Assembly (NCBI RefSeq): GCF_003148805.1
Contig: NZ_QGGX01000006.1
Coordinates: 186,001-250,000, forward strand
Length of the DNA: 64,000 nt
Direction: 5' to 3'
Source: Aminobacter sp. AP02
GTDB lineage: Bacteria > Pseudomonadota > Alphaproteobacteria > Rhizobiales > Rhizobiaceae
The position numbers were made by a program, and so were the translations under genes. Positions 1-64,000 of the stretch are shown here, piece by piece (the stretch's first letter is position 1; each line of letters starts with the position of its first letter). Under the pieces are notes generated by a model. It saw only the letters and a program-made list of their open reading frames with translations, was not told the DNA's origin and did not search any database.

Positions 1-770
1 TCGGCTCGCGCGACCTGCCCGACATTCCGGGCGAGGAAGTTCGCGAGCCGGCCTTCGGCATGCGCGCGTTTTCGGTGCTCGATTCCTTCGCCGAGGACCT
101 GAAGCGCGAGCAGTTCACCTTCGCAGACAACATGTCTGTGCTGCTCACCCACCTGTCCGAAGTGATCCGCAACAACTTGCCGCAGCTCTTGTCCTACAAG
201 GACATGAAGGCCCTGCTCGAACGCCAGGATCCGGAATACCGCAAGCTTGCTGACGAGATCTGCTCCTCGCACATCACCTATCCCGGCCTGCAGGCGGTGC
301 TCAAGCTGCTGCTTGCCGAGCGCATCTCGATCCGGAATCTCCACCTCATCATCGAGGCCATCGCCGAGATCTCGCCACATGTCCGCCGCACCGAGCAGAT
401 CGTCGAGCATGTCCGCATCCGCATGGCGCAGCAGATCTGCGGCGATCTGAGCGAGAGCGGCGTGCTCAAGGTACTGCGTCTCGGCAACCGGTGGGACCTT
501 GCATTCCACCAGAGCCTCAAGCGCGACGCCAAGGGCGACATACGCGAGTTCGACATCGACCCGCGCCAGCTCGAGGAATTCGGCCAGGAGGCCTCCAAGG
601 CGATCCGCACCCATCTCGAGACGGGCGAGCGTTTTGTCATGGTCACCGCGCCCGACGCCCGGCCCTACGTCCGCATGATCATCGAACGGCTGTTCCCCAC
701 ACTGCCGGTGCTCAGCCATGTCGAGATCGCCAAGGGCGTCGAACTGCGCGTGCTCGGTACCGTCTCATGA
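1..770 (+). CDS. flhA: Flagellar export apparatus protein FlhA, C-terminal part (5' end outside window)
   Basis: The open frame enters the window at base 3 and runs to the TGA at 768-770. It gives about 255 residues of the cytoplasmic domain of FlhA, the large export-gate protein of the flagellar type III secretion system (full family length about 700). Typical FlhA-C segments are seen: [20 protein letters not shown], then [30 protein letters not shown] and the closing [15 protein letters not shown]. The export-gate membrane domain is upstream of the window. The stop codon overlaps the fliR start (ATGA at 767-770), so the two are probably translationally coupled. Identification is secure; only the N-terminus is missing. 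Confidence 0.95.
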
Positions 771-1519
771 ATGCCGCCGCGCAGGGCATGGTCCTTGCGG
801 CGTTCCTCGCCTTCTGTCGTATCGGCGGCTGCTTCATGCTGATGCCCGGCATTTCAAGCGTGCGCGTGCCCATGCATGTCCGCTTGTTCGTCGCGGTCGC
901 AGCCACCGGCGGGCTTCTGGTTCACCTCTGGGACCAGATTTTTCCCTTCGTCGACGCCCGCCCCGGCGTGCTGATGCCGATGATCGCGTCCGAACTCCTG
1001 ATCGGCGGGCTCATCGGGTTGATGGCCAGGCTCTACATATTGGCGCTGATGTTCATGGGCTCGGCGATCGCCATGCTCGTCGGCTTCGGAGGCGTCGGCG
1101 GCCATGCCATCGAAGAAAACGAACCGCAGGCGCCACTCGCCTCGATCATTTCGATTGCCGCGCTGATCCTGCTCTTCGCCTTCAACTTCCACCACGAGAT
1201 CGTCCGAGCGCTGGTCGCCTCCTATCAGGTTGCGCCGGTCAACATGTTCTTCAACCCGCAGGCAGCTCTGGTCGATGTCACCGACACCTTGTCGGAAAGC
1301 TTCATGGTCGTGCTCAGGCTCGGCAGCCCGTTCGTCGCCTATGCGATCCTGGTCAACCTGACGATCGGCTTCGTCAACAAGCTGACGCCGCAGATCCCGG
1401 TCTACTTCATCTCGCTGCCCTTCGTCGTCGCCGGCGGACTGATCCTGATGTATTTCGGCATCGCCACCATGCTCAGCCTTTTCGCCGACGGCTTCGTCGA
1501 CATCACCGTTGGGAGATAA
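767..1519 (+). CDS. fliR: Flagellar biosynthetic protein FliR
   Basis: A 250-residue, strongly hydrophobic integral membrane protein of the flagellar type III export gate (FliPQR complex). The length and pattern of several membrane spans fit FliR: an N-terminal span with [15 protein letters not shown], a long middle region of helices, and a C-terminal [20 protein letters not shown] segment followed by a last span. NKLTPQIPV is a hallmark of FliR. The ATG at 767 overlaps the flhA stop, which fixes the start. The gene belongs to the flagellar operon that continues to about 3513. Confidence 0.93.
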
Positions 1520-1522
1520 GGC

Positions 1523-1903
1523 TTGGCCTCGCGCAGGGATCGTCTGAAAAAACTTGTCGTCGTGCAGGAACAGCTCAAGGCGCTGCACGAGACACGCCAT
1601 GCCGGCTTCGTCGCCCAGGCGATCGCAGCCGAAACGGAAGTGCAGGACCTGACACAGAGTTTCAACAGCGTTGGCGGCATGTCGCAGCTGTTTCCGGAAC
1701 TATATCACCGGCGCATCTCGGCAGCGATCAACAAGCAGCAGCTCAATCTTGGCCTTGCCAATGTCGAGGTTGGCAAGATCGCCGCCGCGACAGCCCGCAC
1801 CAACATGGTCGAGCGCGCCTATCGCGACGTCCGCCGTCAGGATGAGCGCGACAGCGCCGACCGCGAACGCCTCGAAATTATTGAAAGAAAGCCCAGTGAA
1901 TGA
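1523..1903 (+). CDS. Small coiled-coil protein of the flagellar operon (FliJ-like position)
   Basis: 126 residues, very rich in charged residues and glutamine, with no signal peptide or membrane span. It is predicted largely helical and coiled-coil from the heptad-like spacing of Leu/Ile/Val/Ala. The start is TTG at 1523, chosen because GGAGATAAGG sits just upstream and the gene follows the fliR stop by three bases. Size, helical character and position between fliR and a rod-binding gene suggest an export chaperone or FliJ-like general export factor. That is inference from context; no diagnostic motif was recognised. Confidence 0.75.
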   Translation: MASRRDRLKKLVVVQEQLKALHETRHAGFVAQAIAAETEVQDLTQSFNSVGGMSQLFPELYHRRISAAINKQQLNLGLANVEVGKIAAATARTNMVERAYRDVRRQDERDSADRERLEIIERKPSE

Positions 1904-2007
1904 CCACGAACGTCCGGGCGAGCGGCACTTTAGCGACAAGTAAGGTTGCCACAAGCTTGATCCGCCACAATCAGCGGTAACACAAACTCCGGAAAGGCGA
2001 GCCAGCT

Positions 2008-2556
2008 TTGGCCATCTCCCCACCCAGCGACATTGTTCTGGACGTTGCCAAGGCGGTCGAGCCGTCCGGCATCCAGGCCGCGCGCGCCGCGCTCGCCAAC
2101 CGGACTGCCGGCCCCGCCGGAACCTTCTCGCTTACCGAAGCCGACGTTACCGGCGGCCTCACGCGCCAGCCTGACAAGGCCTCGCCCGACGCCTCAATGA
2201 AGCGCTTCGAAGCCATGGTGCTGCAGACCTTCATTGAAAACATGATGCCGAAAAACACCGAGAGCGTTTACGGCAAGGGTATGGCTGGCGACATGTGGAA
2301 GTCGCTGATGGCCGAACACCTCGCGAACCAGACGGCCGATGCCGGCGGTATCGGCATCGCCAAGGCGGTGATGCGCGACCACTATATCGAAAACGAAAAG
2401 GCGGTGCCCGTCAGCGGCGTCTCCGGCGGCCCCGACCAGGCCGCGCTCGACGAACAAACGAGCCAGGCGACTGCGCTCATCCAGGAAATGCAGCGGAAGA
2501 TGGTGCAGTCGCTTGGAAGCGACCATGCCGGCTCCGTCACTGACAACAAATCCTAG
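2008..2556 (+). CDS. flgJ: Rod-binding protein, FlgJ N-terminal-domain type
   Basis: 182 residues. The core at about residues 60-125 (MKRFEAMVLQTFIENMMPK, later MWKSLMAEHLANQ and GGIGIAKAV) matches the rod-binding domain of FlgJ, which caps the growing flagellar rod in the periplasm. The muramidase domain that FlgJ carries in enterobacteria is absent, as is usual in alphaproteobacteria, where a separate lytic enzyme opens the wall. TTG at 2008 is taken as start because GGAAAGG lies about 10 bases upstream and no ATG precedes the conserved region. About 100 non-coding bases separate it from the previous gene. Confidence 0.8.
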   Translation: MAISPPSDIVLDVAKAVEPSGIQAARAALANRTAGPAGTFSLTEADVTGGLTRQPDKASPDASMKRFEAMVLQTFIENMMPKNTESVYGKGMAGDMWKSLMAEHLANQTADAGGIGIAKAVMRDHYIENEKAVPVSGVSGGPDQAALDEQTSQATALIQEMQRKMVQSLGSDHAGSVTDNKS

Positions 2557-2566
2557 AGGATAAGAT

Positions 2567-2980
2567 ATGTCGGATATCTCCGAATACAGGCCTGACCTTC
2601 CCGCGACGGCCGACCTGAGCGACACCGGCGCGCGGCCTGGCAATGTGGCGGCCATCATCAGCCGCATCGAGGATGCGGTCGAGGAAGAAACCTCAGCGAT
2701 CCGCACCGACATCCACTTCGACATCAAGGCGTCGAATGCGCGCAAGAGCCGCTATCTCTACGAACTGACCCGCGCAACCAAGGGTCTGGTCGAAGGCGAG
2801 TTCCCGAGCGAACTCAAGGTCGGCGTCGAACGCCTGCGCGACAAGCTGGTTGCCAATGAGCGCGCCATCCTCGCCCATCTCAGCGCTGTCAGCGAAGTCG
2901 CATCCCTCCTCCGCGACGCCATCCAGCGTTCCGAGACGGACGGCACCTATTCGGCCAACGAATTCGGATGGGCCCGGTGA
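2567..2980 (+). CDS. FlgN-like flagellar chaperone / hypothetical flagellar protein
   Basis: 137 residues, soluble, mostly helical. The first ~35 residues are rich in Pro, Asp and Thr; then a long helical region holds IISRIEDAVEEETSAI and LYELTRATKGL and ends in SLLRDAIQRSETDGTYS. The pattern of two long helices with a conserved N-terminal ExE element resembles FlgN, the chaperone for hook-associated proteins. AGAGGATAAGAT at 2552-2563 is a good ribosome binding site for the ATG at 2567. The 3' end overlaps the next gene by about 13 bases, indicating one transcript and coupling. Confidence 0.65.
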   Translation: MSDISEYRPDLPATADLSDTGARPGNVAAIISRIEDAVEEETSAIRTDIHFDIKASNARKSRYLYELTRATKGLVEGEFPSELKVGVERLRDKLVANERAILAHLSAVSEVASLLRDAIQRSETDGTYSANEFGWAR

Positions 2981-3513
2981 TCAAGTTCATCGCGGCGGCG
3001 CTGTGGATTGTCGCCGTGACCCTCGGCGCGGTCTTCTATTCGTTCCAGGCCGCCGCCAACCTGCCGGCCGACGAAGCGAACAAACCGCTTCTCGGCGGTC
3101 TCGACTACGTCAAGACTGACGTGATCTCGGTGCCGTTGCTCGGTGGCGAGCGCGTGCACGGCTATTTCCTCACGCGCCTCGTCTACACCGTCGAGCCCAA
3201 GGAAGCCGCCAAGATGTCGGTGCCGATGGACGTTCTGCTCGTCGATCAGGTCTATTCGTATCTCTACGGCAATCCGCAGATCGACTTTACCCAGTACGAC
3301 AAGCTCGACCTCGACGCATTTCGCAATGGCATCCGCGACAGCATCAACACGCGCATCGGTTCCAAGCTGGTGCATGAAGTGATGGTCGAGCAGATCGATT
3401 TCCTGACCCCGGACGACGTCCGCGACAACGCGGTCCGCAAGCGCTCCTCCGCCGCGGACGCCGCCGCGACCGAATCCGCCAAGCCCGACGCAAGCCCGGC
3501 GACGGCACACTGA
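2968..3513 (+). CDS. Membrane-anchored FliL-like protein at the end of the flagellar operon
   Basis: 181 residues with one N-terminal membrane span (about residues 5-27, IKFIAAALWIVAVTLGAVFY), so most of the protein should be periplasmic. The globular part (DVISVPLLGGERVHGYFLTR, then LRF-like beta strands and the helical GIRDSINTRIGSKL) resembles the FliL C-terminal domain in length and pattern. The tail (from about residue 155) is Ala/Ser/Asp-rich and disordered. The start could also be GTG at 2977, which overlaps the previous TGA as GTGA. Assignment as FliL-like is inference; this gene regularly closes rhizobial flagellar clusters as a hypothetical. Confidence 0.6.
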   Translation: MGPVIKFIAAALWIVAVTLGAVFYSFQAAANLPADEANKPLLGGLDYVKTDVISVPLLGGERVHGYFLTRLVYTVEPKEAAKMSVPMDVLLVDQVYSYLYGNPQIDFTQYDKLDLDAFRNGIRDSINTRIGSKLVHEVMVEQIDFLTPDDVRDNAVRKRSSAADAAATESAKPDASPATAH

Positions 3514-3579
3514 GACAACTGGCAGTCTGTTCGGGCTGCCGCAGAAGCCGGTTCGAGCTGCCATCTTTGTCAATTCAAC

Positions 3580-3609
3580 GTTGACGTAAACGTCAACCGC
3601 CAGCTATAG
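3580..3609 (+). promoter_or_regulatory. Sigma-70-type promoter with an embedded MerR-type palindrome (SCP2 gene)
   Basis: TTGACG at 3581-3586, a 17-base spacer and CTATAG at 3604-3609 make a near-ideal housekeeping promoter. The -35 box is the left arm of a perfect palindrome, TTGACGTAAACGTCAA (3581-3596), 18 bases with flanking G and C. The layout fits MerR-family or LiuR-like operators known from proteobacterial branched-chain amino acid and fatty-acid catabolism. The regulator is not in the window. Transcription would begin near 3616 and leave a leader of about 88 bases. Confidence 0.65.
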
Positions 3610-3703
3610 GCAATGCAGTCCTGTGACCCGGGCCGGCTCCATCCGGATTGGTCCGGGGAGGCCCGGCGCAAAGCGCCTTTCAGGAAATGACCAGGAGAGA
3701 GCC

Positions 3704-3985
3704 ATGAGCATTCAGGCAGTCGCAGACAAGATCAAGGCGAAGGTGGAGAGCGCCGGCTTTGACCGCTCGATCAAGTTCGACACCGGCAGCGATGGCGTCA
3801 TCGTCATCGACGGCGCAACCATTTCGACGACCGACGCACCGGCCGATTGCACCATCAAGCTGTCGCTCGACGACCTTGAATCGCTGATCGCTGGCGATCT
3901 GAACCCGACGATGGCGTTCATGACCGGCAAGATCAAGGTCGAGGGCGACATGTCGGTGGCCATGGGTCTGAGCCAGTTGCTTTGA
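3704..3985 (+). CDS. SCP2 sterol-binding domain protein
   Basis: 93 residues forming a single SCP2 domain: a helix-rich start (SIQAVADKIKAKVESAGF), then the family core with DCTIKLSLDDLESLIAGDL, NPTMAFMTGKIKVEGDMSVA and a terminal helix. SCP2 domains bind acyl chains or other lipids in the cytoplasm; no catalytic residues are expected. The ATG at 3704 is preceded by AGGAGAGA. An in-frame upstream extension from 3623 lacks a ribosome binding site and was rejected. It is monocistronic between its own promoter (3581-3609) and a terminator at 4015. The palindrome in that promoter hints at control by a lipid or branched-chain catabolism regulator. Confidence 0.88.
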   Translation: MSIQAVADKIKAKVESAGFDRSIKFDTGSDGVIVIDGATISTTDAPADCTIKLSLDDLESLIAGDLNPTMAFMTGKIKVEGDMSVAMGLSQLL

Positions 3986-4014
3986 TCCGTCGACCTTAGA
4001 TCATTCCACTAACA

Positions 4015-4043
4015 AAAGGCCCGGTGTTCAGCCGGGCCTTTTT
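4015..4043 (+). terminator. Rho-independent terminator after the SCP2 gene
   Basis: AAAGGCCCGG and CCGGGCCTTT pair across a short loop, followed by a T run. It lies 30 bases after the SCP2 stop codon. Confidence 0.85.
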
Positions 4044-4143
4044 GCATTGCACAATCCTACACGCCACGAGCGCCAGCGCGTAATGCAGCTGTAATCATTG
4101 GCGCACACAGCGCTCCGGTCACTGAATGCGACTGGAGTATCAT

Positions 4144-4440
4144 GTGAATCAACACCGACTGATTGCCTTGGCTACCACGCTGTGTGCGGCAGTTCTCGCC
4201 GGCTGCGTGGACGACAGCTATGGCCCGCCCCGCTGGGATGACACGCGCTATCCACCGCGCCATGGGCGAGACTATCCGCGCTATCATCCTCGCCCGCCGC
4301 TACCCCCCATGCCTCCGCGTCCGCCATTCGCCGAGCAGGTCGACTGCTGGCGTGGACCTGACCGGTACCGGCACCCTGACTGCCATGACCGGCGGCGGCC
4401 ACGCCATGGCGATGACCGGTTCTACATCGACGAACAATGA
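4144..4440 (+). CDS. Small proline/arginine-rich lipoprotein
   Basis: 98 residues from GTG at 4144. A signal peptide with lipobox LAGC (Cys at residue 21) predicts an envelope lipoprotein. The mature part is low-complexity: Pro, Arg, Asp, His and Tyr dominate (PPRWDDTRYPPRHGRDYPRY), and two Cys pairs occur near the end. GTG is preferred over the in-frame ATG at 4126 because CTGGAG lies seven bases upstream and the signal peptide then starts cleanly. Function unknown. The next gene has the same layout and a similar leader (TGGAGTAT), which suggests tandem duplicates that have diverged. Confidence 0.6.
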   Translation: MNQHRLIALATTLCAAVLAGCVDDSYGPPRWDDTRYPPRHGRDYPRYHPRPPLPPMPPRPPFAEQVDCWRGPDRYRHPDCHDRRRPRHGDDRFYIDEQ

Positions 4441-4506
4441 CTGATGGACGCCGCGCCTCACGGGAGGCCCGGCGCGCCACTGCCTCCCAAAGCCCGACAT
4501 TGGAGT

Positions 4507-4737
4507 ATGACGGTGAAACGAAACCGCTTCGCAGCAGTGGTGACGGCATTGCTATGCACGATGTTTCTAACCGGCTGCGCCAACGTACTGTTTGGGATGC
4601 AGGACGAGGATCGGCCGCGAACCCCGCGCCCGCCCCTTCCGAAGCAGCCATCTTTGGATTGCTCGGTGGACACCGCCATGGCGCTGTCGCCGACATGCTT
4701 TCCGCCCGCCCCGAACCGCAGAGCGGCTCGGGGATAG
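4507..4737 (+). CDS. Second small lipoprotein, tandem with the previous gene
   Basis: 76 residues. It has a positively charged start (MTVKRNRF), a hydrophobic stretch and lipobox LTGC with Cys at residue 24. The mature region is about 50 residues, Pro-rich (RTPRPPLPKQPS) with two Cys. TTGGAG lies just upstream of the ATG at 4507; the frame is open back to 4444 but that part is not lipoprotein-like. No domain is recognised. It closely follows the lipoprotein at 4144 and shares its ribosome-binding context. A real gene is likely, but such short Pro-rich frames are error-prone in GC-rich DNA. Confidence 0.5.
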   Translation: MTVKRNRFAAVVTALLCTMFLTGCANVLFGMQDEDRPRTPRPPLPKQPSLDCSVDTAMALSPTCFPPAPNRRAARG

Positions 4738-4750
4738 CTCTGACGGCCGG

Positions 4751-5320
4751 TCAGGCCGCGATACGCGTGCGCTCGGTCCTGAGCTTGCGGCCAGCGGCCT
4801 TCAGAACGCCCTTTGCGCCATCGAGAGCGCCGTGGACGAGTTCCAGTCCAAGGAACCGGTCGCGCTCGTAAGGTCCGGGCATGGCCAGCGCGCCTGTCTT
4901 TTCAGCCGAGAAGCCGAAGCGCGCATAGTAAGGGGCGTCGCCGACCAGAAGGACGGCGCCGTGGCCGAGACGGCCAGCCTCGGCGATGGCATGACGCATC
5001 AGCGCCGAGCCGATGCCGCCGCTCTTCATCGTGGGATCGACCGCGAGAGGGCCAAGCAGCAAGGCGTCCGGACCGCCCTCGCCCAGGCGCACGTCCCACA
5101 AGCGCACGGTACCAAGGACCGAGCCATCGGCATTGCGCGCGATAAGAGCAAGGCCCTCGGATGGACGACGGCCACGCCGGAGCTTCTCCGACGACTTCTT
5201 GCGCCGTTTCGGGCCCATGGCACGGTCGAGCAAAGCTTCGCGCGCCGGAATGTCGGCAAAGGTTTCGGCAACGATGATGAAGCCGGGCGAGGTCTTAGTG
5301 ATTTCTTTTTCGATATGCAT
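4751..5320 (-). CDS. GNAT family N-acetyltransferase
   Basis: 189 residues. The GNAT acetyl-CoA site is visible as LAVDPTMKSGGIGSALMRHA (a Q/RxxGxG/A-type loop) followed by GHGAVLLVGDAPYYARFGF, the typical motif A/B region of YhbS-like enzymes. The C-terminal ~45 residues are basic and less conserved. The substrate is unknown. It lies downstream of ornithine decarboxylase on the same strand with a 99-base gap, and this pairing suggests a polyamine-related substrate or simply a shared transcript. The start ATG at 5320 opens the first conserved strand region. Confidence 0.85.
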   Translation of the reverse strand: MHIEKEITKTSPGFIIVAETFADIPAREALLDRAMGPKRRKKSSEKLRRGRRPSEGLALIARNADGSVLGTVRLWDVRLGEGGPDALLLGPLAVDPTMKSGGIGSALMRHAIAEAGRLGHGAVLLVGDAPYYARFGFSAEKTGALAMPGPYERDRFLGLELVHGALDGAKGVLKAAGRKLRTERTRIAA

Positions 5321-5419
5321 GTCCGCGATCCTTCACGAGCGGAGAACTGTTCCACAAGCGAACCCGAGCGGGCGCCGATGCGCCCGCGCCGGGGTGATCT
5401 GATCAACTCTTGCGAGCCG

Positions 5420-6553
5420 TCAGATCACGTAGGATCGGAGAGGCTCGAAGCCGTTGAAGGCGACCGAAGAATAGGTCGTGGTGTATGCGCCCGTACCCTC
5501 GATCAGCACCTCGTCGCCGATAGTCAGCGACAGCGGCAGCGGATACGGCGTCTTTTCGTACATGACGTCTGCCGAGTCACAGGTCGGGCCCGCGAGCACG
5601 CAAGGTGACTTCTCGTCTTCGTCACGCGCCGTCACGATCGGGTAGCGGATGGCTTCGTCCATCGTCTCGGCGAGACCGCCGAACTTGCCGATGTCGAGGA
5701 ACACCCAACGCACATTGTCATTGTCGGCCTTCTTCGAAATCAAAACGACCTCGGACTTGATGACGCCTGCGTTCCCGACCATGCCACGACCCGGCTCGAT
5801 GATCGTCTCCGGGATGTTGTTGCCGAAGTGCTTGGACAGCGACTCGAAGATCGCCTGGCCATAAGCTTGGGCCGCCGGCACGTCGCGCAGATAGCGCGTC
5901 GGGAAGCCGCCGCCCATGTTGACCATGCCGAGCGTGATACCTTCTTCGGCCAGCTTGGCGAACACCTTCTTGGCGTCGGCAAGCGCACGATCCCAGGCGG
6001 TCAGGTCGGTCTGCTGCGAGCCGACATGGAACGACACGCCATAGGCGTCGAGGCCGAGCGACTTGGCCAGTCGCAGCACGTCGACAGCCATACCAGGCAC
6101 GCAGCCGAACTTGCGCGACAGGGGCCATTCCGCACCTTCGCCATCGGTCAAAACGCGGCAGAAGACGCGTGCGCCGGGAGCTGCACGAGCGACCTTCTCG
6201 ACTTCTTCGACGCTGTCGACGGCAAACAGGCGGATACCCAGCTCGAAGGCACGCGCGATGTCGCGCTCCTTCTTGATGGTGTTGCCGAAGGAGATGCGCT
6301 CGGCCGGCGCGCCGGCATCCATGGCCATCTCGATTTCGGCAACCGAAGCGGTGTCGAAGGACGAGCCCATGCCGGCGAGCAGGCGCAGGATCTCAGGTGC
6401 CGGGTTTGCCTTCACCGCGTAGTAAACCTTGGACTCCGGCATTGCCTTTTCGAAGGCGCGGAAATTGTCACGCACGACATCGAGGTCGACGACCAGGCAA
6501 GGGCCGGACGGGCGTCGGGTGGCGAGGAAGTCGAGGATGCGCTGAGTGGCCAT
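5420..6553 (-). CDS. odc: Ornithine (lysine) decarboxylase, fold-type III PLP enzyme
   Basis: 377 residues. It decarboxylates ornithine (and perhaps lysine) to putrescine (cadaverine) in the cytoplasm. The PLP lysine is K48 in VYYAVKANP; the glycine-rich phosphate loop is VNMGGGFPTRY; the catalytic Cys is in GPTCDSADVMYE near the C-terminus; the motif GVSFHVGSQ is also present. Length and order match the eukaryotic-type ODC family rather than the large bacterial SpeC/SpeF. ATG at 6553 is chosen because GGAGAG lies directly before it; an upstream in-frame ATG at 6565 overlaps that site. Putrescine from this enzyme is the substrate for homospermidine synthase at 31491. Confidence 0.93.
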   Translation of the reverse strand: MATQRILDFLATRRPSGPCLVVDLDVVRDNFRAFEKAMPESKVYYAVKANPAPEILRLLAGMGSSFDTASVAEIEMAMDAGAPAERISFGNTIKKERDIARAFELGIRLFAVDSVEEVEKVARAAPGARVFCRVLTDGEGAEWPLSRKFGCVPGMAVDVLRLAKSLGLDAYGVSFHVGSQQTDLTAWDRALADAKKVFAKLAEEGITLGMVNMGGGFPTRYLRDVPAAQAYGQAIFESLSKHFGNNIPETIIEPGRGMVGNAGVIKSEVVLISKKADNDNVRWVFLDIGKFGGLAETMDEAIRYPIVTARDEDEKSPCVLAGPTCDSADVMYEKTPYPLPLSLTIGDEVLIEGTGAYTTTYSSVAFNGFEPLRSYVI

Positions 6554-6565
6554 AGGTCTCTCCAT

Positions 6566-6720
6566 CGCGCGGTCCTGCCGCGCAGAATCATTATCAAGCT
6601 GCGGGACAGCCGTTCCCGGCCGCAGAATCCCGCGGTGGACAAAGACATGACCGCTATTTGATGGAACCAGCCTGTGGAGACCCTGGAACCATAAATGCGC
6701 TTCACGCGGCGGTGAACCTA
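6566..6720 (-). ncRNA. Structured leader upstream of ornithine decarboxylase (candidate speF-type element)
   Basis: The minus strand upstream of odc folds into consecutive hairpins: GCGGT/ACCGC (6632-6655), CTGCGG/CCGCAG (6599-6625) and GCGCGG/CCGCGC (6567-6583), the last ending 14 bases before the start codon. An alphaproteobacterial RNA element named speF is known upstream of ornithine decarboxylase genes. Position and structure fit, but I could not check the covariance model, so the assignment is tentative and the 5' limit is approximate. Confidence 0.5.
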
Positions 6721-7102
6721 AGCCAGCCCGGCTTCGGTTCGCTTTGTCTGCCTTGGCTTGGAAATGGGAGACCCGTTCCGCACTGCCGGCAATGAAGGTG
6801 TGCCTCTTCAGTAACCCCGGCTTTTGGACAGCCGGAAGAGAACCAGAAAGGCCCGCACCGTCGTTGCTTCAAGGTGTCCTCGATTTGGCGGTTGGCCGCT
6901 AAATCGACTGGAGGGGTTAGCTCCAGTTACCTTACCGATTTCCTCGCCATTCGAGGGATCGGCGGACACCCACAGGCACGTGCGACTTTGGGCAAGCGGG
7001 GATATATGCACCACTGATGTCACAATCAATTAAAATCGCATAGCAGGTTGAAAAAAATCAAACACTGAACAATGCTGCGACATCGTAAACAGGCTTCGAA
7101 CG
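6721..7102. other. Intergenic region between odc and the amidase gene
   Basis: About 380 bases that probably hold the two divergent promoters for odc and the amidase. AT content rises towards 7020-7080. Two opposing open frames of about 70 codons (6824-7033 plus, 6808-7029 minus) resemble no family and lack ribosome binding sites. A T-less hairpin GCCGG...CCGGC occurs near 6820-6835. No further feature is supported. Confidence 0.5.
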
Positions 7103-8305
7103 ATGACTGAAACAACAGGCCCTTTCAACGCGTTTCTAGATGTACCGCAAGTGCCTGTTCCCAATGCGGAAAATGGACCGCTGGCAGGACTGAGGCTTGC
7201 GGTCAAGGACATCTATGACGTCGCCGGCTACACGACTGGATGTGGCAACCCGCAAAAGGCGGCGAGTGCGCGCCCAGCGTCCAAAACAGCCCCCTCGATA
7301 CAAGTGCTGTTCGATGCCGGTGCGCGATTCGTTGGCAAGACCCAGACCGACGAACTTGCCTTCTCCCTGATGGGGCAGAACGCGCACTATTCCTATCCGG
7401 TCAATCCGGCTGCACCTGACCGCGTCACCGGCGGCTCGTCGTCGGGTTCGGCGGCTGCAGTGGCCGGCAAACTTGCTGACATTGCGATAGGCTCCGACAC
7501 CGGCGGCTCGATCCGGGCACCGGCCAGCTTCTGCGGCCTGATCGGCCTGCGCACGACACACGGCCTGATTTCGCTCGACGGCGCGATGAAGCTCGCGCCG
7601 AGCCTCGACACCTTCGGCTGGTTCGCCCGGGACATCGACACCTATGGAACGGTGGCGACGCTGTTGATCGGCAAGGACGCCCATCCTCGCACGCTGGACC
7701 GGCCGCTTGCGCTCGACTGGCTCGATCAGTTGGTAACAGGCCCCGCCGAAGCAGCCGAATACAAGCGGATGCGTGGACAGGCTGAGAATGCCCTCGGTCC
7801 GATTGCCGATGCCGCGCCCCTCTCCTTCGACGCCGACGAACTTTACTGGTGTTTCCGCAAGATCCAGTCCTACGAGGCCTGGCAGCAACATGGTGGATGG
7901 ATCTCGTCCGGAGATCGCGGCCTTGCCCCAGGCGTCAAGGACCGCTTCGATTTCGGCGCGAGCATCGATGCGGCTACCTATCAGGCTGAGATCGCCAGAC
8001 GCGATTCTTTTCGCAAGGAATTGGGCAGGTTGCTGGGCGACAACGGCTTTTTGGTCATGCCGACTGTGCCTGGCGCGGCGCCATTGGCAAACGGTTCACA
8101 TGAAGAACTTCAGGCCTATCGCGAACGCGCGCTGATGCTGCTTTGCTTGTCTGGCCTGTCAGGGTTTCCACAGATCACCCTGCCCATCGGAAAGGTCGAC
8201 GGCGCTCCCTTCGGCCTGTCGCTGCTCGGCCCCGCCGGCAGCGATCTCGCGCTGATAGAGCTGGGCCGCAAAGTGCTGAAGCAGAAAATACTACGCAGTA
8301 CCTAA
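7103..8305 (+). CDS. Amidase signature family hydrolase
   Basis: 400 residues, cytoplasmic. The Ser-cisSer-Lys triad of amidase signature enzymes is visible: K35 in LRLAVKDIYD, the GGSSSGS loop at 110-116 (cis-Ser about S112) and the nucleophile S136 in GSDTGGSIRAP. The C-terminal part ends with the family feature GFPQITLPIGKVDGAPFGLS. Members hydrolyse amides (indoleacetamide, glutamyl-tRNA, aryl or fatty amides); the substrate cannot be read from sequence. At 400 residues it is slightly shorter than GatA (about 490) and lacks a gatC/gatB context, so it is not the tRNA amidotransferase. The ATG at 7103 is the only start before the conserved Lys region. Confidence 0.9.
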   Translation: MTETTGPFNAFLDVPQVPVPNAENGPLAGLRLAVKDIYDVAGYTTGCGNPQKAASARPASKTAPSIQVLFDAGARFVGKTQTDELAFSLMGQNAHYSYPVNPAAPDRVTGGSSSGSAAAVAGKLADIAIGSDTGGSIRAPASFCGLIGLRTTHGLISLDGAMKLAPSLDTFGWFARDIDTYGTVATLLIGKDAHPRTLDRPLALDWLDQLVTGPAEAAEYKRMRGQAENALGPIADAAPLSFDADELYWCFRKIQSYEAWQQHGGWISSGDRGLAPGVKDRFDFGASIDAATYQAEIARRDSFRKELGRLLGDNGFLVMPTVPGAAPLANGSHEELQAYRERALMLLCLSGLSGFPQITLPIGKVDGAPFGLSLLGPAGSDLALIELGRKVLKQKILRST

Positions 8306-8363
8306 GCATCGGCAGTTTCCACAACGTCACGAATAATTAGGCTTACAGCGCTATCATGCGCAG

Positions 8364-9584
8364 ATGAGCCCATATCTGCGCCTAATACTTGTGTTCATCT
8401 TCATGGCCATGCTGGTCGCACAGGCGCTTACCCGCTTTCTCGACGGCTTGCCGGGCGGCGCAACTTCCAACGGCGTCCAGGGCATCAACGCCTTCCTCGA
8501 CTTCGCGCTTGTGTCGCGGATCGGCGTGGTTCCCTCCGCCGCCGTGCTCGCCCTGCTGACCGTCGTATTCACGGTCCTCGCCTATCGCAGGCAACCTAGC
8601 GTCCAGCAACTGACTGCACGTCCTGTCGTCAGGCAACGCAACACCGAGGCGGCTGCGCCGGCCGCCGCGCAAGGCCCCCCTCCGGAACGCATCGCCAAGG
8701 CGGTGGGAAGGACTGCCCTCAAAGTTCCGGACAGGCCGCTGACCGACGCCGACCGCCAGTTCCTGCTCAGGCTCCGTCAGGACTTGTCCGCCCAACTCGT
8801 GCATGAACAGAAGCTCATGGATGCAAAGGGCACCGAGCCTCTTGTCGTACGGTTGGTGCCGCAGGTCCCGCTGCGCGACGTCGGGCGTCCCAGAAGCTGG
8901 CTCGGCGGCGCACCGGCGATGGCCGAGCATATCCCCTGGCCCCGGATCGATGGCCGCAACGCCAATTTCCTCGGCCAGATTTGTTGCGCCGACCTGCCTG
9001 GCAATCTCTGGGACGGTCTCGGTCCGCGCGACGGCTGGCTGGCCTTCTTCATCCACCCGACCGGCTACGCGGTACGCGTGCTGCACCTCGACGAGATGGG
9101 ACCATGGCGGCAGGGATCCGCAGACCTCAGCATAGAAGACTGGTCCACCAATCTGCCCTATGGGAAGTCGCGGCTGAAACAGATCGACGCCTGGCCCCGC
9201 TGGCCTGTCGACCTGATGCCACTTCGGCCGGGCGACTCCGACCCCAAGCAGGAAGGACACAGCGAGGCCAGCCACGATATCTACAAACAGGGTTTCGACG
9301 TGGCGTCCCCGGAGCACCGCCCGTTCGATCGCGCCACCACCCACGAAATGCTCGAGATCGCGCAGGCGCGCCTCGTCGAACACCTGGCCGAGGACTTGAT
9401 CACGCCGCTCCGGCAGCAACTCGAACAGGTATCGAAAAGCCTCCTCATAGCGGAAGCCGCACTGGAACAGCCTGGCTATCTCGCCGAACTGCGCGAACGT
9501 GCCACCACCTTGGCGGCGCTCATCGAAGCAAGGACGAAGGGGCGGCCCATGCTCGAAGCGCCCTTGCACGGGTGCGCATGGTAG
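8364..9584 (+). CDS. DUF1963 (YwqG-like) protein, N-terminal part of a frameshifted or split gene
   Basis: 406 residues. The N-terminus has one or two membrane segments (LRLILVFIFMAMLVAQAL and VVPSAAVLALLTVVFTVLAY). The soluble part carries the first half of DUF1963: SWLGGAPAMAEHIPWP and ANFLGQICCADLP, then GWLAFFIHP. The frame stops at TAG 9582-9584 just before the second half of the domain, which continues in another frame. The last residues are probably out of frame. DUF1963 proteins have no established function. See the next entry for the missing half. Confidence 0.7.
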   Translation: MSPYLRLILVFIFMAMLVAQALTRFLDGLPGGATSNGVQGINAFLDFALVSRIGVVPSAAVLALLTVVFTVLAYRRQPSVQQLTARPVVRQRNTEAAAPAAAQGPPPERIAKAVGRTALKVPDRPLTDADRQFLLRLRQDLSAQLVHEQKLMDAKGTEPLVVRLVPQVPLRDVGRPRSWLGGAPAMAEHIPWPRIDGRNANFLGQICCADLPGNLWDGLGPRDGWLAFFIHPTGYAVRVLHLDEMGPWRQGSADLSIEDWSTNLPYGKSRLKQIDAWPRWPVDLMPLRPGDSDPKQEGHSEASHDIYKQGFDVASPEHRPFDRATTHEMLEIAQARLVEHLAEDLITPLRQQLEQVSKSLLIAEAALEQPGYLAELRERATTLAALIEARTKGRPMLEAPLHGCAW

Positions 9585-10054
9585 CCGAGCAGGTCAGGGC
9601 AACATCGGACCAGCAGCTTTCGCAAGACGAGATTGCCGCGATCACGGCCGAACTGGCAAAATACGAGATCATCTATCCGCGCACCCAGCAGGCGCCGCTC
9701 ACCACCCACAATGGCGAAGGGTGCCTGTGGACCTGGGACTTCGAATGCCTGCGTCTCGACCGGGCCCGGCACGCCTACTCGAAATCGCCTGACGCCCTGC
9801 CGCCGGCGATGCGCAGCTATTTCGAGGCCATCTGGAAGGATCAGGCCGCGCATGAAATGGCGGGCATGGGCCACATTCCGTTCAGCTTTGTCCACCAATT
9901 CGACATGGACAAGGACGTTACCCTGCTTGAACTGCCCACCAGCAACCTGATGGGCTGGATGTTCGGTGACGTCGACAACCTGGTTGTGACAATCAGGAAA
10001 GAAGACCTCGCCGCCGGCAGGTTCGACGCTGTCAGGGTCCAGGTTTCGAACTAG
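9578..10054 (+). CDS. DUF1963 C-terminal part, displaced by a frameshift
   Basis: 158 residues from ATG 9578, in a different frame from the preceding gene and overlapping it by seven bases. It carries the closing half of DUF1963: GHIPFSFVHQFDMDKDVTLL, LMGWMFGDVDNLVVTIRKED and the terminal RFDAVRVQV. One added base in the C run at 9560-9563 would fuse both parts into one protein of about 560 residues (joint EAPLARVRM). The options are a sequencing error, a real inactivating mutation, or a genuine two-gene split with coupled translation. No convincing ribosome binding site precedes 9578, which favours a broken single gene. Confidence 0.65.
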   Translation: MVAEQVRATSDQQLSQDEIAAITAELAKYEIIYPRTQQAPLTTHNGEGCLWTWDFECLRLDRARHAYSKSPDALPPAMRSYFEAIWKDQAAHEMAGMGHIPFSFVHQFDMDKDVTLLELPTSNLMGWMFGDVDNLVVTIRKEDLAAGRFDAVRVQVSN

Positions 10055-10171
10055 CTGGGCGCTTTCAAGGCATCTTGCGCATCAAGCATCGTGCCGTCGC
10101 ACTTGACCCTACGCTCAGTGTGAACAATCTAGGCATTATCGTATCCAGCTTTTGAACGAGACCCAGGCACC

Positions 10172-11080
10172 ATGGACACACTGACCCGCATGCGCGCATT
10201 CATCGACGTGGTCGAGGCCGAGGGTTTTTCGGCCGCCGCGCGCAAGATCGGCCGCTCCAAGGCGCTGCTGTCCAAGTATGTGCGCGAGCTGGAGGACGAA
10301 CTCGGCGCGCTGCTGCTCAATCGCACCACGCGCCAGTTCTCGCTGACTGAAGCTGGCCACACCTACTATCGCCGCGCTTCGGAAATCATCCGCGAGGTCG
10401 ACAGCCTGGCCGACGCCGTACGCGAATCTTCCGGCGACGTACGCGGCCGCGTCAAGCTTTCGGCACCGCGGACTTTCGCCGACGCACCGATCGGCCAGTC
10501 GTTGATCGATTTCGCCAAGGAGCACCCCGACATCGTGCTGGAAATCCATCTCGATGATCGTTTCGTCGATCTCGTCGAAGAGGGTTTCGACCTTGCCATC
10601 CGCATTTCACGGCTTGAGAACTCATCCTTGATCGCACGCCGGCTGGCCCCGTTCGGCGTCAGGGTCTGCGGCTCGCCGGAGTTGATCGAAAAGCACGGCG
10701 TACCGAAGCGCCCGGCTGATCTCAGTGGACTGCCCTGCATCATCGACACGAACGGCCGCTACCTCTCCAATTGGCCATTCGCCGCCGACACCGGCGAGGC
10801 GATGACGGTCTCGGTTTCGGGGCCGATGGAGGTCAACAGTCCGATGGCGGCGCGTGCTGCGGCAGTCGCGGGGCTCGGCTTCGCTATGTTGCCGGACTTC
10901 ATCGCCGCTCCCGACATCGAGGCCGGCCGGCTGGTGCCTGTGCTCGACGATCGACTGCCCAGCGGCGCCGGCATTTTTGCAGTCTACCCGCATCGCCGCT
11001 ATCTGCCGGCGAAGATCCGCGTTTTCGTCGACTTCCTGGTGCAATGGTTCAAGGCGAACCCTTGCGACCATTCGGCATAA
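10172..11080 (+). CDS. LysR family transcriptional regulator
   Basis: 302 residues, the usual LysR length. The N-terminal winged helix-turn-helix is clear (MRAFIDVVEAEGFSAAARKI, then SKALLSKYVRELEDELGALL, NRTTRQFSLTEAGHTYY). The effector domain follows (GRVKLSAPRTFADAPIG to the C-terminal VFVDFLVQWF). The subfamily with MDTLTRMRAFIDVVEAEGF is a large group of regulators of unknown effector, often autoregulated and controlling a divergent or following gene. The next gene (DUF1007) starts 76 bases downstream on the same strand, but a regulatory link is speculative. Confidence 0.93.
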   Translation: MDTLTRMRAFIDVVEAEGFSAAARKIGRSKALLSKYVRELEDELGALLLNRTTRQFSLTEAGHTYYRRASEIIREVDSLADAVRESSGDVRGRVKLSAPRTFADAPIGQSLIDFAKEHPDIVLEIHLDDRFVDLVEEGFDLAIRISRLENSSLIARRLAPFGVRVCGSPELIEKHGVPKRPADLSGLPCIIDTNGRYLSNWPFAADTGEAMTVSVSGPMEVNSPMAARAAAVAGLGFAMLPDFIAAPDIEAGRLVPVLDDRLPSGAGIFAVYPHRRYLPAKIRVFVDFLVQWFKANPCDHSA

Positions 11081-11156
11081 TCGGCGGCACGCGTCCCACT
11101 TTTGCCCGGTTTCTGATAACTGTCGGCATCACCCAAAGCGCGGGACCGCCAGTACC

Positions 11157-11822
11157 ATGATTCTGAAATCGTCAAAGACCATGTTGGCGACAGCCGCAGC
11201 GGTTTTGCTGGCCATGACCGTGCCGGCAAGCGTTCATCCGCACGTGTTTGCCGAGGCCCGGCTCGACGTCGTGCTCAATCTCGACAGCACCGTGAAGTCG
11301 CTGCGCCATCTCTGGCGTTTCGACGACCTGTTTTCCAGCACCGTGCTGATGGAGTTCGACAAGAATTCCGACCTCAAGCTCGACGATTCCGAACTGGCGG
11401 AGGTATCCAAGACGGTGTTCGAGTCGATCGGCGAATACAATTACTTCCAGGTCGTGACCGTCGACGGCAAGGATGTGGCGATGAAGCCGCCGTCCAACCT
11501 GATCGCCAATTTCGAGGATCAGCAGCTCATCATCCTGTTTGAGACCGAGCCGAAAGAGCCGCTGAAGCTCGCTGGCAAGATCGACTTCGGCGTCTATGAT
11601 CCGACCTTCTACACCGCGATCGATTTCACCGAAGACTCCAACCTCTCAGTCGCCAACCTGCCCTCGATCTGCAGCCGCTCCGTGATCCGCCCCGATCCGG
11701 ATGAAGCGATTGCGCAGAACCAATCGAAACTGACCGAGGCGTTCTTCAACGATCCATCGGGCACCGACATGAGCAAGATATTTGCCACGCGCCTGGAATT
11801 GAACTGCCAAGCCAAGGGGTGA
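11157..11822 (+). CDS. DUF1007 periplasmic protein, partner of the NicO transporter
   Basis: 221 residues with an N-terminal signal peptide (cleavage about residue 25). The mature protein begins SVHPHVFAEARLDVVLN, the conserved DUF1007 start with two histidines that could bind metal. Later conserved blocks include LRHLWRFDDLFSSTVLMEFD and LPSICSRSVIRPDPDEA. DUF1007 genes commonly sit directly before NicO-type Ni/Co transporters, as here (four-base gap), which suggests a periplasmic metal-binding subunit or chaperone. The ATG at 11157 immediately precedes the signal peptide. The role is inferred from conserved pairing, not shown. Confidence 0.85.
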   Translation: MILKSSKTMLATAAAVLLAMTVPASVHPHVFAEARLDVVLNLDSTVKSLRHLWRFDDLFSSTVLMEFDKNSDLKLDDSELAEVSKTVFESIGEYNYFQVVTVDGKDVAMKPPSNLIANFEDQQLIILFETEPKEPLKLAGKIDFGVYDPTFYTAIDFTEDSNLSVANLPSICSRSVIRPDPDEAIAQNQSKLTEAFFNDPSGTDMSKIFATRLELNCQAKG

Positions 11823-11826
11823 TGCA

Positions 11827-12936
11827 GTGAAGAAGATGACGATCCGCCTGGTCTTCGGACTTTTGGCGCTCAGCTACGTGCTCAGCCATTTTGCCCTTCA
11901 GGCGCATGCGCAGAGCTCCCTGGGGATCGGCACCAACGAGGCGATCGTGCCTTCGACCGGCCTGTTTTCCGGGCTGCTCAACTGGATCAACGTCCACCAG
12001 CAGCAATTCTACCGCTCGCTGACAGGTTCGCTGAAGGCGATGCGCGACGGCCAGAGCGGGGGCATTTGGCTGCTGGTCGGCCTGTCGTTCGCTTACGGCG
12101 TCTTCCATGCGGCAGGTCCCGGCCACGGCAAAGCCGTGATTTCGTCCTACATGCTCGCCAACGAAGTGGCGCTGCGCCGCGGCGTCATGCTGTCCTTCGT
12201 GTCGGCATTCCTGCAGGGCGCCACCGCCATCGTCTTGATGTCGCTGGTGTTCCTCGTCTTGCGCGGCACCTCGGTGTCGATGACCAACGCGACCTGGTTC
12301 CTGGAGACCGTCAGCTACGCGCTGATCGCCGCATTCGGAGCGTGGCTGTTGTGGAGGAAGCTCAAACCGATGGCATTCGGCCTTGCGGGCGCTGCTCCGG
12401 TGCACAGCCTGTCAGCCGCCCATGCGCATGGTCATGGCCATGACCATGCCAATTGCGGCCACGATCATTCACACGACCATTACCATGGCCACGCCCACCA
12501 CCATGATCATGGCCACGCGCATCACCATCACGATCATGTTCATCACACCGCTGGCGACGTCTGCTCGACCTGCGGCCATTCGCATGCGCCTGACCCCAAG
12601 CTGCTTGAAGGCAAGCATTTCGACTGGCGAACGGCCTGGTCGGCCGTCGCAGCTGTCGGCATCCGCCCCTGTTCCGGCGCGCTGATCGTGCTCAGCTTCG
12701 CCTTCCTCAACGGGCTGTGGGCTGGCGGCATCCTGTCGGTCTTCGCTATGGCTCTGGGAACGGCGATCACTGTCTCGACGCTGGCGGTGCTGGCCGTGAC
12801 GGCGAAGAACTGGGCTGTGGCCATCGCCGGCGACGGCCGCGCCGGAAACCGCGTCCACAATGTCATCGAGATCGGCGGCGCAGCACTCGTCATGCTGCTC
12901 GGCCTGGCGTTGCTGGCGGCAAGCCTGAGCGCCTAG
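11827..12936 (+). CDS. NicO/RcnA-type nickel-cobalt transporter with a His-rich loop
   Basis: 369 residues, polytopic inner-membrane protein. The NicO signature is GVFHAAGPGHGKAVISSYML near residue 100, and IRPCSGALIVLSFAFLNGLW lies after the loop. Residues about 199-242 are almost pure His/Asp/Gly (HGHGHDHANCGHDHSHDHYH), followed by CSTCGHSH, a further possible metal site. Such loops bind Ni, Co or Zn and are found in efflux members such as RcnA. Import cannot be excluded. The start is taken at GTG 11827; the preceding gene ends at 11822, so the two are surely cotranscribed. Confidence 0.9.
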   Translation: MKKMTIRLVFGLLALSYVLSHFALQAHAQSSLGIGTNEAIVPSTGLFSGLLNWINVHQQQFYRSLTGSLKAMRDGQSGGIWLLVGLSFAYGVFHAAGPGHGKAVISSYMLANEVALRRGVMLSFVSAFLQGATAIVLMSLVFLVLRGTSVSMTNATWFLETVSYALIAAFGAWLLWRKLKPMAFGLAGAAPVHSLSAAHAHGHGHDHANCGHDHSHDHYHGHAHHHDHGHAHHHHDHVHHTAGDVCSTCGHSHAPDPKLLEGKHFDWRTAWSAVAAVGIRPCSGALIVLSFAFLNGLWAGGILSVFAMALGTAITVSTLAVLAVTAKNWAVAIAGDGRAGNRVHNVIEIGGAALVMLLGLALLAASLSA

Positions 12937-12965
12937 GGCGCTCGCTGTCACCCAAACATGACTTG

Positions 12966-13007
12966 CGCAAAAGAAATCCGCCCTGGAGCTGCGGCTGCCA
13001 GGGCGGA
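12966..13007 (-). terminator. Terminator of the small basic secreted protein gene
   Basis: TCCGCCCTGG (12977-12986) pairs with CCAGGGCGGA (12998-13007). On the minus strand the stem is followed by a T-rich tract, so it ends transcription of the gene at 13042-13263. It may also act weakly for the NicO gene from the other side. Confidence 0.7.
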
Positions 13008-13041
13008 ATTCGTCGAACCACGTCCTGCGTGGCTTCGGATG

Positions 13042-13263
13042 TTACATGGCAGTGGTGGACTTCTTCGGAGCCGCAGTCTTCTTGTGTTTCTTGGGGGTGG
13101 TCTTGTGGGTGGTCTTCTGGACCGGCTTCTTCACTGCCGGCGCTGTGGTGCTCGTCGCGGCTGCACTGGCCGCGTTGGCGGAACTGGCGGTCAGGACGGG
13201 AGCCGAGAAGGCCACAGCGACGGCCAGGCCAAGAGCGGTCAGGAGGGTCTTGTTGACGTTCAT
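13042..13263 (-). CDS. Small secreted lysine/threonine-rich protein
   Basis: 73 residues from the ATG at 13263, with AAGGAAA in front. The signal peptide MNVNKTLLTALGLAVAVAFS is followed by an Ala/Ser/Thr linker and a C-terminal tail of repeated basic units (KKPVQKTTHKTTPKKHKKTA). The mature part is a low-complexity, strongly cationic peptide of about 40 residues. No family is recognised. It could bind the envelope, DNA or other polyanions; that is only a guess from charge. Confidence 0.6.
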   Translation of the reverse strand: MNVNKTLLTALGLAVAVAFSAPVLTASSANAASAAATSTTAPAVKKPVQKTTHKTTPKKHKKTAAPKKSTTAM

Positions 13264-13305
13264 GATAGGTTTCCTTTGCACAAGGGCCTGGTTTGAGTTT
13301 GCCGA

Positions 13306-13599
13306 TCAGGGTTCGATCGGTTGCACTCCAAGCATCTTCAGTGCTGTCGCATAGGCGCGGATGCCCTGGGCCTGCTGTTTGCCGGCACAGAATTTCATCG
13401 CCTTTTTCTGGAGAGCTTGCGCTTCGGCGGCCCGTTTTGCCTCGGCGTGTTCGGTGATCTCGTGGGTGAACTGCTGTTGCAGCTTGTCGCAACGTTCGGT
13501 TCTGCTGATGGTCCCCTTCGATTGCGCCTGGGTACCGGTCGCGCCTAGCGAAAGAGCTGAAAGCAGAACGATCGTCGAACTGATCACAAGCTTTCGCAT
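13306..13599 (-). CDS. Small secreted protein, hypothetical
   Basis: 97 residues with a clear signal peptide (MRKLVISSTIVLLSALSLG, cleavage near TQAQ). The mature part of about 70 residues is helical with two Cys (ERCDKLQQQF and MKFCAGKQQAQG) that could form a disulphide, and the pattern EAKRAAEAQALQKKAMKFC. Similar short proteins are common unannotated periplasmic proteins in Rhizobiales. It lies 42 bases upstream of the basic peptide gene on the same strand and may be cotranscribed with it. Function unknown. Confidence 0.65.
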   Translation of the reverse strand: MRKLVISSTIVLLSALSLGATGTQAQSKGTISRTERCDKLQQQFTHEITEHAEAKRAAEAQALQKKAMKFCAGKQQAQGIRAYATALKMLGVQPIEP

Positions 13600-13744
13600 G
13601 TCGTTTCAGGCACCCGTGGCTAAGCAACACGGTTGTTATCGCGGATCGACTTGTCGGGTATTTTTCCGGTTTGCAGAGTTTTGTTTCTGGATTGTAACTG
13701 GCGAATTCAGTGCAGCAGGTGACCAGCATCCGCTGGCCAAATCG

Positions 13745-14530
13745 ATGCGCGGACCTTATTTTGCCAAGGTCCTGGCCGATCCCCATCCAGCGCGACAGCG
13801 GAAGCAAATTGAATTGAAAGCCGACGTCCACATTCTGATCGTCGACGACGACAGGGAAATCCGCGACCTGCTCCAGGAGTTCTTCCAGAAGCATGGCATG
13901 CGTGTTTCGACAGCCCGCGACGACGACGAGATGCAGGCAGCGCTTCGCCGCGCGCCTGTCGACCTCATCATCCTCGACGTCATGCTGCCGGGCAAAAGCG
14001 GTCTCGATATTTGCCGCGACCTGCGCATCCATTCCAAGATACCGATCATCATGCTGACGGCGGTCACAGAGACGATCGACCGCGTCGTGGGGCTTGAGAT
14101 GGGCGCCGACGACTATGTACCGAAACCCTTCGACCCCCGCGAATTGCTGGCTCGCACCCGCGCCGTATTGCGCCGGCCGAGCACCGCAGGTGCGGCTCAT
14201 CGCCCGGTGCCGCAAGTATACAAGTTCGCCGGCTGGACGCTTGATGCCTCTCGGCGCAGGCTGCTAAGGCCCGACGAGGTACGGGTCGAACTGACCACCG
14301 CCGAATTCAACCTGCTCCACACATTGGTGAGAAGCGCGCAGCGCGTCTTGAGCCGCGAGCAGTTGGTGGAATTGTCCAACCAAAGTGGCGACTACAGCTA
14401 CGACCGTAGCGTCGACATTCTGGTCAGTCGCCTGAGGCGCAAGATGGAAGACGATCCGCGTTCTCCCAAGCTGGTACTGACGGTACGCGGCGGCGGCTAT
14501 CAATTCGTCCCGGAGGTGTCAGCCGAATGA
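13745..14530 (+). CDS. OmpR family response regulator
   Basis: 261 residues. Receiver domain: DDD near the start (VHILIVDDDREIRDLL), phospho-acceptor Asp in LIILDVMLPGKSG, Lys in DDYVPKPFDP. Winged-helix OmpR domain: ELTTAEFNLLHTLVRS, YDRSVDILVSRLRRKMEDDP, VLTVRGGGYQFVP. The start is uncertain; ATG 13745 adds about 25 residues before the receiver, and TTG codons nearer the domain are possible. The stop overlaps the kinase start (ATGA at 14527-14530), so the pair is coupled. The target genes are unknown. Confidence 0.9.
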   Translation: MRGPYFAKVLADPHPARQRKQIELKADVHILIVDDDREIRDLLQEFFQKHGMRVSTARDDDEMQAALRRAPVDLIILDVMLPGKSGLDICRDLRIHSKIPIIMLTAVTETIDRVVGLEMGADDYVPKPFDPRELLARTRAVLRRPSTAGAAHRPVPQVYKFAGWTLDASRRRLLRPDEVRVELTTAEFNLLHTLVRSAQRVLSREQLVELSNQSGDYSYDRSVDILVSRLRRKMEDDPRSPKLVLTVRGGGYQFVPEVSAE

Positions 14531-15960
14531 ATTGGCTCCTGCCACGGTCGCTGCCCGCCTGGGTTCTGCTGATCGTCATCGCAGGACTTCTGGCCATCCA
14601 GGTTTCTACGCTTTCCATTGTCTCGCGCGAGCGCGTCGCCTCAAACAACGTCCTTGATCTGCTGCGGCTCAACGACCGGGCCCTGTCGCTGACCAAGCTG
14701 ATGTACGCCGAAGAACCAGCGGACCGCACCCGCATAGCCGCCGGTCTGTCGGTGCCGCCACACGTGCTCAGCACGTCGGATACCTCGGCAATCACCTCGT
14801 CTATCCCCGCTGACGACGACATGGCTGAGCTCGAGGACATCATCGTTGGGCGGCTGTCGAAATACGGCGTCGAGGAAGCGCGAGTGCGGCGCGAGACGGC
14901 AGAAACACGACCCAGCCAAAGCGCGACCCAATCGGATGAAAGCATGGGCAGTGTCGAGCGTGAACTGGTGGACTTGTCATCCGATTTCACAAACTCCGAT
15001 ACGCTGGTCGCATCGATCGAGTTCAAGGACGGCCAGTGGCTCAATTTCACCATGCAGGCCACGCCGCCCAGTCCCATTCTCAACACCGACAGCCTGCCGC
15101 TCTACGGATCGGTCGCAGCCCTTGTGGTTTTGCTGTCGATCTGGTCGCTTCGCCGGCTGACCGCACCGTATCGCGCGCTCGAAAGCGCAGTCCGGCGCAT
15201 CGGCGAAGATCTGAAAAGCCCACCGCTGCCGGAGTGGGGCAGCAGTGAATACAGATCGGCGGCCCGCGCGGTAAATACCATGCAGGCGCGATTGCGCGAA
15301 TATGTCGAGGATCGTGAACTTCTCGCCGCAGCACTCGCCCATGATCTCAGAACGCCGTTGACGCGCATTCGCCTGCGTCTTGAATTGTTGCGCAACTCGC
15401 CCCTGCGCACGGCGCTGATGCACAATCTTGCCGACATCGAGGCGATCTCGGCCTCGGTCCTCGACTTCGCAAACTTCGAAGCCAAGGGCGAGGCCTCCGA
15501 GCGGATCGACTTCTGGTCGTTGGTGGACTCTATCGCCGACGGCAATCCGCATGTCGTCTTCGACGGCGCACGCGCCCATGCGCGCGGACTGATCTGCTAC
15601 GGCCAGGCTATCGCGCTGCGCAGGTGCGTTGTGAACCTCGTCGACAATGCGGTGAAATATGGCGGCAAGGCGCGCCTTGCCTTGTCGCGCGACAAAGTTC
15701 GTATCCTGCTGACCATCGACGATTCCGGACCAGGCATCCCCGAAGCCCAGATGGAGACGATCTTCCGTCCGTTTATCCGGCTCGAAGGTTCGCGTAACCG
15801 CCAGACCGGCGGTTTTGGTCTAGGCCTGACGATCGCCCGCAACATCGCCCGCCGATTTGGTGGCGACGTCACGCTCCAAAACAGGGCCGACGGTGGTGGC
15901 TTGCGGGCCGAGCTGACGATTCCGCTGGCCGAAGCGGTACAACCGCTTGCGGCAAAATAG
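14527..15960 (+). CDS. Sensor histidine kinase, EnvZ-like
   Basis: 477 residues. A first membrane span (about 10-30), a periplasmic sensor region of about 160 residues, and a second span (about 190-210, LYGSVAALVVLLSIWSL) precede a HAMP linker. H272 in LAAALAHDLRTPLTRIRLRL is the phosphorylated His; the N box is VVNLVDNAVKYGG; the G boxes are IDDSGPGIPE and GGFGLGLTIARNIARRFGG. All catalytic motifs are intact. The architecture matches EnvZ-type kinases paired with OmpR regulators, and the partner lies immediately upstream. The signal is unknown. Confidence 0.9.
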   Translation: MNWLLPRSLPAWVLLIVIAGLLAIQVSTLSIVSRERVASNNVLDLLRLNDRALSLTKLMYAEEPADRTRIAAGLSVPPHVLSTSDTSAITSSIPADDDMAELEDIIVGRLSKYGVEEARVRRETAETRPSQSATQSDESMGSVERELVDLSSDFTNSDTLVASIEFKDGQWLNFTMQATPPSPILNTDSLPLYGSVAALVVLLSIWSLRRLTAPYRALESAVRRIGEDLKSPPLPEWGSSEYRSAARAVNTMQARLREYVEDRELLAAALAHDLRTPLTRIRLRLELLRNSPLRTALMHNLADIEAISASVLDFANFEAKGEASERIDFWSLVDSIADGNPHVVFDGARAHARGLICYGQAIALRRCVVNLVDNAVKYGGKARLALSRDKVRILLTIDDSGPGIPEAQMETIFRPFIRLEGSRNRQTGGFGLGLTIARNIARRFGGDVTLQNRADGGGLRAELTIPLAEAVQPLAAK

Positions 15961-15962
15961 GC

Positions 15963-16169
15963 TCAGTTGCCGTTCCTGCGCTGGCTGCGGCCGCGCAGCC
16001 AGAACACGCCGAAGAAGCCTAGCACGAACAGCACCGCGACTACCCCGGCAGCCACAGTCGAGTAGCTGCCGACCGCCAGCATGATTTTCGGCAGGAAGAA
16101 TGCCGCGACGCCGAAGATGATCATGATCCAGGCGGCGGCGACGGCGGCGTGGCGGGTTTTGGTGTCCAT
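15963..16169 (-). CDS. Small two-span membrane protein
   Basis: 68 residues from ATG 16169. Two hydrophobic helices (AAWIMIIFGVAAFFLPKIML and AAGVVAVLFVLGFFGVFWL) are joined by a short loop and followed by a basic C-terminus RGRSQRRNGN. No family is recognised; tiny two-span proteins of this kind are common and uncharacterised. GAGG is the only weak ribosome-binding match before 16169; the frame is open to 16205. It converges tail-to-tail with the sensor kinase gene (two-base gap). Confidence 0.55.
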   Translation of the reverse strand: MDTKTRHAAVAAAWIMIIFGVAAFFLPKIMLAVGSYSTVAAGVVAVLFVLGFFGVFWLRGRSQRRNGN

Positions 16170-16310
16170 CGGCGAGGCCTCAGATCCAGATGTTGCCGGG
16201 TTCAAGGCCCGTGACGCAGAGCTTCATAGCGCTCGTCGGCGCATCAGCCAACGCGCCAATGCCGGTTCCTTTGTCGCATGCGTAAGTCGGCCAGCCAAAA
16301 CTGGCACGTT

Positions 16311-17018
16311 TCATGTTCCAACTTCTGCGCGAAAGTCCTCGAGCTTGCGCTTCTGCTGACCTGCGGCATCAAAATTTGCCGGATCGAGCCAGGCTTCATA
16401 GGCCTGCCTTAGTGCAGGCCATTCCTTGTCGATGATCGAGTACCAGGCCGTGTCGCGGTTTTCACCCTTGGCAACCATGTGCTGGCGAAAGATGCCCTCG
16501 AACTTGAAGCCAAAACGTTCGGCGGCACGCTTGGACGGCTCGTTGCGGTTGTTGCACTTCCACTCGTAGCGGCGGTAGCCGAGTTCGAAGATGTAGCGTG
16601 CAAACAGGAATTGCGCCTCAGTCGCCGCCGGCCTACGGGAGATGATGTCGCTCCAGTAGATATTGCCGATCTCGATGGCGCCTTGAGCCGGATCGATGCG
16701 CATCAGCGTCTGGCGCCCGGCCATCTTGCCGCTCGCCTTGTCGATGACCACGAAAAAAAGCGGATCCTCGCTTGCCGCCGATTTGTCGAGCCATGGCTGG
16801 AACTCGGCGCGAGTCTGCGGCTTGGTGTCGAACAGCCAGCGGAACCGGCCTTCGGCATCCTGGGCGGTCGCCATCTCGAACAGGCGCTCGCCATGCTTTG
16901 CCGCGTCTAGCGGTTCGAGGCGCACATAGCGTCCATCAAGCACGATGCGCTCAGGGCGCGGACGCGGCTTCCAGTCGTGCAGGTTCTCGGTCAACGATCT
17001 CTCCAATTCGTTTGACAT
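16311..17018 (-). CDS. GNAT family N-acetyltransferase (RimJ/RimL type)
   Basis: 235 residues. The pattern is that of the RimJ/RimL group: RYVRLEPLDAAKHGERLFE at the start, then the beta strands FFVVIDKASGKMAGRQTLMR and AIEIGNIYWSD, a helix with EAQFLFARYIFELGYRRYEW, and CNNRNEPSKRAAERFGFKFE, the usual second acetyl-CoA region. The acceptor (protein N-terminus, small molecule or antibiotic) cannot be told. ATG 17018 is chosen; in-frame sequence continues upstream but is Arg-rich and unlike the family. It is divergent from the aminotransferase at 17078 with only 59 bases between. Confidence 0.87.
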   Translation of the reverse strand: MSNELERSLTENLHDWKPRPRPERIVLDGRYVRLEPLDAAKHGERLFEMATAQDAEGRFRWLFDTKPQTRAEFQPWLDKSAASEDPLFFVVIDKASGKMAGRQTLMRIDPAQGAIEIGNIYWSDIISRRPAATEAQFLFARYIFELGYRRYEWKCNNRNEPSKRAAERFGFKFEGIFRQHMVAKGENRDTAWYSIIDKEWPALRQAYEAWLDPANFDAAGQQKRKLEDFRAEVGT

Positions 17019-17077
17019 GGCCGCCCGGACCCTCGCAAAAATACGAAGTGACCGAAAGAACCAGACGGATTGCCGGA

Positions 17078-18262
17078 ATGCTCCAAACGATTGCCGCCTT
17101 CGACCGCCTCGGCGAAGAAAACGCATTTGCCGTTCTGGCGCGCGCCACGGCACTTCTCCATGAGGGGCGCGACATCGTCAATCTCGGCATCGGCCAGCCA
17201 GATTTCCGCACACCCGACCACATCGTCGAAGCGGCAATCAAGGCATTGCGCGACGGCCATCACGGCTACACGCCCGCCAACGGTCTTTTGGTGACACGCG
17301 AGGCGGTGGTACGACGCACGCTGACGACCACAGGTGTCGAGGTTTCGCCCGAAAGCGTCATGATCATGCCTGGTGGCAAGCCGACGATGTTCGCTGCGAT
17401 CCTGATGTTCGGCGAACCGGGCGCCGAGATCCTGTACCCCGACCCCGGCTTTCCGATCTATCGCTCGATGATCGAGTTCACCGGAGCGACACCGGTGCCG
17501 GTTCCGATGCGCGAGGCCAACGGCTTTGCCTTTTCGGCCGAGGAAACACTTTCGCTGATCACGCCCAAGACGCGGCTTTTGATCCTCAATTCGCCCGCCA
17601 ATCCGACAGGTGGGGTGACGCCGCGCATGGAGATCGCCAAGCTGGTCAAGGGGCTGGAAGCCCATCCGCATGTCGCTGTCATGTCCGACGAAATCTACGA
17701 CGTCATGACCTATGACGGCGAGCAACACACCTCGCTGCTCAGCTTTCCTGAAATCCGAGACCGGCTGATCGTGCTCAATGGATGGTCCAAGACCTGGGCG
17801 ATGACCGGCTGGCGCATGGGCTGGTCGATCTGGCCGAATGCTCCTCACAGCGGCATGCTCTACGACAAGGTACGCAAGCTCGCGGTCAATTGCTGGTCCT
17901 GCGTCAACGCGCCGAGCCAGTATGCCGGCATTGCTGCGATCGACGGGCCGCAGGACGACGTCGACAAGATGATGCGTGCTTTCGACAATCGCCGCAAGAT
18001 CGTCGTCGAGGGGCTGAATACGATCCCCGGCATTTCCTGCATCACGCCGAAGGGTGCCTTCTATGCCTTCCCCAATGTCGAAAAGACCGGCTGGAAGGCC
18101 AAGAAACTCGCCTCGGCACTGCTCGAAGAAGCTGGCGTCGCGCTGATCGGCGGGCCGGATTTCGGCATCCTTGGCGAAGGTTATATCAGGCTGTCCTACG
18201 CCAATTCCGAAGAAAACATCCTGCGCGCGCTGGAGCGCATTGAGGCGTTTTTGGCGAAATAG
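17078..18262 (+). CDS. Class I/II pyridoxal-phosphate aminotransferase
   Basis: 394 residues. The fold-type I motifs are present: NSPANPTGGVTP, SDEIYDVMTYDG and the PLP lysine K238 in NGWSKTWAMTGWRMGW; the C-terminal Arg region is YIRLSYANSEEN. The start MLQTIAAFDRLGEENAFAVL and IVNLGIGQPDFRTP are typical of aspartate or aromatic aminotransferase-like proteins in this order. The exact substrate is unknown. ATG 17078 is used; GTG at 17048 would add ten residues. No pathway partners lie nearby, so the role is undefined. Confidence 0.9.
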   Translation: MLQTIAAFDRLGEENAFAVLARATALLHEGRDIVNLGIGQPDFRTPDHIVEAAIKALRDGHHGYTPANGLLVTREAVVRRTLTTTGVEVSPESVMIMPGGKPTMFAAILMFGEPGAEILYPDPGFPIYRSMIEFTGATPVPVPMREANGFAFSAEETLSLITPKTRLLILNSPANPTGGVTPRMEIAKLVKGLEAHPHVAVMSDEIYDVMTYDGEQHTSLLSFPEIRDRLIVLNGWSKTWAMTGWRMGWSIWPNAPHSGMLYDKVRKLAVNCWSCVNAPSQYAGIAAIDGPQDDVDKMMRAFDNRRKIVVEGLNTIPGISCITPKGAFYAFPNVEKTGWKAKKLASALLEEAGVALIGGPDFGILGEGYIRLSYANSEENILRALERIEAFLAK

Positions 18263-18268
18263 AGCCGT

Positions 18269-19024
18269 TCACCCACGCCCGACATAGGGCATCTTCGTCG
18301 CCATCACGGTCATGAACAGCACATTGGCGTCGAGTGGCAGGCCGGCCATGTAGACCACGGCCTCGGCGACACGGGCGACGTCCATCACGGCCTCCGCAGC
18401 GATCGAGCCGTCGGCCTGCTGCACGCCAACGGTCATGGGCGCGGCCATCTCCGTCAGTGCATTGCCGATGTCGATCTGGCCGCAGGCGATGTCGAAGGGC
18501 CGGCCATCGAGTGCCAGCGTCTTGGTAAGGCCGGTTATGGCATGCTTGGTGGCGGTATAGGGCACGGATCCAGGGCGCGGCGCATGGGCCGAGACGGAAC
18601 CATTGTTGATGATGCGCCCACCCATGGGCTCCTGCCTGCGCATGGCTGCAAATGCCGCGCGTGAGCATAGGAACGATCCGGTGAGGTTGACTGACACCAC
18701 TTCGTTCCAGGCTTCGACCGGGATCTCGTCGATGGTGGACGCCTTGTAGCCCATGCCGGCATTGTTGAAGAGCAGATCGACCCGACCGAAGGCTTCGGTG
18801 ATGGTCTCGAACATGTCGTCGACTTGCTCAGGCCTGGTGACGTCGCAGACAACGGCGAGCGCCTTGGCGTCGGTCTTGCCAGCGTCGTGGATCGCTTCAT
18901 CCAGCACATGCTTGCTGCGCCCGCAAAAGACGGTGTTCCAGCCATCGTGGAGCAATGCGGTAGCCACCGCCTTGCCGATGCCCTTGCCAGCACCCGTAAC
19001 CACCGCAACCCTGTTGCTCGCCAT
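18269..19024 (-). CDS. Short-chain dehydrogenase/reductase (SDR)
   Basis: 251 residues. The classical SDR motifs are all present: cofactor loop TGAGKGIG (about residues 11-18), NNAG (about 90), catalytic Ser in GSVSAHAP and Tyr/Lys in YTATKHA. The Arg after the first beta strand (FCGRSKHVLDEA) suggests NADP preference. The substrate is not deducible. The gene is convergent with the aminotransferase (six-base gap), which does not imply a shared role. The start ATG at 19024 directly precedes the Rossmann strand. Confidence 0.92.
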   Translation of the reverse strand: MASNRVAVVTGAGKGIGKAVATALLHDGWNTVFCGRSKHVLDEAIHDAGKTDAKALAVVCDVTRPEQVDDMFETITEAFGRVDLLFNNAGMGYKASTIDEIPVEAWNEVVSVNLTGSFLCSRAAFAAMRRQEPMGGRIINNGSVSAHAPRPGSVPYTATKHAITGLTKTLALDGRPFDIACGQIDIGNALTEMAAPMTVGVQQADGSIAAEAVMDVARVAEAVVYMAGLPLDANVLFMTVMATKMPYVGRG

Positions 19025-19161
19025 GATGAAGCCCTCCCCTGCGCATGACCAATCGCCGGCGGACGATCCTTCGTAGCACCTTAAATCTAGAGCGCAGGGT
19101 CAAGCAAAACCAGATTGGATTTGCTTGATAGTCCATCCAGAAATGTCGAGGGGAGTCACAC

Positions 19162-19188
19162 AAAAAGGGCGGTCATTGGCGACCGCCC
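19162..19188 (-). terminator. Intrinsic terminator downstream of the DUF533 gene
   Basis: GGGCGGTC (19167-19174) pairs with GACCGCCC (19181-19188) over a six-base loop. On the minus strand it is followed by five T residues. On the plus strand a looser T tract follows, so it may work in both directions. Confidence 0.8.
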
Positions 19189-19321
19189 AGTTTTAAATCG
19201 AACCGTGCTTGGGAGGAGGAGAGCCGATCCGAATGAGAAAAGGATGCGCCTGCTCGGTTAACAAATCCTTAACGCGAAGAATTGCCTTTTAGCGGCTTTC
19301 TGCGCGCCCTCATCGCAACCG
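19189..19321 (-). ncRNA. Candidate small RNA or 3' UTR with a C/U-rich anti-Shine-Dalgarno stretch
   Basis: On the minus strand, between the DUF533 stop and the terminator, the RNA would contain CUCUCCUCCUCCCA (19211-19224), a possible short hairpin with AUCC/GGAU arms, and then the terminator. C/U-rich single-stranded segments of this type are typical of riboregulators in Rhizobiales. It could be cut from the DUF533 3' UTR or have its own promoter near a CtrA-like site at 19259-19274. On the plus strand the same bases read GGGAGGAGGAG ahead of a 19-codon frame (19234-19293). Evidence is limited to sequence pattern. Confidence 0.35.
19259..19274. promoter_or_regulatory. CtrA-like binding site, exact TTAA-N7-TTAAC
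   Basis: TTAACAAATCCTTAAC matches the full CtrA consensus described in Caulobacter. No gene start lies close by on the plus strand; on the minus strand it would lie in the transcript downstream of the DUF533 gene. A site of this length can occur by chance, so this is a candidate only. Confidence 0.4.
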
Positions 19322-20068
19322 CTACCAGCGAGGATTAACCTGCGGATTGGCGGACGCCTCGATCGGCACCTTGACGCTCGAAATGGTTGCCTCGACGTGG
19401 TCGACCAATGCGTCCGGCAACTGAAGCCGGCCAGCAAGCAGATCGAGATAGCCGCGCTCGGCGCGGGAGTCGGGTTCGATCGCAAGACGCGAGGCGGTGT
19501 ACAGCTCGACCTTCTGCGCGTCGGTCTGGGCGGCGGCCACGATCGCGTCCAGATCCAGCGGCGCATCGAGTTCGTCCTTCAGGAACTGCCCGGCCTCGGA
19601 ATCGAGGCCCGACAGGCTGAGCCTGTCGCCGATCTTCTTGCGCTCGGCGTCGTCGATATGGCCGTCGGCCTTGGCTGCCGCGATCATGGCGCGGATCAGC
19701 GTCAGCGCGAATTCGGTCTCGCCTTGCGGTGCCTGGGCCGGGTGGAAGGAGTTGTCGGCCGGTGGCGGCAGAAGCTGCGTGTCAGGATTGGTGTTGGCGG
19801 TGGCATCAGGCGCGTTGCCGGCCTTGTAGTTCTGGTAGGCCTTGTAGGCGAGGCCACCGATGGCGGCGAGACCACCGACCTTCAACGCGGTGCCGGTGAC
19901 CTGGCGTCCGGTACCAGTGCCGAGCAGCACGGCGACCAGGGCGCCCGCGGCCAGCGGATTGTCCTTGGCAAGCTTGGTCGCCTGCCCCGCCTTGTCGCGC
20001 ACGGTGGAACCGGTGCCTGGAATCGTGGAGCCGAGCAGATCGTCGAGCAGCTTCTTGGGGTCGAACAT
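19322..20068 (-). CDS. DUF533 (TerB-like) inner-membrane-associated protein
   Basis: 248 residues. The N-terminal part has an Ala/Gly-rich hydrophobic stretch (NPLAAGALVAVLLGTGTG and ALKVGGLAAIGGLAY), then a Pro-rich linker, then the DUF533 domain (ALTLIRAMIAAAKADGHIDD, ERKKIGDRL, ELYTASRLAIEPDSRAERGY). This C-terminal part is a TerB-like helical bundle, with the acidic ADGHID motif typical of the fold. Function is not established (E. coli YebE is a homologue linked to envelope stress). The start ATG at 20068 opens MFDPKKLLDDLLG, the common start of the family. Confidence 0.88.
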   Translation of the reverse strand: MFDPKKLLDDLLGSTIPGTGSTVRDKAGQATKLAKDNPLAAGALVAVLLGTGTGRQVTGTALKVGGLAAIGGLAYKAYQNYKAGNAPDATANTNPDTQLLPPPADNSFHPAQAPQGETEFALTLIRAMIAAAKADGHIDDAERKKIGDRLSLSGLDSEAGQFLKDELDAPLDLDAIVAAAQTDAQKVELYTASRLAIEPDSRAERGYLDLLAGRLQLPDALVDHVEATISSVKVPIEASANPQVNPRW

Positions 20069-20169
20069 AGGTGCCTCCGGTTTGGAATGACGGTCGCCGT
20101 CAGGTAGGCGGACGAAGGCGACATTACAATGACGTCAGCCAATTTGGCGAGGCCGTCGGAGGCGCGGGA

Positions 20170-21099
20170 CTAGCCGCCAATATGCGGATGTGTACCGCGC
20201 CTTTCGGCAAGTTCCACCTGTTTGTGGCGTTCTGCATAGCGGGCACGGTCTTCTTCGGTGCGGGCGTCATGGCAATGCGGACACGAAACACCGGATACGA
20301 ATTTCGGCGACAAAACCTCTTCGGGCTTGAGCGGGTGCCGACAGGCCCGGCACAGTTCTGCCTCGCCTACGGCCAGGCCATGGGAAACCGATACGCGCTC
20401 GTCGAAGACGAAACACTCACCCTGCCACAAGCTCTCTTCGGCCGGCACCTCTTCGAGATACTTGAGGATGCCGCCCTTGAGATGGAAGACATCGTCGATG
20501 CCGAGCGACTTCACATAGGCAGTCGCCTTTTCGCAGCGGATGCCGCCGGTGCAGAACATTGCCACCTTGCGGCCTTCCAGTTCGCTGCGGTGGCTCTCGA
20601 CCCAGGCCGGGAACTCGCGGAAACTCTTGGTTTGGGGATCGACCGCGCCGGAAAACGTGCCGATCGACACTTCATAGTCGTTGCGGGTGTCGACGACGAT
20701 GGTGTCCGGATCGGAAATGAGCGCGTTCCAGTCATCCGGTTCGACATAAGCACCGACGCTGGCAAGTGGGTCGATGCCCTCCACGCCCATGGTGACGATC
20801 TCGCTCTTGAGCCGCACTTTCATACGGTGGAACGGCATCGCTTCGGCGGCGCTATACTTGACCTCAAGTCCGGCGAATTCCGGCATAGCTTCGAGATAGG
20901 CGATGAGTTCGGCAACCGCCTGTTCGGTACCGGCGACGGTACCGTTGATGCCTTCGCGGGCAAGCAACAGCGTGCCCTTGATGCCGCGGCCACAGCAAAA
21001 GGCGGCCAGCGGGGCGCGCAAGGCCTCGAAACCCTCGAGCCGGCAGAAACGGTAGAGGGCGGCAACACGGAAGTGGGGTGCGGGCGTGGAAAGATTCAT
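20170..21099 (-). CDS. trhO: tRNA uridine(34) hydroxylase TrhO (rhodanese-like, YceA family)
   Basis: 309 residues. Order: an acylphosphatase-like N-terminal domain ([20 protein letters not shown]), then a rhodanese domain with [20 protein letters not shown] and the active-site loop [11 protein letters not shown] (Cys183 and Cys189), then a Cys-rich C-terminal tail (CRACRHPL and CPHCHD, perhaps a zinc site). TrhO introduces the 5-hydroxyl on uridine 34 of several tRNAs in an oxygen-dependent route. Length and motifs match the family well. It shares the minus strand with DUF533 downstream (101-base gap) and diverges from the muramidase gene. Confidence 0.92.
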
Positions 21100-21273
21100 G
21101 GCGAGAGCCCCTAACGCCTTGGCTCGCGATTTTCAATGCAATGCGGAAAGGCAAACGATTACAAATGGTTCCAGATTCGTTGAGATCGCGGCCCCAAGCC
21201 GGATGCAAACATATTTATCCACGCCTGCCAAAGTCGGGCGACAATCGCACCGACGAAAGGGAGTGCCAGGCGC

Positions 21274-22140
21274 ATGTTCAGCAAGCAGACGGCAGCGGAA
21301 ATTGAAAAGGCGGCCAGGGAGCTCGGGATCGAACCGGCAGCATTGCTTGCCATCGCCGAGATCGAAAGTGCTGGCCAGGTCTTTGCCAGGATCGACGGAC
21401 GAAACGAGCCGCTGATCCGCTTCGAAGGGCATTATTTCGACCGCAGGCTTTCCGGCGACAAGCAAGACAACGCGCGGGCCGCCGGCCTCGCCTCACCGAC
21501 AGCGGGCGCCGTTGCCAATCCGCGTGCCCAGGCGGCACGCTGGCAGATGCTAGACCAGGCGGCCGGCATCGACCACCAGGCGGCCTATGAGTCGACGTCG
21601 TGGGGTCTCGGGCAGGTGATGGGCGCGCATTGGCTTTGGCTCGGCTTCGACAACGTCGATGCCCTTGTGGAGGAAGCCCGCTCGGGAGCCGCCGGTCAAG
21701 CCCGGCTGATGGCTCGCTACATTGAAAAAGCCGGCCTCACCGAAGCGCTCAACAGGCACGACTGGGAAGCGGTCGGGCACGGCTACAACGGCCCCGGCTT
21801 CCGCAAGAACGCTTATCATCTCAAGCTCGCGGAGGCATATCAGCGACAGATCGACGGCCCAGCGCCGGGCGACCGGCTGATGAAAGTCGATTCGCGCGGC
21901 GAAATGGTGACCGAGCTTCAGGAAGCTCTCGTCGCACTCGGCTATCCGGTCGACACCGACGGCATCTTCGGGCCTGGCACGGCAGCCGCAATCAAGAAAT
22001 TTCAAAGCGAACACGGTCTTGCCGCCGACGGGATCGCCGGCGAGCGTACCCAGGCAGCTCTTGAAAAGGCACTGCAGCCGGCTGCCGGATTTTGGTCCAG
22101 CCTGAAAGCTTGGCTGGTGGGGCTTTTCGGCAGATCTTAA
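21274..22140 (+). CDS. Endolysin-like N-acetylmuramidase with a peptidoglycan-binding domain
   Basis: 288 residues. Residues about 15-195 form the N-acetylmuramidase (DUF3380) domain: the catalytic Glu probably lies in LLAIAEIESAG, and IRFEGHYFDRRL, STSWGLGQVMGAHW and GYNGPGFRKNAYHLKLAEAY are typical. Residues about 200-262 form a PG_binding_1 domain (GEMVTELQEALVALGYPVD, DGIFGPGTAAAIKKFQ). The tail ends in a short hydrophobic Trp/Phe segment. There is no signal peptide, as in phage endolysins, yet no phage genes lie nearby. ATG 21274 follows the sequence GGGAGTGCCAGGCGC, a usable ribosome binding site. Confidence 0.88.
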   Translation: MFSKQTAAEIEKAARELGIEPAALLAIAEIESAGQVFARIDGRNEPLIRFEGHYFDRRLSGDKQDNARAAGLASPTAGAVANPRAQAARWQMLDQAAGIDHQAAYESTSWGLGQVMGAHWLWLGFDNVDALVEEARSGAAGQARLMARYIEKAGLTEALNRHDWEAVGHGYNGPGFRKNAYHLKLAEAYQRQIDGPAPGDRLMKVDSRGEMVTELQEALVALGYPVDTDGIFGPGTAAAIKKFQSEHGLAADGIAGERTQAALEKALQPAAGFWSSLKAWLVGLFGRS

Positions 22141-22304
22141 AGGACCCTGCACTGGTTTAGCTGCTACAGTGTCCTTCGGGCGTCCATTGATTGCGCGGCG
22201 GTGCAGTGCATCCGGGCCCGCAACACCAAGTCGCTACCGGTTTCGTGGACTTGCAATGCGCCGTCTGTTAAATCGGTTGAAAATTGACAGTGGAACGGAA
22301 TGCC

Positions 22305-22946
22305 ATGACCAGCAAAACCCAAAAACTCCTTGCGCTGCTGGATGGCCAGCCAGTCATTCCAGTGCTGAAGATCGAGCGCGCCGCCGATGCGGTACCGCTT
22401 GCCCGCGCGCTGGCACGCGGCGGCCTCAAGGCAATCGAAATCACGCTCAGGACCGACGAAGCGCTGGAATCGATTCGCCGCGTTGCCGCCGAGGTCGAGG
22501 ATTGCATCGCCGGTGCAGGCACCGTCCTGAACGCGCGCCAGTTCGACGAGGCGGTTGCCGCCGGGTCGAAATTCATCGTCAGCCCGGGCCTAACCCGCGA
22601 ATTGATCGCTCATGCCGCCAACAGCGATATCCCGCTGCTGCCGGGCACCATCACTCCCGGCGAGATCATGACCGCACGCGAGGCGGGCCTCGACTTCCTG
22701 AAGTTCTTCCCCGCAGAACAGGCCGGCGGCGCACCTTTCCTCAAGGCCTTGGCTTCGCCTCTCGCTGACGTGAAGTTCTGCCCGACCGGCGGGATCTCGG
22801 CGAAGAACGCCAAGGAATACCTCAGCCTGCCGAATGTGGTCTGCGTCGGCGGTTCCTGGGTGGCACCCGACGAAATGGTCAAGGCAGGCGACTGGGCCGG
22901 CATCGAGGCCCTCGCCGCCGAGGCAAGCAAGCTGCGCAAGAACTGA
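22305..22946 (+). CDS. eda: KDPG/KHG aldolase
   Basis: 213 residues. It cleaves 2-keto-3-deoxy-6-phosphogluconate to pyruvate and glyceraldehyde-3-phosphate, the last step of the Entner-Doudoroff pathway, the main hexose route in rhizobia. The base E45 (AIEITLR) and the Schiff-base lysine K133 (DFLKFFPAE) are present, with GAGTVL and GTITPGEIM between them and CPTGGISAKNAKEYL after. ATG 22305 is preceded by GGAACGGAA; a TTG at 22284 is less likely. It is monocistronic with its own terminator. edd and zwf are not in this window. Confidence 0.95.
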   Translation: MTSKTQKLLALLDGQPVIPVLKIERAADAVPLARALARGGLKAIEITLRTDEALESIRRVAAEVEDCIAGAGTVLNARQFDEAVAAGSKFIVSPGLTRELIAHAANSDIPLLPGTITPGEIMTAREAGLDFLKFFPAEQAGGAPFLKALASPLADVKFCPTGGISAKNAKEYLSLPNVVCVGGSWVAPDEMVKAGDWAGIEALAAEASKLRKN

Positions 22947-22978
22947 TCGTCTCCCTCGGAGAATCCGACAAAGAAAAA

Positions 22979-23011
22979 GCCGCGCTGGTTGTCCAGCGCG
23001 GCTCTTTTTTT
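22979..23011 (+). terminator. Rho-independent terminator of eda
   Basis: GCCGCGCTGG and CCAGCGCGGC form a 10-bp stem with a TTGT loop, followed by a run of seven T. The convergent DUF882 gene ends at 23026, and the A-rich tract in front makes the hairpin usable from both sides. Confidence 0.92.
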
Positions 23012-23025
23012 GTTCGGGAGTCCGG

Positions 23026-24798
23026 TCAGTTCGTTCCGAAGCGAGCGACCGAGAGGAACTTGACGGCACTACCCGAGAAACGATGGGCGTCGGTAGCCTC
23101 GTTGCCCTGCTGGAAGCCGGCCGTGTAGACTTCCTTGGGCGCAGTGCGAACCAGATTATAGGCAAAGCCCGGCGCCTTGGTGTTGGTCGTGACCGTGATG
23201 ACCTGGGCGCCGCTGCGCAGTGCCCAGCGTGCGGCATCGGGGGCTGCTGCAACCACGACAGCCTTGGGATCCGGCTTGGCCTCCTGAGCGAGCGGGCGGG
23301 CAGCCTTGCGCGTTGTCTTGACGTTGCCACCAATGGCAGCGGCAGGGTCGGTTCCAGCCGAGGCCGTAGCGATCGCGCTCTTGGGCGTGGCGACAGCTAC
23401 CGCTTCAGGCTGATCGAACACGGACCGCTGCTCCGGCTGAGGCGCCAGGGCGGCAACTTCGAGTTCGGCCTGCGCGCCCTCGTCTTCTGTCGGAATGTCG
23501 TTGGCAGCAGCCAAGGCAGCTTCAACGGTCATGTCCTGCGGACGAGCTGACGGCAGCGGCGCGTTGACGTCGCTGGCGATCGCCGGCGCGTCGTCAGTCG
23601 AAGCAAGCGCCATCAGCACGGCCTGGTTCTCAGGCTTGAGCTCGGCCGGAGGCGTATGGTTCGGACGCCAGGTCGGCAGCGGCACATTGGCAGCAATCTG
23701 CTGTTCGGCCGCGGTAGGCTGTTCGCTTTCGGCAAGCGGAGCGGATGCTGCGCCGAATGGTACGTTCTCGGCTGTGGCCGAGACAATTTCGGCCTGCGGC
23801 CGCGGGGCTACGCCAGGCAATGGCACGCTACGCGCTGGAAGGGCCGCAATGATGGTCTCGGGTTCCTGCTCGGCAACCTGCGGCAGCTCGGCGCGCTGTG
23901 CGTTCTCAGGCGAAACGATCTGGATTCCAGGCTGCGCCTTTGGAGCCGGCGCGGCCGCCACGACCTGGGTCGGCGCCTTCTTGGGGGCAACAGCTGCAAT
24001 CGTGCTTTCGCCGGTATCTTCTTCCTCGTCGGCGCCGCCGCCGCCGAACAGCGCGGCAAACAGGCCGCCGCGCTTGGCAGGCGAAGCGCTGGCCATGACC
24101 AGGTCGCCGCTGCTCTTGCGTGCCTGATAGGAGGCAAGCGCCTGCTCGAAGCCCGGCAGCGGCTTGCCGTCGCTCGGCACATGCAGCGTCTTGCCGGATG
24201 GGAATACGGCCACAAGTTCCTGGCGGCTCATGCGCGGCCAATGGCGCACATTGCCGACATCCATGTGGACGAAGGGTGAACCGGAACGCGGATAGTAACC
24301 AACGCCGCCGGCCTGGACGCGCAGACCCGCGTCACGCAGCTTCTTCAGCGGAACACCGGGAATGTAGAAGTCCATCGCCTTGCCAAGCATGTGCTGGCTT
24401 TTTTCGGCAACGCCGCTCGAGCGGCTGCGAAGCAGCGAATTGGTGGCAGGCGAACGATAGGCGGAAACAACGCTGATGTAGCCGGTAGCGCCAACCGAAC
24501 GGTAGGATTCCCAAACGACGTCAAACAGACGCGGGTCCATCTTCGTCGGCTCGTTGCGGCGCCAGTCGCGGAGGAACTGATTGAGTTTCTTCAGGCCGGC
24601 GGCATCGTATCTGCCATTGCGCTTGAACGTGATCTCAGCCTTCTCGCCCGTGTGGGTGTAGAAAAGCTTGAGCGTCCGCGTTTCGGCGGAGGCCTGGGAG
24701 GCTGTCATGAAACCAAAAGCCAGCGCTGCGGCGGTAAGCCACTTTTGCAACACTTTGGATTTCGAGTGACGCCCTTCGGTGTTCTCGATCCTGTTCAA
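23026..24798 (-). CDS. DUF882 / peptidase M15-like periplasmic protein with a long disordered tail
   Basis: 590 residues. A signal peptide (about residues 20-39, LTAAALAFGFMTASQASAE) is followed by the DUF882 (YcbK-like, M15) domain up to about residue 215. The zinc-site pattern is visible: SQHMLGKAMDFYIPG, and FVHMDVGNVRHWPR with two His. Members cleave cross-linked peptidoglycan. Residues ~230-530 are Ala/Pro/Glu-rich, repetitive and probably disordered; the last ~60 residues are again ordered (LRSGAQVITVTTNTKAPGFA). It is much longer than YcbK (182 residues). The start ATG at 24798 is 20 residues before the signal peptide core. Confidence 0.85.
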   Translation of the reverse strand: MNRIENTEGRHSKSKVLQKWLTAAALAFGFMTASQASAETRTLKLFYTHTGEKAEITFKRNGRYDAAGLKKLNQFLRDWRRNEPTKMDPRLFDVVWESYRSVGATGYISVVSAYRSPATNSLLRSRSSGVAEKSQHMLGKAMDFYIPGVPLKKLRDAGLRVQAGGVGYYPRSGSPFVHMDVGNVRHWPRMSRQELVAVFPSGKTLHVPSDGKPLPGFEQALASYQARKSSGDLVMASASPAKRGGLFAALFGGGGADEEEDTGESTIAAVAPKKAPTQVVAAAPAPKAQPGIQIVSPENAQRAELPQVAEQEPETIIAALPARSVPLPGVAPRPQAEIVSATAENVPFGAASAPLAESEQPTAAEQQIAANVPLPTWRPNHTPPAELKPENQAVLMALASTDDAPAIASDVNAPLPSARPQDMTVEAALAAANDIPTEDEGAQAELEVAALAPQPEQRSVFDQPEAVAVATPKSAIATASAGTDPAAAIGGNVKTTRKAARPLAQEAKPDPKAVVVAAAPDAARWALRSGAQVITVTTNTKAPGFAYNLVRTAPKEVYTAGFQQGNEATDAHRFSGSAVKFLSVARFGTN

Positions 24799-25081
24799 AT
24801 CAAAAGGCCCTGTTAGGCTGCCATCTGTCCCCGGATTTGAAGCCCGGACACGCTTACGGATTCGCGTCCGAATATCGATCCTAATGGTTAATCACTGATT
24901 ATTGAAGCCGAAATGCGGTGAGACCATGGCGATGTCCAACCAAAAAAGAAGCGCGCTTTTTTATGGTAAACCGCTGGTTTAAACCACAAAAACAGCGATT
25001 AACAAATATGCGCGCACCCGAATTTTCATGCGGCGCGCAAGCGACACGCAAGCCTTAATTCAGTTCCGCTAAAGAAAAATA
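24799..25081. other. Intergenic region upstream of the DUF882 gene
   Basis: AT-rich 283 bases. ATGGTTAA at 24884-24891 is, on the minus strand, TTAACCAT, the CtrA half-site of rhizobia, about 90 bases before the DUF882 start. AAAAAAG and CTTTTTT around 24944-24962 could be a weak terminator for the response regulator gene. No coding frame is supported. Confidence 0.45.
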
Positions 25082-26581
<1,500 letters not shown>

Positions 26582-26724
26582 GAATGTCCGGAATATGCCC
26601 GTAGCTGCCGTTTTGGATGTGGATCATCCTGGCACAGGGTTCTAAATAAGGTTTCAAAAAAGCCGGTGAACGAATCCCTTATGATTTGAACGAACCGGTA
26701 CAAGTAAGTGAAAAGGAAGACGCA

Positions 26725-28560
26725 ATGCGTTGGAATTCCGGGCAAGAGATGTCAGCCACAGCCTCCGCAGGGAGTGTGACAGGGCTTGGCGAACTGCCCG
26801 AATGGAACCTCGGCGACCTCTATGCCGGGATGGAAGCGCCCGAGCTTGTCCGCGACCTCGACAAGGCCTCGGCCGATGCGGTCGCCTTCGAGGCCCGCTG
26901 GAAAGGAACGCTTTCGATCGAGGCAGCGCGTGGTGCCGCAGGCAAGCTTGGCGAGGCGATGCGCAGCTACGAGGCGCTGGAGGAACTTGTCGGGCGCGTG
27001 GTCTCTTATGCCGGACTGGTCTACTCCGGCGACACCTCCGACCCCAAGCGCGCCAAGCTCTACGGCGACGTCCAGGAAAAGATGACCGACGCCAGCGCGC
27101 ATCTCTTGTTCTTCGCGCTCGAACTCAACCTCGTCGACGACGAGCTGATCCTCCAGGCGCTCGACGATGATCCGGCCTTCGGCCACTACCGCCCTTGGGT
27201 GCTCGACCTGCGCAAGGACAAGCCTTACCAGCTCGAAGACCGCGTCGAGCAGCTGTTCCATGAGAAGTCGATCACCGGGCGCGGTGCCTGGAACAGGCTG
27301 TTCGACGAGACGATGTCCGACCTGCGTTTCGACATCGGCGGCGAGGAACTGACCCTCGAGCCGGCGCTGAACAAGCTTCAGGACCCGGACGGCGAGGTGC
27401 GCAAGGCGGCATCCGAAGCACTTGCCGCGACCTTCCGCAAGAACCTGCGCGTATTCACCCTGATCACCAACACCTTGTCCAAGGACAAGGAGATTTCCGA
27501 CCGCTGGCGCGGCTTCGAAGACATTGCCGACTCCCGACACCTAGCCAACCGGGTCGAGCGCGAAGTGGTCGACGCCCTCGCCGCCGCCGTTCGCGAGGCC
27601 TATCCGCGCCTGTCGCACCGCTATTATGCGATGAAGGCCAGATGGCTCGGCATGGAGGTGATGAACCATTGGGATCGCAACGCGCCGTTGCCCGAGACGC
27701 CGCAGGCAACCATTGGCTGGGACGAAGCCAAGGACACGGTGCTGACCGCTTATCAGCGCTTTTCGCCTGAGATGGCCGACATCGCGCGCGATTTCTTCGA
27801 CCGCCGCTGGATCGACGCGCCGGTGCGTCCGGGCAAGGCGCCAGGCGCCTTTGCGCACCCCACGGTGCCCTCGGCGCATCCCTACGTCCTGCTCAACTAC
27901 ATGGGCAAGCCGCGCGACGTCATGACCCTGGCCCACGAACTCGGCCACGGCGTGCATCAGGTACTGGCTGGCGGCCAGGGCGCGCTGATGGCCTCCACAC
28001 CGCTGACGCTGGCCGAAACCGCGAGCGTGTTCGGCGAGATGCTGACCTTCCGCTCGCTGCTCGACCGCACCACCGACAAGCGCGAGCGCAAGGCGATGCT
28101 GGCCCAGAAGGTCGAAGACATGATCAACACGGTCGTGCGCCAGATCGCCTTCTACGAATTCGAGCGCAAGGTGCATTCCGAGCGAAAGAATGGCGAGCTG
28201 ACCTCCGACCAGCTCGGCCAATTCTGGCTCGAGGTGCAGGCCGAGAGCCTGGGGCCGGCGATCAAGCTGCGCGACGGTTACGAGGTGTTCTGGTCCTACA
28301 TCCCGCACTTCATACATTCGCCCTTCTACGTCTATGCCTACGCCTTCGGCGATTGCCTGGTGAACTCGCTCTATGCGGTCTACCAGAATGCAGAGAGCGG
28401 CTTTCAGGAGAAGTATTTCGAGATGCTGCGCGCTGGCGGCACCAAGCATCACTCCGAGCTTCTGAAGCCGTTCGGGCTCGACGCCACCGACCCGGCCTTC
28501 TGGCAGAAGGGTCTTGCCGTCATCGACAACCTCATTGACGAGTTGGAAGCGCTGGACTGA
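26725..28560 (+). CDS. pepF: M3 family oligoendopeptidase F
   Basis: 611 residues. It is a cytoplasmic zinc metallopeptidase that degrades short peptides. The zinc motif HELGHGVH starts at H404, followed by the third ligand Glu in LTLAETASVFGEM, as in M3B enzymes; substrate-binding Tyr/His residues are in SPFYVYAYAFGDCLV. The length matches PepF (about 600). The ATG at 26725 is chosen since AAAAGGAAGA precedes it; an upstream TTG (26686) has no such signal. The gene runs alone before pabB (30-base gap) and may share its transcript. Confidence 0.94.
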   Translation: MRWNSGQEMSATASAGSVTGLGELPEWNLGDLYAGMEAPELVRDLDKASADAVAFEARWKGTLSIEAARGAAGKLGEAMRSYEALEELVGRVVSYAGLVYSGDTSDPKRAKLYGDVQEKMTDASAHLLFFALELNLVDDELILQALDDDPAFGHYRPWVLDLRKDKPYQLEDRVEQLFHEKSITGRGAWNRLFDETMSDLRFDIGGEELTLEPALNKLQDPDGEVRKAASEALAATFRKNLRVFTLITNTLSKDKEISDRWRGFEDIADSRHLANRVEREVVDALAAAVREAYPRLSHRYYAMKARWLGMEVMNHWDRNAPLPETPQATIGWDEAKDTVLTAYQRFSPEMADIARDFFDRRWIDAPVRPGKAPGAFAHPTVPSAHPYVLLNYMGKPRDVMTLAHELGHGVHQVLAGGQGALMASTPLTLAETASVFGEMLTFRSLLDRTTDKRERKAMLAQKVEDMINTVVRQIAFYEFERKVHSERKNGELTSDQLGQFWLEVQAESLGPAIKLRDGYEVFWSYIPHFIHSPFYVYAYAFGDCLVNSLYAVYQNAESGFQEKYFEMLRAGGTKHHSELLKPFGLDATDPAFWQKGLAVIDNLIDELEALD

Positions 28561-28590
28561 GCCCGGCACGTTCCCATACACGCTGAAATC

Positions 28591-29745
28591 ATGGCTGATA
28601 TTGCTTCTCCATTCGTCCTATTCAGGGACGACCCCGCCGGCCGCGAGGTGCTGTTCGAGGCACCCCGCGAAGTCATTGTCGCGCATGACACTGCGGACTT
28701 TTTTCCGGCCTTGCAGGCAGCCCAAAAGGCGCACGAACAGGGCAAATGGCTGGCCGGCTATTTTTCCTACGAGGCCGGCTACCTGCTCGAACCCAAGCTT
28801 CGGCCGCTCCTTCCCGAGGGCCGGCGCGCTCCGCTGGTGTGCCTTGGCGTGTTCGACCAGCCATCGGACCGCAACCGGGCGCCATCGCGCGAACCCGTCA
28901 CCAACGGACCGATCTTCGACGCCCGGGCGACATGGTCAGAAGCCGACTATGAACGCCGTTTCAGGAAACTGCACCAGCATCTGCGCCAGGGCGATTGCTA
29001 CCAGGCCAACCTGACATTCCCTGTCCATGCGCAATGGACCGGCCAAGCGCTCGATGCCTTCGATGCGCTGATCGCGCGCCAGCCCGTGAAGTATGGCGCG
29101 CTTGTATCGCTCGGCGGCCCCGTGGTGCTTTCGCGCTCGCCCGAGCTGTTCTTCGAGATTGACAGCGAAGGCTGGATCGAGACCCATCCGATGAAGGGTA
29201 CTGCCCCGCGCGGCAAGACGCCCGAAGAGGACGCAGCACTGCGCGAATTCCTGCGCAACGACGGGAAAAACCAGGCGGAAAACCGCATGATCGTCGATCT
29301 CTTGCGCAACGACATCTCGCTCATCAGCGAGGTCGGCACGCTCGACGTGCCCGAACTGTTCCGCATCGAGAGCTATCCGACAGTGCACCAGATGGTCAGC
29401 CGCGTGCGGGCCAAGCTCTTGCCGGGGCTTTCCATCGAGCGGGTGTTTGCCGCCCTGTTTCCATGCGGCTCGATCACCGGCGCGCCTAAAATCCGGGCGA
29501 TGGAGATCCTGCGTGAACTGGAAAGCGTGCCGCGCGACGTCTATTGCGGCGCAATCGGCTGGATAGCACCTGGCGGGACGATGCGTTTTTCCGTGGCGAT
29601 CAGGACCATCACTCTGCATGAGGACGGCGAGGCCGTGTACAATGTCGGTGGCGGAGTTGTCTTCGATTCAACTTCGGAAGCGGAGTACGCGGAATGCCTT
29701 CTCAAAGCACGCTTCGCCACGGGCACGGTGCCGGCTTCGAGCTGA
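28591..29745 (+). CDS. pabB: Aminodeoxychorismate synthase component I
   Basis: 384 residues. It converts chorismate with ammonia to 4-amino-4-deoxychorismate for folate synthesis. The chorismate-binding domain is seen with ETHPMKGTAPRGKTPEEDAA, the Mg/chorismate motif NRMIVDLLRNDI, FPCGSITGAPKIRAMEILRE and FSVAIRTITL. The N-terminal part is shorter than in TrpE/PabB (about 450), as in many alphaproteobacterial PabB. PMKGT instead of PIKGT is seen in this subgroup. The 3' end overlaps pabC by 52 bases in another frame, so the two are coupled. No pabA is in the window. Confidence 0.93.
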   Translation: MADIASPFVLFRDDPAGREVLFEAPREVIVAHDTADFFPALQAAQKAHEQGKWLAGYFSYEAGYLLEPKLRPLLPEGRRAPLVCLGVFDQPSDRNRAPSREPVTNGPIFDARATWSEADYERRFRKLHQHLRQGDCYQANLTFPVHAQWTGQALDAFDALIARQPVKYGALVSLGGPVVLSRSPELFFEIDSEGWIETHPMKGTAPRGKTPEEDAALREFLRNDGKNQAENRMIVDLLRNDISLISEVGTLDVPELFRIESYPTVHQMVSRVRAKLLPGLSIERVFAALFPCGSITGAPKIRAMEILRELESVPRDVYCGAIGWIAPGGTMRFSVAIRTITLHEDGEAVYNVGGGVVFDSTSEAEYAECLLKARFATGTVPASS

Positions 29746-30359
29746 TCGAGACCATGCGCTGGGAACCGGCGACCGGCTTCCTGCGTGGGGGCTTGCATCT
29801 TGCGCGGCTCAGGGCGTCTGCCAAGGCACTTGGCTTCACCTTCGACCAGGGAACTGTCGAAAATGCGCTTAGGCTCGCGGTGGGTGGCGACACCGCCCTC
29901 AGGGTCCGCCTGGCCCTTTCCGCCGATGGCAGCGTCGATATCACGACGCAGGCCTTCACTCCGCTTGCTCCTGATACCACCTGGATCGTGCGCATCGCCG
30001 ACACGAGGCTCGCCTCGTCAAATCCGCTGCTTCGGCACAAGACCACGCGCCGCGACGCCTATGATCGCGCCCGCGCCGAATTTTCGCGCGAACAGGCCGA
30101 CGAGGTGATCCTGCTCAACGAGGCTGGCGACGTCTGCGAAGGCACGATCACCAATGTCTTCGTTGATATGGGCGACGGCGGCCCGCTCAAGACGCCTGCC
30201 CTCGCCTGCGGCCTGCTCGCCGGGGTGCTGCGCGGCGAAATGATCGAAGGCGGCATGGCTGTGGAGGCGGTCGTGAGCGCTGCCGATTTTCGCCGAGCCG
30301 CGAAAATCTGGTTCGGCAATTCGCTGCGCGGTTTGATCGCGGCGAACCTGGCCCAATAG
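29694..30359 (+). CDS. pabC: Class IV aminotransferase, 4-amino-4-deoxychorismate lyase
   Basis: 221 residues. PLP enzyme of fold type IV; the lysine is in LLRHKTTRRDAYDRAR and the cofactor-binding block is NEAGDVCEGTITNVFVD, as in PabC. It splits aminodeoxychorismate to p-aminobenzoate and pyruvate. It is shorter than typical PabC (about 270) and lacks part of the N-terminal region, but the core strands are present. ATG 29694 lies inside the end of pabB, and this overlapping pabB-pabC order supports the function. Confidence is good for family, slightly lower for substrate. Confidence 0.88.
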   Translation: MPSQSTLRHGHGAGFELIETMRWEPATGFLRGGLHLARLRASAKALGFTFDQGTVENALRLAVGGDTALRVRLALSADGSVDITTQAFTPLAPDTTWIVRIADTRLASSNPLLRHKTTRRDAYDRARAEFSREQADEVILLNEAGDVCEGTITNVFVDMGDGGPLKTPALACGLLAGVLRGEMIEGGMAVEAVVSAADFRRAAKIWFGNSLRGLIAANLAQ

Positions 30360-30426
30360 CGCGACATTGCCGACATCCCGCGCCGCAGGCTAAGCCACAC
30401 CCAGCCACTCAGTCCGACAAGTTGCG

Positions 30427-31350
30427 ATGACCGACAGCCCCACCCACACCCCATATGACGGCAGCTCGAAACCATTCGCCATCGGCCTCAAGCAAGCCGA
30501 GCCGCGCGACTGGATCGAGCTCGACGATCATCTCGAGGCCTATCTCTCGGAAAAAGACAGGCTCTATGCCGAGTTGCCCGACAAGGTGTTCGTCGCCGAG
30601 CCGGAAACGCGGGAGGCCCAGCAGGAAGTGCTCGACCTCCTGGTCGCGCATCTCGTCGAGCGCTTCCCCGAAGCCTATTGCCTCGAAGGCGGCCGCTGCG
30701 TCGTCGCAGGGACAGACCGGTCCGTCGATATCCAGAACGCTGGCGACAATCCGCTGATCGCCGCCTCGAAGCTGGTGCAGGAAGATCTCATTCTGATGCG
30801 GCAGGGCGAGAATGGCTGGCGGCTGGCGGCCGGCTCGCTGTGTTTTCCCTCGTCATGGAAGCTCACCGAAAAATTCGGCCTGCCAATCCACCAGATCCAC
30901 GGCCCCGTGCCCGGCTTCGGCCCCGGCACCCGCATGGCCGAGTTGATCGCTCGCATGTTCGACAAGTTGGCTGTGCTGGTCGAGCGTTTCAACTGGTCGA
31001 TCCAGGCCAGTGGAGATCTCTATCACCCGCTCTCCGACCGCCAGCGCATCGCTCGCTCGTCGGAGACCCAGTCGACCTTTGCCGACGCCGATGTCGCCGG
31101 CCGGGCCTTCATCCGCGTCGAGCGGCAGACCTTGAGAAAGCTGCCGGTCTCTGGCGACATCCTGTTCACCATCCGCATCTATCTCGACCCTCTCGCGGTG
31201 CTTGCGCAGAGCGACGAACGCGCCCTATTGGCCGCATCCTTCGCAGAGCAACTGATGAGCCTCGACCGCGAGCAACTCGACTACAAAGGCCTCGCCGCCG
31301 ACCGGGACAGGCTCGTCGATTTCCTGCATTCCATGGCGAACGCCGGCTAA
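30427..31350 (+). CDS. DUF3445 protein (heme-dependent oxidative N-demethylase family)
   Basis: 307 residues, soluble. The DUF3445 core can be traced: LSEKDRLYAELPDKVFVAEP, LEGGRCVV, LVQEDLILMRQGENGWRLAA, SLCFPSSWKLTEKFGLPIHQ, IHGPVPGF and LRVERQTL-like IRVERQTLRKLP, ending in DRLVDFLHSM. Members of the family have been reported as heme-dependent N-demethylases acting on dimethylamine-like substrates, with a conserved His that binds heme (candidate HQIHGPVPG). The real substrate here is unknown. The gene stands alone between pabC and homospermidine synthase, and a hairpin terminator follows. Confidence 0.85.
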   Translation: MTDSPTHTPYDGSSKPFAIGLKQAEPRDWIELDDHLEAYLSEKDRLYAELPDKVFVAEPETREAQQEVLDLLVAHLVERFPEAYCLEGGRCVVAGTDRSVDIQNAGDNPLIAASKLVQEDLILMRQGENGWRLAAGSLCFPSSWKLTEKFGLPIHQIHGPVPGFGPGTRMAELIARMFDKLAVLVERFNWSIQASGDLYHPLSDRQRIARSSETQSTFADADVAGRAFIRVERQTLRKLPVSGDILFTIRIYLDPLAVLAQSDERALLAASFAEQLMSLDREQLDYKGLAADRDRLVDFLHSMANAG

Positions 31351-31436
31351 CTATAGCGGCATAACGTCCGCTTCCCACAGCATATGGGGCGCCGGATTCG
31401 CTTTATTGCAACAAGCATGTATGGTTTAGCTGTTGA

Positions 31437-31465
31437 AGCCGGGTCAATCGTGGCCCGGCTCTTTT
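31437..31465 (+). terminator. Hairpin with T tract between the DUF3445 gene and hss
   Basis: AGCCGGG (31437-31443) and CCCGGCT (31454-31460) form a 7-bp stem with a 10-base loop, followed by CTTTTAG. It could terminate the DUF3445 transcript. It lies only 26 bases before the hss start, so it could also act as an attenuator if the hss promoter is upstream of it. Confidence 0.65.
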
Positions 31466-31490
31466 AGTGTGAGAAGGAGTGCCATAAAAA

Positions 31491-32936
31491 ATGGCGAATG
31501 AAAAATGGCCCGTTTACGGTGAGATTGCTGGTCCTGTTGTGATGATCGGTTTCGGCTCGATCGGTCGCGGAACTCTCCCCCTCATTGAACGCCATTTCAA
31601 GTTCGACAAGTCGCGCATGGTGATTATCGATCCCAGCGACGAGAACCGTAAACTCGCGGATGAGCGCGGCATCAAATTCATCCAGGAGGCGGTAACCAAG
31701 GACAATTACAAGGAGCTTCTGACGCCCCTGCTGACCAATGGCGGAGGCCAGGGTTTCTGCGTCAACCTGTCGGTCGACACCGGTTCGGTGGACCTGATGC
31801 ATCTGTGCCGCAAGCTCGGCACCCTTTACGTCGACACCGTCATCGAGCCGTGGCTCGGGTTCTACTTCGACAACAACGCCGGCAATGACGAGCGCACCAA
31901 CTATGCGTTGCGCGAAACGCTTCTGGCCGAACGGCGCAAGCACCCCGGCGGCACGACCGCCGTCTCCACCTGCGGCGCCAACCCGGGCATGGTCTCGTGG
32001 TTCGTCAAGCAGGCGCTGGTCAACCTCTCCAAGGACCTCGGCATCGAATTCGAGGAACCCGCACAGCACGACCGCGAAGGCTGGGCCGCGCTGATGAAGA
32101 AGGCGGGCGTCAAGGGCATTCACATCGCCGAGCGCGACACCCAGCGCACCAAGAATCCCAAGCCGATGAACGTGTTCTGGAACACCTGGTCGGTCGAAGG
32201 CTTCATCTCGGAAGGCCTGCAGCCGGCCGAGCTCGGCTGGGGCACGCACGAGACCTGGAAGCCCAAGAACGCCAAGAAGTTCAAGCACGGCAACAAGGGC
32301 GCGATCTATCTCGAACAGCCAGGCGCCAACACCCGCGTCCGTACCTGGTGCCCGACGCCAGGACCGCAGTACGGTTTCCTGGTCACCCACAACGAGGCGA
32401 TCTCGATCTCCGACTTCTTCACAGTGCGCTCCAAGAAGGGCAAGGTGACTTACCGTCCGACCTGCCACTACGCTTATCATCCTTGCAACGACGCGGTTCT
32501 GTCGATGCACGAGATGTTCGGCGCCGCCGGCAAGCCGCAGCCAGTGCACCACGTTCTCGACGAGGACGAGCTGGTCGATGGTGTCGACGAACTCGGCGTG
32601 CTGCTCTACGGCCACGACAAGAACGCCTATTGGTTCGGCTCGCAGCTGTCGCTGGAACAGGCCCGCAAGCTCGCGCCCTATCAGAACGCAACGGGCCTGC
32701 AGGTCTCCTCGGCGGTGCTCGCAGGCATGGTCTGGGCGCTGGAGAACCCGGAGGCCGGTATCGTCGAGGCCGACGAAACCGACTACCGGCGCTGCCTCGA
32801 AGTGCAATTGCCCTACCTCGGGCCGGTCAACGGCTATTACACCGACTGGACGCCGCTCGAAGGCCGCCCTGGCCTGTTCGAGGAGGATCTCGACAAGGAC
32901 GATCCATGGCAGTTCCGCAACGTTCTGGTGCGCTAA
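31491..32936 (+). CDS. hss: Homospermidine synthase
   Basis: 481 residues. It makes sym-homospermidine from two putrescines (NAD-dependent aminobutyl transfer), the main triamine in many rhizobia. A Rossmann-like start VVMIGFGSIGRGTLPLIERH, then the conserved blocks NLSVDTGSVDLMHLCRKLG, YVDTVIEPWLG, TAVSTCGANPGMVSW and HPCNDAVLSMHEM are typical of bacterial HSS. Length fits (about 475-480). GAGAAGGAGTG lies before the ATG at 31491. Putrescine can come from the ornithine decarboxylase at 5420. The gene is alone; a hairpin directly upstream may regulate it. Confidence 0.96.
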   Translation: MANEKWPVYGEIAGPVVMIGFGSIGRGTLPLIERHFKFDKSRMVIIDPSDENRKLADERGIKFIQEAVTKDNYKELLTPLLTNGGGQGFCVNLSVDTGSVDLMHLCRKLGTLYVDTVIEPWLGFYFDNNAGNDERTNYALRETLLAERRKHPGGTTAVSTCGANPGMVSWFVKQALVNLSKDLGIEFEEPAQHDREGWAALMKKAGVKGIHIAERDTQRTKNPKPMNVFWNTWSVEGFISEGLQPAELGWGTHETWKPKNAKKFKHGNKGAIYLEQPGANTRVRTWCPTPGPQYGFLVTHNEAISISDFFTVRSKKGKVTYRPTCHYAYHPCNDAVLSMHEMFGAAGKPQPVHHVLDEDELVDGVDELGVLLYGHDKNAYWFGSQLSLEQARKLAPYQNATGLQVSSAVLAGMVWALENPEAGIVEADETDYRRCLEVQLPYLGPVNGYYTDWTPLEGRPGLFEEDLDKDDPWQFRNVLVR

Positions 32937-33081
32937 AAAAGATGAGAGCGATGGGCACCAGGGAAGTAGGTTTACTGCCCTAGTGCCTTACTGCCTCAGT
33001 TCTTAACCGCCTTGCTCTGCCCTTGCCTTCATCGCCAAATCGGGCGATTGAAGGCAAGCGGACTGAGGAGAGGACTACTTC

Positions 33082-33465
33082 ATGACAACTTCGCGCAAAA
33101 TTGTTTCGGCCGGAGTACTTGCCCTGCTTGCGGCCGCCATTGCCGGCTGCTCTACCAGCGGTGGCTCTTCGGGCGGTGGTTCCGGATCGGCGCCATCGGG
33201 TGTGGAAGGTGCTTGGCTCGACGCCAAGGGGACCGGGCTTTCGACCTTCACGAACGGCTCGTTCCAGACGGTCGCAACCGATACCGGCCAGAAGCTTTCT
33301 GACGGCACCTACATCCTGACCGGCGCCAATTCGGTACAGATCAACGGCACCTCGTTGATCCGCCAGTCGCCGATCAGCTTCAACTGCCTGCTGATCTCCG
33401 CCAACCAGCTGAACTGCACCAGCGGCACCAACCAGCAATTCACGCTGACCAGGCGTTCGGCCTGA
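33082..33465 (+). CDS. omp10: Omp10-type outer membrane lipoprotein
   Basis: 127 residues. The signal peptide has lipobox IAGC with Cys23; a Ser/Gly-rich linker of about 18 residues follows, then a compact beta domain. Blocks such as GVEGAWLDAKG, SFQTVATDTGQKLSDGTYIL, INGTSLIRQSPISFNCLLIS and NQLNCTSGTNQQFTLTRRSA align by eye with my recollection of Brucella Omp10, including the conserved Cys pair in the mature part. Omp10 is an abundant exposed lipoprotein and antigen. AGGAGAGGAC precedes the ATG at 33082. A strong terminator follows at 33534. Confidence 0.85.
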   Translation: MTTSRKIVSAGVLALLAAAIAGCSTSGGSSGGGSGSAPSGVEGAWLDAKGTGLSTFTNGSFQTVATDTGQKLSDGTYILTGANSVQINGTSLIRQSPISFNCLLISANQLNCTSGTNQQFTLTRRSA

Positions 33466-33533
33466 CCTACCGCAGCGGCCCGAAAATCAGATCAGATTTT
33501 CAAGGGGCGCGATGCGTGGATTCGTAGTTTCAG

Positions 33534-33572
33534 AGCGCCGTGCGTCCATTCGAACGCACGGCGCTTTGGTTT
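33534..33572 (+). terminator. Terminator after omp10
   Basis: AGCGCCGTGCGT (33534-33545) and ACGCACGGCGCT (33554-33565) pair perfectly over an 8-base loop; the tail is TTGGTTT. A second short inverted repeat, GAAAATC/GATTTTC, lies at 33482-33501. Confidence 0.8.
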
Positions 33573-33735
33573 ACGTACGTATGCTCCTGCGCACGGCAAG
33601 TAAGCCGGCTTGTCGTTTCCGATTCTCCCTTGCATCCGCAAAATGAGGATGTGAACATGGCACCAAGGAATGTGTAACATTCCGGTCAAGCGAAGACGCT
33701 AAACGTCTCGCGGGGGTCATTCGGGAGATTTCAAC

Positions 33736-35655
33736 ATGAAGAGATTGGCTGCCATTGCGGCTTTGTCAGCTTCGGCGTTCGGCTATTCCGCCGCGCCGTC
33801 ATTCGCCGATTACGCTTTGACCATCATGCACATCAATGACTGGCACAGCCGCATTGAGAGCAACAACAAATTCGAATCGACTTGCTCGACCGAAGAAGAG
33901 GGCAAGGGCGAGTGCATCGGCGGCGCGGCGCGCCTGGTGACGGCGATCGCCGACCAGCGCAAGAAACTCGAAGGCCAGAACGTGCTGCTGCTCAATGGCG
34001 GCGACAATTTTCAGGGCTCGCTGTTCTACGCCACCTACAAGGGCGCGGTTGAAGCGGAATTCCTCAACCAGATGAAGTTCGACGCCATGACCGTGGGCAA
34101 CCACGAGTTCGACGACGGCGAGGAAGCGCTGGTGCCGTTCCTCGAGAAGATCCAGTTCCCGGTCCTTTCCGCCAACGTGCATCCCAATGCGCAGTCCAAG
34201 GTCGGCGACCGCATCAAGCCGTCGCTCGTGCTCGAGGTCGGCGGCCAGAAGATCGGCATCGTCGGCGCCGTCACCAACGACACGCCCGAAGTTGCCTCGC
34301 CCGGCCCCAACATTGCCATCGAAGACGACGTCAAGAACATCACTGCCGAAGTGGAGAAGCTGAAGGCCGAGGGCGTCAACAAGATCATCGCCCTCACCCA
34401 TGTCGGCTATCCCCGCGACAAGGAGATGATCGCCAAGATCCCCGGCGTCGACGTGGTTGTCGGCGGTCACTCGCACTCGCTGCTGTCGAACACCGACGCC
34501 AAGGCCGAAGGGCCTTATCCGACGATGATCGACAACCCCGACGGCTACAAGGTGCCGGTCACCCAGGCTGCGTCCTACTCGAAGTATCTCGGCGAATTCA
34601 CGGTGACCTTCGACGACAACGGCGTCGTCAAGGAAGCCAAGGGCGATCCAATCTATCTCGACAATTCGATCAAGCCCGACGAGGCAGTGCTTGCCCGCAT
34701 CAAGGAACTCGGCGCGCCGATCGAGGAACTGAAGAACAAGGAAGTCTCGGAGACCACCGCCCTGATCGACGGCAGCCGTGAAAGCTGCCGGGCACGCGAG
34801 TGCGAAATGGGCAACCTGATTTCCGATGCCATTCTCGACCGCGTCAAGGATCAGGGCGTCACCATCGTCTTCCAGAACGGCGGCGGCATTCGTGCCTCCA
34901 TCGACCAGGGCGTCGTCACCATGGGTGAAGTTCTAACGGTCCTGCCATTCCAGAACACGCTCGCCACCTTCCAGCTTTCGGGCAAGGACATCGTCGCCTC
35001 GCTTGAAGCAGGCGTCAGCGAGATCGAAGAGGGCAAGGGCAAGTTCCCGCAGGTTTCCGGGCTCAAATATTCCTTCGACAAGTCGGTCGCCGCCAATGCC
35101 GGCCGCGTCAAGTCGGTGGAAGTGATGGACGGTGGCGCCTGGAAGCCGATCGACGAAGCCAAGGTCTACACGGTGGCGACCAACAACTACGTGCGCCAGG
35201 GCGGCGACGGCTACAAGCTTTTCGCCGAAAACGCCACCAACGCCTATGACTACGGTCCGAGCCTCGAACAGGTCGTCGCCGACTATCTCGCCAAGAACCG
35301 GCCCTTCACGCCGAAGCTGGACGGCCGCATCACCGAGATCGCCGTAGCGGCGGCAGCCGCCCCTGCTGCAGAACCCGCCAAGCCCGCGGACGCTGCACCT
35401 GCGACCCCCGTCCTGCCCGGCGCTTCGACCGAGATCGCAAACACCCCGCCAACCGTGGAACCGGCCAAGCCCGCCGAGGCAGCGCCGGCTGGTGCCAAGT
35501 CGCATACGGTGGTTGCTGGCGACACGTTCTGGGACCTCGCCAAGACCTATCTCGGCGATCCGACCAAGTGGAAAGCAATCGCCGAGGCCAATCCTGACGC
35601 CAAGGCCAAGGACCTGCACATCGGCGGAACGCTTTCGATCCCGTCGGTAAACTGA
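33736..35655 (+). CDS. Periplasmic 5'-nucleotidase / cyclic phosphodiesterase (UshA-like) with C-terminal LysM
   Basis: 639 residues. A signal peptide (about 1-24) is followed by the metallophosphatase domain: MHINDWHSRIE, NGGDNFQGSLF, MTVGNHEFDDGE, THVGYPRDK and GGHSHSLL carry the dinuclear metal ligands. The 5'-nucleotidase C-terminal domain follows (FQNGGGIRASIDQGVVTMGE, NNYVRQGGDGYKLF). A Pro/Ala linker (about 535-590) leads to a LysM domain (HTVVAGDTFWDLAKTYLGDP to the end), which should hold the enzyme on peptidoglycan. E. coli UshA (550 residues) has no LysM. The ATG at 33736 is the only good start. Confidence 0.93.
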   Translation: MKRLAAIAALSASAFGYSAAPSFADYALTIMHINDWHSRIESNNKFESTCSTEEEGKGECIGGAARLVTAIADQRKKLEGQNVLLLNGGDNFQGSLFYATYKGAVEAEFLNQMKFDAMTVGNHEFDDGEEALVPFLEKIQFPVLSANVHPNAQSKVGDRIKPSLVLEVGGQKIGIVGAVTNDTPEVASPGPNIAIEDDVKNITAEVEKLKAEGVNKIIALTHVGYPRDKEMIAKIPGVDVVVGGHSHSLLSNTDAKAEGPYPTMIDNPDGYKVPVTQAASYSKYLGEFTVTFDDNGVVKEAKGDPIYLDNSIKPDEAVLARIKELGAPIEELKNKEVSETTALIDGSRESCRARECEMGNLISDAILDRVKDQGVTIVFQNGGGIRASIDQGVVTMGEVLTVLPFQNTLATFQLSGKDIVASLEAGVSEIEEGKGKFPQVSGLKYSFDKSVAANAGRVKSVEVMDGGAWKPIDEAKVYTVATNNYVRQGGDGYKLFAENATNAYDYGPSLEQVVADYLAKNRPFTPKLDGRITEIAVAAAAAPAAEPAKPADAAPATPVLPGASTEIANTPPTVEPAKPAEAAPAGAKSHTVVAGDTFWDLAKTYLGDPTKWKAIAEANPDAKAKDLHIGGTLSIPSVN

Positions 35656-35678
35656 TAGGGCTCTCTTGCCCTCAACAA

Positions 35679-35712
35679 GTCCGCCCGGCATGCCGGGCGG
35701 ACTTTGTTTTTT
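35679..35712 (+). terminator. Terminator of the 5'-nucleotidase gene
   Basis: AGTCCGCCCGG and CCGGGCGGACT form an 11-bp stem with a tiny loop, followed by TTGTTTTTT. Clear intrinsic terminator. Confidence 0.9.
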
Positions 35713-35782
35713 GGGTGCGGCCAGACGCGACATTGAACGGTTGCGCCTTTCAACTAGGTATCCCGCATTACGGAGACACCGA

Positions 35783-36847
35783 ATGAACATGACCACGACG
35801 ATCGACGAAAAATCGGCCAAGGCGCTCGGCCCGTTCCCAAACGGTCACCCCGCGGTGCGCAAGGGCAAGGTCGGCGTTCTCCTCGTCAATCTCGGCACAC
35901 CAGACGGCACCGACCAGAAGTCGATGTGGCGCTATCTTCGTGAATTCCTCTCCGACCCGCGCGTCATCGAGATGCCGAAGGCGCTGTGGTATCCGATCCT
36001 CTATGGCATCGTGCTCAACACGCGGCCCAAGAAATCGGGCGAGAACTACAAGAAGATCTGGAACACCGCGCTCGACGAGTCGCCGCTGCGCACCCATACC
36101 CGCGCCCAGGGCGAAAAGCTTGCCGAGGCGCTGCGTGACCTGCCCGACGTCGTCGTCGACTGGGCCATGCGCTACGGCAATCCCTCGACCGAAAGCGTCA
36201 CCAAGAAGCTGCTCGAACAGGGCTGTGACCGGATCGTTCTGTTTCCGCTCTACCCGCAATATTCGGCAACAACGACGGCAACCGCTAACGACCAGTTTTT
36301 CCGTGCGCTGATGAAGCTGCGGGCCCAGCCGACCATCCGCAGCGTGCCGGCCTACTATGACGAACCGGTCTACATCGAAGCGCTCGCGCGCTCCATCGAG
36401 CAGCATCTTGCCAAGGTCGACTTCGAGTCGGAGGTGATCCTCGCCTCCTATCACGGTATCCCAAAGCCCTATTTCGAAAAGGGCGACCCCTATCATTGCC
36501 ATTGCGTGAAGACGACACGGCTGCTGCGTGAGCGCCTCGGCATGAGTGACAAGAAGCTGATGACAACCTTCCAGTCGCGCTTCGGCGCGCAGGAATGGCT
36601 TCAGCCCTACACCGACAAGACCGTGGAGCGGCTCGCCAAGGAAGGCATCAAGTCGATCGCGATCGTCAATCCGGGCTTTTCGGCCGACTGCATCGAAACG
36701 CTGGAGGAGATCGCCGGCGAAAACGCCGAGATATTCCACCACGCCGGCGGCAAGAACTTCTCCCACATCCCCTGCCTCAACGACAGCCCTGAAGGCATGG
36801 CAGTCATCGAGACCATCACCCGCCGCGAACTGATGGGCTGGGTCTGA
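35783..36847 (+). CDS. hemH: Ferrochelatase
   Basis: 354 residues. It inserts Fe(II) into protoporphyrin IX, the last step of heme synthesis. Family blocks: KVGVLLVNLGTPDGTDQKSM, MRYGNPSTESV, LFPLYPQYSATTTAT, the active-site SYHGIPKPYFEKGDPYHCHC with the metal-site His, FQSRFGAQEWLQPYTD and NPGFSADCIETLEEI. Cys residues in YHCHC recall the iron-sulfur type enzymes, but this cannot be decided by eye. ATG 35783 is used, with 35789 as an alternative. Monocistronic by layout. Confidence 0.95.
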   Translation: MNMTTTIDEKSAKALGPFPNGHPAVRKGKVGVLLVNLGTPDGTDQKSMWRYLREFLSDPRVIEMPKALWYPILYGIVLNTRPKKSGENYKKIWNTALDESPLRTHTRAQGEKLAEALRDLPDVVVDWAMRYGNPSTESVTKKLLEQGCDRIVLFPLYPQYSATTTATANDQFFRALMKLRAQPTIRSVPAYYDEPVYIEALARSIEQHLAKVDFESEVILASYHGIPKPYFEKGDPYHCHCVKTTRLLRERLGMSDKKLMTTFQSRFGAQEWLQPYTDKTVERLAKEGIKSIAIVNPGFSADCIETLEEIAGENAEIFHHAGGKNFSHIPCLNDSPEGMAVIETITRRELMGWV

Positions 36848-36984
36848 GGAACGGCCGAGCCGCAATCCAAGGCGATCTCGCGGGTGCCAATCCGGGGTGG
36901 TGCATGCGCGCGCTAAGGCCGTCGGCCCCTCAGGAACCTCTCCCCAAGGCGGTGCGTTGAGCACATCTGGAGAGGTGCGCATGC

Positions 36985-38199
36985 ATGACCCGAAAGCTCG
37001 ACCTAAGGACCGGACGGCCCGTCTGGTATGCCTATCGCGCGCCGTCCGTCCCTACTGGCAAGCTCACCCGCGACGTCAAGACCGATGTTGCTGTCATCGG
37101 TATGGGTATCAGCGGCGCCATGATCGCCGAAGCATTGACCGAAGCCGGCTGTTCGGTTGTCTGCATCGATCGGCGCGGACCGTTCCTCGGCTCGACTTCG
37201 GCCACGACAGCCCTCGTCCAATTCGAGATCGACCAGCCACTTTCACTACTGTCACTTAAGATCGGCAAGCCGAAGGCCGAGCGTGCCTGGCGCCGATCTC
37301 GGCTCGCGGTGATGAACCTCAAGGCGCACATCAGCGAACTCGGCATCCGCTGCGCCGCCGAGACCAGGCAATCGCTCTATCTCGCCGGCAACATTCTGAA
37401 CGCGAGCGGCCTGCGCGAAGAGGCCGAAGCGCGGCGCCAAGCTGGCATTGGTGCGACCTACCTGACGGCTTCGACATTGCGCGAAAAATTCGGTGTGGAG
37501 CGCGATGGCGCGATCCTCAGCCCCGACAATCTGGCGCTCGATCCTAGAAAATTGACCGCCGGACTGCTCCGCAAGGCGCTTGCACGCAAGGCGCGCTTAT
37601 ACGCTCCCGTCGAGGCGACCGGCATCGAAGACGGACGCGAAGATGTCGTGATCGCGACCGCCAGAGGCCCGACGATCACGGCAACTCATGTCGTATTGGC
37701 CACCGGCTACGAACTTGTCGCAGACCTCGTGCCGTCAACCAACCACAAGATCATCTCTACTTGGGCGATCGCCACGCGACAGCAGAAGCGAGCACTGTGG
37801 CCCGGAGCCGCCTTCATCTGGGAGGCCTCCGATCCTTACCTCTATATGCGCGCCACCGCCGACGGGCGGGTGATCTGCGGCGGAGAGGATGAAGATTTCA
37901 CCGACGAGGCAAAGCGCGACATGCTGACAGCTGAAAAATCCGAGCGCATCGCACGAAAACTGAAGGCTCTTTTGCCCAAGCTCGATGCGACGCCCGAGTT
38001 TTCCTGGGCCGGTTCATTCGGCACCACGGTCACCGGCTTGCCCTATATTGGTCAGTTGCCTCGCCATCCGCGTATCCATGCCGTGATGGGCTACGGCGGC
38101 AATGGCATCACCTATTCGCGTATCGCCGCCGAGCTCATTACCTCGACGATTACGGGCAGCGAGGACTCCGACGCCGGCTTGTTTAGCTTTCGCCGTTGA
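36985..38199 (+). CDS. FAD-dependent oxidoreductase, DAO family
   Basis: 404 residues. The dinucleotide-binding motif is VAVIGMGISGAMIAEALTEA (about residues 37-56), after a ~30-residue N-terminal extension that includes YAYRAPSVPTGKL. The second FAD contact is ATHVVLATGYEL, and the C-terminal GYGGNGITYSRIAAELI is typical of glycine or D-amino acid oxidase-like proteins (PuuB/OrdL-like). The substrate is unknown; related enzymes oxidise gamma-glutamyl-putrescine or amino acids. No partner genes lie near it. The ATG at 36985 overlaps ATGCATG-rich sequence, so the exact start is not certain. Confidence 0.87.
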   Translation: MTRKLDLRTGRPVWYAYRAPSVPTGKLTRDVKTDVAVIGMGISGAMIAEALTEAGCSVVCIDRRGPFLGSTSATTALVQFEIDQPLSLLSLKIGKPKAERAWRRSRLAVMNLKAHISELGIRCAAETRQSLYLAGNILNASGLREEAEARRQAGIGATYLTASTLREKFGVERDGAILSPDNLALDPRKLTAGLLRKALARKARLYAPVEATGIEDGREDVVIATARGPTITATHVVLATGYELVADLVPSTNHKIISTWAIATRQQKRALWPGAAFIWEASDPYLYMRATADGRVICGGEDEDFTDEAKRDMLTAEKSERIARKLKALLPKLDATPEFSWAGSFGTTVTGLPYIGQLPRHPRIHAVMGYGGNGITYSRIAAELITSTITGSEDSDAGLFSFRR

Positions 38200-38318
38200 C
38201 AACACCTGACAATCCGCCAGCACGCGATTGTAACAGCACTGAAAGGCCCTTAAGTCTTTCGGCATCGCAGCGCTGGCATGACTACAGCCGGCAAGCTCAA
38301 GCCTGAGGGGTTAACCGA

Positions 38319-39269
38319 ATGGACTTCAGTGGTTTCGACATCGTCATCCCGGTCCTTGTCGTCCTTGTTCTCTTGCTGCTTTTCGCCGGCATCAAGACCA
38401 TCCCTCAGGGCTACAACTATACGGTCGAACGGTTCGGCCGTTACACCAAGACCCTGACGCCCGGTCTCAACCTGATCATTCCCTTCATCGACCGCATCGG
38501 CGCCAAGATGAACATGATGGAGCAGGTGCTCGATGTACCGACCCAGGAGGTCATTACCCGCGACAATGCTATCGTGGCGGTCGACGGCGTTGCCTTCTAC
38601 CAGGTGCTCAGCGCGCCGCAGGCCGCATACCAGGTTGCCGGGCTGCAAAACGCCATCCTCAACCTCACCATGACCAACATCCGCACGGTCATGGGCTCCA
38701 TGGACCTCGACGAATTGTTGTCGAACCGTGACGCGATCAACGAGCGCCTGCTGCGCGTCGTCGACGAAGCAGCACATCCCTGGGGCATCAAGGTGACCCG
38801 CGTCGAGATCAAGGACATCAATCCGCCCGCCAACCTCGTGGACTCGATGGCGCGCCAGATGATGGCCGAGCGCAACAAGCGCGCCCAGATCCTCGAAGCC
38901 GAAGGCCTCAAGGCCGCACAGGTGCTGGAGGCCGAAGGCCGCCGCGAGGCCGCCTTCCGCGATGCCGAGGCACGCGAGCGCGCCGCCGAGGCCGAAGCCC
39001 GCGCCACGCAGGTCGTGTCAGAGGCCATCGCCAAGGGCGACGTTCAGGCGATCAACTATTTCGTTGCCCAAAAATACACCGAAGCCCTCGCCAAGATCGG
39101 CTCGGCCCCCAACAGCAAGGTCGTGCTGATGCCGATGGAGGCTTCGTCGCTGATCGGCACCTTGGGCGGCATCGGCGAGATCGCCAAGGAAGTGTTCCGC
39201 GCCGAAGGCACCGCCGGCGCGCAGCGCCAGTCCTCGCGCCCGCCAAGGATTGCGCCTGAGCAGAACTGA
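38319..39269 (+). CDS. qmcA: SPFH/band 7 membrane protein (QmcA/stomatin-like)
   Basis: 316 residues. A single N-terminal membrane span ([18 protein letters not shown]) is followed by the SPFH domain ([57 protein letters not shown]) and a long charged coiled coil rich in Ala and Glu ([20 protein letters not shown]). The C-terminus is disordered. Members form large ring cages in the membrane, often with FtsH or NfeD-type partners. The NfeD gene follows after 26 bases, the conserved pair. The role is membrane microdomain or quality control, inferred from the family. Confidence 0.92.
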
Positions 39270-39295
39270 GCGACCGCACTGATGGGGAAGCCCAA

Positions 39296-39760
39296 ATGAT
39301 CGCAAGCATCGTTGACGAACTGGGTCCGTGGAACTGGATGCTGCTCGGCTTCATCCTGCTGACAATGGAGATCTTTGCGCCGGGTGTGTTCCTGCTATGG
39401 ATCGGCATTGCCGCGCTTATCGTCGGCTCGGTGTCGCTGCTTTTGTGGGATGCGGCCTTCTGGAGTTGGCAGGCACAGATCCTGGCGTTCCTCGTACTTG
39501 CGCTGGCATCGGCCTATATCGGTAAGCAGATCGTTCGCGGCCGCGGCGACGTCTCCGACCAGCCGCTGCTCAACCGCCGCGGCGCCCAGATGATCGGGCG
39601 CACCGCGACGCTGACCGAACCGATCAAGGAAGGCCGCGGGCGCATCAAGCTTGGCGACACGATGTGGCGCGTTTCCGGCCCGGACCTGCCTGTCGGTACG
39701 CAGGTGCGTGTCGTCAGTGCTGCTGACGTCGATCTGGAACTGGTCGTGGAGCCGGTCTGA
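39296..39760 (+). CDS. NfeD family membrane protein
   Basis: 154 residues. Two or three hydrophobic segments in the first 85 residues (WNWMLLGFILLTMEIFAPGV, then LLWIGIAALIVGSVSLLLW) are followed by the soluble OB-fold domain of NfeD (MIGRTATLTEPIKEGRGRIK, DTMWRVSGPDLPVGTQVRV). It belongs to the short NfeD1b-like type without the ClpP-like protease domain. It always accompanies an SPFH protein and may stabilise its oligomer. Transcription is shared with the gene upstream. It is convergent with kdsD (six-base gap). Confidence 0.9.
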   Translation: MIASIVDELGPWNWMLLGFILLTMEIFAPGVFLLWIGIAALIVGSVSLLLWDAAFWSWQAQILAFLVLALASAYIGKQIVRGRGDVSDQPLLNRRGAQMIGRTATLTEPIKEGRGRIKLGDTMWRVSGPDLPVGTQVRVVSAADVDLELVVEPV

Positions 39761-39766
39761 GGCTGC

Positions 39767-40765
39767 TCAGGCAGCGCCGACCCTGAGCAGGTCGTGGAAG
39801 TGGATGATGCCGACCGGACGGTCGTCTTCCACCACGGGAATGGCACTGATGTTGTGCTCGTTGAGCATGGCGGTTGCCGTGCCAGCCAGCATCTGTCGCG
39901 GAACGGTCTTGGGCCGCACGGTCATGATGTCTTCGACATTTGTCTCGGCGAGATTGCGGTCGAGATTGCGTGCCAGATCACCGTCGGTGAGGATGCCGGC
40001 GAGCTTGCCGTCCGCGTCCACGACGCAGACACAGCCGAAGCGCTTCTTCGACAGTGTCCTGACCGCTTCCGGCATCTTGGTACCAACCGCCACGATCGGC
40101 ATCTCGTCGCCCGTATGCATCAGGTCGCCGACCGGCATCAGGCTCGCGCCAAGCTGGCCGCCGGGGTGGAAGGTTCGGAAATGATCGGCGGTGAAGCCGC
40201 GCGCTTCAAGCAGGGCGACCGCCAACGCGTCGCCTATCGCCAATTGAAGCAGCGTCGAGGTCGTCGGGGCAAGACCGTGCGGGCAGGCCTCCGGCGTGCG
40301 CGGCAACGACAAGACCACATCAGCCTGACGCGCCAATGCGGAAGCGTCACCCGCGGTGATGGCAACCAGCGGTATCGAAAAGCGCCTCGAATAGGCAACG
40401 ATGCCCTTGAGCTCGGCTGTTTCACCTGACCAGGAGAGCGCGACGATCGCATCTTCCTTGGTGATCATGCCGAGATCGCCATGAATGGCTTCGGAGGGAT
40501 GAACGAAATAGGACGGCGTCCCTGTCGAGGACAGCGTCGCTGCGACCTTCGAGCCGATATGGCCGCTCTTGCCGACGCCGGTAACGATGACCCGGCCACC
40601 GAGTCGCGCAAGGATCGACACTGCCTGGGCGAATGGTTCGGCCAACGCTCCTTCGAGCGCGGCTGCAAGCGCGGCCATGCCGGCCTGCTCTGTGGCAACA
40701 GTGCGGAGGGCGGAGGCGATCGACGCCTGCCGATCCGGTTCTTTTTTTAGTGATCCAGCGTGCAT
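39767..40765 (-). CDS. kdsD: Arabinose-5-phosphate isomerase, KpsF/GutQ family
   Basis: 332 residues. It interconverts ribulose-5-phosphate and arabinose-5-phosphate, the entry to KDO for lipopolysaccharide. The SIS domain has VIVTGVGKSGHIGSKVAATL, SSTGTPSYFVHPSEAIHGDL and ALSWSGETAELKGIVAY; the HGDL and PTTST elements mark the active site. Two CBS domains follow (about 205-332; CVCVVDADGKLAGILTDGDL and NISAIPVVEDDRPVGIIHFH). The start ATG at 40765 is accepted. The gene is divergent from the beta-barrel protein gene. Confidence 0.93.
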   Translation of the reverse strand: MHAGSLKKEPDRQASIASALRTVATEQAGMAALAAALEGALAEPFAQAVSILARLGGRVIVTGVGKSGHIGSKVAATLSSTGTPSYFVHPSEAIHGDLGMITKEDAIVALSWSGETAELKGIVAYSRRFSIPLVAITAGDASALARQADVVLSLPRTPEACPHGLAPTTSTLLQLAIGDALAVALLEARGFTADHFRTFHPGGQLGASLMPVGDLMHTGDEMPIVAVGTKMPEAVRTLSKKRFGCVCVVDADGKLAGILTDGDLARNLDRNLAETNVEDIMTVRPKTVPRQMLAGTATAMLNEHNISAIPVVEDDRPVGIIHFHDLLRVGAA

Positions 40766-40851
40766 GTCGCATGCGTTAGCGCGTCGAACGGTCCCTGTCC
40801 ATGATTATCCAGCCCGAACGGCATGCCCGAGCGATGACGAGAAACTCTCCG

Positions 40852-40879
40852 TTAACCATGGCCATTTACCAGTTGGTAA
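40852..40879. promoter_or_regulatory. Possible operators between kdsD and the beta-barrel gene
   Basis: TTAACCAT (40852-40859) equals the rhizobial CtrA half-site. Next to it TTACCAgtTGGTAA (40866-40879) is a perfect inverted repeat with a 2-base centre. Both lie in the 150-base divergent region, within 65 bases of the beta-barrel gene start. No regulator is identified. Confidence 0.4.
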
Positions 40880-40915
40880 TTGCGGCGCCCATGCGCCGGC
40901 GAAGCAGTGGAAAAA

Positions 40916-42589
40916 ATGGCGCAGATCAAGCCAGGGCAAAAAGGACTATGGGGCAACGTTGGACTGCGCTCCTTGCTGGCGACAGCAAGTATAGCGACGT
41001 TGCTTTGCACCATGCCTTTGCATGCCCAGGAGGCAGGCCTGCGCGGTCCTGGTGACGACGCAAACGCGGCGGGCCTGCTGACGCGCAGGCCACCGACCCA
41101 GCCGCAACCGTCCCCCCAGGTTCCGGTCGCGGAATACCAGCCCGCCAGCCCCGGCGCACTTGCCGACCCAATTGATCCAGCCGCCGAAGACAGCCTGTTC
41201 AGCGAACCGCCCAATGCCGACAGTGCGGCGTCCAATCGCCCGCCAACGACGGCGCGCCAGCGCACCGAAGAGGCGCGGCGGCAACGCGCCGCCCCCGCTG
41301 GCGCGTCATCCACAAGGGCGGCACCGGCGACGCAAGACGACATCACCACTGCCACTGTGCGCCAAGGCACTGTCGACTCCGAGACCAGCGTGGACAACGG
41401 GCCGGACTCCGAGCGGCAACGCGCCATCGAAGGCCGCGATCTGCTGATCGACGCAAATCCCTTCGAACCCACAGGCATCCGCGTCGGCAGTTTCGTGCTG
41501 CGGCCCAGCCTCGTGCAAGGTTTGGGCGCAACCACCAACGCGGATTCGAGCCCGGACGGCAAATCGGCAGTGCTGTCGGACACGGCTCTTCGCCTCAACG
41601 CGGCTTCCGACTGGGAAACCCATTCGGCGAACATCGACGCGTACGGCATTGTCCGCAAATCCATCTCCGGCCAGGAGGTGGACGACCTCGCTGGCGGCAT
41701 CAATGGTCGATTGCAGCTCGATCTTGCCGATGACCTGCGTGCCATCGCGCGTCTCGGCTATGATTTCCGCCCGGAATCGGCCTTTTCACCCGTTGTTATC
41801 GTCGGCACCGTCGAGCGCCCGACGCTCCATATCCTCAATGGCGCGCTCGGGATGGAGAAAGATGTCGGCAAATTCCGCTTCGGCGTGACCGGCGAGGCCA
41901 CGAAGGAAACCTACGGCGATGCGCAACTGTCGGATGGAGCCATGCTGTCGCAAAAAGACAGAAACTCCACGCTTTACTCTGGCAGGTTGCGCGCGGGATA
42001 TCAGATATCCCCGGCGTTGACGCCATTTGGCGAGGTCCAGTTCGGTCGCCGGATCTATGACCTGCGCCTCGACACGGCCGGCTTCGAACGTTCTTCGAAC
42101 GAGATCGGCGCGCGTGCCGGCGTTGAACTGGACATGGGCGAGAAATTCGGCGGTGAAGTCTCGGCAGGCTGGATCAGCGAAAACTTCGACGACGAGCGCC
42201 TCAAGACCATCTCCGAACCGACAATTGCCGCCGATCTCAGATGGTCGCCGATGCGTGGTACCACCGTCGGCTTGAACGGTGCGACCTTCGTGGAAGGCTC
42301 GACCACACCGGGCGAAAGCGGTTCGGTGCTTTATGCCGGGCGCCTCAGCGTCGAGCGCGAACTCCGGTCAAACCTCACTGGTTTGGCTGCCGTGGGCGTC
42401 GGCTGGCGCGACTATGCCGGCTCAAGCGATCACGACCTGACACTGACCGCCGAAGCGGGCCTGACCTGGTGGCTCAACCGCTATGCCGGTCTCACCGGGC
42501 GTCTGCGCCACGAGACCTTCACCAGCACCCTGCCCAACCGCGACAGCACGACCAACAGTGTATTCCTTGGGATGAGAATCCAGCGCTGA
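40916..42589 (+). CDS. Outer membrane beta-barrel protein
   Basis: 557 residues from ATG 40916 (an in-frame start at 40880 is possible). A signal peptide (LRSLLATASIATLLCTMPLH, cleavage after AQ) is followed by a long Pro/Ala/Arg/Ser-rich disordered region to about residue 160. The rest alternates polar and hydrophobic residues in beta strands (RVGSFVLRPSLVQGLGATTN, NIDAYGIVRKSISGQEVDDL, and final NSVFLGMRIQR). It matches the alphaproteobacterial OMP_b-brl family. The disordered N-terminal part is unusual for a barrel and may span the periplasm. Function unknown; size suggests 16-18 strands or so. Confidence 0.8.
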   Translation: MAQIKPGQKGLWGNVGLRSLLATASIATLLCTMPLHAQEAGLRGPGDDANAAGLLTRRPPTQPQPSPQVPVAEYQPASPGALADPIDPAAEDSLFSEPPNADSAASNRPPTTARQRTEEARRQRAAPAGASSTRAAPATQDDITTATVRQGTVDSETSVDNGPDSERQRAIEGRDLLIDANPFEPTGIRVGSFVLRPSLVQGLGATTNADSSPDGKSAVLSDTALRLNAASDWETHSANIDAYGIVRKSISGQEVDDLAGGINGRLQLDLADDLRAIARLGYDFRPESAFSPVVIVGTVERPTLHILNGALGMEKDVGKFRFGVTGEATKETYGDAQLSDGAMLSQKDRNSTLYSGRLRAGYQISPALTPFGEVQFGRRIYDLRLDTAGFERSSNEIGARAGVELDMGEKFGGEVSAGWISENFDDERLKTISEPTIAADLRWSPMRGTTVGLNGATFVEGSTTPGESGSVLYAGRLSVERELRSNLTGLAAVGVGWRDYAGSSDHDLTLTAEAGLTWWLNRYAGLTGRLRHETFTSTLPNRDSTTNSVFLGMRIQR

Positions 42590-42601
42590 CGCATCGGCGC
42601 T

Positions 42602-43318
42602 CTAGGGCGCCACCAGTTCGGCGGCGATCGCCCTCAACGCTTCTTCCCCTTCTCCCGCATACACCTCGCTCATGATGAGGTCTGCCAGCGGCAGGCGGCT
42701 GCCCCAGCCGTGCCGTTCGAGATCAGGCCTTGGCGCGAATTCCGAAACATGGCCGACGCAGAGGTAAGCTACGGGAACGACGTGCTCGGGAATGCCGAGC
42801 AGTTGTTTCAGCGCCTCGCGGTCGAGGATGCTGACCCAGCCGACGCCGACGCCTTCGGCGCGCGCCGCCAGCCAGAAGTTCTGGACCGCGCAAACGGTGC
42901 TGTAGAGGTCCATTTCCGGATTGTGCCAGCGTCCGAGCGGCGACTTTGCCGAGCGGCCGCGGTCGCAGGTGACAACGAGATTGAGCGGGGTCTCGCAGAT
43001 GCCTTCGAGCTTGAGCTTGCGGTAGAGCGCCTGTTTTTCCTCGGCGATCTGCGGCAATTCCTCCCCACGCGCGGCAAGGAACAGATCGCGCACCTGCTGG
43101 CGGCGTCCAGCATCGCGGATGACGATGAAATTCCACGGCTGCATGAAGCCTACCGACGGCGCGCAATGGGCAGCCATCAAAAGCCTTGCCAGCAGCCCAT
43201 CTTCAAGCGGATCAGGCAGGAAATGGCTGCGCACATCTCGACGCGTAAAGATGGCACGGTAGACGGCGTCCTGTGCGGTCTGGTCGAAACCATTGGAGTT
43301 GAAATGGTCAGCCGGCAT
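42602..43318 (-). CDS. bluB: 5,6-dimethylbenzimidazole synthase BluB
   Basis: 238 residues. It fragments reduced FMN with oxygen to form the lower ligand of vitamin B12. The flavin-nitroreductase-like fold is clear: YRAIFTRRDVRSHFLPDPL, MAAHCAPSVGFMQPWNFIVI, LNLVVTCDRGR, and VGWVSILDREALKQLLGIPE near the C-terminus. The segment FNPxxD-like ARGEEL and the TRRDVRSHF start mark BluB rather than a generic nitroreductase. ATG 43318 is preferred: AAGGGGAAA precedes it. A cobalamin riboswitch at 43380-43535 lies in its leader, so expression should fall when B12 is present. Confidence 0.93.
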   Translation of the reverse strand: MPADHFNSNGFDQTAQDAVYRAIFTRRDVRSHFLPDPLEDGLLARLLMAAHCAPSVGFMQPWNFIVIRDAGRRQQVRDLFLAARGEELPQIAEEKQALYRKLKLEGICETPLNLVVTCDRGRSAKSPLGRWHNPEMDLYSTVCAVQNFWLAARAEGVGVGWVSILDREALKQLLGIPEHVVPVAYLCVGHVSEFAPRPDLERHGWGSRLPLADLIMSEVYAGEGEEALRAIAAELVAP

Positions 43319-43379
43319 TGCGTTTCCCCTTGCGAGCAATCGATTTCCCCCGCCTGACCATGCGGTGGACGATTTCTGC

Positions 43380-43535
43380 CGGGCCGGTCTTCTGGCTCGA
43401 GTTCAACCCGCGTTCGGCGCCTTCCCGTTCAGGACGAACAGTGGCTTTTGCCGATACGGTCCCTCTTACAGCGTTGGGCACGCCACGGTTTTGCACCGTG
43501 TTCCCGATTCTCCCGCATCGCTGCGAGCACCTGGC
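43380..43535 (-). ncRNA. Cobalamin riboswitch in the bluB leader
   Basis: On the minus strand the conserved parts of the B12 element appear in order: a GGTGC start (near 43530), GGGAACACGGTG with the opposing CCGTGGCGTGCCC, then AGCCACTG (the GCCACTG box), AACGGGAAGGCG, and a closing GAGCCAGAAGACCGGCC. Order and spacing match the family, which binds adenosylcobalamin and blocks translation or transcription. It ends about 60 bases before the bluB start. Coordinates are approximate. Confidence 0.92.
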
Positions 43536-43616
43536 AGGAAATGTCTACAGGACGACAAAGCCCTTTGCTACGCCGCCGCGCGTCCAAAACTGACGCGCGA
43601 GCGACATTGCGGCCGC

Positions 43617-44504
43617 TTAGCGGTCAGGCTTCATCTCTTGCAACAGGCCTTCGATGACACCGGCCATGCTCCTGTTGAGATCCGAACGCGACAAGGCAAA
43701 CGCGACATTGGCTTCGACGAAGCCTTCCGGCGAGCCGCAGTCGAAGGTGCGGCCACGATAGTGGTAACCGTAGAAAGACTGCTGCTTTTCGAGCTTCAGC
43801 ATCGCGTCGGTGAGCTGGATTTCATCGCCGGCGCCGCGCTCCTGGCTGGCCAGGATGTTGAAAATCTCCGGCTGCAGGATGTAACGGCCATTGATGAAGA
43901 GGTTCGATGGTGCCGTACCCTGCTTGGGCTTTTCCACCATGCCTTCGATCTCGAAGCCGGTATGGACGGCCTTGCCCTGTCCGACGATGCCGTATTTGTG
44001 CGTTTCGGTGGGATCGCATTCCTGCACGGCGATGATGTTGTCGCCGGTTTCGGCATAAAGCTCGACCATCTCGCGCATGCAGCTCTTTTCAGACTGCATA
44101 ATCATATCGGGCAAAAGCAGTGCAAAGGGCTCGTCGCCGACAAGTTCGCGCGCGCACCACACAGCATGGCCAAGGCCAAGCGGCACTTGCTGGCGGGTGA
44201 ACGAGGTCTGTCCCGGCCCGGGTTGCAGCCGCTGCAAGCGCTCGAGCTGCTCACCTTTGCCGCGCTGGGCCAGCGTGTCATAGAGTTCGAACTGAACGTC
44301 GAAATGATCTTCGATGACCGCCTTATTGCGGCCGGTGACGAAGATGAAATGCTCGATGCCCGCCTCGCGTGCCTCATCGACCACGTATTGAATCACCGGA
44401 CGATCGACAACCGTCAGCATTTCCTTCGGAATCGACTTGGTGGCAGGCAGAAAACGCGTGCCCAAACCGGCGACCGGGAAAACTGCCTTGCGAACTCTCT
44501 TCAT
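43617..44504 (-). CDS. galU: UTP-glucose-1-phosphate uridylyltransferase
   Basis: 295 residues. It makes UDP-glucose for exopolysaccharide, lipopolysaccharide and trehalose. GalU blocks: [20 protein letters not shown] with the nucleotide loop, [47 protein letters not shown], and the later [21 protein letters not shown] 44504 is chosen as the frame upstream to 44687 is unlike GalU. The gene precedes the lytic transglycosylase in the divergent direction; an inverted repeat sits in the shared 250-base gap. Confidence 0.95.
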
Positions 44505-44752
44505 TGCTTCGTCGTCCGATAGAAGATTACAGGTATGAGAAGTGACATTCTCACGCCCGAATTGAGGAATACTGAACGCGTTCACGTATTCGGGGACAGG
44601 GGCAAGACCATCGATCACGCGATCTTGATTGTCCCGCCCATTAAGGAGACAATCCCCAAGGGCGTTTTTCGTTCCTCTGGGGACCATGGTAAACTGATTG
44701 CTAACCGGCTTAGGCGATGAATCGACTTTCTGATCTCTCCAAGGAGGAAAGA
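44505..44752. other. Divergent intergenic region galU / lytic transglycosylase
   Basis: TGAGAAgtgacaTTCTCA (44536-44553) is a perfect inverted repeat with 6-base arms and a 6-base centre, a possible operator. TCCCCA/TGGGGA arms occur near 44650-44685. AAGGAGGAAAGA (44740-44751) is an unusually strong ribosome binding site for the gene at 44753 and decides its start. Nothing else is supported. Confidence 0.5.
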
Positions 44753-45979
44753 ATGCCCCTTCGCAAAACCGCCAAGAGTCTCGCAGGCGTTGCCGCGATC
44801 GCTGGTCTTTCGCTCGCGCTGCTGTTGCCTGCTGGCCCGGCGGCGGCCGAGGCTGGCTTCGAACGCTGGGTCGCGAGCTTCCGTTCGGTAGCCGCCGACA
44901 ACGGAATCTCCCGTGCGACCTATGATCGTGCCTTTCGCGGCGTAACCTCGGCGGATCCCGAGGTTCTGGAAAAAGCCCGCTTCCAGCCGGAATTCACGGC
45001 ACCGGTGTGGGATTACTTCGACAACCGCGTGCACGACCAGTCGATAGCGGTAGGCCGTGAGATGGCACGCAAGTGGAAGCCGTGGCTCGACCGCATCGAG
45101 GCCAGCTACGGCGTCGACCGCTATGTTCTGCTGGCCATTTGGTCGATGGAATCGAACTACGGCGAAATTCTCAAGAACGACAAGGTTATGCGCAATGTGG
45201 TGCGCTCGCTGGCGACGCTCGCCTATGGCGACCAGCGCCGGGCGAAGTTTGCTCGCACCCAGCTGATCGCGGCGCTCAAGATCCTGCAGCGCGGCGACAT
45301 CGACGAGAGCCATCTCGTCGGCTCCTGGGCCGGCGCCATGGGGCACACCCAGTTCATCCCGACCAGCTACCAGGCCTATGCCGTCGACGCAGACGGCAAT
45401 GGCAAGCGCGACATCTGGAACTCCGTGCCCGACGCGCTCGCCACGGCCGCAAATCTTCTGAAGAAGAATGGCTGGCAGGCCGGCAAGACCTGGGGTTACG
45501 AGGTCGTGCTGCCCCAGGGCCAGAAGTTCCCCTCGGGATCGATGACGCTCGACAAGTGGGCAGCGCTTGGCGTCGAACGCGCCAATGGCAAGGCCTTCAA
45601 GCGCGGCTCCGACGTGGCCACCCTCAAGGTGCCGGACGGACGCGGTGGACCGGCATTCCTGATGACCAAGAATTTTTCCGTCATCAAGCGCTACAACAAT
45701 GCCGATAAGTATGCGCTCGCCGTTGGCCTTCTTGCCGACGAGATCGCCGGCTATGGTGGCTTGGTACAGGACTGGAAGCGACCGTTCACCAAGCTCAGCT
45801 TCGAAGAGAAGCAGGAGTTGCAGAAGCGGCTGTCGGCGCACGGCTATTACGATGGCAAGAGCGACGGCAAGATCGGCGAAGGCTCGCGCACCGCAATCAA
45901 GGCGTTCCAGGCACAGCTGGGCTTGACGCCGGACGGGCATCCGAGCATGGAAGTCCTCAAATGGCTGCGGCGTAATTAG
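44753..45979 (+). CDS. Lytic murein transglycosylase, MltB family
   Basis: 408 residues. A signal peptide (cleavage after the run PAGPAAAEA) is followed by the SLT_2 catalytic domain (about 35-330): the acid Glu is in [40 protein letters not shown] and [20 protein letters not shown] are typical MltB/SltB blocks. Residues about 345-405 form a PG_binding_1 domain ([31 protein letters not shown]). It cleaves glycan strands with formation of anhydromuramic ends in the periplasm. The next gene follows after 16 bases. Confidence 0.93.
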
Positions 45980-45995
45980 CAACCGGAGGCTGCAT

Positions 45996-47237
45996 TTGGC
46001 ATCGACACGTCGTTCAAGGTTTTTGCTTTTGCGCCTGACGATGCCACTGCTCGCGGTGGCGGTCGCCGTGACCGCCATCTCGTCCACCATGCCAAGCCCA
46101 GCTGCAGCCCAGGAAGGCATATTGCGGCGGTGGTCGCTGCGCGACCTCTTCATGCCGCGCCGCGAACCGCGCGTTGATCCTTACATCTATCAGCAGCAGC
46201 AAGCCCCGCAGCGCGTCATTCGCAGGGCCCCGCGCAAGCCGAAGAGCGCTGTGGGCACCGTCGCCAGGCCGGCCGAACCGGTCGTTCCCGTCATCGAGAA
46301 AGCGCTCGACGCCAAGGTCGTTCTTGTCATCGGTGACTTCCTCGGCGCTGGCATCGCCGAGGGCCTCAGCGCCGTCTTCGCCGAAAATGCCAAGGTCCGG
46401 GTCATCGACAAGACCAACGGTTCGTCGGGCTTCGTGCGCGATGACTATTACAACTGGCCCGAGAATGCCAAAGCCCTGATCGAGCAGGAAAAACCCGCCG
46501 CCGTCATCGTCATGATGGGCTCAAATGATCGCCAGCAGATGAAGATCGGTGACACGCGCGAGCCGCCGATGAACGCAGCCTGGACCAAGGAATACAAAGC
46601 CCGCACCGAAGCGCTGGCAAAAACTATCTCCGCCACCAAGGTGCCGTTCCTGTGGGTCGGCATGCCGGCCTTCAAGTCGCCGAAGGCGAGCACCGACATG
46701 CTCGCCTTCAACGATGTTTATCGTGCGGCGACCGAGGCAGTGGGAAGCGAATTCATCGATGTCTGGGGCGGCTTTGTCGATGAGGGCGGTGCCTTCGTCA
46801 CCAGCGGCCCCGATATCAACGGCCAGCCGGTGCGCCTGCGCTCCGATGACGGCATCAACGTCACCAAGGCCGGTAAGCGCAAGCTCGCCTTCTATACGGA
46901 AAAGTCGCTCAACAAGCTGCTCGGTATCACCGCTCTGGGAACCGAGACCGTGATGCCGGCAAGCTTGCCGCAAGCGACCCCCGGCGAACTGAACGTGCCG
47001 GTCAATATCGACCGAACCGTGCCGGTCTCGCTTTCCGACCCCGAACTCGACGGCGGCAGCGAATTGCTGGGAGCACAAACGGCCGCCAAGGGCGACCCGC
47101 GCTCGCCCGGCGAAAAACTTGTCGTGCAGGGCATAGCGCCGGCGGCGCCCCCCGGGCGTGCCGACGATTTCTCGTGGCCGCCCAAGCCACTGCCGGCCGG
47201 CCAGAGCACCGAGATGACGACGGCCATCAAGCGGTAG
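45996..47237 (+). CDS. DUF459 SGNH-fold protein lacking the usual catalytic residues
   Basis: 413 residues from TTG 45996, 16 bases after the transglycosylase, so probably one operon. A signal peptide and a basic Gln-rich stretch (about 50-75) precede the DUF459 (SGNH hydrolase-fold) domain, residues about 95-310. In block I the nucleophile Ser of GDS is Phe (VLVIGDFLGAGIAEGL), and in block V the His is Asn (SDDGINVTKAGKRKLAFY). Block III GSND is kept. Hence hydrolase activity is doubtful. I recall similar changes in other rhizobial DUF459 proteins. The C-terminal part is Pro/Ala-rich. It may be a scaffold for the cell-wall enzyme. Confidence 0.85.
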   Translation: MASTRRSRFLLLRLTMPLLAVAVAVTAISSTMPSPAAAQEGILRRWSLRDLFMPRREPRVDPYIYQQQQAPQRVIRRAPRKPKSAVGTVARPAEPVVPVIEKALDAKVVLVIGDFLGAGIAEGLSAVFAENAKVRVIDKTNGSSGFVRDDYYNWPENAKALIEQEKPAAVIVMMGSNDRQQMKIGDTREPPMNAAWTKEYKARTEALAKTISATKVPFLWVGMPAFKSPKASTDMLAFNDVYRAATEAVGSEFIDVWGGFVDEGGAFVTSGPDINGQPVRLRSDDGINVTKAGKRKLAFYTEKSLNKLLGITALGTETVMPASLPQATPGELNVPVNIDRTVPVSLSDPELDGGSELLGAQTAAKGDPRSPGEKLVVQGIAPAAPPGRADDFSWPPKPLPAGQSTEMTTAIKR

Positions 47238-47256
47238 TTTGCAGAAGCCACCGGAA

Positions 47257-47288
47257 ATGAAAAAGGCACCTCGCGGCGCCTTTTCATT
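47257..47288. terminator. Bidirectional terminator between the DUF459 gene and gltD
   Basis: ATGAAAAAGGC and GCCTTTTCAT pair around a short GC-rich loop between two convergent genes; A and T runs on either side serve both strands. Confidence 0.75.
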
Positions 47289-47305
47289 ATCGAAACCGCC
47301 AAGCC

Positions 47306-48760
47306 TTAGCGTGGCAGAACGCTTGACCCCATCAGGGCAACATCGATCGAGTGCGCCGCCTGGCGTCCTTCGCGGATAGCCCAGACCACCAGCGACTGGC
47401 CACGGCGCACATCGCCGGCAACATAGAGCTTGTCGACGTTGGTCTTGTAGTCGCGATCGTTGGCCGCGACATTGGTCGAACGACGGTTATCGGTGGTGAT
47501 GTCGAGCGTGCCTTCGAGCTCCTTGACCAGGCCGCCGGCGAGCGGGCCGGCAAATCCGATGGCGATGAAGGCGAGATCGGCGCGGATGACGAACTCGGTA
47601 CCCGGGATCGGCTTGCGCTTGTCGTCGACTTCGCAGCACTTCACGCCAGTCAGCTGGCCCTCTTCGCCGATGAATTCCAGCGTCGCCACCTGGAACTCGC
47701 GCTGCGCGCCTTCGGCCTGCGAGGATGAGGTGCGCATCTTGGTCGCCCAATAGGGCCAGACCGAGAGCTTGTTTTCCTTTTCCGGCGGCTGCGGACGGAT
47801 ATCGAGCTGGGTAACGCGCACCGCACCCTGGCGGAAGGCAGTGCCGACGCAGTCGGACGCGGTGTCGCCACCGCCGACGACGACAACATGCTGGCCACCA
47901 GCGACGATCGGTTCGGAGGCCCAGGCAACCGACTGGATGTCTTCGCCGCCGACGCGCTTGTTCTGCTGGACGAGGTAAGGCATCGCATCGTGCACGCCCT
48001 CGAGGTCGTCGCCCGGAATGCCCGCCGGACGCGGCGTCTCGGAGCCGCCGCAATAGAGAACGGCATCGAACTCGGCCAGAAGTTCAGTGACGGGCTTGTC
48101 GACGCCAACATTGACGCCGCAATGGAAGGTCACCCCCTCGCCCGTCATCTGCTCGACGCGGCGGTCGATATAGTGCTTTTCCATCTTGAAGTCCGGAATG
48201 CCGAAGCGCAGCAAACCGCCTGGGCGGCTCTCGCGCTCATAGACATGGACGTCGTGGCCAGCACGGCCGAGTTGCTGGGCCGCCGCCATGCCGGCAGGGC
48301 CGGAGCCGATGACGGCAACCTTCTTGCCGGTCTTCTTCTCAGGCGGATAAGGCCTGATGTAGCCGGTCTCATAGGCCTTGTCGGCGATCGCCTGCTCGAC
48401 GGTCTTGATGGCGACCGGAATGTCCTCGAGGTTCAGAGTGCAGGCTTCCTCGCAAGGAGCGGGGCAGATGCGGCCGGTGAATTCGGGGAAGTTGTTGGTC
48501 GAGTGCAGGTTGCGGATCGCATTGTCCCAATCGCCATTGTAGACGAGATCGTTCCAGTCCGGGATCTGGTTGTGCACTGGACAACCCGTCGGCCCATGGC
48601 AGAACGGAATGCCGCAATCCATGCAGCGTGCTGCCTGCTTTTCAACTTCCTTGTCCGACATCGGCAGCGTGAATTCGCGGAAATGCCGGATGCGGTCGGA
48701 AGCCGGCTGGTACTTGTGCACCTGCCTGTCGATTTCGAGAAAACCTGTAACCTTGCCCAT
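47306..48760 (-). CDS. gltD: Glutamate synthase small subunit
   Basis: 484 residues. It transfers electrons from NADPH to the large subunit during the GOGAT reaction. The N-terminal Cys clusters for 4Fe-4S centres are [20 protein letters not shown] and [14 protein letters not shown]. The FAD motif is [20 protein letters not shown] and the NADPH site is [18 protein letters not shown]; the family end [16 protein letters not shown] is present. Length is normal for GltD. Downstream of gltB with a 122-base gap; probably one transcript, although that gap could hold an internal promoter. Confidence 0.96.
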
Positions 48761-48882
48761 AGTCTAACTTTCGTCAGTCTAGCCTCGCGGGAACCTCGCG
48801 GGCGTGTCGTTCCATCACTTCCAATGAAGCATGCGATGGTGCTGCGTCCAGTTGGGCGCAGCGCCGGCAGGTAACGTCGCGG

Positions 48883-51800
48883 CTACTCCGCCGCGACTCC
48901 CATCCTCATGCGCTCCATCTCGATCAGCGCGCGGCGGTACTCCACCGGCATGACCTTGCGGAATTTCGGACGATAGCTCGCCCAGTCGTCGAGTATCTGT
49001 TTGGCGCGTGTCGAACCGGTGTAGTGCATGTGGTTCGAGATCAGCTGCACCAGGCGTTCCTCATCGTGGCGGGTCATGTCGCCCGAAACGTCGACGCGGC
49101 CCATATGGGCGATGTCGCCGCCGTGATGGTGCAGCTTCTCGAGCATGTCGTCCTCTTCGGGGACCGGCTCGAGTTCGACCATGGCCATATTGCAGCGTTC
49201 AGCGAAATCGCCATCCTCGTCGAGCACATAGGCCACGCCGCCGGACATGCCGGCCGCGAAGTTACGGCCGGTCTTGCCGATGACGACGACAACACCACCG
49301 GTCATGTATTCGCAGCCATGGTCGCCCACGCCTTCAACGACAGTGACGGCGCCCGAGTTGCGCACCGCGAAACGCTCGCCCGCCACACCGCGGAAGTAGC
49401 ACTCGCCCTCGGTCGCACCGTAGAGCACGGTGTTGCCGACGATGATCGACTCCTCGGCACGGATCTTGGACTCCTCGGGCGGACGGATGACGATACGGCC
49501 ACCCGAAAGGCCCTTGCCGACATAGTCGTTACCGTCGCCGACAAGCTCGAAGGAGATACCCCGTGCCAGGAACGCGCCGAAGGACTGCCCGGCGGTGCCT
49601 GTCAGTCTGACCGAGATCGTGTCCTCGCGAAGGCCCTTGTGCTTGAAGCGCTTGGCAACCTCACCCGACAGCATCGCGCCGGTCGAGCGGTCGACATTGC
49701 GGATCGTGGTCTCGATCTTCACCGGCTGGCGAGCCTCCAAGGCAGTCTTTGCCTCGGCGATCAGCTTGCGGTCGAGCACGTCGTCGATCGGATGCTTCTG
49801 GCGCTCGGTCCAGTGTACCGATTCGCGGGGCGCATCCGGTTTGAAGAACACCTTCGAGAAGTCGAGCCCGCGTGCCTTCCAGTGGTTGATGAGCTCGCGC
49901 TTTTCCAGCAGGTCAGCGTCGCCGATGATCTGGTCGAGATGGGTGTAGCCCATCGCGGCAAGCAGCTCGCGAACCTCTTCGGCCACGTAGAAGAAGTAGT
50001 TGATGACGTGCTCGGGCGTGCCCTTGAAGCGCTTGCGCAGCACCGGGTCCTGGGTGGCGACGCCAACCGGGCAGGTGTTGAGATGGCACTTGCGCATCAT
50101 GATGCAGCCCGCCGCAATCAGCGGCGCGGTCGAGAAGCCGAACTCGTCGGCGCCCAGCAGCGCACCGATGATGACGTCTCGGCCCGTGCGCAGGCCACCG
50201 TCGACTTGCAGCGCGACGCGGCTGCGCAGGCCGTTCAGCACCAGCGTCTGGTGCGTCTCGGCCAGGCCCATTTCCCACGGGCTGCCGGCATGCTTGAGCG
50301 AGGTGAGCGGCGATGCGCCCGTGCCGCCGTCATAACCCGAGATCGTGATGTGGTCGGCACGTGCCTTGGCAACACCGGCAGCGACCGTGCCGACACCCAC
50401 TTCCGAGACCAGCTTGACCGACACGTCGGCCGCAGGATTGACGTTCTTCAGATCGTAGATCAGCTGCGCCAGATCTTCGATCGAATAGATGTCATGGTGC
50501 GGCGGCGGCGAAATCAGGCCCACCCCTTGCGTCGAATGACGGGTCTTGGCGATCGTCGCGTCGACCTTGTGGCCGGGCAACTGGCCGCCTTCGCCGGGCT
50601 TGGCGCCCTGGGCAACCTTGATCTGCATCATGTCGGAGTTGACGAGATACTCCGTCGTCACGCCGAAGCGGCCGGAAGCCACCTGCTTGATGGCCGAACG
50701 CTCGGGGTTCACCGAACCGTCGGGCAGAGGCAGGTAACGGTCGGGTTCCTCGCCGCCTTCGCCGGTGTTCGACTTGCCACCGATCCGGTTCATGGCAACA
50801 GCGAGCGTGGTGTGCGCTTCGCGGCTGATCGAGCCGAAGGACATCGCACCCGTCGAGAAGCGCTTGACGATCTCGGCGGCCGGCATCACCTCGTCGACGG
50901 CGACGGGCTTGCGGCCAGTCTCTTCAGCCAACTTGATGTGGAACAGGCCGCGTATTGCCTGGGCACGCGCGGTTTCGCTGTCGATCTGGGCGGAGAACTC
51001 CTTGAAGGTCGACCACGAGCCCGTGCGAACCGCGTGCTGGAGCGAGGCGACCGCATCGGGAGACCACATGTGGGCTTCGCCGCGCATGCGGTACATGTAT
51101 TCGCCACCTACTTCGAGCGCATTGCGCAGCACCGGATCAGGACCGAAGGCCGACTCGTGCCGGCTGACGGTCTCGGCAGCGATTTCCTCCAGGCCGACGC
51201 CTTCGATGTTGGTCGCGGTGCCGGTAAAGTACTTGTCCACGAAGTCGCTCTTCAGGCCGATCGCGTCGAAGATCTGCGCGCCGCAATAGGACTGGTAGGT
51301 CGAGATGCCCATCTTGGACATCACCTTGAGGATGCCCTTGCCGATCGACTTGATGTAGCGGCCGACGATTTCGGAAGCGTCGACCTCCGGCGGGAACTCG
51401 CCGCGCTTGTGCATGTCGATCAGCGTATCGAAGGCGAGATACGGATTGATCGCCTCGGCACCGTAGCCGGCGAGACAGCAGAAGTGGTGTACTTCGCGCG
51501 GCTCGCCCGACTCAACCACGAGGCCGACGGACGTGCGCAGGCCCTTGCGGATCAGGTGGTGATGCACCGCGGCCGTCGCCAGAAGCGTCGGGATGTCGAT
51601 GCGGTCCGGTCCGATCTGGCGATCTGACAGGATGATGATGTTGTAGCCGCCGGCAACCGCAGCTTCCGCGCGATCGCACAGCCGCTCGATGGCCGCCGGC
51701 ATGCCGGCGGCACCTTCGGCCGCGGAATAGGTGATGTCGATCGTCTTGGTGTCGAACCGGTCCTCGGTATGGCCGATGGAGCGGATCTTCTCAAGATCGC

Positions 51801-53613
51801 CATTGGTCAGGATCGGCTGGCGCACTTCAAGACGCTTGCGCCGTGACGAGCCGACAAGGTCGAAGATGTTGGGCCGCGGCCCGATGAAGGACACCAGGCT
51901 CATCACCAGCTCCTCGCGGATCGGATCGATCGGCGGGTTGGTGACCTGGGCGAAGTTCTGCTTGAAGTAGGTGTAGAGCAGCTTTGCCTTGTCGGACATG
52001 GCCGAGATCGGTGTGTCGGTACCCATCGAGCCGACAGCTTCCTGGCCCGTCGTTGCCATCGGCGACATCAGAAGCTTGGTGTCTTCCTGGGTGTAGCCAA
52101 AGGCCTGCTGGCGATCGAGCAGCGACACATCCTTGCGCAGCTCGCGCGGTTCGACCGGCTTGAGCTCTTCAAGGATCAGCTGGGTGTTGGCAAGCCACTG
52201 CTTGTAGGGGTGCTTCGTTGCGATCTCGGACTTGATCTCCTCGTCCGAAATGATGCGGCCCTTGACCAGGTCGATCAGCAGCATCTTGCCGGGCTGCAGG
52301 CGCCACTTCTTGACGATGCTCTTCTCATCGACCGGCAGCACGCCGGCCTCGGAGGCCAGGATCACGCGGTCGTCGTCGGTAACGATGTAGCGCGCCGGGC
52401 GCAGGCCGTTGCGGTCGAGGGTTGCGCCGATCTGGCGACCGTCGGTGAAGGCGACCGCTGCCGGGCCGTCCCACGGCTCCATCAGAGCCGCATGGTATTC
52501 GTAGAAGGCCTTGCGGTCGGCGCCCATCGACTTGTTGCCGGCCCAGGCTTCCGGGATCAGCATCATCATCGCATGCGCCAGGGAGTAACCGCCCTGGAAC
52601 AGGAACTCGAGCGCGTTGTCGAAGCAGGCGGTATCCGACTGGCCTTCGTACGAAATGGGCCACAGCTTGGAGATGTTGTTGCCGAACAGTTCACTGTCGA
52701 CCGACGCCTGGCGCGCAGCCATCCAGTTGTTGTTGCCGCGCACGGTGTTGATCTCGCCATTGTGCGCGACCATGCGATAGGGGTGAGCCAGCTTCCAAGA
52801 TGGGAAGGTGTTGGTCGAAAAACGCTGATGGACGAGGATCAGCGCCGTCTCGAAGCGCGGATCGGTGAGGTCCTTGTAATAGGCACCGACCTGATTGGCC
52901 AGGAACATGCCCTTGTAGACGATGGTGCGTGCCGACAGAGACACGCAGTAGGCGCCGATATCCCTGTTGTTGTTTTCGGCATAGATGCGGCCGGAAATGA
53001 CCTTGCGCAGGAGATAGAGGCGCGCCTCATATTCCTCGTCATCTGGGATTTCAGGGGTGCGCCCGATGAACACCTGGCGGTGATAAGGCTCGGCGGCGGC
53101 GATTTCGGGCGCCTTCGACAGCGACGCATTGTCGACGGGAACATCGCGGAAACCGATCAGCGGCAGCCCTTCCGACTGCGCCGACTCGCGGATGATGTCG
53201 TCGATGTGGTCACGAAGCACGGGATCTCTAGGCATGAACCAGTGGCCGACGCCGTACTGCCCAACCGGGGGAAGCTCGATGTCCTGCTTGGCCATTTCCT
53301 CGCGGAAAACCGCATCGGGGATCTGGACCAGCACGCCTGCGCCGTCGCCAACCAGCGGGTCGGCACCAACCGCGCCGCGATGGGTCAGGTTTTCGAGCAT
53401 GAACAGACCGTCCTTGACGATCTGGTGCGACTTGATGCCCTTCATCTGGGCGATGAAGCCGACGCCGCAGCCATCGTGCTCGTTGCGTGGGTCGTAGAGG
53501 CCATGCGCTGCATAGCCGGTGGGGGTTCGGAGATGATCGGTTTTTTTGTTGGCCGCTTTCGTCTGCGCGGCCGGCACAAAACCCGTCGTCACAGATGGCG
53601 TCAACTCCGTCAT
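48883..53613 (-). CDS. gltB: Glutamate synthase large subunit
   Basis: 1576 residues from ATG 53613. It forms two glutamates from glutamine and 2-oxoglutarate. Class II amidotransferase domain: the nucleophile Cys49 in [13 protein letters not shown] should become residue 1 after propeptide cleavage. The central and FMN-binding synthase domains include [20 protein letters not shown] and the 3Fe-4S Cys cluster [20 protein letters not shown]. The C-terminal GXGXG helix domain has [23 protein letters not shown] 53613 is chosen because GGAGAACGAG precedes it; 53628 and 53646 are alternatives. With gltD it completes ammonia assimilation. Confidence 0.96.
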
Positions 53614-54119
53614 CGTCTCGTTCTCCATTATGGCCCAGTCGGGCAATCCACGTTGGGACGGCAGGGGTTGCCCGTCCCTGTTATGCCGATATTGCTATCG
53701 ATATGCTCTGCGGCTCGGTGCCGGCGACCGGCACTTGACCGCGGGTCGGGGGAACAGGACGGAAGGCATTCCGCCTCAAGCTCCACCCACGCTCGCAGCG
53801 GAAGCCGGACGGGGCGTGATCATACGCCAAATCCGGTTCGCTTTGGGCAGATAAATAAGACAGCACTGCTGTCCTAAATTTTGTATGACAGAATTCTTGA
53901 ATACGCACAAGACCGATTCACGAATTTTCCGCCACTTCAAAGACACAAAATTACGCGGAACTCGCGATCGGCGTAATTTTTGAACAACCGGTCAAATGTG
54001 GATCCAACCCTGCCTCAATCGATTTCCAGCTCGCGCACTTGCCGAAGATTGCCAAATCCGCTCTAGCTCGGCCCCATTCTGCCACACAGCCCCCGACAGC
54101 CATGTTACGGACGCACAAA
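53614..54119. other. Intergenic region upstream of gltB and the threonine aldolase
   Basis: About 500 bases. AT-rich 53850-53980 probably holds the gltB promoter. GACAGCACTGCTGTC (53859-53873) is a perfect 15-base inverted repeat, with GACAG again at 53887, so a repressor or Lrp-like site is plausible. AAAATTACGC (53947-53956) and GCGTAATTTT (53971-53980) form a 10-bp stem with T tract, a terminator or operator. 53982-54119 shows no clear signal; the aldolase has no strong ribosome binding site. Confidence 0.55.
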
Positions 54120-55169
54120 ATGATCTTCGCATCAGACAATTGGGCCGGCGCTCATCCCAAGGTCGCCGAACGGCTTAGCGCCAGTGCCGCCGGCTATAGC
54201 CGCGCCTATGGCGACGGCGATCTCGATCGGGCTGTGTACAAGCGCTTCTCCGAAATCTTCGAGCGCGAAGTGGCGGTATTCTTCGTGGCGACCGGCACGG
54301 CCGCCAATTCGCTGTCGCTCGCCGCCTACGGCAAACCGGGGGGCATTTCCTTCGCGCACCGCGAGGCGCACGTCCTTGAGGATGAATGCGGCGCGCCGGA
54401 ATACTTTTCCCACGGTTCGCGGCTTTCCCCGGTTGATGGCCCCCTCGGGCGCATGGACATCGGCAATCTCGAGCGCGCCGTCGGCCGCTTCGCCAGCGAG
54501 AACGTGCACGGTGGACGCGCTTCAGCGATCTCCGTTACCCAGTCCACGGAGGTCGGGACCGTCTATGGCCTCGACGACATCGCGGCAATTTCAGCGATTG
54601 CCCGCCGCCACGGCCTGCCGCTGCACATGGACGGTGCCCGATTTGCCAATGCGCTGGTCTCGCTCGACACCACGCCCGCCGAAATGACCTGGAAACGCGG
54701 CGTCGACATCATCTCGTTCGGGGGCACCAAGAACGGTTGCTGGTGCGCCGAGGCAATCATCATGTTCGACCTCGACCGCGCCAGGGAAATGGCTTTCCTG
54801 CGCAAGCGTTCGGCCCAACTGTTCTCCAAGTCGCGCTTCATCTCGGCCCAGTTCGACGCCTATTTCGATGGCGGCCTGTGGCTGGAGACGGCCCGCCACG
54901 CCAACGCGATGTCGGCAAGGCTCGCCGCGGCCATCGCAACTTCGCCAGCCGCACGCGTCGCCTGGCAGCCGCAGGCCAATGAGGTCTTTGCAGTGATCAG
55001 GACCGAAGTGGCGAAAAAGGTGCAAGACGCGGGCGCCGCCTTCTACGACTGGCACGCGCCGGCAGGCTTCGACGGCGAGATCGGCGAGGACGAAGCGCTC
55101 TACCGCTTCGTCACCAGTTTCGCCACGACAGAGGACGAGATCGATCGCTTCGGCAACCTGTTGCGCTGA
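54120..55169 (+). CDS. ltaE: Low-specificity L-threonine aldolase
   Basis: 349 residues. It cleaves L-threonine or allo-threonine to glycine and acetaldehyde with PLP. Motifs: ASDNWAGAHPKV start, FFVATGTAANSLSLAAY, HREAHVLEDECGAPEYFSHG, LPLHMDGARFANALVSLD and the PLP lysine K204 in SFGGTKNGCWCAEA. ATG 54120 is used as the family begins right at SDN; 54102 is an in-frame alternative. The GC-rich terminator at 55191 ends the transcript. The gene is not linked to serine hydroxymethyltransferase here. Confidence 0.92.
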   Translation: MIFASDNWAGAHPKVAERLSASAAGYSRAYGDGDLDRAVYKRFSEIFEREVAVFFVATGTAANSLSLAAYGKPGGISFAHREAHVLEDECGAPEYFSHGSRLSPVDGPLGRMDIGNLERAVGRFASENVHGGRASAISVTQSTEVGTVYGLDDIAAISAIARRHGLPLHMDGARFANALVSLDTTPAEMTWKRGVDIISFGGTKNGCWCAEAIIMFDLDRAREMAFLRKRSAQLFSKSRFISAQFDAYFDGGLWLETARHANAMSARLAAAIATSPAARVAWQPQANEVFAVIRTEVAKKVQDAGAAFYDWHAPAGFDGEIGEDEALYRFVTSFATTEDEIDRFGNLLR

Positions 55170-55190
55170 GCGTCTACCGACCAAACATGA

Positions 55191-55220
55191 AAAAGGCGGC
55201 GCTCGAAAGCGCCGCCTTTT
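55191..55220. terminator. Bidirectional terminator between ltaE and hsp20
   Basis: AAAAGGCGGCGCT and AGCGCCGCCTTTT pair fully with a CGAA loop. Located between convergent genes; the flanking A and T tracts serve both directions. Confidence 0.92.
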
Positions 55221-55242
55221 CTCCTTGGGAGGAGCGGTCTGT

Positions 55243-55713
55243 TTAGTTCACGGTGTTGGCTTCGATCTGCTTGGCTTTCGCCGGAGCAGCCGCAATCTCG
55301 ATCTTGCGAGGCTTGTGCTCTTCCGGGATGTTGCGCTTGAGATCGATGTGAAGCAGGCCGTTCTTGAGGGTCGCACCTACGACTTCGACATGGTCGGCAA
55401 GCTGGAAGCGACGCTCGAAAGCACGCGAGGCGATGCCGCGATACAGCAGCTCCGAACCTTCGCCGGTGGCTTCATTGCTGCGATCGCCCTTTACCGTCAG
55501 CACATTACGATGGGCTTCGATCGAAATCTCGGTTTCCGAGAAGCCGGCAACCGCCATGCTGATGCGATAGGCATCTTCACCGGTGCGCTCAATGTTGTAG
55601 GGCGGATAGGTCGTCTGGCCGCCTTCGGGCTGACCAAGGCCGTCGAGCATATTGAACAGCCTGTCAAAGCCGACGGTCGAGCGGTGGAGCGAGGAAAAAT
55701 CAACGTGACGCAT
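55243..55713 (-). CDS. Small heat shock protein, Hsp20/IbpA type
   Basis: 156 residues. An ATP-independent chaperone that holds unfolded proteins. The alpha-crystallin domain spans about 35-135: YPPYNIERTGEDAYRISMAV, VLTVKGDRS, RGIASRAFERRFQLADHVEV and the C-terminal GLLHIDLKRNIPEEHKPRKI with the I-x-I-type KIEIAAA. The N-terminal part MRHVDFSSLHRSTVGFDRLF is typical of rhizobial class A proteins. A ROSE-like thermometer and a sigma-32-like promoter lie upstream, as in known rhizobial hsp operons. Confidence 0.95.
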   Translation of the reverse strand: MRHVDFSSLHRSTVGFDRLFNMLDGLGQPEGGQTTYPPYNIERTGEDAYRISMAVAGFSETEISIEAHRNVLTVKGDRSNEATGEGSELLYRGIASRAFERRFQLADHVEVVGATLKNGLLHIDLKRNIPEEHKPRKIEIAAAPAKAKQIEANTVN

Positions 55714-55812
55714 GGGTGTTCTCCAGTGAGCAACAAGGTTTGCGTGTGACCTGTGCCGAAACCCTTCATGGCGTCCCGGCGGTGATCAGCGGCCCCGATA
55801 TTGGGCGCCGCA
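55714..55812 (-). ncRNA. ROSE-like RNA thermometer in the hsp20 5' UTR
   Basis: The leader of about 100 bases folds: GCGGC and GCCGC form an upstream hairpin. The last hairpin holds UUGCUC just before CUGGAGAA, which hides the Shine-Dalgarno sequence as in ROSE elements of Bradyrhizobium (a UUGCU-type strand opposite the SD with a G-G mismatch). At high temperature it would melt and allow translation. Sequence and position match; the fold is by eye. Confidence 0.72.
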
Positions 55813-55818
55813 GAAGAC

Positions 55819-55847
55819 ATTTGGGTGCCGTCCAAAGGCATTTCAAG
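55819..55847 (-). promoter_or_regulatory. Sigma-32-like promoter of hsp20
   Basis: On the minus strand CTTGAA (55842-55847), a 16-base spacer and CCCAAAT (55819-55825) resemble the alphaproteobacterial RpoH consensus (CTTGAAA, then CCCAT-like). Transcription would start close to 55812, at the top of the ROSE-like leader. Confidence 0.55.
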
Positions 55848-56169
55848 AGACGCCAGAAACTGCTTTCTCGCCCTCTCCCCGATGAACCGAAGATGAACCG
55901 CTCCTTCGGTATCCGTTCAGGTCGCCTCGCCTAAAGTGCATCCAAGTTGACGAACAGGCAGCGCAAGGTTGCGCAGCCGACGAGGCCGAACCGGGTTGTA
56001 ACGTCCCTTCCTCCCGGAACGACAGAGGCCGGAGGCATCCCGCAAGCTGCCTCCGGCCTCATTCGTTTCGGCTTGCTGAAGGAATTCCTTTGATTTTCGC
56101 CGCTGCCCTTTCTATCACCCTTGGCAATAGACTGATCCCACGGCAGCGAGTTCCAAGCCGAAGCGCCTG
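55848..56169. other. Intergenic region between hsp20 and the hydrolase
   Basis: GATGAACCG occurs twice 11 bases apart (55881-55889, 55892-55900), an OmpR-type spacing. GCGCAA/TTGCGC forms a tight hairpin near 55957-55972. CCCTTCCTCCC (56003-56013) precedes a 13-bp perfect stem (56024-56059; GAGGCCGGAGGCA and its complement, 10-base loop) with a weak T tail. The stem may be a terminator of a small RNA or a signal for the divergent promoters. The hydrolase start at 56170 has no strong ribosome binding site. Confidence 0.45.
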
Positions 56170-57129
56170 ATGACGGACCTGTTCCACGAAATCCCCGGCA
56201 ATCCGGTTCCGGAGAGGGCCACGGGCGGCTACTTCACCGCGCATGACGGCAAGCGCCTGCGCTATGCGTTGTTTCCGGCAACTAACCGGCCCTTCAAGGG
56301 CACGGTGATCCTGCTGCCGGGACGCAACGAGTGCATCGAGAAGTATTTCGAGACCATTCGGGACCTCGCGGTGCGCGGTCATGCCGTCGCCATTTTCGAC
56401 TGGCGTGGCCAGGGTGCTTCCGAAAGGCTTCTGCGCGACGGCCATCGCGGATACGTCAAAAGCTTTGACCACTACGTCAAGGATCTCGAAGCCTTCTTCA
56501 AGCAGATCGTCTTGCCTGACTGTCGTGGCCCATTCTTCATCCTCGCCCACTCGAGCGGCGCCTTGATCGCCATGCTCGCCGCTCCCTTGATGGCCAATCG
56601 CGTCCAGCGCATGGTGCTTGTGGCGCCGTTCCTCTCGGTCATCGGCGCGCCGCTGTCGATGAAGTCGATCAAGCGCATCACTACCTTGCTCTGCTGGCTC
56701 GGCCTCGGCAGGCTTTACGTAGCCTGGGGGCCGCGGCCGCGAGCAGGTACGCCTTTCGAAATCAACAAGTTGACCAGCGATGAGCGCCGCTATCGTCGCA
56801 ACACACTGCTTTACGAAACCTATCCGGAACTGTCTGTCGGCGGCCCGACGGTCGCTTGGCTGCGGGCCGCGGCCAAGGCATCGGAAACCGTGCGCGACCA
56901 GGCCTTCATGGCCTCGCTAAGGGTACCGATGCTGATCGTTACCGCAGGTGCCGATGAAGTCGTGTCGACCCGGGACGTCGAGCAATTTGCGTACCAGTGC
57001 CGAGCAGCCTCGCTGCTGACTGTCGACGGCTCCCGCCACGAGATCCTTCAGGAAGTCGACATCTACCGCGAGCCGCTGCTCGCGGCCTTTTCAGCCTTCG
57101 TGCCAGGAACTCCCGAAGCGGTAGAGTAG
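56170..57129 (+). CDS. Alpha/beta hydrolase, lysophospholipase-like (Hydrolase_4)
   Basis: 319 residues, soluble. The nucleophile elbow is FILAHSSGALIAMLA with Ser128; the Asp is probably in IVTAGADEVVSTRDVEQFAY and the His in VDGSRHEILQEVDIYR. The early oxyanion region is TVILLPGRNECIEKYFET and the strand AIFDWRGQGASERLLRDG. These features match the monoglyceride lipase or PldB-type group. The physiological substrate is unknown. It is monocistronic, convergent with hisN (four-base gap). Confidence 0.9.
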   Translation: MTDLFHEIPGNPVPERATGGYFTAHDGKRLRYALFPATNRPFKGTVILLPGRNECIEKYFETIRDLAVRGHAVAIFDWRGQGASERLLRDGHRGYVKSFDHYVKDLEAFFKQIVLPDCRGPFFILAHSSGALIAMLAAPLMANRVQRMVLVAPFLSVIGAPLSMKSIKRITTLLCWLGLGRLYVAWGPRPRAGTPFEINKLTSDERRYRRNTLLYETYPELSVGGPTVAWLRAAAKASETVRDQAFMASLRVPMLIVTAGADEVVSTRDVEQFAYQCRAASLLTVDGSRHEILQEVDIYREPLLAAFSAFVPGTPEAVE

Positions 57130-57133
57130 CACC

Positions 57134-57907
57134 CTACCCCGCGAGAACTCTCAGCGCCGCCGCATGCAGTTCTGGCGTTGCCGCGGCGATGATGTCGCCG
57201 CCATTCTCGGCCGGAGCGCCATCGAAGGTGGTGACGATACCGCCGGCCTGCTCGATGATGGGAATCAGCGCGACGATGTCATAGGGCTTGAGGCCCGGAT
57301 CGACGACGATATCGACCTGGCCCGCGGCAACCATGGCGAAAGCGTAGCAGTCGGTGCCGTAGCGCGCGAGTTGCACCTTGCCTTCCAGATCATCGTAACG
57401 CATGCGCATCTCGCCTTTGAACAGTGCTGGCGTGGTGGTGAACATCGTTGCTTCGGAAAGTTTGGTCGTCTTGCGCACGGCAAGCTTGCGCGGCCCGCCC
57501 GGCCCCTCATAGTGCGAGCCCTTGCCGTCGGCGAAGAACAACTCACCAGTAAAGGGTTGTGACATCACCCCGGCCACCGCATCGCCGTCAACAGTGAGGC
57601 CAACCAGCGTGCCCCACACCGGTAAGCCGGAAATGAAGGCGCGAGTGCCGTCGATCGGATCGATGACCCAGACATGGCTGTTGGAGATGTTTTCGTTGCC
57701 ATGCTCTTCGCCGAGGATGCCGTGATCGGGAAATTCGGCATTGATCAGCGCACGAATGGCGCGCTCGGCCTCCTGGTCGGCTTCAGTGACCGGGTCGAAT
57801 CCACCAGCGAGCTTGTTTGCCACTGCGCCTTGCCGGCGGAAACGCGGCAACGTCTCGGCCGCTGCGGCACTTGCGATTCGTCGCATGAATTCGGCGTCGA
57901 TCATCAT
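57134..57907 (-). CDS. hisN: Histidinol-phosphatase of the inositol monophosphatase family
   Basis: 257 residues. Metal-binding motifs of the IMPase fold are present: LGEEHGNEN (Glu of the first site), WVIDPIDGTRAFISGLPVWG (Asp-x-Asp) and the later DCYAFAMVAAGQVDIVVDPG and PYDIVALIPIIEQAGG. The motif SGLPVWGT fits the HisN group that hydrolyses L-histidinol phosphate in many actinobacteria and rhizobia, which lack the HAD enzyme HisB-N. An inositol monophosphatase role (suhB-like) cannot be excluded by eye. Starts at 57907 (MMID) or 57904. The MmgR-type RNA gene follows on the other strand. Confidence 0.87.
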   Translation of the reverse strand: MMIDAEFMRRIASAAAAETLPRFRRQGAVANKLAGGFDPVTEADQEAERAIRALINAEFPDHGILGEEHGNENISNSHVWVIDPIDGTRAFISGLPVWGTLVGLTVDGDAVAGVMSQPFTGELFFADGKGSHYEGPGGPRKLAVRKTTKLSEATMFTTTPALFKGEMRMRYDDLEGKVQLARYGTDCYAFAMVAAGQVDIVVDPGLKPYDIVALIPIIEQAGGIVTTFDGAPAENGGDIIAAATPELHAAALRVLAG

Positions 57908-57998
57908 TCACCCCATGTCTGACTGTGGCCTGGATGACACGCAGCCACGCCTATAGGCAATAACTACATCACCATGATTTAAAAAGACCCAAGGCGCC

Positions 57999-58026
57999 TT
58001 GACTTTTGTGCAGCGCACAATAATCT
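57999..58026 (+). promoter_or_regulatory. Promoter of the MmgR-type small RNA with an inner palindrome
   Basis: TTGACT (57999-58004), a 16-base spacer and TAATCT (58021-58026) form a strong sigma-70 promoter. The spacer holds TTGTGCagcGCACAA (58006-58020), a perfect inverted repeat; CAAGGCGCCTTG overlaps the -35 (57990-58001). Either may be an operator. Confidence 0.65.
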
Positions 58027-58032
58027 CGACTT

Positions 58033-58111
58033 CGGACAGGTTCTCCTGTCCATGCCCTCCTTGGGCGTTTCCTCCCTAGACTTCGACCGCTCTCCGGAGC
58101 GGTCTTTTTTT
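58033..58111 (+). ncRNA. mmgR: Small regulatory RNA of the alpha-r8 / MmgR family
   Basis: About 79 bases. Hairpin 1: GGACAGG and CCTGTCC (58034-58051) with loop TTCT. Hairpin 2: GCCC/GGGC (58054-58066) with loop TCCTT. Then a single-stranded segment with UUUCCUCCCU (58068-58077), the ten-base core I recall as invariant in this family, then the terminator stem GACCGCTC/GAGCGGTC (58085-58104) and seven T. It lies between an inositol monophosphatase-family gene and an N-formylglutamate amidohydrolase gene, as I recall for S. meliloti mmgR (about 77 nt). MmgR limits polyhydroxybutyrate and responds to nitrogen. No coding frame fits. Confidence 0.85.
58085..58111 (+). terminator. Rho-independent terminator of the small RNA
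   Basis: GACCGCTC, loop TCCG, GAGCGGTC, then seven T. The convergent N-formylglutamate amidohydrolase gene ends just after it. Confidence 0.95.
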
Positions 58112-58131
58112 AGCCGTTTGCTAGCCTCTGA

Positions 58132-59022
58132 CTATTCCGCCGCCAGCGGCAGGTCGAGGAAATAATGGTCCGGAGCCGCCATGAGATCGGCGGAAAACCG
58201 GGCCAGATCGTCCGCCAGCGCATAAAAGCCCGCCGATTTCTTGAACGTGCGCTCGTCCATGTAGAGCCCGCGATTGATTTCGATCTGCAGCGCGTGAAGC
58301 CTGCGCGCCGGCCGGCCATAATGCTCGGTGATGAAACCGCCGGCATAAGGTTTATTGTGCGCCACGGTATAACCCATTGCCGCAAGCAGCCCGATCGCCC
58401 GCTCGGACAGAGCAGATGCAGCAGAAGTGCCGAAACGATCGCCAACGATGAAATCGGGCCTCACCCCACTGTCGCCGATGCGGATCGAAGCCGGCATCGA
58501 ATGGCAATCGACAAGCACCGCGTAGCCGAAACGCGCATGCGTGCGCGTGACAAGCCGCTTGAGCGCCTCGTGGTAGGGCTTGTAGACGCATTCGATGCGC
58601 CCGACGGCCTCTGCCAACGGCAGCCGGCTGGCGTAGATGTCGAGCCCCTCGCCCACCAGCTTCGGCACGGTGCCGAGCCCGCCGGCAACGCGCGCCGAAC
58701 GGATGTTGGCGAAAGGCGGAACCGGTTCGGCGAACATCCTGGGATCGAGTTCCCACGGCTCGCGGTTCACATCGAGATAGGCGCGTGGAAAATGCGCCGC
58801 CAGCATCGGCGCGCCAAGAGCAACCGCGGCACCGAACAGTTCATCGACATAACAATCTTCGGAGCGCCTGATCGAGGTGGCGTCGAGCCGGGTCATGGCC
58901 AGGAACCGGTCGGGATAGCAGCGCCCGCTATGGGGCGAATTGAACACGAACGGCACACGCTGCTCGGCGCTCGTCCGGACTTCGAACGGCGGCAGTACCG
59001 AGAAATCTTCGGCTGGCGTCAT
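58132..59022 (-). CDS. N-formylglutamate amidohydrolase
   Basis: 296 residues. The family motifs are FVFNSPHSGRCYPDRFLAM, DCYVDELFGAA, FPRAYLDVNREPWELDPRMF, VDCHSMPA and LQIEINRGLYMDE; the His/Asp/Glu residues there form the metal site. The enzyme releases formate from N-formylglutamate (last step of one histidine utilisation route), but other hut genes are absent, so the true substrate is open. ATG 59022 is used; the frame to 59139 is an Arg/Gln-rich extension. It is divergent from cpdR, as in related Rhizobiales. Confidence 0.88.
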   Translation of the reverse strand: MTPAEDFSVLPPFEVRTSAEQRVPFVFNSPHSGRCYPDRFLAMTRLDATSIRRSEDCYVDELFGAAVALGAPMLAAHFPRAYLDVNREPWELDPRMFAEPVPPFANIRSARVAGGLGTVPKLVGEGLDIYASRLPLAEAVGRIECVYKPYHEALKRLVTRTHARFGYAVLVDCHSMPASIRIGDSGVRPDFIVGDRFGTSAASALSERAIGLLAAMGYTVAHNKPYAGGFITEHYGRPARRLHALQIEINRGLYMDERTFKKSAGFYALADDLARFSADLMAAPDHYFLDLPLAAE

Positions 59023-59159
59023 CTTTGCTGATGGACCTGCGAAATGCACTTGCTCATCGCTCGAAAGTGCCACCTGCCGCCGCCTGTGTCCAGCATTTCG
59101 AACTGTGGAAAATCCGCTCTTACCGTGGCTTTGCCTCACTCTGCTGACACGGCATTCAC

Positions 59160-59199
59160 TTGATGTTTACCGTCCCGGACTCATATAGAAGATGGTTAA
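59160..59199 (+). promoter_or_regulatory. cpdR promoter with a CtrA-like half-site
   Basis: TTGATG (59160-59165), 17 bases, ATATAG (59183-59188). ATGGTTAA (59192-59199) is the reverse complement of TTAACCAT, the rhizobial CtrA half-site, and lies on the predicted transcription start. This would fit repression by CtrA. Confidence 0.5.
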
Positions 59200-59251
59200 C
59201 GAAGCCCCTGCTGGGGGGCGGCTTCGACCGCTGATTCGGACGGGATTACTG

Positions 59252-59614
59252 ATGGCACGCATTCTTCTGGCAGAAGACGACGACGATATGCGCCGCTTCC
59301 TGGTCAAGGCGCTTGAGCGCGCCGGATACCAGGTGAGCGACTTCGACAATGGCGCGAGCGCTTACGAGCGGCTGCGCGAAGAACCTTTCTCACTGCTTTT
59401 GACCGACATCGTGATGCCGGAAATGGACGGCATCGAATTGGCGCGCCGCGCCACCGAGATCGACCCCGATCTCAAGGTGATGTTCATCACAGGCTTTGCC
59501 GCAGTGGCGCTCAATCCTGATTCGAAGGCGCCGCGCGACGCAAAAGTGCTGTCGAAGCCCTTCCATCTGCGCGATCTCGTCAACGAGGTCGAAAAGATGC
59601 TGCACGCCGCATAG
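59252..59614 (+). CDS. cpdR: CpdR, single-domain response regulator
   Basis: 120 residues, only a receiver domain. The acidic pocket is EDDDD (residues 8-12), the phospho-acceptor D52 lies in LLLTDIVMPEMDG, Thr in MFITGFAAVAL, and Lys in VLSKPFHL. In alphaproteobacteria CpdR, when unphosphorylated, delivers CtrA and other substrates to ClpXP and so controls cell division and bacteroid development. The sequence matches CpdR closely. ATG 59252 is chosen; an upstream ATG at 59192 would add 20 residues without family support. Confidence 0.95.
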   Translation: MARILLAEDDDDMRRFLVKALERAGYQVSDFDNGASAYERLREEPFSLLLTDIVMPEMDGIELARRATEIDPDLKVMFITGFAAVALNPDSKAPRDAKVLSKPFHLRDLVNEVEKMLHAA

Positions 59615-59740
59615 GCGCTTCCCTAACGTCGCCAAGGGAATCGACGGCGCCGCCAAGGGAATTGATGATCCGGCGCATTTTTCCGCCAAACACGCTATTG
59701 ACGCGCCGGATCAAAAATGGTGTATCCGCCCCCATCGGAT

Positions 59741-59815
59741 GGGCGTGTAGCTCAGCGGGAGAGCACTGCATTGACATTGCAGGGGTCACAGGTTCAATCC
59801 CTGTCACGCCCACCA
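59741..59815 (+). tRNA. tRNA-Val (anticodon GAC)
   Basis: 75 bases including an encoded CCA. The acceptor stem GGGCGTG pairs with CACGCCC; the D arm has AGCTCAGCGGGAGAGC; the anticodon arm CTGCA-TTGACAT-TGCAG gives GAC; the T arm is CAGGTTCAATCCCTG. All tRNA identity elements are standard. It is a single gene with no neighbouring tRNA. Confidence 0.97.
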
Positions 59816-60005
59816 TCCGAACTCCCCACCATTGATGACCTGATTGGCAGTCCGCAGCTCGCGTACCTGATGGCAATGCGGGTTCGTTGGCCCGAGTTGA
59901 GGCTTCGTTGGGCGCGCCGCTGCGTTCGCTCGATAGCGCAGCCGCCACTAGCATTCCCCTACGACAGGCTCTAGCATTCCTCGACCAACACGAGGTTGAG
60001 GGCGC

Positions 60006-60419
60006 ATGATGTCGAAAAACGGAGTTGCTTACGCACTGGTTGCGGTGGGAATGATCTTTGCGACCGGCGTGCAGGCCGCGTCAATGGACGCGTTGCAGGG
60101 CGCCTGGACGACAGGCGGCACTGATTGCGCCGACACTTTCCACAAGGTGGATGGCAAGATCGATTTCAAGGACAAGACGTCCAGCTTGACCACGGGCATT
60201 CTCATCAGCGGCGACAAGATCGCCGGCTCGAACATGTCTTGCACCGCTGGTAAGATAAGCGAGCAAAAGGACCACTTGTCGGTGCTTCTGAACTGCGCGG
60301 ATTCCATCATGTTCCAAAGCATGTCCATGTCGTTCAGGGTGATAGACAAGGATACCTTTGAACGCATGGACCCGAGTTTCCCCGAGATAGCGATGAGGTA
60401 CCATCGCTGCCAGCTTTGA
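60006..60419 (+). CDS. Small periplasmic protein, hypothetical
   Basis: 137 residues with a signal peptide (MSKNGVAYALVAVGMIFATG, cleavage near VQAA). The mature part of about 110 residues looks beta-rich (GAWTTGGTDCADTFHKVDGK, TTGILISGDKIAGSNMSCTA) with four Cys that could form two disulphides. It may be a lipocalin-like or small beta-sandwich protein; no family was recognised. The start ATG at 60006 (or 60009) is preceded by TTGAGGGCG. It stands between the tRNA and the DUF202 gene. Confidence 0.7.
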   Translation: MMSKNGVAYALVAVGMIFATGVQAASMDALQGAWTTGGTDCADTFHKVDGKIDFKDKTSSLTTGILISGDKIAGSNMSCTAGKISEQKDHLSVLLNCADSIMFQSMSMSFRVIDKDTFERMDPSFPEIAMRYHRCQL

Positions 60420-60437
60420 ATGTGCTAGCCCTGAAAC

Positions 60438-60913
60438 TTGATCCGGAGAAACGTCACGCCGACGGAGACAAAGCTCGCGTCTGACAAGTTTTCAGACGAA
60501 CTCGCCGCCCGTCGAACCGGCATGGCGTTCCAGCGCACGCGCTTGAGCGCCGACCGCACCTTGATGTCGGTCATCCGCACCTCGCTGGCATTGATCAGCT
60601 TCGGCTTCACCATCTACCAGGTGTTCGAGAAATTGCGCGAACACGCCCTGATGACAGGCACGGCACCGGCGCGCAACTTTGGCATTGCCCTTGTCGCGCT
60701 GGGTATCGTCATGCTGGTTGTTGGCATTGTGTCTATCACCTTCAGTTCATGCTCGGCCTGCGACAGGAGCGCGAAGCAATGAGAGCCGCCGGGCTCGTCC
60801 ACGCCCAGAGCAGTTTTCCTCCCTCGTTCACGCTCATCACTGCGGTGATCCTGCTTGTGATCGGCATTGCCGCCATCGCCAGCATGGTCTTCCAGGTCGG
60901 TCCGCTCGGATAG
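60438..60913 (+). pseudogene. DUF202 (YidH-like) membrane protein gene with a frameshift
   Basis: The first frame (60438-60782, start TTG) reads DELAARRTGMAFQRTRLSAD, RTSLALISFGFTIYQVFE and a second span up to about 60729. The family's third part continues in another frame: LGLRQEREAMRAAGLVHAQS, FPPSFTLITAVILLVIGIAA, ending VFQVGPLG at TAG 60911-60913. Two extra bases (CT) near 60731-60736 would explain the shift; without them GIVYHLQFMLGL joins smoothly. It may be a genuine decay or a sequence error. Three membrane helices are expected in the intact form; function unknown. Confidence 0.72.
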
Positions 60914-61068
60914 AGCTGCGAGTTTGGCGACCTCAGCGGCGCCCCTGCTCGCAGCCTTGCAAATTTCCACTGCATGAACTCGGCTGTCCCCGCCACAACC
61001 GCCCCAACGTTGACCATTTGGAAGGCTTTTGGGTGCATTAGCAGCCCCTGGTATCGGCCTACGCTAGG

Positions 61069-63078
61069 TTGCATCCGCGGAGTGTGTGCAAATTGGTCAC
61101 GGAAGCGAAACTGGGCGTGCAGCGAGGCTTGAACAGCTATCTCCTGGCGCTGGCGCTCGTCTGCCTTCTTCCGGTAATTGCGGTCTCCGCCTTTGCCGTT
61201 TGGCACACGGGATACGCCTACATGGACACGGCGACCACCAGGCTGAACGACACCGCCAGCACGCTCGCCAACGCCATCGAGGGTGAACTGCAGGGGCGCT
61301 TCTCCACCATGGAAGTGCTCGCCTCGTCCTTCGGACAGTCTCATGGAAACCCGATTCCTCTGTCCGAGACAGGATTTGGCAAGATCGGCCTCGACGGCGA
61401 GATCGCACTCGTCGACACGCAGAGCATGCATCTTTTGCGTTCGCGCACACCGGTCGCGGCAGGCACCGCCTTGACGGCATTGCAGAACCAATCGCCGCTG
61501 GTCTCGAACATCGTGATCCGGGACAACCGGCCCATTCTGTCCCTGGCTTTGCCGATACCGGGACGTGAGGCCGCGTTCGTCCTCACGACGTCACCTTCGT
61601 CGCTGGTACAGACCTTGCTGCGCGGCAAACGCTCGCTGAGCGGCATTCTGGTCGCCGTGACCGACGGCAACGGCCGAATCGTTGCGCGCTCGCGCGATCC
61701 GGAACGTTTTGTTGGCCAAATGGCGCCCGATTGGTCGAAACTTCAGGCTCTGGGAACCACTTCCGGACTTTTCGAGGCAAGAACGGTGGAAGGTTTGCCC
61801 GTCATGCTTTCATACCAGAAATTGCAGGGCACGCCGGGCTGGGTCGTCGTTGTCGGCGAGCCAACAAGCGTTTTCAATGCACGCTGGCGCGATCCCATCA
61901 TGGGGCTTTTGGTGGGTGCTACGGTGGCGATCGGCCTGGCGCTGTCCCTCGCCCTATGGCTGGGCCGCCGGATCCTCCATCCGGTAAAGGCGCTGGTCGC
62001 CCACAGCAACGCGATCGCTGATGGAAAACGGTCGGACACTGCTTCGGTACCGCCATCGTCGATACGCGAATTCGAAATGCTGCGACAGAGCTTTGAAAAA
62101 GCCGAAAAGGCATTGCGAAACGAAAAACGGCGCTACCGGGTCATTGCCGAGGCAGGCGCCATCGTGCTTTGGCGCCGCTCCCTCGCCGACGGGGTCGGTT
62201 CGGCCACCGGCTGGGAACAACTGACCGGCAGGCCAGCAGGCGAGGTTGCGGGATACGATTGGGCCGAAGGCATACATCCCGAAGACAGGGCGCTGACGAC
62301 CGCCGCCTGGCGCAGGGCCCTGGCTGACAATACGCCGTTGGACGTCGAATTCCGCCTGAAAGTCAGGGGCGACTACTGGCTCTGGGTCCGTTCACAAGGC
62401 ACACCGATGGCCGACGACGACGGCAACATCGTGGAATGGGTCGGGGTACTCGAAGACATCGATGCTCGGAAAAACGACCAGGCCCGCATCGCTCATATGG
62501 CGCACCATGATGCGCTGACCGGTCTGGGAAACCGAACCATGTTCCGGCAGCGCCTTGAACTGGCCGCGAGTGAGGCCGCACATGGAGCGCAAGGTGCCTT
62601 GCTTTGCCTTGACCTCGATCGGTTCAAGCAGGTGAACGACACGCTAGGCCACCCCGTAGGCGACGCCCTCCTTTGTGAGGTTGCCGCCAGATTGCGCAGT
62701 TGCGCCAGCGGCACGGATTGCATCGCGCGCGTCGGTGGCGACGAGTTCTCAATCATACAGACCAATGCCGATCAGCCCGAGGCCGCCGCTTCCCTTGGCA
62801 GCAGGCTGGTGGAGATATTGTGCGAGCCGTACCACATTGACGGGCGAAGCATCATCATCGGCGCAAGCGTCGGCATCACCTTGCTGGGCGGGGAGAGCCA
62901 GGACATCCGAACCTATTTGAAACGTGCGGACCAGGCGCTTTATAAGGCGAAGGAATTGGGGCGCGGTCGCATCGCCTTCTACGAGCAGGACGTGCTGTTG
63001 GCGGACATGGCCCGTTTGGTCGAACGCAACAAGGAGGCCGACGGATCGGCACTTGGTGCCGCCCGCATGTCCAGATAG
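61069..63078 (+). CDS. Diguanylate cyclase with periplasmic sensor, HAMP, PAS and GGDEF domains
   Basis: 669 residues. A first membrane span (LNSYLLALALVCLLPVIAVS), a periplasmic Cache-like sensor of about 240 residues, a second span (PIMGLLVGATVAIGLALSLA), then HAMP (about 305-350), PAS (about 355-465; WRRSLADGVGSATGWEQLTG, WLWVRSQGTPMADDDGNIVE) and GGDEF (about 480-640) with the intact signature RVGGDEFSII and MAHHDALTGLGNRT before it. An active c-di-GMP synthase is therefore likely. No EAL domain. The start is uncertain: TTG 61069, GTG 61084 and TTG 61093 are all in frame. c-di-GMP may link to motility or polysaccharide control. Confidence 0.9.
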   Translation: MHPRSVCKLVTEAKLGVQRGLNSYLLALALVCLLPVIAVSAFAVWHTGYAYMDTATTRLNDTASTLANAIEGELQGRFSTMEVLASSFGQSHGNPIPLSETGFGKIGLDGEIALVDTQSMHLLRSRTPVAAGTALTALQNQSPLVSNIVIRDNRPILSLALPIPGREAAFVLTTSPSSLVQTLLRGKRSLSGILVAVTDGNGRIVARSRDPERFVGQMAPDWSKLQALGTTSGLFEARTVEGLPVMLSYQKLQGTPGWVVVVGEPTSVFNARWRDPIMGLLVGATVAIGLALSLALWLGRRILHPVKALVAHSNAIADGKRSDTASVPPSSIREFEMLRQSFEKAEKALRNEKRRYRVIAEAGAIVLWRRSLADGVGSATGWEQLTGRPAGEVAGYDWAEGIHPEDRALTTAAWRRALADNTPLDVEFRLKVRGDYWLWVRSQGTPMADDDGNIVEWVGVLEDIDARKNDQARIAHMAHHDALTGLGNRTMFRQRLELAASEAAHGAQGALLCLDLDRFKQVNDTLGHPVGDALLCEVAARLRSCASGTDCIARVGGDEFSIIQTNADQPEAAASLGSRLVEILCEPYHIDGRSIIIGASVGITLLGGESQDIRTYLKRADQALYKAKELGRGRIAFYEQDVLLADMARLVERNKEADGSALGAARMSR

Positions 63079-63100
63079 CCAGCCCGGCGACGCAGTTCGC

Positions 63101-64000
63101 CTAACTCACGTCGGCCCGCGCCCGTGGCCGAGCGTCGTTGCGCTCATGGGTAAAGATGACGGGCGCCAGCGGCTCACGGTTGCGGATGATGTCCGCCCCC
63201 TTCTCGCCGACCATGATCGTCGGACCGTTTGTGTTGCACGAAGGGACACGCGGCATGATGGAGCTGTCGCAGACCCGTAGGCCGTCGAGACCGTGTACCT
63301 TCAGGTCGAGCCCCACCACCGCCATGTCGTCGGTGCCCATCCGGCAGGTGCCGACCGGGTGATGGTCGGTCTTGGCGTTGGCGCAGCCATATTCGAACAG
63401 GTCCTCATCGCTGACCGTGCCCGGCCCCGGTAGCCGCTCGGCCAGCACGAACGGCTTGAGCGCTGCCTGTTGCATGATTTCGCGCGCGACCTTCAGCCCT
63501 TCGATCGACATCTTGCGATCATGCGGGTCGCTCCAGTAGTTCGGATCGATCAAGGGTGCCGCTGCCGGGTCGTTCGACGCAAGTCGCACAGTGCCGCGCG
63601 AGCGCGGGTGCAGATAGGCCGAATTCAGCGTCACCCCGGCGTTCTTGAGCCGTGCCACTCCGGCCTCGATGCCAGAGCCTAGCCCAAGATGGAACTGGAT
63701 ATCCGGCGAGCGAGCGTCTGGATCGGCATACCAGAAGCCACCTGTCTCAAAGAGGCTGGATGTCACCGGCCCGGTGCGGAACAACACATACTGCAGACCG
63801 GCCCACAGCGTGCGGTGCAGCTTGGCGACGTTGTCGTAGGTGTGATCGCCGGTGCATTCGGAAATCACGAACAGGTCGAGGTGGTCCTGCATGTTTTCGC
63901 CAACGCCCTTGAGGTCGTGGACGACAGGAACGCCGACACTCTTCAAATGGTCTGCCGGGCCGATACCTGACTGCAGCAATAGCTTGGGCGAGCCGATAGC
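63101..64000 (-). CDS. GMC family oxidoreductase, C-terminal part (5' end outside window)
   Basis: The frame is open to the right edge; about 300 residues of the C-terminal half are present. The GMC signature 2 (AIGSPKLLLQSGIGPADHLK) is at the start, then VGENMQDHLDLFV. The catalytic His lies in TDHHPVGTCRMGTDDMAVV and the terminal LRVCDSSIMPRVPSCNTNGP matches choline dehydrogenase and alcohol oxidase-like enzymes. The FAD-binding N-terminal half is outside the window. Substrate undefined (choline, alcohols). It is convergent with the diguanylate cyclase gene. Confidence 0.93.
   Translation of the reverse strand, partial: AIGSPKLLLQSGIGPADHLKSVGVPVVHDLKGVGENMQDHLDLFVISECTGDHTYDNVAKLHRTLWAGLQYVLFRTGPVTSSLFETGGFWYADPDARSPDIQFHLGLGSGIEAGVARLKNAGVTLNSAYLHPRSRGTVRLASNDPAAAPLIDPNYWSDPHDRKMSIEGLKVAREIMQQAALKPFVLAERLPGPGTVSDEDLFEYGCANAKTDHHPVGTCRMGTDDMAVVGLDLKVHGLDGLRVCDSSIMPRVPSCNTNGPTIMVGEKGADIIRNREPLAPVIFTHERNDARPRARADVS

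Follow-up and report, generated by a model that had tools for sequence, protein, structure and literature searches.

Introduction

The closest described relative of the RNA considered here is MmgR of S. meliloti (also Sm8 or SmelC689), a member of the alpha-r8 family (suhB, Rfam RF00519). MmgR RNA is 77 nt long and forms three stem-loops, according to the accessible text of PMC7143759. In the part of PMC8401924 available to us, mmgR is described as subject to repression by AniA/PhaR and to activation via NtrC; deleting the conserved core led to 20% more polyhydroxybutyrate (PHB) and to more phasin protein. In EMSA experiments, PhaR bound an S. meliloti mmgR promoter fragment, and the shifts were lost when the palindromes were removed or mutated (PMC12542648, accessible sections). 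Alpha-r8 RNAs are described as carrying a 10-mer core and a terminator, with a copy located beside an N-formylglutamate amidohydrolase (FGase) gene (PMC12559287, in excerpt). The same excerpt describes four alpha-r8 RNAs with the 10-mer in Caulobacter; SisA represses mRNAs by means of the 10-mer and all four RNAs pair with the sponge CrfA. RF00519 is also listed for Mesorhizobium huakuii in the accessible text of PMC5596092.

Here we analyse a locus within a 64,000-nt stretch of Aminobacter sp. AP02 DNA (hereafter, the window). A first-pass annotation of the bare sequence had described a small RNA with promoter and terminator at 57999–58111, and all of its features are present as described. 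The dyad that fills the promoter spacer is a feature which that annotation did not name. Taken as a whole, the locus very probably encodes an orthologue of MmgR that acts as an anti-Shine-Dalgarno sRNA under the control of PhaR.

Results

The locus carries an RF00519 match in a conserved gene neighbourhood

When the window was compared with Rfam (release 15), RF00519 (suhB/mmgR) matched positions 58047–58119 of the plus strand with 68.0 bits (E 6.7e-12, model positions 1–77), against a gathering cut-off of 41 bits. A plus-strand match within 57950–58130 is what the first-pass annotation had proposed to look for. The features of the locus and its neighbours are as follows.

57134–57907, minus strand: hisN (histidinol-phosphatase, inositol-monophosphatase family), divergent from mmgR; TIGR02067, 318.5 bits, cut-off 275.15
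57999–58004, plus strand: -35 element TTGACT, from sequence and conservation
58003–58023, unstranded: predicted PhaR (AniA) operator, with the perfect dyad TTGTGC-AGC-GCACAA at 58006–58020
58021–58026, plus strand: -10 element TAATCT, weak by the E. coli consensus (3/6 positions), with TANNNT conserved; 16-nt spacer
58034–58111, plus strand: predicted mmgR/alpha-r8 sRNA of about 78 nt, start estimated to within +/- 3 nt
58034–58051, plus strand: SL1, GGACAGG UUCU CCUGUCC, from fold and covariation
58052–58068, plus strand: SL2, the small hairpin before the core, from the fold
58068–58077, plus strand: anti-Shine-Dalgarno core UUUCCUCCCU (TTTCCTCCCT), from sequence and conservation
58085–58111, plus strand: Rho-independent terminator, stem-loop 58085–58104 (8-bp stem) and T tract 58105–58111 (7 T), from a terminator scan
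58132–59064, minus strand: FGase-family gene, convergent with mmgR, start codon uncertain; PF05013, 255.5 bits
59192–59614, plus strand: cpdR; NF046022, 209 bits, cut-off 180, residues 21–140

In the 5.6-Mb, 72-contig genome, this locus was the only RF00519 match found above the cut-off; 150 of 334 first-look candidates were scored, and a weak further copy may thus exist. The second RF00519 match in the genome (30 bits, contig C24, L002) was considered as a paralogue and rejected, being BjrC1505 (RF02356), with 79.1 bits in its own model. The BjrC1505 sRNA lies at L002:1429–1572, upstream of genes that look by eye like DUF1465 and ruvC. Like the RNA at our locus, it carries a CCUCCCU-containing stretch ahead of its terminator and occupies one place in the genome, but it belongs to a separate family. 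A lax scan of 57900–58200, which displays the best member of each clan and so hides the CL00108 mates of RF00519, gave three families besides RF00519, none of which came near its own cut-off (SorY, 24.7 versus 111 bits; anti-hemB, 22.5 versus 49.5). No BjrC1505 match with E<=0.1 was listed for this interval.

Across the GTDB family, RF00519 was matched at E<=0.001 in 163/199 genomes and above the cut-off in 148/199. Of 11 loci submitted to Rfam, 10 scored above it. The core was present within one mismatch in 79 of the 80 FGase-linked named loci, and a 21-nt stretch around it was identical in 78 of these 80, as well as in all 30 of the best-scoring RF00519 matches in the GTDB family, a set that was chosen by score rather than at random and includes our own locus.

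The gene order hisN, FGase, cpdR given in the first-pass annotation is borne out by the TIGR02067, PF05013 and NF046022 matches. The FGase-family gene scored below the HutG equivalog cut-off (115.7 versus 278.75). The true start of cpdR is probably the internal ATG at 59252, and a tRNA-Val gene lies beyond it. Relatives of hisN and cpdR accompanied all 80 FGase-linked named loci. The nearest named FGase genes came from six Aminobacter records (92–95% identity), and the other 74 of the 80 kept records, mostly titled Mesorhizobium, had FGase identities of 80–91%. The one locus among the 80 that stands apart is L107, of Mesorhizobium composti: FGase, hisN, cpdR and the tRNA are present, with hisN about 100 bases after FGase, and neither an RF00519 match in the Rfam scan nor an sRNA between FGase and hisN was found. 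In S. meliloti, mmgR presumably has a suhB/hisN-like neighbour as well. With the RF00519 score, the core and the synteny in agreement, the family assignment made in the first-pass annotation holds: we regard it as practically certain that the locus is an alpha-r8 (MmgR/suhB, RF00519) sRNA gene orthologous to S. meliloti mmgR. It adds one further orthologue of a well-described sRNA, an ordinary and well-preserved copy.

The predicted RNA folds into three hairpins with an exposed core

We placed the 5' end of the RNA by means of the -10 element and of the spacing in S. meliloti, where the site ends at 3046699 and the transcript starts at 3046712–3046713, as found in the accessible published data. 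The 79 nt from 58033 to 58111 folded with -39.1 kcal/mol, compared with -19.9 (sd 2.9) for shuffled sequences, none of 200 being as stable. The predicted fold consists of three hairpins, SL1, SL2 and the terminator; SL1 and SL2 are the two small hairpins that the earlier reading had seen. The perfect terminator that it claimed, with an 8-bp stem and 7 T, was recovered by a terminator scan as the one terminator found (shuffle mean 0.2). Its single-stranded ten-base core needs a small correction, in that nine bases are unpaired in the predicted fold and the first U closes SL2.

Across 30 aligned loci, 90.9% of the SL1 cells were paired, and 5 of the 7 SL1 pairs showed at least one change on both sides. 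Both-side changes were also seen at two of the eight terminator pairs. The four inner pairs of SL2 are nearly invariant and are therefore uninformative on covariation. Taking the 19 pairs together, both-side changes occurred in 37 cells, compared with 11.9 +/- 2.8 in shuffles, and partners slid out of register paired in 35–56% of cells in these 30 loci versus 94% for the true pairs. The number of pairs with a both-side change was the sole one of five covariation measures that did not exceed the shuffles (7 versus 5.2, reached in 58/500), nor did it exceed all of the slid versions (3–10). We interpret SL1 as an element of the RNA maintained by selection. The RF00519 match begins inside the 3' arm of SL1, at 58047, and ends 8 nt beyond the T tract, so that match coordinates should not be read as transcript coordinates. 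Because the model omits the SL1 5' arm (58034–58046), an Rfam-based annotation here would begin about 13 nt after the estimated 5' end.

The promoter pattern is conserved

The first-pass annotation had called the promoter complete. Its elements are indeed visible, and the pattern TTGA[ACT]N, 15–18 nt, TANNNT was found upstream of the core in 79/79 named relatives and in 28 of the 30 best-scoring family loci; the same pattern occurred in 66/3950 and 27/1500 shuffled sequences. The shorter TTGAC was present upstream of the core in 79/79 and 29/30 of these sets. On the other side, a scan for E. coli-type sigma-70 promoters, built on the E. coli consensus, reported none here, and the -10 element is weak.

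A PhaR-type dyad fills the promoter spacer

The dyad TTGTGC-AGC-GCACAA occupies the spacer between the -35 and -10 elements. Using a PhaR matrix constructed from 10 S. meliloti sites printed in the accessible part of PMC12542648, with the mmgR site held out, we found that the site at 58003 ranked first in the 64-kb window with 24.6 bits. The S. meliloti mmgR site itself scored 17.4 bits, below the value obtained here. The next-best score in the window was 19.2 bits, at 4037. This second site (4037–4057) overlaps the T tract of a terminator, recognized by eye, that follows a 120-codon frame (L145), and it may be a chance occurrence.

All 79 named relatives with the core have the dyad in perfect form, a count that leaves aside L107, where no core lies near the FGase gene. 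Among the 30 best-scoring family loci, it was perfect in 16 and within two mismatches in 26, while shuffled sequences reached two mismatches or fewer in 30/3950 and 12/1500 cases. In the genome, the perfect dyad occurs in four places, namely here, before a phasin gene (L136/L116), at L134 and at L137; 17 places matched with at most one mismatch, versus 3 for the reversed pattern. At L134 (contig C4, 1501–1515), the dyad lies between genes that look by eye like an aldo/keto reductase and an enoyl-CoA hydratase. The remaining TTGTGCN3GCACAA dyad is located at L137:1501–1515, on contig C9. Both are possible PhaR targets.

These matches make it likely that PhaR controls the mmgR promoter in this genome. 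The clear PhaR-type operator leads us to predict, for the Aminobacter and Mesorhizobium records examined, that the PHB-granule sensor regulates the sRNA.

Dyad retention follows the presence of PhaR in a small sample

PhaR (TIGR01848) was matched in 174 of the 199 genomes of the GTDB family, leaving 25 without a match, 11 of which had an alpha-r8 match. We read four loci from PhaR-negative genomes, leaving out G016, G072, G078, G158, G181, G189 and G191 (all with an alpha-r8 match), and 46 from PhaR-positive genomes, comprising the 30 best-scoring loci and 16 more picked from the match list rather than at random. A dyad with at most two mismatches was present in 41/46 PhaR-positive and 1/4 PhaR-negative loci (Fisher p 0.011, a test that ignores relatedness). 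The exception, G031, kept a perfect dyad without a PhaR match; phaR is possibly missing from its assembly, since this is 96% complete and the congener G130 has phaR. Without G031, the PhaR-negative count became 0/3 (p 0.003), and at genus level the comparison was 30/34 versus 0/2 (p 0.024), the sample being small, non-random and not independent by descent throughout.

In G119, G096 and G170 (loci L196, L197 and L198), the dyad was gone and a TTGACC -35 element, the 10-mer core and a terminator-like hairpin were kept. These genomes gave no match to the phasin query, for which one phasin protein was searched. The joint absence of dyad and PhaR with retention of the core was thereby seen in three genomes from two genera. 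As the alpha-r8 RNA is present where both the PhaR match and the phasin-query match are lacking, its function probably extends beyond PHB. Five PhaR-positive genomes had no good dyad (L010, L027, L029, L030 and L206), which argues that PhaR control is not universal. More widely, the operator and phaR may disappear together while the RNA remains.

Two phasin genes carry PhaR-type sites

With scores above the respective cut-offs, the genome has genes for PhaR, a class I PHA synthase, NtrC and Hfq, together with three phasin-family genes. One phasin gene (L136/L116) has the perfect dyad upstream, and a second (L117) is preceded by two tandem imperfect PhaR-type sites of 22.2 and 18.8 bits, with 4 and 3 mismatches. 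Upstream of the third (L118), no PhaR-type site scored above 8.7 bits. We then compared the 160 nt upstream of orthologous phasin loci, using one phasin and the best 30 of 151 matching genomes, with a start callable in 26 and not in 4. A site with at most two mismatches was present in 19/26 and with at most three in 26/26; shuffled sequences reached two mismatches in 7/1500 cases. With PhaR-type sites at the sRNA and at two phasin genes, one common regulator appears to act on them, as in S. meliloti.

Candidate targets of the core

A phasin start region, AGGGUGAGACAAUG, is a candidate partner of the core. The start region of L117, GUCCACAGGGUGAGACAAUG, was predicted to pair with the core region at -15.1 kcal/mol, a value equalled by 5.9% of shuffled cores; with a shorter region, 1.4% of shuffled cores were as good. 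This pairing site is identical in three genomes of the window's genus. Among the 26 orthologous phasin loci, the fraction of shuffled cores pairing as well was 0.05 or better in four, three of them in the window's genus and one other (L171), and the mean fraction was 0.34. No core pairing was seen for L116, the phasin gene with the perfect dyad (99% of shuffled cores as good), and pairing of the L118 start region was no better than in shuffles (53.5%). As the pairing is good only in the window's genus and L171, we do not claim phasin mRNA as a direct target.

The motif AGGGAGGAA, the complement of nine core bases, occurs perfectly 4–11 nt before an ATG at 15 sites in the genome, versus 2 for the reversed pattern. 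Two congeners gave 7 and 6 such sites, versus 0 and 0. An open frame exceeding 100 codons follows 13 of the 15 sites. Roughly six of the genes look by eye like periplasmic solute-binding proteins; others appear panB-like, acyl-CoA dehydrogenase-like or dihydropyrimidinase/urease-alpha-like. The site before a TctC-like gene does not differ between the three genomes compared within the genus, one of which is our own. Since AGGGAGGAA is also a strong Shine-Dalgarno sequence, this excess needs no sRNA, and the reversed-pattern control leaves that effect in; the 15 core-complementary sites are a list of candidates, not evidence of regulation. A complement of the 21-nt core region with at most three mismatches was found nowhere else in the genome, so that no strong CrfA-like sponge was seen, and a shorter or weaker one may exist.

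Discussion

In family model, in number of stem-loops and in length (77 nt versus about 78 nt predicted), the RNA resembles S. meliloti MmgR. It also shares a PhaR-type dyad between -35 and -10, which is a feature of the S. meliloti member and not of the whole family. The sites differ in that S. meliloti has TTGTGC-ACC-GCAGCA in the accessible text of PMC12542648, whereas the dyad here is perfect. With SisA–D of Caulobacter crescentus, the locus has in common the core 10-mer, the terminator and, in the case of sisA, the FGase neighbour. Unlike the four Caulobacter copies, for which the excerpt of PMC12559287 gives no common promoter motif, the present genome has one above-cut-off copy and a PhaR-type dyad.

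We propose that a sigma-70-type promoter, recognizable by its sequence and conservation, would give rise to a roughly 78-nt RNA ending at its own terminator. The PHB-sensing repressor PhaR (AniA) would bind the dyad between -35 and -10 and block the promoter. PHB granules would titrate PhaR, so that production of the sRNA would coincide with PHB synthesis and with that of the phasins, which carry a site of the same kind; binding and titration of PhaR are reported for S. meliloti in the accessible part of PMC12542648. The exposed CU-rich core would then pair, probably on Hfq, with the Shine-Dalgarno regions of several mRNAs and lower their translation. By analogy with described relatives, anti-Shine-Dalgarno pairing is the probable mode of action of the core. 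One net effect would probably be a brake on phasins and PHB, with phasin mRNA as a candidate target; we lean towards the sRNA having an effect on PHB. The first-pass annotation had stated that MmgR links nitrogen to polyhydroxybutyrate. This is documented for S. meliloti (accessible text of PMC8401924 and PMC7143759), and for the present genome we infer such a link from the PhaR-type site and from the phaR, class I PHA synthase, ntrC, hfq and phasin genes.

Could the locus belong to another anti-Shine-Dalgarno sRNA family, such as AbcR/alpha-r15 or BjrC1505, and merely resemble alpha-r8? The weak suhB-scoring locus elsewhere in the genome did turn out to be BjrC1505, at 79.1 bits in its own model versus 30 with RF00519. 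Our own locus scores 68.0 bits with RF00519, higher than with any other family listed (clan mates being hidden), all of which stay far under their cut-offs, and its hisN/FGase/cpdR synteny and dyad fit mmgR; this explanation is extremely improbable. It is also improbable that the dyad serves some other regulator, such as NtrC or a repressor other than PhaR. S. meliloti mmgR does respond to NtrC as well, according to the accessible text of PMC8401924 and PMC7143759. Against this, the PhaR matrix gives the dyad a higher score than the S. meliloti mmgR site, two phasin promoters of this genome contain similar sites, and the dyad is absent from 3 of the 4 loci read in genomes lacking a PhaR match. 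Control by PhaR is the reading we retain for the promoter.

The main role of the RNA in this lineage might not be PHB: it could be a broad anti-Shine-Dalgarno repressor acting, as SisA does in Caulobacter, on genes for transport and carbon uptake, with PhaR merely setting its timing. The excess of AGGGAGGAA sites before start codons, several at solute-binding-like genes, the invariance of the TctC-like site within the genus and the survival of the sRNA without PhaR or phasin-query matches all speak for this, but the motif is simply a strong Shine-Dalgarno sequence and the gene names were assigned by eye rather than by family search; we give the broad-repressor role slightly less than an even chance. 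More tentatively, alpha-r8 may be an older, general anti-Shine-Dalgarno regulator on which PHB is an optional layer added by the PhaR operator, so that genera losing PhaR and phasin shed the operator and keep the core. A PhaR-gated RNA of the MmgR type, probably with PHB among its effects, is the account carried forward here.

Other RNA elements in the window

Rfam models also matched three further elements on the minus strand of the window. A cobalamin riboswitch lies at 43365–43549 (118 bits). The ar45 sRNA (RF02347) matched 6847–6993 with 163.5 bits, and a speF leader (RF00518, 100.5 bits) follows 9 nt downstream of it, at 6688–6837.
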